39,399 nt of DNA, taken from assembly GCA_903908165.1 (NCBI GenBank), contig CAIVQX010000127.1:1-39399 (forward strand), written 5' to 3'. The notes below the pieces were generated by a model, which worked only from the letters and a program-made list of their open reading frames with translations, was not told the DNA's origin and searched no databases. A program made the position numbers and the translations under genes. The stretch is from an uncultured Methylococcaceae bacterium (GTDB lineage: Bacteria > Pseudomonadota > Gammaproteobacteria > Methylococcales > Methylomonadaceae). This document shows positions 1 through 39,399 of the stretch, piece by piece; position 1 is the first letter of the stretch; every line of letters starts with the position of its first letter.

Positions 1-1210
1 CAATTAAAGATTGTATACCATTCATTAATACATCAATTTCTTCCTTGGTATTATACATAGCAAATGAAGCTCTTGCTGTGGCTGGAACTTTATAAAAATC
101 CATTACCGGCATAGCGCAATGATGCCCTGCTCTTATTGCAATACCCAAACTATCAAGCATTGTGCCAATATCGTGGGGATGTATTTTATCCAGGACAAAA
201 GATAGAATTGCTCCTTTTTGCTCAGCTTCACCGATAATCCGCAGGCCACCAATTCTTTTAGCTCTTTCGGTAGCATAGTTTAATAACTCAGCCTCATAAA
301 CAGCTATATGATCCATACCAATTTTATTCAGATAATCAATAGCGGCACCCAACCCAACTACACCTGCAATATTCGGTGTGCCTGCCTCAAATTTATAAGG
401 TAAAACATTATATTCAGTTTCTTCAAAAGTAACCTTACGTATCATATCCCCACCACCTTGATAAGGTGGCATAGCTTCAAGTAGCGCTTGCTTACCGTAA
501 AGAACACCAACACCTGTCGGCGCATAAAGCTTGTGCCCTGAAAAAACATAGAAATCACAATCCAGATCCTGCACATCAACCGTCATATGAGGAATGGCTT
601 GTGCACCATCCAACAATACTGGTATAGCGCTTTGATGGGCGGCATCGATAATTCTTTTAATTGGATTGATAGTACCCAATGCATTGGACATATGAACAAC
701 AGAAATCAATCTGGTTTTGTTATTGATTAGCTTTTCAAACTCATCAAATATCAGCTCGCCTGACATGTTTATTGGCGCAATTTTTAATACAGCGCCCATT
801 TGTTCACATAGCATTTGCCAAGGCACAATATTGGAATGATGCTCCATGGCCGTAATAATAATTTCATCACCCGCCTTAATATTTGCCTTACCATAAGTTT
901 GCGCAACAAGGTTTATTGCTTCTGTAGCACCTTTAACAAAAATTATTTCTTTTTCGGTAGCCGCATTAATAAAATCCTTTACCTTAATTCTCGCGCCCTC
1001 AAATTTATCTGTAGAACGAACACTTAGGGTATGTACGCCTCTATGCACATTAGCGTAATCGTGAGTGTACAAATTAACAATACTATCAATAACCACCTGA
1101 GGTTTTTGACAGGTAGCAGCATTATCCAAATAGACCAACTCCTTACCGCGGATCTTTTCTTTTAAAATTGGAAAGTCATGACGTATTCTTTGCACATCAA
1201 ACTGACTCAT
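1..1210 (-). CDS. sufS: Cysteine desulfurase SufS (3' end cut by window edge)
   Basis: Pyridoxal phosphate enzyme that takes sulfur from L-cysteine, leaving alanine and an enzyme persulfide that feeds the SufBCD scaffold. I translated the open frame from the ATG at 1210; about 403 residues are visible, and E. coli SufS has 406, so only a few residues are missing at the left edge. The frame begins MSQFDVQRIRHDFPIL. The PLP-binding lysine lies in SGHKLYAPTG at residue 227, and the active-site cysteine in GHHCAMPV at residue 365, matching K226 and C364 of E. coli SufS. Its ATG overlaps the sufD TGA by four bases (ATGA), so the two are translationally coupled. The sulfur acceptor gene (sufE or sufU) is not in view and may lie beyond the edge. 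Confidence 0.95.
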   Translation of the reverse strand, partial: MSQFDVQRIRHDFPILKEKIRGKELVYLDNAATCQKPQVVIDSIVNLYTHDYANVHRGVHTLSVRSTDKFEGARIKVKDFINAATEKEIIFVKGATEAINLVAQTYGKANIKAGDEIIITAMEHHSNIVPWQMLCEQMGAVLKIAPINMSGELIFDEFEKLINNKTRLISVVHMSNALGTINPIKRIIDAAHQSAIPVLLDGAQAIPHMTVDVQDLDCDFYVFSGHKLYAPTGVGVLYGKQALLEAMPPYQGGGDMIRKVTFEETEYNVLPYKFEAGTPNIAGVVGLGAAIDYLNKIGMDHIAVYEAELLNYATERAKRIGGLRIIGEAEQKGAILSFVLDKIHPHDIGTMLDSLGIAIRAGHHCAMPVMDFYKVPATARASFAMYNTKEEIDVLMNGIQSLI

Positions 1211-2529
1211 AACCACTCCTTATTTACACCTTCCTGCGGGAAACGTAATAATGCTTGGTCCAATATCATCTCGTGTAACACTTTAATCCTTACCTTATCA
1301 ACCATTTCGTTAGCAAATGCAAACGTCAAAATATTACGCGCAGTTTCTTCATCTACACAACGGGATTGCAGATAAAAAATAGATTTTTCGTCCAACTGAC
1401 CTACAGTCACACCATGCCCACATTTAACATCATCTGCATAAATTTCCAATTGCGGCTTACTGTCAGCTTCTGCTTCATTTGATAAGAGCAGATTACGATT
1501 ATTCATTTGTGAATCTGTTTTTTGAGCATCTTTCGCTACGATCACCCGTCCTTGAAAAACCCCTCTAGCTCTGCCATCTAATACACCTTTATATAGTTCT
1601 CGACTAATCCCATGAGACTTTGTATGATTAATTCGCGTGTGATTATCTATATGTTGGCGCTTTACACCTAAATACAAGCCATTTAATTCACATTCTGAAG
1701 CATGATCTAAATCTGTATGAATATCGGATCGCGCTAACAAAGCGCCAAAAGCAAAATTATGGTGTCTAAACCGAGCATGACAATCCTGTTTAACGTAAAC
1801 TCCACCAAAGTGATAAGCTTTTTCGGACTCACATTGCATCTTATAGAGCGTTAAATCAGCATTCTTGCCAACAAAAACTTCAGTGACTGCAGAAGACAAA
1901 TAAGCATTATCGTAACCGACATAAGTTTCTATAATGCTTGCCTCTGTCAATTTATCAAGAATAATGACAGTGCGTGTGGCACTCAAAACATCTTGTTGAG
2001 TAGCGATATGTAATACCTGTATCGGCCTTTCTAATACCTGTTTATTGCTTAGATGAACAAACAAACCATCAGTAAACCAAGCCGTATTAAATGCAATAAA
2101 ACTATGCTCATCAACACTAACAGCTTGATTAATGAACCTTTCTAATACCTCTGGTATTTCTTCCAAAGCATCCGCCATACCTTTAACTAAAACATCATTC
2201 GGCAAACCCTCTAGAGAAGAAAGTTCTGCAGAAAAGTGTCCATCTACTAAGACAACAGACCATGCATCCTCTAATTGATATGATTTCAACCACTCAACGT
2301 CAACAAAGCCTGTCGTTTTATTTACCTTAGGCGAAAACAGTTTTTTCTCAATGGCTGAAACGTTGGTATAGCGCCATTCCTCCTCATGCAAAGCAGGAAA
2401 TCCTTGCTCTGAAAATTGTAACAACGCGTTAGTACGTTGCTGTTTCAGCCATGACAACGATTGTCCACACAACAACGGCACACTATTTGAATATTCTGCA
2501 GGATACCGACTCGCATTTGCTGTTGTCAT
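1207..2529 (-). CDS. sufD: Fe-S cluster assembly protein SufD
   Basis: Scaffold subunit of the cytosolic SufBC2D complex on which Fe-S clusters are built. The 440-residue length fits SufD (about 420-440). The C-terminal half carries the SufB/SufD core fold signature: a region reading FQGRVIVAKDAQKTDSQ, then a KCGHGVTVGQLD segment whose histidine is a known functional residue of SufD, and a final FAFANEMVDKV helix. The gene lies between sufC and sufS; its ATG overlaps the sufC stop region, and its stop overlaps the sufS start. It is more divergent than SufB, as is usual for the family. Confidence 0.95.
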   Translation of the reverse strand: MTTANASRYPAEYSNSVPLLCGQSLSWLKQQRTNALLQFSEQGFPALHEEEWRYTNVSAIEKKLFSPKVNKTTGFVDVEWLKSYQLEDAWSVVLVDGHFSAELSSLEGLPNDVLVKGMADALEEIPEVLERFINQAVSVDEHSFIAFNTAWFTDGLFVHLSNKQVLERPIQVLHIATQQDVLSATRTVIILDKLTEASIIETYVGYDNAYLSSAVTEVFVGKNADLTLYKMQCESEKAYHFGGVYVKQDCHARFRHHNFAFGALLARSDIHTDLDHASECELNGLYLGVKRQHIDNHTRINHTKSHGISRELYKGVLDGRARGVFQGRVIVAKDAQKTDSQMNNRNLLLSNEAEADSKPQLEIYADDVKCGHGVTVGQLDEKSIFYLQSRCVDEETARNILTFAFANEMVDKVRIKVLHEMILDQALLRFPQEGVNKEWL

Positions 2530-3284
2530 TAAGCCGCCACCTGATTATCTTCAAGCCAACTATATCCTTTTTCTTCCAGCTCTAGCGCCAACTCTGCCCC
2601 ACCTGACTTAACAATTTGCCCATTCGCCAATACATGAACATAATCCGGCTTAATATAATCCAATAAACGCTGGTAATGAGTTACCATCACAAAAGCCCTG
2701 TCGGTTGATCTTAGAGAATTAACACCTTCTGACACTATTTTTAGTGCATCAATATCCAAACCTGAATCTGTTTCATCTAGTATACAAAGCTTGGGCTCTA
2801 GAATCGCCATTTGTAAAATCTCATTGCGCTTTTTTTCCCCACCCGAAAAACCTTCATTGACTGCGCGATATAGAAATTTCTCATCCATTTCCAGTAGCCT
2901 GACTTTTCCTTTTACCAAGGTCAAGAAATCCATTGCATCCACCTCAGACTGACCATGATGCTTTCGGATTGAATTAAGCGCTGCTTTTAATAAATAAATA
3001 TTACTAACGCCTGGAATCTCTACCGGATACTGAAATGCTAAAAAAACACCCTCACGCGCTCTAATTTCAGGCGGCATTTCCAATAATTCTTTGCCCTGAT
3101 AAGTCACTGAACCTTCAGTGACCGTGTAGCCACTCTTGCCAGATAGAATATGAGACAAAGTACTCTTGCCAGACCCATTTGGCCCCATAATCGCATGGAT
3201 TTCACCGGCATTAATTTCAAGATTAATCCCTTTAAGAATGGGCTTGTCACCAACGCTAACGTGAAGATTTTTTATGCTAAGCAT
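2529..3284 (-). CDS. sufC: Fe-S assembly ATPase SufC
   Basis: ABC-type ATPase that drives conformational change in the SufB-SufD scaffold; cytosolic and not a transporter. All nucleotide-binding motifs are present: Walker A GPNGSGKST near residues 35-43, signature SGGEKKRNEI near residue 147, Walker B LCILDETDSGLD, and the switch histidine in VMVTHYQR. The 251-residue length is standard (248 in E. coli). A 57-bp gap separates it from sufB and contains a small GC-rich dyad. The SD-like AGG lies about ten bases before the ATG. The end abuts the start of sufD. Confidence 0.97.
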   Translation of the reverse strand: MLSIKNLHVSVGDKPILKGINLEINAGEIHAIMGPNGSGKSTLSHILSGKSGYTVTEGSVTYQGKELLEMPPEIRAREGVFLAFQYPVEIPGVSNIYLLKAALNSIRKHHGQSEVDAMDFLTLVKGKVRLLEMDEKFLYRAVNEGFSGGEKKRNEILQMAILEPKLCILDETDSGLDIDALKIVSEGVNSLRSTDRAFVMVTHYQRLLDYIKPDYVHVLANGQIVKSGGAELALELEEKGYSWLEDNQVAA

Positions 3285-3309
3285 GTTGTTTTTACCTGTT
3301 TTATTTAAA

Positions 3310-3321
3310 GGGCTTGAGCCC
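3310..3321 (-). repeat. Small hairpin between sufB and sufC
   Basis: The plus strand reads GGGCTTGAGCCC, a compact dyad (GGGC stem, four-base loop). On the minus strand, which is the transcribed one, it is followed by TTTAAAT, so it might act as a weak attenuator or an RNA processing or stability element that sets sufB against sufCDS levels. The T run is too short for a confident terminator. Confidence 0.3.
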
Positions 3322-3341
3322 CCACATTTACAAATTGAATT

Positions 3342-4790
3342 CTAGCCTACTGACCCTTCAAGACTCAGCCCAAGCAAAGCCTGAGCCTCTACTGCAAACT
3401 CCATTGGTAACTCTTTAAAGACTTCCTTACAAAAACCGTTAACAATCATTGAGACGGCGTCTTCTGCTGATAACCCACGTTGTTGACAAAAAAACAACTG
3501 ATCTTCACTGATTTTAGAAGTAGTTGCTTCATGCTCAACTTGTGCGGAGGGCTGCTTAACCTCAATATAAGGAAAGGTATGCGCTCCACATTTATCACCC
3601 ACCAACAATGAATCACATTGCGTATAATTACGAGCATTTTCAGCACTTTTCAATACCTTCACTAAACCACGATAGGTATTTTGTGCTTTACCAGCCGATA
3701 TACCTTTCGAAACAATCGTACTTCGTGTATTTTTGCCGATATGTATCATCTTGGTGCCGGTATCGGCTTGCTGATAATTATTGGTCAATGCAACTGAATA
3801 AAACTCACCTACAGCGTTATCACCCGTCAAAACACAACTGGGATATTTCCAAGTAATAGCAGAACCAGTTTCTACCTGTGTCCACGATACTTTGGAGTTA
3901 TCTCCCCGACAATCTGCCCGCTTGGTCACAAAATTATAAATACCACCCAAACCATTTTTGTCGCCAGGGTACCAGTTTTGAACAGTAGAATATTTGATAA
4001 CGGCATCTTTCATCGCCACCAATTCAACTACTGCTGCATGTAGCTGATTTTCATCGCGCATTGGCGCAGTACAACCTTCAAGATAACTAACATGACTACC
4101 CTCATCAGCAATAATCAAGGTTCTTTCAAATTGCCCAGTATTAGCTGCATTAATTCTGAAATACGTTGACAACTCCATTGGGCATCGCACTCCTTTAGGA
4201 ATATAAACAAAAGAACCATCGGTAAATACGGCCGCATTTAAAGCTGCAAAATAATTATCGGTATGTGGCACTACCGATCCCAAATATTGCTTGACGAGCT
4301 CAGGATGCTCTCGCAACGCTTCAGAAATTGGACAAAAAATAACGCCTACATCTTTGAGCTTGCCTTTAAAAGTAGTCGCGACTGAGACACTATCAAAAAC
4401 CGCATCAACAGCAACTCCTGCCAGACGCTCTTGCTCATCCAATGGAATACCGAGCTTTTTATAAGCCTCTAATACTTGCGGATCGATTTCATCCAAGCTT
4501 TTAGGCCCATCTTCTTTACGTTTAGGTGCAGAATAATAACTGATAGACTGATAATCTATTGGTTCAAAATCAACAAACGCCCACTTTGGAGATTTCATCG
4601 TTTGCCAATGTCGAAAAGCCTTTAATCGATATTCCAACATGAATTCAGGTTCATTTTTAATTTTCGATAACTTATGAATAACTGATTCATCTAAACCGGG
4701 TGGAAACGTATTAGTTTCCAATTCAGTCACAAATCCTTGCTTATACTCTTGATTGATAAGATTATTAACTTCTTGTGCACTTGCTGACAT
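3342..4790 (-). CDS. sufB: Fe-S cluster assembly scaffold SufB
   Basis: Main scaffold subunit of SufBC2D, where the nascent Fe-S cluster is assembled. At 482 residues it matches the usual length (about 480-495). Family signatures are clear: [20 protein letters not shown] in the middle, [18 protein letters not shown], the cysteine-containing LEGCTAPM, and the C-terminal [18 protein letters not shown], whose cysteine corresponds to the catalytic Cys405 region of E. coli SufB. The sequence is much more conserved than SufD. It is the first scaffold gene after the Rrf2-type regulator (52-bp gap) and is followed by sufC. No sufA is present in this operon. Confidence 0.97.
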
Positions 4791-4842
4791 AAAATTCTCT
4801 ATAATTTACAAAGACGTGATAAATACAAACGTAAATTTCCGC

Positions 4843-5307
4843 CTAACGATACAAACTGGCGACAGGAATTAAAACCTCTTGTCTTCGAACCACGTCTTGA
4901 GCGTGAGTAGGTTTAATCATATCTGCTAATGTCACAGACTCTAAAGCATTATGAATGACCTGATTAATTAAACTCCAGTTGCCTCGAATACCACAACCTG
5001 AGGCCTGCTCACACCCCTGTTGTGAAATACTACATTCGGTTAATGCTATAGGGCCTTCTAACGCACTTATAACCGACGCAACCGTTATTTTGCTGGGCTC
5101 CTTAGCTAAGGTATAGCCTCCCTTCGCACCTCGCGTAGAAATCAGTACTTTAGCATTTACCAAAAGCTTTAAAACCTTACTGACTGTTGGCAAAGCAATA
5201 CCCGTTACTGATGCTATTTCCATAGCCGCATGCACCTGTAAGTCATCTTTAGCCATAAAGCTTAAAATGACTGTGGCATAATCAGTCAATTTACTCAACC
5301 TTAACAT
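4843..5307 (-). CDS. Rrf2-family SUF operon regulator (IscR/SufR-like)
   Basis: Winged-helix transcription factor expected to sense Fe-S status and control the suf operon. The 154-residue protein opens with the Rrf2 pattern MLRLSKLTDYA, has the recognition helix in GIALPTVSKVLKLLV, and the wing RGAKGGYTLAK. Three cysteines at residues 92, 99 and 105 lie in the cluster-binding loop, close to C92/C98/C104 of IscR, so [2Fe-2S] binding is likely. It is the first gene of the suf operon, with a GGAG Shine-Dalgarno five bases before the ATG and a promoter just upstream. The N-terminus and gene position fit the SUF-type regulator subgroup seen in gammaproteobacteria; autoregulation is inferred. Confidence 0.9.
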   Translation of the reverse strand: MLRLSKLTDYATVILSFMAKDDLQVHAAMEIASVTGIALPTVSKVLKLLVNAKVLISTRGAKGGYTLAKEPSKITVASVISALEGPIALTECSISQQGCEQASGCGIRGNWSLINQVIHNALESVTLADMIKPTHAQDVVRRQEVLIPVASLYR

Positions 5308-5331
5308 ATCTGCTCCAATTTATTGTGGACC

Positions 5332-5360
5332 ATTATAGTACTGTTTAAATTCGCAGTAAA
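5332..5360 (-). promoter_or_regulatory. Probable promoter of the suf operon
   Basis: On the minus strand a perfect -10 hexamer TATAAT (5337-5332) is preceded by TTTACT (5360-5355) with 17 bp spacing. It lies about 25 bp before the regulator start codon, leaving a short leader. The sequence around the -10 has weak dyad character (ACTATAATGGT), where an Rrf2 protein could bind, but no known consensus is matched convincingly. Confidence 0.6.
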
Positions 5361-5482
5361 GAACTTGGTAATTATCAGGCTTTCGAAAACTCCATATTCA
5401 AGCTTTCTTTATTTACAAAGTATTCAGAAGTCTTATGTTTAAACCTTTTAAATAAGTGACTGAGGAATGAAATTAACTCACT

Positions 5483-5505
5483 AAGAGTCTATATTGGAGA
5501 CTTTT
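5483..5505. repeat. Inverted repeat ahead of the dab promoter
   Basis: AAGAGTCT and AGACTTTT flank a seven-base spacer (atattgg), giving eight paired positions including one G-T. The dyad ends eight bases before the predicted -35 box of the dab operon, a position typical of an activator or repressor site. No regulator gene lies next to this operon, so the binding protein is unknown. Confidence 0.35.
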
Positions 5506-5512
5506 ATCTAAC

Positions 5513-5540
5513 TTGCCAATTTACCACTTGAATGTATAAT
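5513..5540 (+). promoter_or_regulatory. Probable promoter of the dab operon
   Basis: TTGCCA (5513-5518), a 16-bp spacer, and a perfect TATAAT (5535-5540). It lies 52 bp before the first antiporter gene, which has an AAGGAG Shine-Dalgarno at about ten bases from its ATG. The opposite-facing suf promoter is about 150 bp away. Confidence 0.55.
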
Positions 5541-5592
5541 TGCATCAACTTCAGTTGACTGGCTTATATTTAGATTAAGGAGTGATTTATTC

Positions 5593-7065
5593 ATGGGGAT
5601 TCTCAGTCTAATACTTTGGACACCAGCAGCCGGCGCATTATTTTTAGCTTTAACGCCTAATCAGAATTTCCGAATTATCCGCACCATTGCAAACCTGTTT
5701 GTCACTCTTGTTTTTTTTCTAAGTTGCTGGCTTTTATCGATATTTGACCAACATAATGCAAGCATCCAATTAAGTGAATATTATCCACTCAACCCGAATC
5801 TTGGGAGCGCCTATGCACTAGGTGTTGACGGACTTTCGATACCGATGCTAGTTTTAGCAACTTTCCTTACATGTATTTCTCTGTTAGTTTCTTCCAGCAT
5901 TTGCAATAGCATTAAAGGCTATTATATCTGCATACTGTTGCTGGAATTCGGCATACTTGGTGTCTTTCTGGCCCAAGATTGGGCACTATTTTATATATTC
6001 TGGGAAGTAACCTTAATCCCTCTATTTTTTCTTATTGGCCACTGGGGCGGTAAACGTCGACATGTCGCGAGCCTCAATTTTGTTTTGTATACGATGGGTG
6101 GGTCTATATTTATGCTCATGAGCTTACTTGCCATCAGTCAATACGACCTCGAACACGCAGGATCCCTGATGACAACCATGCATCAGGCGGCAAAAGACAT
6201 GCCTCGCTACGAACAGATTTTAGTTCTACTTGGCTTTATCATTGGCTTTGGCGTCAAAATACCCATTTTCCCTCTGCACGGCTGGCTACCACTGGCACAT
6301 GTTGAAGCACCAAGCCCTATCAGCATTCTACTATCTGGTATTTTATTAAAAATGGGTGCATACGGTCTCATCAGAGCTGTGAATATGCTGCCCGAGGCTG
6401 CGCATATTCTACAGCCATTATTTGTTTTTCTTGGGTTGTTTGGGATGCTCTATGGTGGCTTACTTGCTTGGCGCCAAACCGATCTTAAAGCCATGGTTGC
6501 TTACTCTTCAATCAGTCACATGGGCATTGTTTTATTAGGTATTTCCACCTTAAACGAAATTGGATTTACTGGAGCAGTTATACAAATGAGTGCACATGGC
6601 TTAATTGCAGGGGCATTATTTTTAATGGTTGGATTGCTATATGACCGCACACATAGCCGAAACATTCATGATTACAGTTCTCTTATTCAAATAATGCCGC
6701 GCTTTGCTTTGCTTATGACCTTAACATTACTAGCAGCAATGGGACTGCCTGGGTCAATTGGCTTTATTGCTGAACTCCATGCACTTATCGGCGGCTTTCA
6801 AGAATGGGGAGGCCTCATGATATTTTTTAGTATAAGCATACTAATTAGCGCAGCTTATTCAATGCGCACCATAGGTATTTTATTCACCGGACCAGTAAAG
6901 TCTCCAATGAAACTAATCAATGACCTAAATACTACCGAACTATTCGCTTCAGGGTTATTAGTCTCTTTTATTGTGTTACTAGGTCTAATGCCCACCTCCT
7001 TGATTGAGCTATCCGCTGCAACAATTGAACAAATGAATAATCATATTGGGCAACGGCTTTTATAA
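5593..7065 (+). CDS. NuoM-like proton-conducting membrane subunit, first of the DAB locus
   Basis: Polytopic inner-membrane protein of the complex I antiporter family, 490 residues. It keeps the residues expected of a working ion channel: a glutamate in the FWEVTLIPLFF helix (E138), a lysine in GVKIPIFPLHGWLP (K222) and a second lysine in LLKMGAYGLIR (K253), matching E144, K234 and K265 of E. coli NuoM. The TDLKAMVAYSSISHMG segment is also typical. No other complex I genes (nuoA-K hydrophilic modules) are nearby; instead it precedes dabA by five bases. It therefore probably supplies ion flow to the carbon-uptake complex rather than to NADH dehydrogenase. An Mrp-type antiporter role is less likely because the mnh/mrp partners are missing. 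Confidence 0.85.
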   Translation: MGILSLILWTPAAGALFLALTPNQNFRIIRTIANLFVTLVFFLSCWLLSIFDQHNASIQLSEYYPLNPNLGSAYALGVDGLSIPMLVLATFLTCISLLVSSSICNSIKGYYICILLLEFGILGVFLAQDWALFYIFWEVTLIPLFFLIGHWGGKRRHVASLNFVLYTMGGSIFMLMSLLAISQYDLEHAGSLMTTMHQAAKDMPRYEQILVLLGFIIGFGVKIPIFPLHGWLPLAHVEAPSPISILLSGILLKMGAYGLIRAVNMLPEAAHILQPLFVFLGLFGMLYGGLLAWRQTDLKAMVAYSSISHMGIVLLGISTLNEIGFTGAVIQMSAHGLIAGALFLMVGLLYDRTHSRNIHDYSSLIQIMPRFALLMTLTLLAAMGLPGSIGFIAELHALIGGFQEWGGLMIFFSISILISAAYSMRTIGILFTGPVKSPMKLINDLNTTELFASGLLVSFIVLLGLMPTSLIELSAATIEQMNNHIGQRLL

Positions 7066-7070
7066 TAACA

Positions 7071-10000
7071 ATGCAAGAATTTCTTCCAATAAATCAGAGC
7101 AGTCGAGAACAGATTATAGCCGCCGTAAATCTGTTAGATCATATCCTGCCAGGACAAGCACCAATTCTTGATTTCGTTCATCACAATACCTTACATGGCT
7201 TTCAACACCTTCCATTTGAAGAGGCTTTAGCAACATACGAAGAATTAACCGGCATTAGTGGCTACCTTCCGGAATCTCAAAACCGCGCTTTTTACCAACA
7301 AGGGCGAATTACCCATGAAAATTTGTCCAAAGCAATAGCAAAACATGCCGATTTACTAGGGGAAGAAGTCATATGCTCTATACAAGAAGCCACTATCCGA
7401 CGAAAAGATATTTACACTATTGCCCTACTATTTGACCTAGAAGGCATTACCATTAGCCAATTAAATTGGCAAATAGAAGAATTTAATGCTTTAAATAAAA
7501 CCCAAGCAGATATTCCTGAGACAGCACGAAAGCAATTATTTGCAAAAAACGCTCATCAAGCCACCGTTATTAAAGAACTCTGGCAAAGTATTTTAAGTAA
7601 ACTTGATTTACAACAGGCCGCATTCCATCCTGAAGCATTACTCGATTTATCAGTAGAGCACACCGAAGAATGGCTTACTGCACATAAAGCCACGCTTCAA
7701 CAAGATTCATCATTTCATCATTCTGACTCCGTGTCTCTAGATGACTTATTTGATCAATTAGGCATCAGCACCACTTTTTGCGGATTAATACTTAAATTAT
7801 GCGGAATAGACATACTTGATTCTGTTCGTCCGCAATTAATACGCATCTGTGCATCAGCTATGGATGAAGGTGTCGCTCCCTGGCAGTTGCCTGAGCGGAA
7901 AGAGCTAGGTCTTTATAAAGCTTGGCGAACAACAGTAACCTATGATGCAAACCCATTTTTACATGACTTGCCAGACTGGCAACAGATCATTTCTGAATTA
8001 CCTGAAGATCCTATTGAAACCATCATCCTGCAACTAACCCACTTAGAAATACCTCAACTTAAATGGGATAATTACTTAAAAAAACTGGCCCTTGAGATAC
8101 CCGGCTGGTCAGGTATTATTAACTGGCGACAGCATCACCCTCAATATCAAGTAACAAACGATGCCGCACCAAAATTAGTCGATTACCTTGCCATTAGACT
8201 CACTCTGGACAGGTTATGGCTAAATCAAATATGCATGGATATCTGGAAAACTCCAGCTAAATTAAGTGCGCTGCACTCATATTTTCAAAAAAATCTCTCA
8301 GAATATTCTGTTCGTAGATCCCTTTACCAAGGTAACTTACCGGAATATTTGGCTCAACAGGCCGAGTCACTGACTATTCAAGCAGATCCAGATCGACATA
8401 ACCGCGACGATTGGCAACAACTTGCTGAATTAATTTGGACTTGGCAATGTAGTTCGCTTATTGAAAACAATACCGGACACACTGCGCAAGAAAGTGGTTG
8501 GCGCTTATTTCGCTTATGCCAACATTTAGGACTCAACAGCACCTATCTCGAAACGATCAAACAAAAAGATCTCTTGGCAATGTTAAATCTGCTGGATACG
8601 TTTAATATCAAAAAACGCAATGAAATATGGCTTTATGCTTATGAAATAAATTACAGCGAAAACCTTTTTCAAGCTTTGCACGCCAATCATAATCGCGGTC
8701 GTTGGGCCAAACGTGATAAATGCCCTGAATCTCAGATAATATTTTGCATGGATGATCGCGAAGAAGGATTTCGCCGTCATCTTGAAGAATTTAATCCCGC
8801 GATTGAAACGCTGGGCGCCGCTGGTTTTTTTGGTATCGCCATGCACTATAAGGGCCTAGATGATAACAAAACCAGTGCATTATGCCCGATATTCGTTACG
8901 CCTGCCCATGAAGTGCAAGAAGTAGCAATCGCCGATAATGACAAAGTTGTAAATAAGCATCGTAGAGGACTTACACTTAATCAAATGATTGCAAATTTTC
9001 TACAAAATAGTTTGCGTCGTAACTTGATATTATCTCATCCCATTATTGACGCGATTGCACCGCTAACTTTAGTGGGTCTTATAGCAAAATCACTGTTACC
9101 AAAATACCAGCAAACCATACTTGCAAGCATCATACAATGGCAATCGCCAGACGTTAAAACTCGACTGAATTTTACCTCAACTGATCACTCATCAATTGCC
9201 TCTGCAAATCACCCCAAACTAGGATTTACTGATAATGAGCAAGCATTCAGAGTTGCTGGATTACTTCGCAACATAGGATTGACTTATGGCTTTTCAGAGT
9301 TAGTCGTATTGATGGGGCACGGTTCTATTAGCCAAAATAACCCTCATGACGCCGCCCATGGCTGCGGTGCCTGCAGTGGTCGACATGGGGGACCTAATGC
9401 CCGAGTTTTTGCAGCAATGGCTAATCGTCCTGCAATTAGAAAACATTTGGCTGATTGGGGCATCAACATTCCAACTGATACCTGGTTTATTGGTGCAGAA
9501 CACAATACCTGTAGTGAGGCTATTAGCTGGTTTGATCTAACCGATATTCCAAAAGATCGACTTGCCAGTTTCAAAAAGCTTCAACTGGAATTAAAACACG
9601 CTCAACTTATGTCAGCCCATGAAAGATGCCGTCGACTTGCTTCTGCACCACGCAAACCAACGCCCAAAGAAGCGCTAGCTCATGTAGAAGAGCGCGCCTC
9701 TGATTTCTCTCAAGCCAGACCCGAATTAGGGCATGCTACCAATGCTTCAGCAATAGTAGGGAGAAGATCATTAACACAAGGTGCTTTCTTTGACCGCCGA
9801 GTATTCTTGATTTCTTATGATCCAACCCAGGACACTGATGGCAAAATACTTGAAGGTATTTTATTAGCTGTTGGCCCTGTAGGTGCCGGTATCAACCTAG
9901 AATATTACTTCTCAACCATTAATAACGACCGATTAGGTTGTGGTTCAAAAGTACCCCATAATATCACTGGTTTGTTTGGAGTAATGGAAGGTGGCAGCAG

Positions 10001-10334
10001 TGATTTACGAACCGGCCTACCTCAACAAATGGTCGAGATTCACGAAGCGATGCGCTTACAATTAGTAGTAGAGGCTAAAACATCAGTACTGGAACGAATT
10101 TATTCTGAACAAGAAAGCTTGCGTGAACTAATAGCTGGTGGCTGGATTCACCTGAGCACTAAAGATCCTGAGACGGGTGAAATCTTCATTTTTGAACGTG
10201 GAACAGGATTTATTCTGTGGCAAACTAATAAAGAAACACCGCAACTATATAACAACTCAACTGATTGTTATCGCGACAAAACCCTACCCGTTCCGCCCAT
10301 GCTGATTAAACAGCCTACACTATTGGAAACTTAA
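7071..10334 (+). CDS. dabA: DabA, inorganic carbon transporter subunit (DUF2309/UPF0753)
   Basis: Cytoplasmic zinc-dependent subunit of the DAB system, thought to hydrate CO2 to bicarbonate in one direction, driven by its membrane partner. The zinc and active-site residues are all visible: C559 and D561 in IIFCMDDREEGF, H750 in LMGHGSIS and C765 in HGCGACSGRHGG. The H-to-C spacing of 15 equals that of H524 and C539 reported for Halothiobacillus DabA2. An N-terminal FVHHNTLHGFQ segment is also characteristic. At 1087 residues it is longer than the roughly 830-residue Halothiobacillus protein and belongs to the long form of the family. It sits between antiporter-like subunits with gaps of five and three bases, so it is co-translated with them. 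No RuBisCO or carboxysome gene is in the window. Confidence 0.93.
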   Translation: MQEFLPINQSSREQIIAAVNLLDHILPGQAPILDFVHHNTLHGFQHLPFEEALATYEELTGISGYLPESQNRAFYQQGRITHENLSKAIAKHADLLGEEVICSIQEATIRRKDIYTIALLFDLEGITISQLNWQIEEFNALNKTQADIPETARKQLFAKNAHQATVIKELWQSILSKLDLQQAAFHPEALLDLSVEHTEEWLTAHKATLQQDSSFHHSDSVSLDDLFDQLGISTTFCGLILKLCGIDILDSVRPQLIRICASAMDEGVAPWQLPERKELGLYKAWRTTVTYDANPFLHDLPDWQQIISELPEDPIETIILQLTHLEIPQLKWDNYLKKLALEIPGWSGIINWRQHHPQYQVTNDAAPKLVDYLAIRLTLDRLWLNQICMDIWKTPAKLSALHSYFQKNLSEYSVRRSLYQGNLPEYLAQQAESLTIQADPDRHNRDDWQQLAELIWTWQCSSLIENNTGHTAQESGWRLFRLCQHLGLNSTYLETIKQKDLLAMLNLLDTFNIKKRNEIWLYAYEINYSENLFQALHANHNRGRWAKRDKCPESQIIFCMDDREEGFRRHLEEFNPAIETLGAAGFFGIAMHYKGLDDNKTSALCPIFVTPAHEVQEVAIADNDKVVNKHRRGLTLNQMIANFLQNSLRRNLILSHPIIDAIAPLTLVGLIAKSLLPKYQQTILASIIQWQSPDVKTRLNFTSTDHSSIASANHPKLGFTDNEQAFRVAGLLRNIGLTYGFSELVVLMGHGSISQNNPHDAAHGCGACSGRHGGPNARVFAAMANRPAIRKHLADWGINIPTDTWFIGAEHNTCSEAISWFDLTDIPKDRLASFKKLQLELKHAQLMSAHERCRRLASAPRKPTPKEALAHVEERASDFSQARPELGHATNASAIVGRRSLTQGAFFDRRVFLISYDPTQDTDGKILEGILLAVGPVGAGINLEYYFSTINNDRLGCGSKVPHNITGLFGVMEGGSSDLRTGLPQQMVEIHEAMRLQLVVEAKTSVLERIYSEQESLRELIAGGWIHLSTKDPETGEIFIFERGTGFILWQTNKETPQLYNNSTDCYRDKTLPVPPMLIKQPTLLET

Positions 10335-10337
10335 AGA

Positions 10338-11900
10338 ATGGATGCTTTAGTCATTCTAATACCTCTATTACCATTTACCGCAACCATACTCATTGGAGTT
10401 GGCATTTTAACGGGTGTAATTCATGGCGAAGCCAGTGAAAACAAGACCTCAATTATCGCGACCTGGACTATGAGCATGTCCTTCCTGCTTGCTCTAACGT
10501 TACTGATTGCTAATTTACTAAAAATAAACACAGGTTCAGTATTATTAGGAAACTGGCTCAGCAGTGATACATTAAATATTCAAGTAAACTTTATCAGCAC
10601 CGGATTTAGTGTTGTATTGGCAGTATTATTTACCTTTCTTTTAACTCTTATCATGCGCTTTTCTGTGAATTATATGCACAGAGAAATAGGCTTTCACCGG
10701 TTCTTCTTTATCTTGTGTCTTTTTGCTTCAGGCATTCTATTGCTCGTGCTATCAGGCAATGCAGTCGGCACTTTTTTCGGCTGGGAGATTGCAGGACTCT
10801 GCTCTTATCTATTGATAGCTTATGCTTACCATCGTCCAATTGCAGTCATAAATGCTACTCGGGTATTTATTACTAATCGCATTGGTGATGCCCTATTTAT
10901 TCTGGGGATAGCATTAACCTATTTGTGGACCGAAAGTATCAATTGGACTGACTTGAATGCCATGCCATCACAACTCGACAAAGGCGAAGCCAACGGAATT
11001 GCAATGTGTTTTGCCATAGCAGCATTTGCCAAGTCAGCGCAACTTCCTTTTACACCTTGGTTGGCACGTGCAATGGAAGGCCCAACGCCCTCCAGCGCAG
11101 TATTCTATGGCGCTGTTATGATACATGCAGGTGTTTATCTTGTCTGTCTCCTAGAACCTCTTTTTGAACAAGCCCCATTTGCTATGGCCTTGCTCGCAAT
11201 TGTAGGAGGCCTAACAGCAGCTTATAGCTTTATAGTTGGCTTAACTCAGACAGATATTAAAAGCTCACTGGTTTTTGCTACATCCGGTCAACTGGGTTTA
11301 ATGTTTATGGCTTGTGGATTAGGCTTTTGGCAACTTGCTAGTTGGCATCTTTGTGCTCATGCAATAGTTCGCTGCTATCTGTTCTTAACCGCTCCATCAC
11401 TTATGCATAATATCTCAGGCAACCCAATAAAGCCTGTTATGCCTATAATCTCAGGTCTTCGATGGGCCTATATAGCTTCATTACAACGTTTCTGGTTGGA
11501 TCAAATATCCGATTGGACTTTGGTAAGACCTATTAATCGACTTGCTCATGATCTTAGCTACTTTGATGATCATGTTATTGATCACATTATGGGCACACCT
11601 GCACCTGCCATACTAACAATATCCTCCATAGCAGAACTTGAAGAAAAACTACTAGGACCTGAACTGGATAATGATCTCGATAGTTTTGTCCACGGCAGGG
11701 GATTAGCGGGTAAACTTACGGCGTGGTTTGCCAGCGTTACACATTGGTTTGAAGATCGCTTTGTCTTACGTGGTGTTAATAAAGATGCAATTATGTACGG
11801 TCGAAAACTAGGACACGCCGCCAATAAATTTGAACGGTTAATATTAAGACCACGCTACATTGTACTATTTGTATTAATAATCTTTTTGATTGTATTTTGA
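10338..11900 (+). CDS. NuoL-like membrane subunit, probable DabB
   Basis: Polytopic membrane protein of 520 residues in the NuoL/NdhF branch. Diagnostic segments are FFGWEIAGLCSYLLIAYAYH with E150, FAKSAQLPFTPWLARAMEGPTPSSA with K232, and a TDIKSSLVFATSGQLGLMF helix. It is shorter than E. coli NuoL (613 residues) and lacks the long lateral helix and last segment of that protein, as DabB proteins do. It lies three bases after dabA, the arrangement expected of the partner subunit, and I take it as the best DabB candidate of the four antiporter-like genes here. A hydrophobic C-terminal helix closes the protein. Confidence 0.85.
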   Translation: MDALVILIPLLPFTATILIGVGILTGVIHGEASENKTSIIATWTMSMSFLLALTLLIANLLKINTGSVLLGNWLSSDTLNIQVNFISTGFSVVLAVLFTFLLTLIMRFSVNYMHREIGFHRFFFILCLFASGILLLVLSGNAVGTFFGWEIAGLCSYLLIAYAYHRPIAVINATRVFITNRIGDALFILGIALTYLWTESINWTDLNAMPSQLDKGEANGIAMCFAIAAFAKSAQLPFTPWLARAMEGPTPSSAVFYGAVMIHAGVYLVCLLEPLFEQAPFAMALLAIVGGLTAAYSFIVGLTQTDIKSSLVFATSGQLGLMFMACGLGFWQLASWHLCAHAIVRCYLFLTAPSLMHNISGNPIKPVMPIISGLRWAYIASLQRFWLDQISDWTLVRPINRLAHDLSYFDDHVIDHIMGTPAPAILTISSIAELEEKLLGPELDNDLDSFVHGRGLAGKLTAWFASVTHWFEDRFVLRGVNKDAIMYGRKLGHAANKFERLILRPRYIVLFVLIIFLIVF

Positions 11901-11907
11901 GTCGCTG

Positions 11908-13458
11908 ATGGAAATTACCTTTACCCCTTGGTCAGAATCAGCAGCTTTCCCGCTACTAACCACATTGACTCTTGTTCCTCTTATAGCGATGATTGCCATC
12001 CTCTGCTCGCGGTCTTCGGTTAGTGCTCTTCGGATTGGTTTCGCAGGTACAATTTTAACAGCAATACTCAGCATTTATCTGTTAGTTGTTTTTGATTCCA
12101 GTAACCCTAACATTCATCTCACCGAACAGTTTCACTTCGCTTGGCTCAGTTATAGTGTTGGGGTTGATGGCGCCAATATTTTATTTATTCCACTGACGTC
12201 CGTTCTAACTTTACTCGCTTTGATTTATACCGTTATTACCCGACATGTTACTCATCGTTTATTTATAGCTTGCCTGTTGGGGTATGAAGGCATTTTAATC
12301 GGTGCTTTTTCAGCCCTTAATCTTATGCAATTCTGGCTATGGTGTTTACTGGAAATTATCCCCGTAATTTTATTAACAACACATGCCGGAACCGGAAAAA
12401 ACAGGCGCTGGGTCATCACTCTATTAATGCAATATTGGGGTAGCGGTTTATTAATGACCTTGGCCGGCTTCATGTTACTCGCTTTCGGCTTGATTGATGC
12501 GGATCACGCGCTAACGTTTGACTGGCTTATCATAAAACAAAACAACGCTTATTTACATGATGAAGTCTTGATTTTTATACTGTTACTGTTTGGCTTTGCC
12601 ATTCGAATGCCATTATTTCCATTTCATGGCTGGCTACCGCTTCTTGCCGAACAAGGCACGGTCGCAAGTTGTAGTATTTTTATGATAGGCTTAAAACTAG
12701 GCATTTATGCCGTTATTCGTTTTATATTACCATTAGTCCCTGGTGTTGCTGAACAATGGGCCGATTTTGTCTTAACTTTAAGCCTGATCAGTATTTTTTA
12801 CGGCGCTTTGCTTGCACTAATGCAAATTAATATTCGACGCTTACTGGCCTTTGCTGTCGTCAGCCATACAGGCATGCTGGTTATTGGTATTTTCTGCTTT
12901 AACGAATATGGCTTGGAAGGTAGTCTTTTACTATCCATTGCTTATGGTCTTGCCACAGCCGGCATGTTATTTAGTGTTGGTTTGATTTATGAACGCACAC
13001 GCACCGCATTTATCATTCGGTTAGGTGGACTATTTGATACCAATACTGCCATAGCATTACTGTTTCTAATTTCAGCATTATCAACTATGGCGATGCCTGG
13101 TACACCCGGATATGACGCAGCACATTTACTCATTGAAGGCGTCATAGAAGAAGACGGATGGTTACTGGCTATATCAATATTAATAGGCAATGTACTTGCT
13201 GCAGCTTTCTTACTCCGCGCTTTTCAACAAATTTTTATAGCCACTCCAGTTCGTGCCCATCAGCCTGATAGTGCTATTCATCACCCCGTCAAAGAAGAAC
13301 GTATTATTACCTTGGCAATCTGTTCATTACTTGTTGTCACTGGTTTTTATTCAACGCCATGGCTAAACTACATAGATCAGGAAGCTTCAGATATTGGTAA
13401 GCATTATCCTATGCATGGCTCCCAACAAACTAACAAAATTACCGCTCCAACTAGATGA
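11908..13458 (+). CDS. Divergent NuoM-like membrane subunit
   Basis: Third antiporter-family protein of the locus, 516 residues from the ATG at 11908. A TTG at 11890 is in frame, but the ATG has a GAG six bases upstream and avoids overlapping the previous gene. The glutamate helix is kept (E149 in CLLEIIPVILL) and so is the second lysine (GLKLGIYAVIRF), but the main pump lysine is replaced by arginine (R233 in FAIRMPLFPFHGWLP). The usual EAPT-type loop reads EQGTVAS, and the GLPG-F-AE motif near the C-terminus is AMPGTPGYDAA. It may have a structural or modified ion-conducting role. The stop overlaps the next start by four bases (ATGA). Confidence 0.8.
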   Translation: MEITFTPWSESAAFPLLTTLTLVPLIAMIAILCSRSSVSALRIGFAGTILTAILSIYLLVVFDSSNPNIHLTEQFHFAWLSYSVGVDGANILFIPLTSVLTLLALIYTVITRHVTHRLFIACLLGYEGILIGAFSALNLMQFWLWCLLEIIPVILLTTHAGTGKNRRWVITLLMQYWGSGLLMTLAGFMLLAFGLIDADHALTFDWLIIKQNNAYLHDEVLIFILLLFGFAIRMPLFPFHGWLPLLAEQGTVASCSIFMIGLKLGIYAVIRFILPLVPGVAEQWADFVLTLSLISIFYGALLALMQINIRRLLAFAVVSHTGMLVIGIFCFNEYGLEGSLLLSIAYGLATAGMLFSVGLIYERTRTAFIIRLGGLFDTNTAIALLFLISALSTMAMPGTPGYDAAHLLIEGVIEEDGWLLAISILIGNVLAAAFLLRAFQQIFIATPVRAHQPDSAIHHPVKEERIITLAICSLLVVTGFYSTPWLNYIDQEASDIGKHYPMHGSQQTNKITAPTR

Positions 13459-14999
13459 ATGACGTCAATTTTCCGCTACTCAGCATTACTATTTTACTAC
13501 CCTTAATTGGCGCGATAATAACTGTAATAACATACAACATTAATTTAGCTAGAAAAATTGCCTTAGGATTTGCCAGCCTCGAATTAATCTTAACCTTGAT
13601 AGCATTAACTTTATTTAATCCCACCCAAGGGAACCAATTTCAGTTAATTGAACATTATGCTTGGATACCAAACTTAAACATCGAATATTTAATCGGTATC
13701 GACGGCATATCTATATTATTTTTACCCATGTCAGCCCTATTAACGGTATTAGCAATTTTTGCCTCGTGGAATTCTGTGCAACACCAACAACGTCTTCATT
13801 TTGCATTGTTACTAGTATTAGAAGGCATCACCATAGGCGTATTTTCAGCGCTGGATACAGTTTTATTTTTTTTATTTTGGGAACTCACTTTACCCCCTAT
13901 TTTCTTTTTGACTAGTCTTTGGGGAATAGGTCCTGAGCGCCGTAGTGCAGCTATGAAATATACATTATTTATGCTAATTGGTGGGGTTCCATTATTATTT
14001 GCCATAGTTATCTTGGCTATTAATCACGCCAATGATATGGGGGGTACTCTTACTCAAAACTTATCCTTTAGCTTACCTTTATTACTCGAAACAAAATTAA
14101 CCGACAACCTACAACCCCTTGTTTTCATATTATTCCTGCTTGGATTTTCTGTAAAAGCACCCCTTTTCCCTTTTCATACTTGGTTGCCTAAGGTTGCTAT
14201 GGAAGGCCCAACGCAACTAACAGCCTTATTGCTTGGGCTGAAGCTCGGTATATATGGTATCCTGCGCTTTGCCATACCATTAGCTCCATCTGCTGCTGTT
14301 GAATATAGCTGGGCCTTGGGGATTCTAGGTGCAATTACCCTTATCTATTCTGGATTAATTGCATTACAACAAACCAACTTCAGACGCTTACTGGCTTATG
14401 CCAGCATTAGTCACGTTGGCTTAATAATAATTGGCATTTCATCCTTAACAACACAGGGGATACAAGGTGCGATTTTTCAACTAGTTAACTTTACTCTAAT
14501 TTCAAGCTCTCTAATGCTAATTGCCGGATTTATTCAGCATCGATTAGGTAGCACCGAGACAATACACTTAGGTGGGTTAGCAAAAGTAATGCCCCGTTTA
14601 ATCACCTTTTATTTTTTCTTTGTATTAGCCAGTATAGGACTTCCCGGCACTAGTAGTTTTCCTGCTGAGTTATTATTGATTTTTGGTGCCTTAACAGCTC
14701 ATCATAGCTTGGGTTTCACCGCACTTGCTGGAGCAATACTTGGTGCAGCTTATATGCTCTCGTTCACTCGCAAAGCATTTTTTGGACCTATTACTCAACA
14801 TGCCATTAATAAGGTCCAAGATTTACGTCCGCGCGAACTGACTATTCTCTGCATACCAGCGTTATTAATTTTAGCCTTTGGTTTTTTCCCAAATGTCTTA
14901 CTAGCTACGAATCAGGTCGCTGCAGAAGCTTGGATATCCAACCTACTAGAGCAACCAATTATGAAAAGTAATGATCAAATAGGATTGTTAAGCCCTTAA
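13455..14999 (+). CDS. NuoM-like proton-conducting membrane subunit, fourth of the locus
   Basis: Membrane protein of 514 residues with canonical NuoM features: E143 in FWELTLPPIFFL, K234 in SVKAPLFPFHTWLP, a second lysine in GLKLGIYGILRF, TNFRRLLAYASISHVG and, near the end, GLPGTSSFPAELLL. It starts inside the stop of the previous gene (ATGA), so the two are co-translated. With the first and second antiporter proteins it appears competent for ion movement, giving three intact and one altered channel subunit in the same operon. It is the last membrane gene before a small DUF1348 gene. Confidence 0.85.
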   Translation: MNDVNFPLLSITILLPLIGAIITVITYNINLARKIALGFASLELILTLIALTLFNPTQGNQFQLIEHYAWIPNLNIEYLIGIDGISILFLPMSALLTVLAIFASWNSVQHQQRLHFALLLVLEGITIGVFSALDTVLFFLFWELTLPPIFFLTSLWGIGPERRSAAMKYTLFMLIGGVPLLFAIVILAINHANDMGGTLTQNLSFSLPLLLETKLTDNLQPLVFILFLLGFSVKAPLFPFHTWLPKVAMEGPTQLTALLLGLKLGIYGILRFAIPLAPSAAVEYSWALGILGAITLIYSGLIALQQTNFRRLLAYASISHVGLIIIGISSLTTQGIQGAIFQLVNFTLISSSLMLIAGFIQHRLGSTETIHLGGLAKVMPRLITFYFFFVLASIGLPGTSSFPAELLLIFGALTAHHSLGFTALAGAILGAAYMLSFTRKAFFGPITQHAINKVQDLRPRELTILCIPALLILAFGFFPNVLLATNQVAAEAWISNLLEQPIMKSNDQIGLLSP

Positions 15000-15061
15000 A
15001 CTAAGTACTTAAATGCTTGAAGATAAAGTCCGCCTTCACCTCAAAATAATAAAAGCATGCA

Positions 15062-15541
15062 ATGAACAGTCAATATAATGGTCGCCGTCCATTTCCACCC
15101 TTTACTCAAGAAAGTGCCCTCTTAAAAGTACGCATGGCAGAAGATGCATGGAACAATCAAGACCCTAAAAGTATTGCCTTAGCCTATACCGCAGATAGTC
15201 AGTGGCGGAACCGTAACGAATTTTATAAAGGTCACGAAGAAATCATAAAATTTCTAACTAACAAATGGTCAAAAGAGCACGAATATCGCTTAATAAAAGA
15301 ACTGTGGTGCCATAATAGCAATCGAATCGCCGTTCGCTTTGCTTACGAATGGCATAACGATAAATTAGAATGGTTTCGTTCATATGGCAATGAGAATTGG
15401 GAGTTCGACAATAACGGCCTAATGCGATGCCGCTATGCAAGTATCAATGACTTATCGATTAATGAATATGATAGAAAATTTCACTGGCCAAATGGTGTGC
15501 GCCCTAACGATTATCCAGGTTTAAAAGACTTGCTACTTTAG
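15062..15541 (+). CDS. DUF1348 / NTF2-like small protein
   Basis: Protein of 159 residues recognisable as the DUF1348 family of the NTF2/SnoaL-like fold, a cone-shaped barrel that forms ligand-binding or enzyme pockets. Typical segments are [26 protein letters not shown] (read as two overlapping motifs), the [12 protein letters not shown] helix, and a tryptophan-rich [11 protein letters not shown] strand. There is no signal peptide or membrane segment. It follows the DAB antiporter genes by 62 bp on the same strand and may be co-transcribed, but the gap and the lack of a clear Shine-Dalgarno leave this open. The family has no firmly known reaction, so no function is assigned. Confidence 0.8.
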
Positions 15542-15622
15542 CATTTAAATATAAGCACTTTTATAACAAGCAATATCTTATTCTTCTATACTTGGCTTTT
15601 ATCTCCCATAAATACATGTTCA

Positions 15623-16300
15623 GTGGCTATTAAAGATTGGCCGGCGGAAGATCGGCCTAGAGAAAAACTATTACATCGGGGTTCAGCCGCCTTAACTGAT
15701 GCTGAACTATTAGCTATTTTTTTAAGAACAGGCACTGCTGGTAAGTCTGCCGTAACATTAGCGCGAGAACTACTTGAAGAATTTGGTTCTTTAAAAGCCC
15801 TACTCAATGCTGATCAACAACATTTTTGCTCAGGGCATGGTTTGGGCGCCGCAAAATATGCTCAACTTCAAGCAGTACTGGAAATGGCCAAACGTCATTT
15901 TAAAGAAATTCTCCAACGTGGCAATGCGCTAACCAGCCCGGAAATTACTAAAGCCTATCTGAGCGCACATTTGCGCGGCTATACTTACGAAGTATTTGCT
16001 TGTTTATTTCTGGATAACCAACACAGAGTCATCCAGCTAGATGAATTATTTAAAGGCACAATAGATGGTACTAGTGTTTATCCACGAGAAGTCGTCAAAC
16101 AAGCGTTGTATTATAATGCGGCAGCAGTCATATTTGCCCATAATCATCCCTCAGGTATCACCCAACCTAGCCAAGCTGACAAACAAATCACTGAGAAACT
16201 TAGGCAAGCACTAGCCTTATTCGATATAAGAGTATTAGATCATTTCATTATTGGTGATGGAGAACCCTATTCATTTTTAGAGCATGGTATAGAAATATAA
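15623..16300 (+). CDS. radC: RadC family JAB/MPN domain protein
   Basis: Protein of 225 residues with an N-terminal helix-hairpin-helix part ([23 protein letters not shown]) and a C-terminal JAMM metallo-domain. The zinc motif is complete: H173, H175, S183 and D186 in FAHNHPSG...PSQAD, the H-x-H-x7-S-x2-D pattern. RadC was once linked to DNA repair; the true role is uncertain, and a metal-dependent hydrolase is likely from the fold. I use the GTG at 15623, which gives the family N-terminus [16 protein letters not shown]; a nearby ATG at 15616 is out of frame. No strong Shine-Dalgarno is visible. It runs convergent to ftsZ, rather than beside rpmB-rpmG as in many gammaproteobacteria. Confidence 0.92.
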
Positions 16301-16355
16301 TATAAAACTAGACTTACGAAGACAGGCTAATAGATTCAGGATCGTGATAGATTTC

Positions 16356-16392
16356 AAAAAGTGCAGGACGAGGTAATTATCCACGTCCCGCA
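16356..16392 (-). terminator. Rho-independent terminator after ftsZ
   Basis: On the minus strand an imperfect hairpin (TGC and GGACG arms at 16362-16370 pairing with CGTCC and GCA at 16384-16392, single mismatches within) is followed by CTTTTT. It begins about 25 bases after the ftsZ stop and should end the dcw transcript. On the plus strand no T run follows, so it is probably not the radC terminator. Confidence 0.7.
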
Positions 16393-16416
16393 TGGTCTTG
16401 GAGGTGAGGCTTATAA

Positions 16417-17577
16417 TCAGTCTGCTTGACGTCTTAAAAAAGCAGGAATATCGAGATAATCTAAATCCACATCTTTTTTGTTTTGAGCGCCAAAACGTGT
16501 TTCTCTATTTTCATCCCTACCATTCTGCCGAATGATAGTTGGTTTATCTAATTCATCATAATTAGCTCTATTTAAAACAGGCTTATGTATCATTTTAACA
16601 GGTGCTTTAACAGCTAGTGGCGGCAAACCCATACCAGTTGCTACAACAGTTACTTTAATTTCATCACCTAAGCTAGGATCAATTGCCATACCGATTTTAA
16701 TAACTGCATCTTCTGAAGCAAACTCATGAACTATATTACCGACTTCATTAAACTCAGCAACGCCCATATCGGCCGCAGAAATATTAACCAATATTCCACG
16801 TGCACCTTGTAGATTGATATCCTCAAGTAATGGACAAGCAATTGCTTTTTCAGCAGCTTCACGTGCACGATGTTCACCTGATGCTGTTCCCATACCCATA
16901 ATAGCTGCTCCCATTCCAGACATTACAGTTCTTACATCTGCAAAATCGACGTTAATCATGCCAGGATGAACAATAAGCTCTGTAATACCCTGTACTGCAT
17001 CTAATAAAACTTCATTAGCAGCTTTAAAAGCGTCCATTAAGCTGACATTGTTACCCAATACTGGCAATAATTTCTGATTAGGAATTGTGATTAATGAATC
17101 TACATATTTTTCAAGTTCAATGATGCCTTGCTCTGCAACAACTTGTTTCTTTTTACCTTCAAACATGAAAGGCTTAGTTACAACTGCTACAGTTAAGATC
17201 CCCATTTCTCTTGCGATTTGCGCAATAACAGGAATAGCTCCTGTTCCTGTACCACCACCCATCCCTGCAGTTAAAAAAACCATATCTGAACCTTGTAAAA
17301 CTTCTTTAATGCGTTCTTTGTTTTCTTCAGCGGCAAATTTCCCCACTTCAGGATTTGTACCAGCACCCAGCCCTTTGGTTAAGTCAACACCCAATTGAAT
17401 TACGGTATCAACGGTAACTTTTCGTAATGCTTGCGCATCGGTATTTGCACAAATAAATTCAACGCCATCAATATGGCAGCCAACCATGTGATTAACTGCG
17501 TTACCACCGCCACCACCTACACCAATTACTTTAATGACTGCAGTTTCACTATATGTATCAACCAATTCATATTTCAT
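16417..17577 (-). CDS. ftsZ: Cell division GTPase FtsZ
   Basis: Tubulin-like GTPase that polymerises into the Z ring at midcell and recruits the divisome. The 386 residues include the glycine-rich GVGGGGGNAVNHM start (about 19-31), the tubulin signature GGGTGTG at 107-113, and the T7 synergy loop NVDFADVRTVM. The extreme C-terminus DYLDIPAFLRRQAD is the conserved peptide that binds FtsA and ZipA. An AGGGG Shine-Dalgarno lies seven bases before the ATG, stronger than most in the cluster, as expected for a highly expressed protein. It is the last dcw gene, with no lpxC after it. Confidence 0.98.
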   Translation of the reverse strand: MKYELVDTYSETAVIKVIGVGGGGGNAVNHMVGCHIDGVEFICANTDAQALRKVTVDTVIQLGVDLTKGLGAGTNPEVGKFAAEENKERIKEVLQGSDMVFLTAGMGGGTGTGAIPVIAQIAREMGILTVAVVTKPFMFEGKKKQVVAEQGIIELEKYVDSLITIPNQKLLPVLGNNVSLMDAFKAANEVLLDAVQGITELIVHPGMINVDFADVRTVMSGMGAAIMGMGTASGEHRAREAAEKAIACPLLEDINLQGARGILVNISAADMGVAEFNEVGNIVHEFASEDAVIKIGMAIDPSLGDEIKVTVVATGMGLPPLAVKAPVKMIHKPVLNRANYDELDKPTIIRQNGRDENRETRFGAQNKKDVDLDYLDIPAFLRRQAD

Positions 17578-17610
17578 ATCATCACCCCTTAACTATAAAA
17601 ACAAACATTA

Positions 17611-18837
17611 TTAGAAATTACCCTGAAACCAATTTTTCATTTTTGAAAGCCAACCCAAACCCTCTGAATCAATACTTCTACCTAAACTTTGATGCTCTCG
17701 TCCATACATTAATAACCCAACCCCTGTTGAATGAATTGGATTTTTTACAACCTCAGTTAAGCCTGAAACATTTTGTGGACCACCCATTCTTACTGGCATG
17801 TGAAAAATTTCCTCTGCCAACTCGATTAACCCCATCACTTTTGAACTACCACCAGTCAAAACAATGCCTGCAGCTATTAATTCCTCGTTACCACTCCGTC
17901 TCAGTTCAGACTGAACTAGTAACATCAACTCTTCATATCGAGGCTCTATAATTTCAGCTAAATTTTGCATTGATATTTTGCGTGGCGCTCGCTCACCAAT
18001 GCTTGGGACTTCAATAGTGTCATCAACATTAGCTAGTTGGGTTAAGGCACAGGCATATTTACGTTTAATCTCTTCAGCATTTATTGTTGGTGTCCTTAAT
18101 GCAACTGCAATATCGTTAGTTACTTGATCACCCGCTATAGGAATCACCGCTGTGTGTTTAATGGCACCTTCAACAAAAATTGCAATATCGGTTGTTCCAC
18201 CACCAATATCAATAAGGCAGACACCTAATTCTTTTTCATCTTCTGTTAGTACAGCGTTACACGATGCTAATTGTTCAAGCACTATATCTTCAACTTCCAA
18301 ACCACAGCGCCGTATACATTTAATGATGTTCTGTGATGCACTGACACTTCCGGTAACCATATGTACTTTAGCTTCTAGGCGAATACCTGACATTCCAATC
18401 GGCTCTTTAATACCATCCTGCAGATCAATGACAAATTCCTGTGGCAAAATATGTAATATTTTCTGATCAGCAGAAATTGCAACTGCACGGGCTGAATCTA
18501 TGACTCTGTCAATATCATATTGGGTGACTTCTTTATCTTTAATTGCCACGATTCCATGAGAATTAAGACTTCTGATATGGCTACCTGCTATCCCTGCAAA
18601 AACTGATCTAATCTGACAACCAGCCATTAACTCAGCTTCTTCAATTGCTTTTTGTATAGACTGAACAGTAGACTCCAGATTTACCACTACACCTTTTTTA
18701 AGACCTCTTGATGGTGTCATTCCAAAACCTATTATTTCTATATTGCCGTCATTAGTTATTTCTCCAACAATGGCCGCGACCTTTGATGTACCAATATCTA
18801 AACCAACAATTAAGTTACGTTCTAATTTTTTTGCCAT
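17611..18837 (-). CDS. ftsA: Cell division protein FtsA
   Basis: Actin-like ATPase that ties FtsZ filaments to the inner membrane and recruits later divisome proteins. The 408 residues show the phosphate 1 motif IVGLDIGTSKVAAIVGE at the start, the 1C domain around residues 85-165, phosphate 2 LIDIGGGTTDIAIF, and adenosine-site AAGIVLTGGSS. The C-terminus WLSKMKNWFQGNF is an amphipathic membrane-targeting helix. It lies between ftsQ (10-bp gap) and ftsZ (33-bp gap). Confidence 0.98.
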   Translation of the reverse strand: MAKKLERNLIVGLDIGTSKVAAIVGEITNDGNIEIIGFGMTPSRGLKKGVVVNLESTVQSIQKAIEEAELMAGCQIRSVFAGIAGSHIRSLNSHGIVAIKDKEVTQYDIDRVIDSARAVAISADQKILHILPQEFVIDLQDGIKEPIGMSGIRLEAKVHMVTGSVSASQNIIKCIRRCGLEVEDIVLEQLASCNAVLTEDEKELGVCLIDIGGGTTDIAIFVEGAIKHTAVIPIAGDQVTNDIAVALRTPTINAEEIKRKYACALTQLANVDDTIEVPSIGERAPRKISMQNLAEIIEPRYEELMLLVQSELRRSGNEELIAAGIVLTGGSSKVMGLIELAEEIFHMPVRMGGPQNVSGLTEVVKNPIHSTGVGLLMYGREHQSLGRSIDSEGLGWLSKMKNWFQGNF

Positions 18838-18847
18838 TTAATTTACT

Positions 18848-19639
18848 CTACATCGCTCTATCGTGGACTTTTAGTTGATTATCTGGGTTGGCAATTGCAT
18901 TCCAATCGATTTCTGTTATCCCCGGCTTCCACGAGACCGCATAGCCATTGGGGTATCTCAAATCAACTACTGCCATTTGCTCAACTTGCTCTTGTTTTAG
19001 TACGGCTAATGTTTCTAAAAAACGCTGTAATTTTTTTAATTGTTCATTACGGCCCAACTGGATTTCTAGGCCAGTACTTAATTTAATTTGCCAAGCCCCA
19101 CGATCATTAATATTAAATTCAGTTAATGACATGGATTGATCCAATAATGCTGTTTTAATACCCTTCATTATTTCTAGAACTTTTAATTCTTGTGATTCCG
19201 GGCCGTTTACCAAAGTCATATTCGTAAACTTCTCAATATCTTTCGGAGTGAATATATGACCTTGTTCAGTAATCAAACTATTTACCCCCCATCTCGCATA
19301 AGGTTTTTTTTCGTATATTTTTATGTCAATAGCATCAGGCCAAATACGCTTTACCGTTACTGTGTCTACCCAAGGTAGTGTTGCAACAACAGCGTGTATC
19401 GTTTGCATATCTAAATCAAAAAAACTGGCCATTACCAATGGCTGTAAAACAGTCTGTATTTCATTCTTGCTAAGATATTGAAAGACACCTTCAGTCCTCA
19501 CGTATTTAATAGCTAACGATGTATTTTTAATCGTTAATGATCTGAGTCGTCCTCTCGTTGCCTCTTCATAACCAGCTAAACCAACCAAACTCAATACAGT
19601 CAGTCCAATTGCCAAGTGTTTAGTAGCTAAATTGCCCAT
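18848..19639 (-). CDS. ftsQ: Cell division protein FtsQ
   Basis: Bitopic inner-membrane protein that forms the FtsQLB complex linking early and late divisome assembly. The 263-residue protein has one N-terminal membrane segment (LAIGLTVLSLVGLAGY, about residues 9-24), then a POTRA domain beginning near LRSLTIKNTSL, and the beta domain with DTVTVKRIWPDAIDIKIYEK and AVVDLRYPNGYAVSWK. Its ATG shares one base with the murB-ddl TAA (TAATG), implying translational coupling. Sequence is divergent outside the core, as is normal for FtsQ. Confidence 0.92.
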   Translation of the reverse strand: MGNLATKHLAIGLTVLSLVGLAGYEEATRGRLRSLTIKNTSLAIKYVRTEGVFQYLSKNEIQTVLQPLVMASFFDLDMQTIHAVVATLPWVDTVTVKRIWPDAIDIKIYEKKPYARWGVNSLITEQGHIFTPKDIEKFTNMTLVNGPESQELKVLEIMKGIKTALLDQSMSLTEFNINDRGAWQIKLSTGLEIQLGRNEQLKKLQRFLETLAVLKQEQVEQMAVVDLRYPNGYAVSWKPGITEIDWNAIANPDNQLKVHDRAM

Positions 19640-21432
19640 TACGTTAAACTTGTTTCCAATACACGCCAGACCAATTCCTCAAAACCTATGCCCGCCTGTT
19701 TAGCAGCCATTGGCACAAGACTATGATCAGTCATCCCTGGTACGGTATTAATTTCAATTAGTTGATATTGCCCACAATCATCTATAAACACATCGACCCT
19801 TGCCCAACCTTTTGCTCCAACAACTTTATTAGCAGTGACAGCCAAGTTTTTGATAAATTGCTCTTGGTCTTGACTTAAACCAGATGGACAATGGTATTGT
19901 GTGGTTGTCGCGTTATATTTTGCTTCATAATCATAAAAAACATTTGGAGTTTCAAGTCGTATGACTGGTAATGCCTCATTATTCAATACTGCAACAGTAT
20001 ATTCTTTGCCCGTGACCCAGCTTTCAGCATAAACATCACAACGAAACTCTAATGCAATTTGTAGCGCTTTAAGTAACTCTTCTCGATTATTTGCTTTGCT
20101 CATGCCTAGGCTTGACCCTTCTTGCGCAGGTTTCACAATAACGGGAAAACCCAGACTTTCGATACAGGCATCAAGATCACTTTCATTTTTCAACAAAAAC
20201 CATTTTGGTGTTACTAAACCATATCCTTGCCAACATAATTTCGTTCTAAGTTTATCCATCGTTAACCCAGACGCCATGACTCCACTGCCAGTATAAGGAA
20301 TGCCCATAGATTCCAAAACGCCTTGAAGGACACCATCTTCACCACCGCGGCCATGAATAATATTGAATACACGATCAACTTTTATTCCACTTAATGCCTC
20401 AATTGGGTTGCCCGTTACATCTATGGCAATAGCATCAACACCTTGACGAATTAATGCCTCATAAACTGCTGCGCCACTTCTAAGAGAAACAGCCCTTTCA
20501 GCCGCTGAACCACCCATTAAAACGGCAACACATCCAAATTTTTCTGGATTAGCTTCAGTTTGTTTAAATTCACCCACCATACACACCTCAGTCTGTAACT
20601 CCACGCCCTGATGTTCCTTCACTTTATGTTGAACATAATGAATTAACTGTTCGATATCAGATGCACTAGAATTACCAGTATTTACGATAAAATTGGCATG
20701 CTTTTCAGAAACGCTTGCTCCCCCAATTGCATATCCTTTTAATCTTGTTTCTTCTATTAACCGTGCCGCATAATCACCTTCTGGATTTTTAAATACCGAT
20801 CCACAACTAGGCTGATTGGTGGGCTGTGTTTTCGCTCGTTTATCTAAAAATAATTTTATTTTTTGAAAGCTATCTTCTGCATTACCTTCGGGCAATTCTA
20901 ATTGACAGCTTAAAAACCATTGGTTTTCTATGTTTTTCACGCTACGGTAACTGACATTGAAATCTGCATGAGGTCGTATTGATATATTTCCTGATACATC
21001 AATTAATTCTACTTGCTTAACAATGCTCCACATTTCTCCGCCGAATGCACCAGCGTTCATTTTTAAGGCGCCTCCAATTGTTCCGGGAATTCCTGCCAAA
21101 AACTCTGCACCTATTAAGCCTTGTTCAGCACAAAAACGAGCCACATGTGCACAAGGAATACCCGCTTCTACATAAACCAAACCATCTTCAGTACGTTTTA
21201 TTTCTTTTAAGCGCCCTTTAGTATTAATAACGGTGCCTCGTATGCCACCATCTCTAATTAATAAATTACTACCCAAGCCCATCCAAAATAAGGGTTCAGA
21301 TGGAGGCAAAGTTTTCACAAACTCACATAAATCTTGTTTATCAAATGGAATATATAGGCGCTCAGCAGGACCACCTACACGCCAACTGGTATATTTGGCT
21401 AGAATTTCATTGTGTAATAACTTACCCTTCAT
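19639..21432 (-). CDS. murB-ddl: Fused UDP-N-acetylenolpyruvoylglucosamine reductase and D-Ala-D-Ala ligase (MurB-Ddl)
   Basis: A single 597-residue frame joins two cell wall enzymes. Residues 1-287 are MurB (NADPH/FAD reductase making UDP-MurNAc): FAD-binding [44 protein letters not shown], catalytic R163 in VSYRS, S212 in [10 protein letters not shown] and E282 in LQTEV. The PSCGSVF form is of the shorter, type II MurB. Residues from about 299 are Ddl (ATP-grasp ligase): [43 protein letters not shown] and [14 protein letters not shown]. The linker of about 12 residues contains no stop. M285 inside the join has a GAGG five bases upstream and could restart translation to give a separate 313-residue Ddl. 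The gene overlaps murC by four bases. Confidence 0.93.
20578..20590 (-). promoter_or_regulatory. Possible internal start for Ddl within murB-ddl
   Basis: On the minus strand GAGGTGTGTATG places a GAGG five bases before an in-frame ATG (20580-20578, residue 285 of the fusion). It falls exactly at the MurB end, where a separate ddl gene would normally begin, so it may be a relic of the unfused state or an active second start. Confidence 0.35.
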
Positions 21433-22895
21433 ATGAATGAGGCGGATGAAAGTGAAGCCCTATTTTCTAGTGCCTCAGTTAATAATTCAGGTAGTTGTGT
21501 AGCAAACTGTCCAACATTACCTGCACCCAATGTTAAAATCACATCTTCTGCTTTCACAATACCTGCCAATATTTTTGGCAATTCTTGCCAACCATCAACA
21601 AATATTGGATCAACTTGAGCACGCATGCGAATTGCTCGACTTAATGCTCTGCTATCTGCACCATTAATTGCCGTTTCACCTGCAGAATATACATCCATCA
21701 AAATCAATACATCTACAGTGGATAATATCTGCACAAAATCCTCAAATAAATCACGCGTTCTCGTATATCTATGTGGTTGGAAAATAATTACCGAACGTCT
21801 TTCAGGCCAGGCCTGATGGAGAGCCTCTAAAGTTGCTGCAATTTCTTTTGGATGATGTCCATAGTCATCTACCAATGTTAATGTACCTCCATCGAGAGCC
21901 AAATCGCCATTTAACTGAAATCTTCTGCCTACCCCCTTAAATGCACCAAGACTACTAATTATTGCGTCATCAGATACTGCCAGTTTTGTGGCTACGGCAA
22001 TGGCGGCTAATGAATTAAGCATATTATGCCAACCCGGCATATTTAACGTTACCTGCAAAATTGGATAATTACCCTTACGACAAACGCTATAAGTCGTGAA
22101 CATCCCTTTTTGTGATATATCTATGGCTCGAACGTCTGCATCTTCATGAACACCATATGTAATTACTGGTTTAGATATATCTGGCAATATCTCTCTAATA
22201 CCTTCATCATCAAGACACATTACCGCTAAACCATAAAAAGGGAGATGGTGTAAAAACTCTATGAATGTATCTTTTAAACGCTGATAACTATTCTGATATG
22301 TTTCCATATGATCTTGATCAATATTGGTCACTATCGCTATCATGGGTTGGAGATATAAGAATGAAGCATCACTTTCATCAGCTTCAGCAACCAAATAACT
22401 CCCCAACCCTAATTTGGCATTACTACCTGAGCTATTTAAACGACCACCAATAACAAACGTTGGGTCAAGCCCACCTTCTGCAAGCATACTAGCTATTAAA
22501 CTCGTAGTAGTGGTTTTACCATGTGTTCCTGCAACTGCTATACCGAACCTAAAACGCATCAATTCCGCAAGCATTTCTGCACGGGGAATGACTGGTATCC
22601 TGATAATATAAGCTTGATCGATTTCTTCATTACTGCGATCTATAGCTGTTGATGCAACTACAACATCAACATTTGTGACATTATCCCGATTGTGACCAAT
22701 GTTAATTTTTACCCCTAATGCTTCAAGCCTTTCAGTAACGGCACTTTCCTTAATATCAGAACCTGAAACCACATAGCCAAGATTTAATAAAACTTCCGCT
22801 ATTCCACTCATTCCAGTACCGCCAACACCGACAAAATGAATACGTTTTATATTGCCCAATGTGGATGCAATATGCGCACTTGTTGGCATCTTCAT
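21429..22895 (-). CDS. murC: UDP-N-acetylmuramate-L-alanine ligase MurC
   Basis: Cytosolic Mur ligase that adds L-alanine to UDP-MurNAc, 488 residues (491 in E. coli). The N-terminal domain opens with [18 protein letters not shown], the P-loop GTHGKTT is at residues 123-129, and [11 protein letters not shown] and [14 protein letters not shown] are further family motifs. The ATG overlaps the murG stop region and its TGA overlaps the murB-ddl ATG, both by four bases. An AGG lies seven bases upstream of the start. Confidence 0.98.
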
Positions 22896-23968
22896 GGCCG
22901 TGCCTCAGAAACACAAAAATTCGCAACGGTAGCTGTCGCATCAAGACTGGCACATTGTTTTGCAGCAGCTCTCATGTTCTCTAAGTTAGTCAGCGCTTCT
23001 GTTATAAACTTTGCAAGTGTTTCAGCATTTAAATCATTTTGCCTTAGCAATAAGCCAGCGCCAGCATCTGTTAAATAATGCGCGTTGGCAGTTTGGTGAT
23101 CATCGATCGCACTGGGTAAAGGTATTAAAATAGCAGGCACCCCGATTGCCGCAACTTCACTTATGGTCATAGCTCCAGCACGACAAATTATTAAATCGGC
23201 CCAAAGATAAGCGGCAACCATATCGTCTATAAAAGCACTTGTTTCAGCCTTGATGCCCAAATTTTTATATCCATTTTCAACCTTTTGCAGCATTGCTTCA
23301 CCTGTTTGATGTCTTATTTCTATGGTAGGTGTTGCTAAAGTTGTTTCTTGGAGCTTCATAACAGCTTCAGGTACGATTTCATTTAATATCTTTGCACCCT
23401 GACTACCCCCGACTATCAGCAGCCTGATTTTATCGAGAGACTGTTGGTGGCTAAGTGTTGTGGCAGCAAGAAATTCCTTTCTTAATGGATTCCCAGTGCA
23501 TTTTGCATTGACTGTCTTTTTGAAACTAAGAGGAAAAGCTTCTAATGTTTGATTAGCAAGATATGTTAGTAATCGATTTGTAGTACCAGGAATTCGATTT
23601 TGTTCATGGATAATTAATGGAATACCCAAGAGTTTCGCCATCAATCCACCTGGGCCGGCGACAAAACCTCCCATGCCTATAACAACATTAGGTTTACGCT
23701 CACGTAATATTTTATTAGCTTGAAAACAGGCCTTAATTAACATCACTCCAGCTGTTATTTTTGATACTATCCCTTTACCCCTAACTCCTGCAACCGATAA
23801 CCAGTCAATCTCAATACCCTGCTCTGGAATCACTCGACTCTCCAAACCTCTTTGTGTTCCCAACCAACTTACCTGCCATCCTTTTTCGATTAACAGCTCT
23901 GCCACTGCCAAAGCAGGAAAAACATGTCCGCCGGTTCCTCCAGCCATAATAACTATGCGCTTTGCCAT
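22892..23968 (-). CDS. murG: Lipid II glycosyltransferase MurG
   Basis: Peripheral membrane GT28 glycosyltransferase that adds N-acetylglucosamine to lipid I, giving lipid II. The 358 residues start with the glycine-rich [20 protein letters not shown], continue with [13 protein letters not shown] and [19 protein letters not shown], and in the C-terminal half carry [15 protein letters not shown] and the [24 protein letters not shown] donor-sugar region (given here as two adjoining motifs, [10 protein letters not shown] and VAAIGVPAI). It overlaps the end of ftsW by 16 bases. Confidence 0.98.
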
Positions 23969-25128
23969 CTTGACCTCTCCTTTGGCATACTTGCATTTAT
24001 CTCGGCAACTTCACTTTGTATCCGAAATATTAATGCAACTGCACAACACATAATCATCATGCTGCCGCCACCATAACTCATCAGCGGCAATGTCAATCCT
24101 TTGGTTGGCAAAATCCCCATGTTGACACCCATATTGACAAACGATTGAAAACCAAACCAAATACCTAACCCATAAGCAATAAATGCCGCAAAACGTTCTC
24201 CTGCTTTTTCCGCTGCGGCTGCTATTTCAAAAGTACGCCATACTAATAAAGCAAATAAACCAATAATTGTTAGTACACCCAATAATCCAAGCTCTTCTGC
24301 AATCACTGAGAATAGGAAATCAGTATGAGCTTCTGGTAAATAAAATAATTTTTGAATTCCACTACCTAAACCCACGCCTACCCATTCTCCGCGACCAAAT
24401 GAAATAAGTGCGTGAACTAATTGATAACCGGTATCTTTTGCATCAGCCCATGGGTTTAAGAAACTAGTTACTCGTTTCATACGGTAAGGCTCAAAATATA
24501 CTAACAATGAAGCAAGTACAGCACCTGATGATAATAAGATTATAAATGGCGATAATCGTGCTCCAGCCAAAAACATAACACCCATGGCAATGATCATTAT
24601 CACAACAGCAGAGCCAAAATCGGGTTCCATTAACAACAATAAGCTAGCCCCCGAAAATAACATTATCGGTTTAAATAATGCAAATACTGATTTACGTATC
24701 GATTCTTGATGTCGATTGACATAACCGGCCATATAGATAACAGAAAAAAACTTCACTAGCTCTGATACTTGCAATCGTATCCCAAAAATTGACAACCATC
24801 GGGTGCTTCCGTTAACTTTTACCCCCAATCCAGGCACCAAAACAACAATCAATAATAATATTCCACTTAGGAATAACCACTGACCTGCCTTTTCCCAAAC
24901 TCGGATGGGGGTGAGCGCAACACAAATACCTAAAATTACTCCAAGAGCAATATGTAATGACTGTCTGATGGGATAGTAAAAACTATTTCCTGTTATTTTT
25001 ATGCCTAAATGCAATGATGATGATGCCACCATGACATATCCCATAACCAATAGACTAAAAGATACAACCACAAGTAAGGGGTCAAAATGAAAGCATCCAA
25101 GTAATGAACGCTTCACTTGCTTTTTCAT
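23953..25128 (-). CDS. ftsW: Peptidoglycan glycosyltransferase FtsW
   Basis: SEDS-family polytopic membrane protein that polymerises septal lipid II together with FtsI. The 391-residue protein has about ten membrane segments, beginning with PLLVVVSFSLLVMGYVMVAS, the loop WLSIFGIRLQVSELVKF, MEPDFGSAVVIMIIAMGVMF with the aspartate required in SEDS proteins, and the SVIAEELGLLGVL and GILPTKGLTLPLMSYGGGS regions. It overlaps murD by four bases at its start. Position between murD and murG marks it as FtsW rather than RodA. Confidence 0.97.
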   Translation of the reverse strand: MKKQVKRSLLGCFHFDPLLVVVSFSLLVMGYVMVASSSLHLGIKITGNSFYYPIRQSLHIALGVILGICVALTPIRVWEKAGQWLFLSGILLLIVVLVPGLGVKVNGSTRWLSIFGIRLQVSELVKFFSVIYMAGYVNRHQESIRKSVFALFKPIMLFSGASLLLLMEPDFGSAVVIMIIAMGVMFLAGARLSPFIILLSSGAVLASLLVYFEPYRMKRVTSFLNPWADAKDTGYQLVHALISFGRGEWVGVGLGSGIQKLFYLPEAHTDFLFSVIAEELGLLGVLTIIGLFALLVWRTFEIAAAAEKAGERFAAFIAYGLGIWFGFQSFVNMGVNMGILPTKGLTLPLMSYGGGSMMIMCCAVALIFRIQSEVAEINASMPKERSRWQSA

Positions 25129-26501
25129 ACAATCAACCTTAATACTGCTTTAGAAAATTGATTACCTCTATCTTCATAATTTTTATATTGATCCAAGCTC
25201 GCACAAGCTGGAGACAACAAAACACTATCACCTGTTTCCGCAATATCCGCACAAATTTGTACTGCTTCAACCATATTTTTGGCAAGATGTACGGGCACAC
25301 AATTACTGATAGCCTGCTTTATTAATCCAGCATCTTTCCCCATTAACACTACACTTTTAGCTTTTTCTTCAATAACGGGCTTCAATTCACTCATATCAGC
25401 ACCTTTTGCATCACCACCCGCAATTAAGATAATCTTACGATCATAACCTTCAAGAGCAGCTATACAAGCGCCAATATTCGTTGCCTTTGAGTCATTTACC
25501 CAAGTGACTCCTTGTATTTCTGCCACTCGCTGCATTCTGTGATCCAATCCTTTAAATTTTTTTAAAGCTTCACACATAGCTTTTTTATCCAGCCCAATGG
25601 ATGTTCCCAAAGCTAGTGCAGCTAATGCATTTGCCGCATTATGCCTACCTTCTAACGGCAACTCACTCAGTGGCATTAGAGACTCATTGTTATGCATCAG
25701 ATACTCCACATTATTTTTTCGATCTATGTGAAAGTCTGCGCTTCTCTTAATTGAAAATGTAAAAACACATCTATTGGTTTCTTGCATGGCATTGACAATT
25801 GGATCATCGATATTAATGACCATAACCCCATCACCATTAAATATTCTCTGTTTTTCCTTGGCATAATTTGCCATATTTACATGTCTATCCAAGTGATCTG
25901 CTGAAATATTAAGTATTGTCGCTGCAACTGCATTTAGACCCATGGCTCTTTCTAACTGAAAACTTGAAAGTTCTAGTACAAATAACTCCGCCTCTTCTTC
26001 AAGTAAATCCAATACAGGAGTACCCAGGTTGCCACCCACTGCAACTTTTCTACCGGCACATGTTGCCATGTCGCCAACCATCGTAGTCACTGTACTTTTA
26101 CCATTGGAACCAGTAATAGCGATAATGGGTGCTTTGACTGAACAAATAAATAAATCAATATCACTTAGTGTCTTTGATCCATTAACAATCGCTTTATGGA
26201 TTGTTTTTTCGTCCATTGAAACACCTGGACTAACAATGAGATGTGTTGCAACTTTAAAAGCGGCATCATCAAAGCCATTGGTAAATACCGGTATATCTGG
26301 CATTTCATTATAAAGGACATCTTTTAATGGTGGTTTTTCACGACTATCGGTAACTGCAAATTTAAAGCCAAGCTTATTCAAGTAATGTGCGACAGAAATA
26401 CCCGTATTTCCAAGACCGACTATTAATACCTTTGAACTTTTAGGGTCAAGTCCAAAGTTCTTTTCTAGCACATCAAGAATCTCAAGATTGTTCAGATTCA
26501 T
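25125..26501 (-). CDS. murD: UDP-N-acetylmuramoylalanine-D-glutamate ligase MurD
   Basis: Cytosolic Mur ligase adding D-glutamate to UDP-MurNAc-L-Ala. The N-terminal Rossmann part reads VLIVGLGNTGISVAHYL, the P-loop is ITGSNGKSTVTTM, followed by LSSFQLE, FKGLDHRMQ, NDSKATN and the C-terminal LSPACASLDQYKNYEDRG. I prefer the ATG at 26501 (458 residues): it has a GTGAG about six bases upstream, while the longer in-frame TTG at 26519 has no Shine-Dalgarno. A gap of about 60 bp separates it from mraY, the widest inside the cluster. Confidence 0.96.
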   Translation of the reverse strand: MNLNNLEILDVLEKNFGLDPKSSKVLIVGLGNTGISVAHYLNKLGFKFAVTDSREKPPLKDVLYNEMPDIPVFTNGFDDAAFKVATHLIVSPGVSMDEKTIHKAIVNGSKTLSDIDLFICSVKAPIIAITGSNGKSTVTTMVGDMATCAGRKVAVGGNLGTPVLDLLEEEAELFVLELSSFQLERAMGLNAVAATILNISADHLDRHVNMANYAKEKQRIFNGDGVMVINIDDPIVNAMQETNRCVFTFSIKRSADFHIDRKNNVEYLMHNNESLMPLSELPLEGRHNAANALAALALGTSIGLDKKAMCEALKKFKGLDHRMQRVAEIQGVTWVNDSKATNIGACIAALEGYDRKIILIAGGDAKGADMSELKPVIEEKAKSVVLMGKDAGLIKQAISNCVPVHLAKNMVEAVQICADIAETGDSVLLSPACASLDQYKNYEDRGNQFSKAVLRLIV

Positions 26502-26562
26502 CTGAAACTCACTTTGCAAGATCTAACTTGATAGAAATAAGTATTATTTTTGTGCATTTGCT

Positions 26563-27645
26563 TCATCTTAATTTTAATGTCGCTAATCCAATTAACACTA
26601 ATATCACTGTAATAATCCAAAACCGAACTATTACTCTTGGTTCCGGCCAACCTTTCAATTCAAAATGATGATGGATAGGGGCCATGCGAAACACGCGCTT
26701 CCCAGTTAACTTAAATGAAGCGACTTGTATCATTACTGAAATTGTTTCCATAACAAACACGCCACCCATTATCATTAGTACGATTTCCTGTCTGACCAAT
26801 ACTGCCAAAACGCCTAAGGCTGCTCCCAGTGCCAAAGCTCCAACATCACCCATAAATACCATGGCAGGGTATGCGTTAAACCATAAAAAACCAAGACCAG
26901 CGCCTACTAAAGCCGCACAAAATACTATAAGCTCACCCGCGTTAGGTAGATAAGGAATAGCCAAATAATCAGAAAAGGTTACGTGTCCTGACAAGTAAGC
27001 AAAAATCCCTAGACCTCCTGCGACCATGACTGTTGGCATGATAGCTAAGCCATCCAAACCATCTGTTAAGTTAACTGCATTACTGGTTCCAACAATGACA
27101 AAATAAGTCAGAACCACATACATCCAACCCATATCCAACATAAAATCCTTGAAAAATGGAATTATGAATTGTGTTTCTGCGGGAAGAATCGCCGTTTTAT
27201 ATAAAAAAATAGCTGCTGTTAGGCCTATAACCGATTGAGCTAAATATTTTGCTTTGGCGGATAAGCCATCACTATTTCCTTTAATCACTTTTCTATAATC
27301 ATCAATAAATCCTATGATGCCGTAACCCATTGTGACCAATAGAATTACCCATATATATCGATTAGTAAGATCTGCCCATAACAAAGTACTTATTGCAATT
27401 GCAATCAATATTAAAGCCCCCCCCATCGTAGGCGTCCCTGACTTTTCATAATGTGATTTTGGACCTAATTCACGGATACTTTGTCCAATTTTGTTAGAAC
27501 TTAATCTCCTAATCATGATCGGACCGATGATAAATGAAATCACTAAGGAGGTTAGCGCCCCTAGAATGGCTCGAAATGTCAGATATTGAAATACCCTAAA
27601 GCCACCATCAAAAGTCATTAAATAATCTGCAAAATAAAGTAACAT
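26563..27645 (-). CDS. mraY: Phospho-MurNAc-pentapeptide transferase MraY
   Basis: Polytopic membrane enzyme that transfers phospho-MurNAc-pentapeptide to undecaprenyl phosphate, making lipid I. From the ATG at 27645 the protein is 360 residues and starts MLLYFADYL, exactly the family start and the E. coli length; an upstream in-frame ATG at 27669 would overlap murF and add eight unsupported residues. An AGGA is nine bases before the chosen ATG. Catalytic motifs seen are FIDDYRKV with the DD pair, [10 protein letters not shown], and [15 protein letters not shown] (HHH cluster). It begins four bases after the murF stop. Confidence 0.97.
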
Positions 27646-27649
27646 TTCT

Positions 27650-29029
27650 TCAGTTCCTGAAATTTTCAACCAAAGCTGCAGCTACATTTTCCATATGCTG
27701 CGCTCTCGATCCTTTAATTAGAATGGTCTCATCGCCTTGTAATTCTTGTTGTAATGCGGCAATTAAATCTTGCTGTGTCTCAAAAAATGTTCCACCCTCC
27801 CCAAAAGCTTGCACAGTTCTTTTACTGTCAGCCCCAACGGCCATGAGTCTTATAACGCCACTCATTTTAATTAGCCCTGCGATTTCTTCATGAATCTTCA
27901 AGCTTTCAGCACCTAGCTCTCCAAACGCCCCTAAAACCAACCAAGGTTTACCACCAATGTTAGCAAGCACATCAAGACCTGCTTTTAATGAAGTTGAGTT
28001 ACCGTTATAGGTATCATCAATGACAATATTACCCAATCTACTAACTAAGGGCTGTAATCTACCTGTTACGGGCTTGATACTTTCAAGACCTTGTTTAATT
28101 GTTTGCAAGTCTATATTTAGCGCTATACATGCCGCTGCTGAAGCCAAAGCATTAAGAACATTATGCTGTCCTGCCAACTGTAAATTAATATCTGTTGAAC
28201 CTAGGGGCGTTACTAAGGTGAATTTAGTAAAAAATGAGTTATCACTGAGAGTTGTCTTAACTGATATTGCTGTTATGTCAGCCGTATTTTTTAAGCCAAA
28301 TGAGAGAATCTGTTTTTTTCCAGCAACTAATTTCCAATAGTCAAAATAGTCGTCATCATGGTTAATAACAGCAACACCATCAACTCTAAGGGTCTCAATA
28401 ATTTCACCTTTTGCTTTGGCAACACCCTGGAGACTAATAAAACCCTCTAAATGAGCAGCACCTGCATTAGTAATAATTACCACATCAGCATCTACATATT
28501 GACTTGTATAAGCAATTTCACCCGCATGATTCGCACCCATTTCAATGACTGCATATCGATGCTGTTCATTAAGTTTCAATAAGGTTAAAGGCACGCCAAT
28601 ATCATTATTTAAATTCCCTTGCGTAAATAAGACAGGCGCATTTGTGCCCAGTATTGCCGCTACCATTTCTTTGGTCGTAGTTTTACCATTACTACCTGTA
28701 ATACCTACAACAGATAAAACTTCGCTACCGGATCTTGACAGTAAATGGCGCCACTCGCCAGCTATTTCAGCCAGGGCTATTCGAGAATCCTTTACGATAA
28801 TATGCGCCAGTTCTGTTTTAACCCCTTCATGTACAACAGCTGCGATTGCTCCCGCTTTTTGAGCATCATCAACAAACTCGTTACCGTCAAAATTATGCCC
28901 TTTGATCGCAATATAAAGTTGATCCGGTTTGATTGCTCGTGTGTCTATACTGACAGATGTGAAAGACACATCTTTCCCGATGAGTTTTCCTCGTACAGAT
29001 TTAGCGCAATCACTTAGCATCATCTTCAT
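27650..29029 (-). CDS. murF: UDP-N-acetylmuramoyl-tripeptide-D-Ala-D-Ala ligase MurF
   Basis: Cytosolic Mur ligase that adds the D-Ala-D-Ala dipeptide, made here by the Ddl part of the MurB-Ddl fusion. The 459 residues include the substrate domain segment [23 protein letters not shown] (seen as SIDTRAI and the following GHNFDG), the P-loop [26 protein letters not shown] and [16 protein letters not shown] (DDTYN motif). Methionines at residues 3 and 4 are alternative starts; the first is kept because it lies two bases after the murE stop. Confidence 0.97.
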
Positions 29030-29031
29030 GC

Positions 29032-30540
29032 TTAACCTACTCTCATTTTTAATGCATCGATTACAACCTGACTGTCACTGAATGCCAGTTGTTCTCCATT
29101 AATTTCTTGATAACTTTCATGTCCTTTTCCTGCAACTAGGATGCAGTCATCATTAGAAGCTCTCGCTATTGCATTTTGAATTGCCAATGCCCTGTTTTGA
29201 ATCACTTCCACGTTATTTTTATAATTACATTCGTTTGAAACACCAAATCCAGATAAAATATCCTTTACTATATCCTGACCATTTTCAAAGCGTGGATTGT
29301 CATCGGTAACTATAATGTGATCAGCCCAGTGTTCTGCAAATGCCCCCATTTGAGAACGTTTACCTTTGTCCCTGTTGCCCCCACAGCCAAATACCAGCCA
29401 TAAATTCTGTTGGCAATGTTTTTTTAAGCTGGATAAAACTCTATTTAACGCATCAGGTGTATGTGCATAATCGACAAAAATCAATGGTTGACCATTACCG
29501 CCAAAACGCTCCATACGACCCTGAACGGGCTTTATCAACTGCAATTTATTAATTACATCTGTTATTGACACACCCATCGCCAACTGGACTGCGAGAACTG
29601 CCAATATGTTTTCGCTATTAAAGTCACCAAAAATAGGTACTTTTATATGCTGAATGGTATTTTGCCAGTGCATATCAAATTCAATACCATTCACTGTATG
29701 TAGAATATTTTTTGCATTTATACATTCACAGAAATCTTTAGTTTTACCTTGAATGCTGACACCCCAAATAGCAACTCCTTTTGGTATGGCTGCAATAATC
29801 TGTTCACTGTACATATCATCCAGATTGACTACTACAAAAGTCAGACCCGGCTTATTTAATAGTGTCAATTTGGCCTGCAGATAAGCTTCCATAGTTCCGT
29901 GATAATCCAAATGATCTCGACTAATATTTGTAAAAACGGCACCCTTAAAAATAACGCCATTAACTCTGTTCTGTGCTAACCCATGAGATGAAACTTCCAT
30001 CGCTACTATATTTTTCTTCTCGGTTAATAACTCAGCTAATATCCTTTGATTTTCCAGAGCATCAGGTGTGGTATTAAAAGTTTTATTCAGTTTTCCCCAT
30101 TCTCCCCAACCTAATGTACCGATTATTCCGCAATCGACTAACATTTGACTTAAAAACTGGCTGCAAGACGTTTTACCATTAGTTCCAGTGATACCAATTA
30201 CAGTTAAAAATCTTGAGGGGTCTCCATAATAGCGGGCAGCTATTTCGCCCAATTTCAAATTTAAATTATCTATTTCAATTATTGGCAGATAATTGGTCTG
30301 TTCAGCCATCTTCTTACCACCACCCGCTGGATCAAAAATAACTGCAACAGCCCCCCGAGTAAGCGCTTGATCTATATGGGACAACCCATGCTGTATAGAG
30401 CCTGCCAAAGCGATAAATAAATTACCGGGTACTACTTCTTGACTATTTAGAGCTAGCCCCGTTACCGACTGATTGGCGAGCGCCTCCAAACTTGAATGTG
30501 ATAAACTTATAAATCCATCTAATAAATCATTAAGTTTCAT
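29032..30540 (-). CDS. murE: UDP-MurNAc-tripeptide synthetase MurE (meso-DAP type)
   Basis: Cytosolic Mur ligase adding the third stem residue. The P-loop GTNGKTS is at residues 119-125, the carbamylated-lysine region MEAYLQAKLTLL is present, and DNPR at 414-417 (E. coli 413-416) shows that meso-diaminopimelate, not lysine, is the substrate. This fits a Gram-negative wall. The 502-residue length is normal. It lies ten bases after ftsI and two bases before murF. Confidence 0.98.
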   Translation of the reverse strand: MKLNDLLDGFISLSHSSLEALANQSVTGLALNSQEVVPGNLFIALAGSIQHGLSHIDQALTRGAVAVIFDPAGGGKKMAEQTNYLPIIEIDNLNLKLGEIAARYYGDPSRFLTVIGITGTNGKTSCSQFLSQMLVDCGIIGTLGWGEWGKLNKTFNTTPDALENQRILAELLTEKKNIVAMEVSSHGLAQNRVNGVIFKGAVFTNISRDHLDYHGTMEAYLQAKLTLLNKPGLTFVVVNLDDMYSEQIIAAIPKGVAIWGVSIQGKTKDFCECINAKNILHTVNGIEFDMHWQNTIQHIKVPIFGDFNSENILAVLAVQLAMGVSITDVINKLQLIKPVQGRMERFGGNGQPLIFVDYAHTPDALNRVLSSLKKHCQQNLWLVFGCGGNRDKGKRSQMGAFAEHWADHIIVTDDNPRFENGQDIVKDILSGFGVSNECNYKNNVEVIQNRALAIQNAIARASNDDCILVAGKGHESYQEINGEQLAFSDSQVVIDALKMRVG

Positions 30541-30550
30541 TAGCTGCGTA

Positions 30551-32278
30551 TTAAGGGTTATTCTGTGTTAATAAAACAGGCATTGTTTCTTTCTGATCAG
30601 GAGCAACCTCTAATATTCTCAGTGCTCCCGCCATCACTTTAGAAAATACTGGGGCTGATACCAAACCACCGTAATACTGCCCTGCCGAAGGCTCATCAAT
30701 CATAACAACAATAATTAAACGTGGATCATTAGCAGGTGCCATTCCCGCAAACACAGCAAAATAACTTTTCTCTGTGTAGCCTCCGGAACCCGCCTTTTTA
30801 ACAGTTCCCGTTTTACCTGCTGCACTATAGCCATCTACTCTGGCTTCATAAGCGGTACCCTCTTTCGTGAGAACGGTTTCCATCATTTTTCTGACGCTTT
30901 TAGCATTTTTTGCTGAAAATACTCGAACCGCATCATCATCTTCCTCACGTTTTAGTAAGCTTACTGAATGTAAAACCCCATCATCTGCGAGCGCAGTATA
31001 TGCTCTTGCAAGTTGCAGAGCTGAACCGCTCAGGCCATAACCAAACGATAGTGTCGCTCGATCAAATTCACGCCACCTTTTATAATCCAGCATTGATCCA
31101 GTCGCTTCCCCTGGAAAACCTGCGCCCGCTGAAACCCCAAAACCAAGACGGTGATAAATACCCCAAAGATATTTGGGCGGCATTTTTAATGCCATCATAC
31201 TTACAGCAACATTACTGGATTTTTTTATGACATGTGTTAAATCCAAAGTACCGTAATTATGTACATCTTTAACCGTATTACGTCCGATCTGGTAAGTCCC
31301 TGACGTAACAAACATTGAGCTAGGTGTGACATAACCGCCATCTAACGCAGCAGCAACCACAAAAGGCTTAACCGTCGAGCCCGGCTCAAATACATCTGTA
31401 AGCGCTCTGTTCCTGTATAAACTTTCTTTTAAGTTACTTCTGGTATTTGGGTTAAAAGAAGGCTGGTTTACAGCAGCCAAAACCTCTCCATTTTTAGCAT
31501 CCAATACCACTAATGCACCTGACTTTGCTTTATTCAAATCCACAGCTAACTTAAGCTCTCGATAAGCTAAATATTGAATACGCTGATCAATACTTAACTC
31601 AAGATTTCTTCCTGAAACAGGTTCTTTTATATTCTCTATATCTTCAATAATTCGTCGCTGCCCGTCTCTAATGACTCGCTTACTTCCTGTAGTACCCTTT
31701 AACAGGTTTTCATATCCAGACTCCATCCCTGCTTGGCCGATGTCATCAACATTTGTAAATCCAACTATATGAGCAGAGACACCACCGGTAGGATAAAAGC
31801 GTTTAAACTCACGCTCAAAATAGACGCCTTGAAGTTTTAATTCTTTAATTTTATCGCCAAGCTGGGGATTAACCCGACGAGCGATGTACAGAAATTGTCT
31901 ATGTAAATCTTCTTTTATAAGCTCAGTCAGCTTACCGACAGGTAAATTCAATAGTTTTTCTACAACTCTAATTTGGTCTTCTTTTGCATGTTTAAGTTCT
32001 CTTGGATTTATCCAAATAGATTCAACTGGGGTACTGATTGCAAGAGGATCACCATTTCTGTCAATGATCATGCCCCTATATGCAGATACAGAGACATCAT
32101 CTACCTGCCTCAAATCCCCTTGATGCTTAAGGAATTTTTTGCTTATAACTTGAAGATCAATAGCTCTCCCCACTAATAGCAGCATGCAAAACAACATAAA
32201 AATTAGCAAAAACTTTCTCCTTTCAGAAAAATTAGTTGTTAATCGCTTTGCCGTTTGTCTTGCTCGAAAATCTAACAT
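30551..32278 (-). CDS. ftsI: Septal transpeptidase FtsI (PBP3)
   Basis: Class B penicillin-binding protein that cross-links septal peptidoglycan with FtsW. The 575 residues consist of a short cytoplasmic part, one membrane segment (FLLIFMLFCMLLLVGRAIDL, about 23-42), a pedestal domain beginning with RGMIIDRNGDPLA, and the transpeptidase domain. Active-site motifs: S301-TV-K304 (EPGSTVKPF), S353-S-N355 (KKSSNVAVS) and K488-TG (AGKTGT). Its ATG directly follows the ftsL TAA, giving a TAAATG junction. Length and motifs match E. coli FtsI (588). Confidence 0.98.
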   Translation of the reverse strand: MLDFRARQTAKRLTTNFSERRKFLLIFMLFCMLLLVGRAIDLQVISKKFLKHQGDLRQVDDVSVSAYRGMIIDRNGDPLAISTPVESIWINPRELKHAKEDQIRVVEKLLNLPVGKLTELIKEDLHRQFLYIARRVNPQLGDKIKELKLQGVYFEREFKRFYPTGGVSAHIVGFTNVDDIGQAGMESGYENLLKGTTGSKRVIRDGQRRIIEDIENIKEPVSGRNLELSIDQRIQYLAYRELKLAVDLNKAKSGALVVLDAKNGEVLAAVNQPSFNPNTRSNLKESLYRNRALTDVFEPGSTVKPFVVAAALDGGYVTPSSMFVTSGTYQIGRNTVKDVHNYGTLDLTHVIKKSSNVAVSMMALKMPPKYLWGIYHRLGFGVSAGAGFPGEATGSMLDYKRWREFDRATLSFGYGLSGSALQLARAYTALADDGVLHSVSLLKREEDDDAVRVFSAKNAKSVRKMMETVLTKEGTAYEARVDGYSAAGKTGTVKKAGSGGYTEKSYFAVFAGMAPANDPRLIIVVMIDEPSAGQYYGGLVSAPVFSKVMAGALRILEVAPDQKETMPVLLTQNNP

Positions 32279-32545
32279 TTACGGCTTTATATAAATTATT
32301 TTTTCTCGTAATGGCATTATTAGCTTTAATTCCTCCTGAGCCTTTAATTCCACTCGATTCTGTTCTGCCAACATCATTAATTCCAATTGCATCTGCCCCC
32401 ATTGGATTTCATACTGATCCAGCGCCCTTTCTTGTTTCTGTATCTCAATAAACATTAATCGTGAATAGTATTTACTATAAATAACGGCTAAAGCAGTTAA
32501 TAAAAGAACTATGCCTGCGAGACTTAAAAGCCGATTTGTGATCAC
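32279..32545 (-). CDS. ftsL: Cell division protein FtsL
   Basis: Small bitopic membrane protein of the FtsQLB complex, 88 residues. After a very short N-terminus there is one membrane segment (LLSLAGIVLLLTALAVIYS, about 6-24), then an amphipathic coiled-coil region (EIQKQERALDQYEIQWGQMQ, about 34-53). It starts with GTG immediately after the rsmH TAA (TAAGTG), and no strong Shine-Dalgarno is seen, so expression probably depends on coupling. Identification rests on size, topology and position, since FtsL is poorly conserved. Confidence 0.88.
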   Translation of the reverse strand: MITNRLLSLAGIVLLLTALAVIYSKYYSRLMFIEIQKQERALDQYEIQWGQMQLELMMLAEQNRVELKAQEELKLIMPLREKIIYIKP

Positions 32546-33478
32546 TTAAATTTTCTCGGCTACTCGCATAACAGCACTCCTGGCCCTTGGGTTTTGCTTA
32601 ATTTCTTGCGCATCCGCTTTTATGGCCTTATTTATTTTCTGTAAAATACCCTTTTGAATATCAACTTCCTTTATAGGCAATTTCCCAGGATTATGCTTGG
32701 CGCCTGACTCATCCCTAATAAAACGCTTTACGATCCTATCTTCCAAAGAATGGAAAGAAATAACAACCAATCGTCCACCTGATTTCAAAACCTGAGAGGA
32801 CCGCTGTAGAGCATCTTTCAATTCGTCTAACTCCCTATTGATTTCAATGCGTATTGCTTGAAACGTTCGAGTTGCAGGGTGCTTGTGCCTCTCTTTAAAT
32901 GGAATCACTTCTGTAATCAGATCTGCAAGCTGCTTAGTTGTTATAATCGGTGATGCGTCTCTTTTTTCTAAAATTGCACCAGCTATTCGACGCGCATATC
33001 TCTCTTCACCGTATTCAAACAAGATCTTAACCAGATGTGCCTCGTCAACACTCGCCAGCCAATGTGCTGCTGAAACATCAGAACTTGCATCCATTCTCAT
33101 ATCCAGAGGACCATCCCTTAAAAAACTGAAGCCTCGCTCTGGATTGTCAAGCTGAGGCGAAGAAACGCCTAAATCCATCAAAATTCCATCAATTTTTCCT
33201 ACCATATTTGCATTTTCAACAATAGCTTCTATTTGTGAAAAACAACTATGTTTCAAAGCGACACGTGAATCTATCAACATGGCTTTTGCACATTCAGATT
33301 TAAATGCCTCAGCATCCCGATCTAAAGATATCAATCGGCCATTTGGGCCTAACAAATCTAAAATACCCTGACTATGCCCACCTCTTCCAAAGGTGCAATC
33401 TATATAAACACCATCTTCTTTAATGGCTAAGTATTGCAGCGCTTCTGCATACATAACGGGCAAGTGCTCCACTACCAA
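32546..33478 (-). CDS. rsmH: 16S rRNA m4C1402 methyltransferase RsmH
   Basis: SAM-dependent methyltransferase (older name MraW) acting on N4 of C1402 in 16S rRNA. The 310 residues begin HLPVMYAEALQYL, with the SAM motif YIDCTFGRGGHSQGIL near residues 25-40, DGILMDLGVSSPQLD, FSFLRDGPLDMRMD and near the end VVISFHSLEDRIVKRF. It is ten bases after mraZ and immediately before ftsL, the standard dcw order. Confidence 0.98.
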   Translation of the reverse strand: MVVEHLPVMYAEALQYLAIKEDGVYIDCTFGRGGHSQGILDLLGPNGRLISLDRDAEAFKSECAKAMLIDSRVALKHSCFSQIEAIVENANMVGKIDGILMDLGVSSPQLDNPERGFSFLRDGPLDMRMDASSDVSAAHWLASVDEAHLVKILFEYGEERYARRIAGAILEKRDASPIITTKQLADLITEVIPFKERHKHPATRTFQAIRIEINRELDELKDALQRSSQVLKSGGRLVVISFHSLEDRIVKRFIRDESGAKHNPGKLPIKEVDIQKGILQKINKAIKADAQEIKQNPRARSAVMRVAEKI

Positions 33479-33488
33479 AACTCCCGTA

Positions 33489-33956
33489 TTAGAAGGATAA
33501 AATACCTAATTCTTCAAGACCTTCACTATCATCTCCATCCAACCATTCTTTTTCTTTGGCTGTCCAAGCATCTTCATTCCATATTTCGAACTTATTAAGC
33601 TGCCCAACTAGAACAATTTTCTTATCCATAGTGGCAAATTTTCTGAGTTTTTCTGGCAATAACAACCGACCTTGTGCATCCATTTCACATTCAGAGGCAT
33701 TTCCTATTACAAACCGCCTTAACTTGCCTGCCATTTTATTTAAAGTAGGCAATTTACTGATCGTTTGCTCGAGCTTTTCCCATTCAGGCAATGGATAAAG
33801 CCATAAGCAACCATTTTCACCAATACATCTCTCGTCCACGGCAACAGTTACAATCATTTGACGCTCGCAACAATCTTGCAATTCTTCTCGATATCGAGTT
33901 GGAATAGCAAGACGCCCTTTATCGTCTAAATTTATTGAACTGATTCCTCGGAACAA
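33489..33956 (-). CDS. mraZ: Transcriptional regulator MraZ
   Basis: AbrB-fold DNA-binding protein that forms a ring-shaped oligomer and represses the dcw operon. It contains two SpoVT/AbrB repeats, each with a DxxxR motif: DDKGRLAIPTRYR near the start and DAQGRLLLPEKLR near residue 80. The start is taken as TTG at 33956, giving FRGISSINLDDKGRL directly after the initiator as in E. coli (MFRG...), with a TTTGGAG Shine-Dalgarno six bases upstream. The alternative TTG at 33968 lies inside that Shine-Dalgarno. From 33956 the protein has 155 residues, close to 152 in E. coli. MraZ-type boxes and promoters lie just upstream. Confidence 0.95.
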   Translation of the reverse strand: MFRGISSINLDDKGRLAIPTRYREELQDCCERQMIVTVAVDERCIGENGCLWLYPLPEWEKLEQTISKLPTLNKMAGKLRRFVIGNASECEMDAQGRLLLPEKLRKFATMDKKIVLVGQLNKFEIWNEDAWTAKEKEWLDGDDSEGLEELGILSF

Positions 33957-33983
33957 GGCTGACTCCAAATAACATCAAAAAAA

Positions 33984-34010
33984 ACCACTTTACACCACTT
34001 TTTACCACTT
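33984..34010 (-). promoter_or_regulatory. Array of three MraZ-type boxes
   Basis: On the minus strand AAGTGGT occurs three times with an exact 10-bp period (plus-strand ACCACTT at 33984-33990, 33994-34000 and 34004-34010). MraZ is known to bind short direct repeats at 10-bp spacing in front of mraZ, TGGG-based in E. coli and AAAGTG-based in Mycoplasma. The array begins right after the predicted start point of promoter P1, a position that fits repression. Confidence 0.8.
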
Positions 34011-34017
34011 AGATGGC

Positions 34018-34046
34018 ACTATAGATTCCAATTTCCTCTGAGTCAA
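34018..34046 (-). promoter_or_regulatory. mraZ promoter P1
   Basis: TTGACT (34046-34041), 17-bp spacer, TATAGT (34023-34018) on the minus strand. Its start point would fall near 34011, directly next to the MraZ-type boxes, about 55 bases before the mraZ TTG. Confidence 0.7.
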
Positions 34047-34053
34047 GGACGAA

Positions 34054-34081
34054 TTTATATAAACTCTTTCTTTTTTGACAA
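34054..34081 (-). promoter_or_regulatory. mraZ promoter P2, tandem and upstream
   Basis: TTGTCA (34081-34076), 16-bp spacer, TATAAA (34059-34054) on the minus strand. Its start point would lie near 34047, at the -35 box of P1, so the two promoters could interfere or respond to different conditions. Confidence 0.5.
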
Positions 34082-34118
34082 TGACTTACGTCACTTTTTA
34101 AGGGGGCTAATACATTGG

Positions 34119-34147
34119 AAAACATGGCAATATAAATTACATGTTTT
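34119..34147. repeat. Inverted repeat AAAACATG / CATGTTTT
   Basis: Perfect 8-bp arms (34119-34126 and 34140-34147) around a 13-base spacer, between rnpB and the mraZ promoters. On either strand only four T follow or end the arm, so it is a weak terminator candidate for read-through from rnpB, or a protein site. Confidence 0.4.
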
Positions 34148-34155
34148 ATCATATG

Positions 34156-34187
34156 GTTAATTAACATATCTAAGAAAGTTAATTAAC
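34156..34187. repeat. Two GTTAATTAAC palindromes, 22 bp apart
   Basis: The perfect 10-bp palindrome GTTAATTAAC occurs at 34156-34165 and again at 34178-34187, a start-to-start distance of 22 bp, about two helical turns. It resembles a double operator on one DNA face. The bound protein is unknown. The remaining noncoding sequence between rnpB and mraZ (34188-34333) shows no gene I can support. Confidence 0.45.
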
Positions 34188-34333
34188 TATGAAGGGTGGT
34201 ATTGCATTGATTCTAAAAAAGGAAAATAGAGTAACAAAGAAAATATTTGTCGCACTAGTTATCTTGTGACAGGTGGACAAACTAAATGATGCTGGTGATC
34301 ATTAATCAGTAAGAATATAAGCGATAAATTAAA

Positions 34334-34687
34334 GAAAGAGTTAGCCTGTAAGCCGGGTTCTGTCGAGAACAGTCATTCATCTAGGCTACAAGTCACCCTG
34401 CAGCTCAAGCAATCTACCCAGGAACCGCGCGGGCCACGCGTCTGTCCCTCTATTTGATCTTGCTCCGGGTGGGGTTTACCATGCCACTTCTGTTACCAGT
34501 TGCGCGGTGCGCTCTTACCGCACCTTTTCACCCTTACCTGTCATAATAACAGGCGGTTTATTTTCTGCGGCACTTTCCGTAGGCTCACGCCTCCCAGGTG
34601 TTACCTGGCACCCTGCCCAGTGGAGCCCGGACTTTCCTCCGCTTTATCAGTTACGATAAAACAGCGACTGCTCAGCCAACTCTCTCA
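34334..34687 (-). ncRNA. rnpB: RNase P RNA, bacterial class A
   Basis: Catalytic RNA that trims the 5' leaders of tRNA precursors. On the minus strand the RNA begins GAGAGAGTTGGCTGAGCAG and contains the conserved GCGGAGGAAAGTCCGGGC, the ACAGAA element, GGTAAACCCCACCCGG and the 3' region GACAGAACCCGGCTTACAGG. The ends pair to form a 13-bp P1 helix (GAGAGAGTTGGCT with AGGCTAACTCTTTC), which sets the limits. Length is about 350 nt. The rnpB-mraZ linkage is common in gammaproteobacteria. No protein-coding frame across this region should be annotated. Confidence 0.97.
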
Positions 34688-34693
34688 AGGATT

Positions 34694-34723
34694 AGTATAC
34701 TGTATTCAGCATACCAACTCCAA
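34694..34723 (-). promoter_or_regulatory. rnpB promoter
   Basis: TATACT (34699-34694) lies seven bases before the inferred 5' end of the RNA; TTGGAG (34723-34718) is 18 bp further upstream. The fit to the RNA start makes the -10 more certain than the -35. Confidence 0.6.
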
Positions 34724-34802
34724 TTTTCCAATGGGATCAAAGATGATTTGAATTTAACTTAGCCCACTAAATTAATTTATATTCTTAATTTTTGAAAAAA
34801 GA

Positions 34803-35711
34803 CTATCTTAAATTAAATTTTATTTGTTTGGCTGCCAATTGTAATTCCTCGATAAAATGCTGACTGTATAATGGTAAATAATTATGTCTTAAATAAGCTA
34901 TTTTAGTTCTTGAGCTAGAAATGAGGTGAGACAAATTTCTTGATACTAAATCCATATCAGTTAATGGATCGTATGCCATTCCAGTAATAAGGCCCACACC
35001 TAAACCTAATCGAACATAGGTTTTTATCACATCAGAATCTGCCGCAGCTAAAACAATATCAAGCTCGAACTCCTTATTTTTAAAAGCGCTTTCAATATTA
35101 GATCTACCTGTATAGCCAAAGTTATAAGTTAGAATGGGGAATTGAGCAAGTCGCTCAAGAGAAATGTCACCTTGACTAAGTGGATGTTGCAGGGGAGCTA
35201 CAAGCACATGATCCCAAGTGTAACAATTTTCAATAACAAGATCAGCGACCTCATCAACCTTTTCTGTACAAATAGCTATATCAGCTTTTCTTGCATGCAA
35301 CTGATCTATCAGTTGTTCTGGTGAAGCTTGCACTATATAGATGCTAACACCAGGGTATTTCTCTCTAAACCGACTAATAGGTGTCGGTAAAAAATATTTG
35401 GCCTGCGCATGGGTAGTCGCAATGTGAAGAGTACCCTTATTACTATCAAGAAAGTCAGCGGCAATATTTTGAATATTAGTTTTAGCCCTCGTAATAACGG
35501 CAACTTCATCCATTATACGCACTCCAAGAGACGTCATACCTACCAGCTTTTTACCCTGCCGTTCAAATAAAGGTGAGCCCAGCTCGGCCTCAAAAAGATG
35601 TAATTGTCGACTCACAGCCGATTGAACAATGTGCATCTTTTCTGCAGCTTTTGAAAGATTCAATTCCGTTTCCTGAAGTATCCGTAGTAATTCAACTTGA
35701 CTCATATTCAT
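34803..35711 (-). CDS. LysR-family regulator, CysB/Cbl type
   Basis: Transcription factor of 302 residues with an N-terminal helix-turn-helix (LSKAAEKMHIVQSAVSRQL, about 18-36) and an effector-binding domain that is CysB-like: TLHIATTHAQAKYFLPTPI, then FREKYPGVSIYIVQASPEQL. CysB sees O-acetylserine/N-acetylserine and controls sulfur assimilation; Cbl relatives control sulfonate use. The ligand of this protein cannot be read from sequence. It is transcribed away from the DUF4242-SBP56 pair across a dyad-rich 487-bp region, so regulation of these sulfur-related genes is a reasonable inference. Two ATG codons (35711 and 35705) are possible starts; neither has a strong Shine-Dalgarno. Confidence 0.88.
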   Translation of the reverse strand: MNMSQVELLRILQETELNLSKAAEKMHIVQSAVSRQLHLFEAELGSPLFERQGKKLVGMTSLGVRIMDEVAVITRAKTNIQNIAADFLDSNKGTLHIATTHAQAKYFLPTPISRFREKYPGVSIYIVQASPEQLIDQLHARKADIAICTEKVDEVADLVIENCYTWDHVLVAPLQHPLSQGDISLERLAQFPILTYNFGYTGRSNIESAFKNKEFELDIVLAAADSDVIKTYVRLGLGVGLITGMAYDPLTDMDLVSRNLSHLISSSRTKIAYLRHNYLPLYSQHFIEELQLAAKQIKFNLR

Positions 35712-35836
35712 AACTTGGGATGATCCTTTATCAAAATTTAAACAACATCTTTTAAGCCATTGAAAAAATATATGTCACTAATAGGCTACGAAAAGGCGTC
35801 TTTGATCTAGCTCATTATTTCTCTAATAGACCCAAC

Positions 35837-35858
35837 ATACTGACTGAGACTCCAGTAT
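35837..35858. promoter_or_regulatory. Dyad resembling a LysR-type site
   Basis: ATACTG (35837-35842) and CAGTAT (35853-35858) form a perfect inverted repeat with a 10-base spacer, near the LysR T-N11-A spacing. It lies about 126 bp upstream of the CysB-like start codon and could serve autoregulation. Confidence 0.35.
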
Positions 35859-36116
35859 TGATATCAAATCAAAATACTTAACCTACCAATAAATAGCCTT
35901 TACATTGTATCAAATCGACATCCAATACAGCTAAGAGAGTAATCACCCATCCAACTATCTAATAAGCTTGATACTCGATGCTAAAATTAAATTCTCTTTG
36001 ACAAAACAAGACAACCAATCATATTATCTTGAAATAAAAAATATCCCAAAAAACAATCAACAAGGATGAAGATTGAACAATCATCCAAACCTATTAAGCA
36101 GTGTTGTGATAATTTA

Positions 36117-36151
36117 TTGGGTGATTTTTTACACCCAAATGAGAATATAAT
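36117..36151 (+). promoter_or_regulatory. Dyad and -10 box ahead of the DUF4242 gene
   Basis: TTGGGTG (36117-36123) and CACCCAA (36132-36138) form a perfect 7-bp inverted repeat around an A/T spacer. TATAAT follows at 36146-36151, 47 bp before the start codon. The dyad covers where the -35 element should be, and no good -35 is seen, which suggests an activator site or, if repressed, an operator. Confidence 0.45.
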
Positions 36152-36198
36152 ATTTTAAGAAAATCAATAACTTTTAACCTAACCCTAGAGGTATTACC

Positions 36199-36474
36199 AT
36201 GCCAAAATATATTATCGAACGTGAAATCCCCGGTGCTGGCTCATTAACTGATCAGGATCTGCAAGGCATATCACAAAAATCCTGCGGCATCCTGAATGAA
36301 ATGGGACCAAAGATTCAATGGGTAGAAAGCTATGTGACCGATGATAAGGTCTACTGTATCTATATCGCACCTAATGAAGCCACAGTAAAAGCGCATGCTG
36401 AACAAGGTGGATTTCCTGCCAATCGTATTTCCCAAATTAAAACCATGATTGATCCAACTACTGCCGAAAGCTGA
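36199..36474 (+). CDS. DUF4242 small protein (SCO4226-like nickel-binding family)
   Basis: Protein of 91 residues recognised as DUF4242: the YIIEREIPGAGSLT start, WVESYVTDDKVYCIYIAPNE in the middle and VKAHAEQGGFP near the end. Members form a ferredoxin-like dimer; the Streptomyces SCO4226 protein binds nickel, but a general function is not established. Cysteines at 29 and 53 and a histidine at 66 are possible ligands. It has no signal peptide. An AGAGGT Shine-Dalgarno sits seven bases before the ATG. It is followed after 78 bp (72 to the first possible ATG) by the SBP56 gene on the same strand. Confidence 0.85.
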   Translation: MPKYIIEREIPGAGSLTDQDLQGISQKSCGILNEMGPKIQWVESYVTDDKVYCIYIAPNEATVKAHAEQGGFPANRISQIKTMIDPTTAES

Positions 36475-36518
36475 GCGTATCAATCCCAAATATCGGCATT
36501 ATGAATCCTGGTATTTGT

Positions 36519-36536
36519 ATAATTATAATTATAATT
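36519..36536 (+). repeat. Three tandem ATAATT units ahead of the SBP56 gene
   Basis: ATAATT is repeated three times without interruption, and the run contains overlapping TATAAT-like hexamers 17-35 bp before the SBP56 start. It may be an UP-like or -10-rich element, or a variable short repeat that changes expression; neither is shown. Confidence 0.4.
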
Positions 36537-36552
36537 AATAGAGGAAATGAGG

Positions 36553-37947
36553 ATGAAAAAAGCTCAAAAAAAAAATACACCATTTAGCCATTTATTGACC
36601 GCTTGTGCTTTTACAGCCTTAACACTTTCGCTCGGTGGCATTAATATAGCCACAGTAAAGGCTGATGAAACCTGCCAGTCACCTTACATGGCTAAAATTG
36701 TTGGGCAAGAAGATTTTGTTTATATTTGGACGTTAGGTGCCGAAGGTATAGGTGATGAACAAGATAAACTGGTCACTGTCGACGTAAATCCCAAATCACC
36801 AAAATATGGTAAGGTTATAAACAGTCTCTCAGTAGGCGGCCGCAATGAAGCGCATCACTCCGGCTATACTGATGATCGCCAGTATCTATGGGCAGGATCA
36901 CTGGATACCAGTAAATTGTTTATTTTTGATGTTCATACTGATCCTGCAAAACCTAAGCTGACCAAAACCATAACTGATTTTGTATCAAAAAGTGGTGGCA
37001 TAGTTGGTCCACACACTACTTATGCATTGCCAGGCCGTATGATTATAACTGGCTTATCTAATAATAAAGATCATGGGGGTCGTACCGCTGTCGTTGAATA
37101 TACTAACGAAGGTGATTACATAGCAACTCACTGGACACCCACAGATAGCAATCTGGAAGGTGCAATTAAGAGCGGAAAGTACGCTGACGGTTACGGTTAT
37201 GATTTAAGAGTTTTACCTAGGCGTAACCTAATGTTAACGTCATCATTTACTGGTTGGTCCAATTATATGATGGACTTTGGCAAGATGCTTAGCGACCCTG
37301 AAGCCATGAAACACTTTGGCAACACCGTTGTGCAATGGAATCTCCATACCAAACAACCTAAAAAAGTACTTGATGTGCCAGGAGCACCATTAGAAATTCG
37401 CTGTGCTTGGGGCGAGAATCATAATTACTGCTTTACCAGCACTGCACTCACTTCAAAAATATGGCTACTCTACGAAGACAAAGGTGGAGAATGGCAAGCT
37501 AAAGAAGTTGCTGATGTGGGCGAGCCCAGCAAAATTCCTTTACCTGTCGATATATCCATACAAAGTGATGATAAAATGCTCTGGGTAAACACCTTTATGG
37601 ACGGCAAAACTCGTGCATTTGACATATCTGACCCCTTCAAACCCAAGCAAGTCTTTGAACAAAAAATTGGTGCACAAGTCAACATGGTTTCATCAAGTTG
37701 GGACGGTAAACGTTTATATTACACATCATCACTGTTAGCCAACTGGGATAAAAAGGGGGTTGATAATGAGCAATTCCTAAAAGCCTATAATTGGGACGGA
37801 AAACAATTGAAAGAACAGTTTTCGATAGACTTCACCAAAGAAAAATTAGGGCGTGCACACCAAATGGTTTTGAATGCGTATTCGATTTATAGCGCCAATG
37901 AGCCCGTAGCTTCTAAAAATCTGATTTCTAAAGTGGCGCCGAAATAA
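36553..37947 (+). CDS. Exported selenium-binding protein family (SBP56), probable methanethiol oxidase
   Basis: Beta-propeller protein of the SBP56 family. Bacterial members such as Hyphomicrobium MtoX are copper-dependent periplasmic methanethiol oxidases that convert methanethiol with oxygen to formaldehyde, sulfide and hydrogen peroxide. Family hallmarks are GRNEAHHSGYTDDRQYLWAG (HH pair), GGIVGPHTTYALP, YGYDLRVLPRRNLMLTSSF and the late RAHQMVL histidine. An N-terminal signal peptide is present: KK-rich start, hydrophobic stretch to about residue 33, and a VKA cleavage site near residue 37. I choose the ATG at 36553 (464 residues), because GAGGAA lies six bases upstream; an in-frame ATG at 36547 would leave only two bases. 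No SCO1/SenC or MauG-like gene, found beside mtoX in Hyphomicrobium, is in view. Confidence 0.88.
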   Translation: MKKAQKKNTPFSHLLTACAFTALTLSLGGINIATVKADETCQSPYMAKIVGQEDFVYIWTLGAEGIGDEQDKLVTVDVNPKSPKYGKVINSLSVGGRNEAHHSGYTDDRQYLWAGSLDTSKLFIFDVHTDPAKPKLTKTITDFVSKSGGIVGPHTTYALPGRMIITGLSNNKDHGGRTAVVEYTNEGDYIATHWTPTDSNLEGAIKSGKYADGYGYDLRVLPRRNLMLTSSFTGWSNYMMDFGKMLSDPEAMKHFGNTVVQWNLHTKQPKKVLDVPGAPLEIRCAWGENHNYCFTSTALTSKIWLLYEDKGGEWQAKEVADVGEPSKIPLPVDISIQSDDKMLWVNTFMDGKTRAFDISDPFKPKQVFEQKIGAQVNMVSSSWDGKRLYYTSSLLANWDKKGVDNEQFLKAYNWDGKQLKEQFSIDFTKEKLGRAHQMVLNAYSIYSANEPVASKNLISKVAPK

Positions 37948-37970
37948 TCACATAATTATCTTTTTCTAGT

Positions 37971-38010
37971 GAAAAGTCCCAGATGCATTATTAGCACCCA
38001 GGGACTTTTC
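37971..38010 (+). terminator. Hairpin terminator after the SBP56 gene
   Basis: GAAAAGTCCC (37971-37980) and GGGACTTTTC (38001-38010) are perfect 10-bp arms around a 20-base loop, 23 bases after the stop codon. The T-rich 3' arm end makes it usable as a terminator, and the A-rich left arm makes it symmetrical, so it may act in both directions. Confidence 0.65.
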
Positions 38011-38189
38011 CTTATAATCAAAACCCTTCTTACCTACTCATACAGACCTTCTTTTAGCTAACCCTCCCCGAAATTGGCTTAGTGAGCGTTTGTCCTTAAT
38101 TTGAGAACCTCATAGTCAAAAAATTTTCTCTTTGTTAGTTTGATCCTGTTATATCCATTATTTAATAAACATTAATGTAACTCCAAATT

Positions 38190-38232
38190 AATCATAATTA
38201 AGTCTGACATCTAGACTTGAATGATTTTTTTT
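38190..38232 (+). terminator. Terminator-like hairpin with T8 run, no gene in front
   Basis: Arms AATCAT + AAGTCT (38190-38195, 38200-38205) pair with AGACTT + ATGATT (38213-38218, 38221-38226), separated by a short internal loop, and the hairpin runs into eight T (38225-38232). This is a canonical rho-independent terminator on the plus strand, although the nearest upstream gene ends 240 bp earlier and has its own terminator. It could close a small RNA or act as an attenuator for the exporter genes. Confidence 0.55.
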
Positions 38233-38271
38233 AATAACTAAGCTGTAGTAATTGAAACACAGCTTGTTATT
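38233..38271 (+). repeat. Second long hairpin directly after the T run
   Basis: AATAAC-T-AAGCTGT (38233-38246) pairs with ACAGCTTGTTATT (38259-38271), 13 pairs with one bulged T and a 12-base loop. It begins where the previous hairpin's T run ends and is followed by a T-rich segment. Confidence 0.5.
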
Positions 38272-38377
38272 TTGAGGATTCAAAACTATCCAATAATTTG
38301 GTTAATCTAAAATATTACCGATAGCCCACTCATAAAAAATACTAGATATTCTTCTTAGCACTTAGGTATAAAACCAT

Positions 38378-39196
38378 ATGATAACTGTTTTTAAAAATCT
38401 CTATCAATACCGTGAACTCATTACCGCACTCGCTTGGAAAAATATCGTACTTCGCTACAAACAAGCTTATTTAGGTATTTTATGGGCTGTTTTAAAACCC
38501 ATTATGCTGATGTTAATATTTACCTTGGTCAGAAGTTTTGTAGGGATTGAAACCGGCAATATTCCCTACCCTATTCTTACTTTTGCGGCACTACTGCCTT
38601 GGGTATTCTTTCAGGAATCAGCTTCGGAAGGTGTTAGTAGTGTTACCTCCAATGCTAACTTAATCAAAAAAATATATTTCCCTCGCGAAGTGTTCCCCAT
38701 CACCGCCATGGTCACAAAAATAGTTGAACTAATCATCAGTTTTTTTATTCTGGCAGGGATGATGTTTTACTACAAAATGATACCCTCACTTTATGTATTC
38801 TGGGTTCCAGTCATTATTTTCTATACCATGATCGTTGCCCTAACCATTAGTTTTTTTGGTGCGGCTATCAATGTTTATTATCGCGATATTTCTCAAGCAC
38901 TACCAATAGCTTTATCGTTGTTAATGTATGGTTCACCGGTTATGTACCCGCTTAGCCTAGTACATCAAAAATTGATTGTAGAACAAGCTGCCGGAAAATG
39001 GTCAAATGAGTTTTATACTCTTTACATGCTCAACCCATTAGCCGGAATTATCGATAGCTTTCAACGAGTAATGTTAAAAGATTTACCGCCTGATTTTAAT
39101 TCGCTTTATCCTGGCATTATCCTAACATTAGCTATACTTCCCTTTAGCTACCTCTTCTTTAAACGCGCAGAAAACTGGTTTGCAGATGTAATTTAA
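38378..39196 (+). CDS. Polysaccharide ABC exporter permease (Wzm/ABC-2 type)
   Basis: Inner-membrane permease of 272 residues with about six membrane segments, of the ABC-2 family that exports lipopolysaccharide O-antigen, capsule or teichoic acid. Segments typical of the family are LAWKNIVLRYKQAYLGILWAVLKP (N-terminal amphipathic start, seen as two motifs WKNIVLRYKQ and LGILWAVLKP), FFQESASEGVSSVTSNANLIKK, FPREVFPI, INVYYRDISQALPI and YMLNPLAGIIDSFQ. The next gene downstream encodes the matching ATPase, so the pair is a wzm-wzt-like exporter. The substrate is not determined. No transferase genes are visible yet, but they may follow beyond the window. Confidence 0.9.
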   Translation: MITVFKNLYQYRELITALAWKNIVLRYKQAYLGILWAVLKPIMLMLIFTLVRSFVGIETGNIPYPILTFAALLPWVFFQESASEGVSSVTSNANLIKKIYFPREVFPITAMVTKIVELIISFFILAGMMFYYKMIPSLYVFWVPVIIFYTMIVALTISFFGAAINVYYRDISQALPIALSLLMYGSPVMYPLSLVHQKLIVEQAAGKWSNEFYTLYMLNPLAGIIDSFQRVMLKDLPPDFNSLYPGIILTLAILPFSYLFFKRAENWFADVI

Positions 39197-39267
39197 CAAG
39201 CCTTTTGTATGCATTAAAACAGTCAAGCACTCTCTAAAATTAATCATATTCATAAAATAAGTCAGCC

Positions 39268-39399
39268 ATGCCCATTATAGAAGTCCGCCACTTAACCAAA
39301 GAATACCAACTGGGCCATATCACCAGCCTTAAAGAAAATGTACTCAATACATTTAGGCATCTTGGCGGCAAACCTATACAAAAAAGAGAAAATTTTAAA
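39268..39399 (+). CDS. Polysaccharide ABC exporter ATPase, 5' end only (Wzt-like)
   Basis: An open frame from the ATG at 39268 runs to the window edge, giving 44 residues that begin PIIEVRHLTKEYQLG. The short opening with V-R-H-L-T-K-x-Y and the following long SLKENVLNTFRHLGG insertion before the Walker A are typical of Wzt/TagH ATPases and separate them from ordinary ABC importers. The Walker A motif lies beyond the edge. The gene follows the permease by 71 bp on the same strand. Confidence 0.8.
   Translation, partial: MPIIEVRHLTKEYQLGHITSLKENVLNTFRHLGGKPIQKRENFK

Follow-up and report, generated by a model that had tools for sequence, protein, structure and literature searches.

A conserved five-gene locus of methanotrophs and ammonia oxidisers, probably a multi-antiporter variant of the DAB CO2-uptake system

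The five genes and their host genome

The window (the whole stretch of DNA analysed, 39,399 nucleotides from an uncultured Methylococcaceae bacterium, genome G000) carries five consecutive open reading frames, which encode a long DabA and four antiporter-like subunits, designated M1, L, M2 and M3 (Table 1). An earlier note on this DNA had placed a NuoM-like gene before dabA, and a NuoL-like gene plus two NuoM-like genes after it, with gaps of at most seven bases. All five reading frames were confirmed at 5593-14999, and the tight packing was borne out: the intergenic spacing from M1 to M3 is +5, +3, +7 or -11 (depending on the start codon of M2) and -4 bases. The NuoL-like assignment stood for the first two thirds of L, which match the NuoL profile, while the rest of the protein is unmatched. 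M2 is a weak NuoM match in the profile search, with 278 bits against a cut-off of 263.8. The promoter candidate upstream of M1 is also weak, since 32 sigma-70-type sites were observed in the region and 30.9 were expected. Downstream of M3, a DUF1348 gene (15062-15541) adjoins only some of the relatives' loci, and is not counted in the set.

Table 1. Features of the five-gene locus and of the second DAB locus in the same genome (positions in the window unless a contig is named)
Feature	Position	Strand	Description
Candidate sigma-70-type promoter, 5' of M1	5513..5540	+	11/12 consensus matches; weak
M1	5593..7065	+	490 aa; NuoM-derived antiporter-like subunit; NuoM TIGR01972 473 bits
DabA, long	7071..10334	+	1087 aa; PF10070 816 bits (cut-off 25), residues 21-1026
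L	10338..11900	+	520 aa; DabB/NuoL-type; NuoL profile match only to about residue 360
M2	11908 (ATG) or 11890 (TTG)..13458	+	516 or 522 aa; divergent NuoM-derived
M3	13455..14999	+	514 aa; NuoM-derived; NuoM profile 455 bits
Second, short DAB of G000	contig C173, L021 4818-7424 (868-aa DabA) and 7421-9304 (627-aa DabB)		PF10070 + DabB-type

The host genome (2.78 Mb in 210 contigs, 99.4% complete) gave no match to NuoD (PF00346) at E≤0.001, and the M genes therefore have no detected complex I to join. Complex I (nuo) is absent from many Methylobacter genomes (PMC12810054). Two single-contig genomes, G019 and G034, contain the five-gene set, and their NuoD-family match is only partial and weaker. 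RuBisCO (PF00016) also gave no match at E≤0.001 in the host. The five PF00361 proteins of the host are M1, L, M2, M3 and the 627-aa DabB of the short DAB. Because the host has eight beta-carbonic-anhydrase (PF00484) matches in addition to the second, short DAB, it may not depend on the five-gene set.

Conservation and descent of the gene set

Relatives of the locus were found in Methylobacter, Methylomonas, Methyloglobulus, Crenothrix and other Methylococcales, and in the ammonia oxidisers Nitrosomonas, Nitrosospira and Nitrosovibrio. Judged by these relatives, the host is probably a Methylobacter-like member of the Methylococcales. The search for the same gene order, which the earlier note had proposed, recovered the uninterrupted M1-DabA-L-M2-M3 order in 59 of the 80 named loci, those of Nitrosomonas and Nitrosospira included. 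The arrangement is therefore more than chance. L is interrupted in one of the remaining loci (L065), and most of the other 20 hit contig ends, while some are truly split. Six of the loci without the full order were traced into their genomes. Two of them (L129 and L096) have no L within about 10 kb downstream of DabA, and three (L097, L098 and L102) lie on contigs that end at the DabA locus; all five genomes contain an L-M2-M3 block on another contig, together with an M1. In the genome of the sixth (L134), L and M3 are present and M2 is in pieces.

Co-occurrence was analysed in 234 Methylococcales genomes, each at least 90% complete, with a threshold of E≤1e-200 for the long DabA. L occurs in 129 genomes and M2 in 130; the two are concordant in 233 of 234 (129 with both, 104 with neither), and the sole mismatch is G063, which has M2 only. 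The long DabA is present in 120 genomes. It accompanies L in 118 and stands without L in two (G134 and G032), while 11 genomes have L only and 103 have neither. All 11 L-only genomes have a long-type PF10070 relative, which is decayed or diverged in ten and a 243-aa fragment in G210. Thus, the co-occurrence supports the four antiporter-like genes and this DabA as one co-inherited unit.

The phylogenetic check, likewise proposed in the earlier note, took the form of a quick maximum-likelihood tree, in which 69 antiporter-like proteins were compared over 304 columns common to all, with SH-aLRT support only; a program warning concerned long branches in other parts of this tree. L clusters with the DabBs of single-antiporter systems (SH-aLRT 98), while M1, M2 and M3 form three separate clades (99, 99 and 94) on the NuoM side (100), with M2 and M3 as sister clades (96). 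None of M1-M3 or L grouped with MrpD or NuoN in the 69-protein tree. Each of the M1, M2, M3 and L clades has members from both Methylococcales and Nitrosomonas/Nitrosospira, and therefore either the paralogues arose long ago or the set was transferred in one piece. The quick tree suggests that L is a DabB, and that M1-M3 represent three old NuoM-derived clades. Taken together, the fixed order, the co-occurrence and the phylogeny indicate that the extra subunits belong with DabA. The alternative named in the earlier note, that they are parts of a separate, remote complex, conflicts with the L/M2 concordance and with the lack of a detected complex I.

G032, from a different family of the same order, contains a DabA-L-M-M locus with an order unlike that of the window. 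Both of its M proteins cluster with nitrifier NuoM (support 90), which suggests that NuoM was recruited a second time. SulP-carbonic anhydrase fusion genes adjoin the loci of G032 and G034.

Catalytic and channel residues, and their loss in one lineage

The long DabA aligns with DabA2 of Halothiobacillus neapolitanus (PDB 9rd0) at an E value of 5e-72. The Zn ligands of DabA2 (C351, H524 and C539) and its D353-R355 dyad (PMC13144422) correspond to C559/H750/C765 and D561-R563 in the window's DabA, a beta-carbonic-anhydrase-like site, and both the ligands and the Asp-Arg dyad are kept in 32/32 aligned DabAs. The finger residue Glu444 is essential in DAB2 (PMC13144422); it defines DAB2, and may not define all DABs. 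The corresponding column, which adjoins an alignment gap, holds Asp in 14, Asn in 7, Met in 2, Ala in 1 and Pro in 1 of 25 long DabAs (Asp660 in the window), Asp in G032, Gln in 5/5 short DabAs and Glu in Nitrobacter. A pair of long helices is predicted at residues 624-650 and 652-675, the finger position. The Foldseek search with the DabA model gave no match at E≤0.001, and is uninformative on the fold. The long and short DabAs of the host share about 40% identity over 524 residues, and residues 100-149, 161-180, 195-235, 387-473 and 494-503 (208 residues in total) are missing from the short methanotroph DabAs.

L is a shortened DabB. The 76 L orthologs have 162-189 residues beyond position 355. 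In the stretch from residue 356 to the start of the last 35 residues, the top 19-residue hydropathy has a median of 0.92 and a maximum of 1.54 (n=76), and no strong hydrophobic segment was found there in 76/76 orthologs, while the last 35 residues reach a hydropathy of at least 1.64. The same region holds four to eight hydrophobic segments in seven NuoLs, five short DabBs, the Nitrobacter DabB and the L of G032; the second transmembrane bundle is thus kept by all seven other DabBs checked and is missing from L. Consistently, the AlphaFold2 model of L (mean pLDDT 73) predicts helices up to residue 355, mostly with good confidence, followed by long, low-confidence amphipathic helices and one C-terminal TM helix. 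The predicted helices reach to about TM11, TM12-15 are missing, and the model aligns to NuoL/ND5 chains with Z scores of 36-48. The DabB of DAB2 has 15 TM helices (PMC13144422). Because the antiporter fold of L is missing its second half, the second half-channel would have to come from elsewhere, and the DabA finger or a neighbouring M subunit may provide it. Since TM12-15 are missing, the DAB2 proton path is not copied unchanged here. A NuoL-type lateral helix in L has a weak signal, consisting of second-domain fragments, an hhalign probability of 34.6 and low-confidence model helices; some alignments of the L model reach residues 387-509, near NuoL residues 504-588. The retained TM5 Glu/Arg/Asp/Lys ion pairs of L were considered as a mark of a lateral array and dropped, since single-antiporter DabBs from the same and related genomes keep them in 5/5 rows.

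The channel residues were compared in rows with more than 380 aligned residues and more than 40% identity, after identical rows were collapsed. The NuoM-type residues E138, K222, K253 and E394 of M1 are kept in 77, 78, 78 and 77 of 78 rows, and E143, K234, K263 and E405 of M3 are each kept in 69/69. In M2, R233 replaces the TM7 lysine, the TM5 glutamate (E149) is shifted by about two residues and K263 is present, while the TM12 glutamate is missing, with D403 and H406 instead. All five of these M2 residues are found in 74/74 rows, which suggests that M2 is a remodelled, rather than a dying, subunit. Given the deviations of M2 and L, M1 and M3 alone have essentially the NuoM residue set. Four equal channels, as the comparison with the multi-channel arm of complex I in the earlier note would imply, are accordingly unlikely.

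Shortened or diverged DabAs of 529-982 aa occur in G063 and in ten genomes that belong to a single genus (code g28); among these, the frame of G207 runs off its contig. In G205 and G209, the M1-DabA-L-M2-M3 order is intact and DabA consists of the N-terminal domain only, with the whole catalytic domain gone; the truncated gene ends with a one-base overlap with L, or 16 bases before it. The Zn ligands are absent also from G201, G194 and G195, and G206 keeps C559 and H750 and has lost C765. The ligands are kept in G200, G207, G196 and G197, as well as in G063, where the dyad arginine is replaced by cysteine. A full-length second PF10070 protein is encoded elsewhere in 9/11 of these genomes, the exceptions being G207 and G063.

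The antiporter genes of g28 are still open, with 46-68% identity to those of the window; in G063, M2 and M3 are 35% and 46% identical. The dN/dS ratios (pairwise, simple Nei-Gojobori) of three decayed-form pairs are 0.10-0.19 for M1, L, M2 and M3, and 0.24 for DabA, and the intact control pairs (n=2), one with a dS of only about 0.1, yielded 0.07-0.26. By this measure, the antiporters are under purifying selection despite the decaying DabA. At least one otherwise invariant channel residue of L or M3 is lost in 10/10 genomes with L or M3 data (all except G197): E143 of M3 is gone in 8/9 (the exception is G063), and E150 of L in 7/9 (one Asp). K222 and E394 of M1 are lost in 6/10 genomes and kept in 4/10, and the keepers are G194, G195 and G201, which are without the Zn site, and G206, which has C559 and H750 but not C765. 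In contrast, G200, G207, G196 and G197 keep the Zn ligands, yet have lost K222 and E394. A strictly concerted loss of catalysis and channels is thus only partly true. M2 retains E149, R233 and K263 in 9/10 of these genomes, D403 in 5/10 and H406 in 8/10; nine of its ten rows lie in one clade (support 93), with G063 apart on a long branch. The losses suggest that the channels of L and M3 worked for the reaction catalysed by DabA, and M1 fits this less well.

In the ten g28 forms, identity to the window's DabA is 44-57% for residues 387-473, 35-49% for the shared N-terminal part and 20-33% for the other insertions. Among the 22 intact long DabAs of this alignment, residues 387-473 are 31-66% identical, in most cases a lower value than for the shared part (48-73%). 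This insertion may face the extra subunits.

Proposed mechanism, alternatives and known relatives

The locus probably encodes a multi-antiporter variant of the DAB (DAC/MpsAB) CO2-uptake system, with DabA, L and M1-M3 in one assembly. Points against this reading are the variable finger column, the missing TM12-15 of L, the incomplete match between the losses in M1 and in DabA, the ion pairs that L has in common with single-antiporter DabBs, the eight beta-carbonic-anhydrase matches and the short DAB of the host, and the two genomes with a long DabA and no L. Beyond the gene order, the co-inheritance, the conserved catalytic and channel residues and the phylogeny described above, we infer a physical complex, its direction, ion, stoichiometry and use, as follows. 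The long DabA would be a cytoplasmic Zn enzyme that hydrates CO2, with L as its DabB, and M1, M2 and M3 would be dedicated NuoM-derived subunits in the same membrane assembly. Protons flowing inward along the proton-motive force, via L and at least M1 and M3, would drive vectorial CO2 hydration, and HCO3- would accumulate, probably for anaplerotic carboxylation, because the host has no RuBisCO match. M1 and M3 may be further proton paths or gears. By a hand calculation for 150 mV, one H+ provides 14.5 kJ/mol, which corresponds to an about 340-fold HCO3-/CO2 ratio over equilibrium. A single H+ per CO2 would thus be enough at a normal proton-motive force. Four H+ would be far beyond need at this potential, and the extra channels would therefore be most sensible at low proton-motive force. 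On these thermodynamic grounds, the extra subunits possibly keep the pump running when the proton-motive force is low, and would not always move four H+ per CO2.

Alternatively, only L carries the coupling protons, and M1-M3 are structural neighbours that anchor or regulate DabA and move no ions. The non-canonical residues of M2 agree with such a role, as does the purifying selection that persists in the decayed-DabA genomes though many channel residues are gone; this selection implies some role independent of those residues. However, the NuoM residue set is nearly invariant in M1 (77-78/78) and invariant in M3 (69/69), and we regard purely structural M1-M3 as unlikely. M1-M3 could also be a separate cation/proton antiporter, merely co-transcribed with the DabA-L pair, as PF00361 covers Mrp subunits too and sodium use has been argued for the homologue MpsAB (PMC13144422). 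This is very unlikely, since M1-M3 do not fall with MrpD, no Mrp small-subunit reading frame fits between the five genes, one M gene lies before and two lie after dabA-L, L and M2 agree in 233/234 genomes, and the channel residues of L or M3 decay where DabA decays.

Methanotrophs produce CO2 internally, which would suit a reverse operation, with ion export powered by an exergonic reaction at DabA. Such outward pumping was first proposed for the YbcC operons (PMC5700660). It is nevertheless highly improbable, because, by hand calculation, hydrating CO2 at pH 7.5 releases about 6.5 kJ/mol when CO2 and HCO3- are equal, less than the 14.5 kJ/mol for one H+ at 150 mV and still further below the cost of several, and PMC13144422 presents DAB2 as a system for CO2 uptake. 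A broader form of the multi-antiporter reading joins two proposals: that the five gene products build a single complex-I-like CO2 pump with several channels, in which a half-DabB is completed by its neighbours and a low gear concentrates HCO3- at low proton-motive force, and that the assembly of one methanotroph lineage, kept by selection without the carbonic anhydrase site and much of the ion path, is a new non-pumping membrane complex. We consider it less likely than not that both proposals hold together.

A multi-antiporter DAB is not unprecedented, in contrast to the picture of one NuoL-like partner per DabA in the earlier note. The COGNAT study (PMC5700660, 2017) described ybcC upstream of a nuoL homologue, in neighbourhoods often containing NuoM (COG1008) and SulP genes, and already suggested that how many ions are moved may depend on how many membrane subunits are present. 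The operons of its COG3002/YbcC clade C resemble the present locus in having dabA upstream of a nuoL-like gene, with NuoM and SulP genes common. In its accessible passages we found neither a fixed five-gene set nor a truncated subunit, an analysis of residues or decayed forms. Within the main texts of open-licence PMC papers, we found no description of the fixed five-gene set, the shortened L, the remodelled M2 or the decayed DabA, nor of this set in methanotrophs or nitrifiers, and the literature search gave no biochemical data on any multi-antiporter DAB. The main text of PMC12810054, on Methylobacter genomes, does not mention carbonic anhydrase, bicarbonate or Dab; the accessible portions of PMC10880623 and PMC12628692 do not mention Nuo, and in that of PMC13399641 the sole mention of COG3002 places it next to MpsA.

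Among characterised systems, DAB2 (DabA2-DabB2) shares with the present locus the DabA family, the Zn site, the Asp-Arg dyad and the NuoL-type partner; at the finger position, a helix pair is predicted in the present DabA. It differs in having one antiporter-like subunit per DabA, a 15-TM DabB, and the finger Glu444, whereas the conserved unit described here has four antiporter-like subunits: three of NuoM type and an L without TM12-15, beside a 1087-aa DabA. MpsAB of Staphylococcus aureus, a two-gene CO2/HCO3- supply system in a non-autotroph (PMC6689103), is homologous to DAB (PMC13144422); it is given as an mpsAB/mpsABC operon, and the available text mentions no NuoM-type subunit (PMC6689103). 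The short DAB of the host likewise combines PF10070 with a DabB-type partner, but its DabA has 868 aa, its 627-aa DabB keeps the C-terminal hydrophobic segments, and no NuoM gene adjoins it. The membrane arm of complex I/NDH-1 has NuoL- and NuoM-type subunits in common with the locus; complex I has a redox module, in place of which DabA is found here, with no NuoD match in the host. The Mrp antiporter differs as well, since M1-M3 fall with NuoM and L with DabB, and there is no room for MrpB/C/E/F/G between the five genes.

The locus suggests that a CO2/HCO3- supply system of this kind is common among methane and ammonia oxidisers (L and M2 occur in 129/234 Methylococcales), a role for which no description was found in open-licence PMC texts. 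If the number of antiporters sets the coupling ratio, the DABs would be an electron-free model for the stacking and gearing of complex-I-type channels, separable subunit by subunit. The natural loss-of-catalysis variants indicate which components keep the gene set intact.

DabA remnants in the decayed forms

Among the decayed forms of DabA (loci L180-L190; reference, window 7071-10334), the N-terminal domain is the sole surviving part of the protein in genomes G205 and G209. For DAB2 of Halothiobacillus neapolitanus, the main role of this domain has been suggested to be in folding (PMC13144422). In genomes G201 and G194, the Zn site of DabA is gone, yet besides the N-terminal domain a hydrophobic stretch remains, as judged by eye. 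By the same inspection of the sequences, this stretch looks like the finger, the predicted helix pair of DabA.

Interrupted copies of the five-gene set

In Methylobacter tundripaludum SV96, an insert of ~0.9 kb splits the gene for L, the DabB/NuoL-type subunit (L168:6936-7848, the same place as L065:14621-15533), and the set may therefore be broken in this strain. The insert carries two ORFs on the minus strand, which look like an IS transposase. In Methylocucumis oryzae Sn10-6, the NuoM-derived M2 is split into several short frames (L166:2318-3874), while the flanking L and M3 are intact.

The G032 locus and genes adjoining DABs

Unlike the five-gene set, the locus of G032, from another family of Methylococcales, has the gene order DabA-L-M-M (L026:7802-16278). 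Its L is full-length, and its two NuoM-type genes are closer to nitrifier NuoM. The locus possibly represents a second origin of multi-antiporter DABs.

Genes neighbouring multi-antiporter DABs
Gene	Position	Strand	Location
SulP-family transporter fused to beta-carbonic anhydrase domain	L026:4965-7382	-	adjoins G032 locus
SulP-family transporter fused to beta-carbonic anhydrase domain	L027:12509-14809	+	adjoins locus of G034 (single-contig genome)
DUF1348 (SnoaL-like) gene	window 15062-15541		directly downstream of five-gene set

The DUF1348 gene lies next to the set in only some Methylobacter-type relatives. At three loci (L104, L116 and L121), a short single-antiporter DAB occurs within a few kb of the five-gene DAB. 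Plasmid 1 of Nitrobacter hamburgensis X14 (L160) carries a DAB unit in two tandem copies next to a carboxysome operon, together with an additional gene (locus 7871-8632) and one encoding PII.
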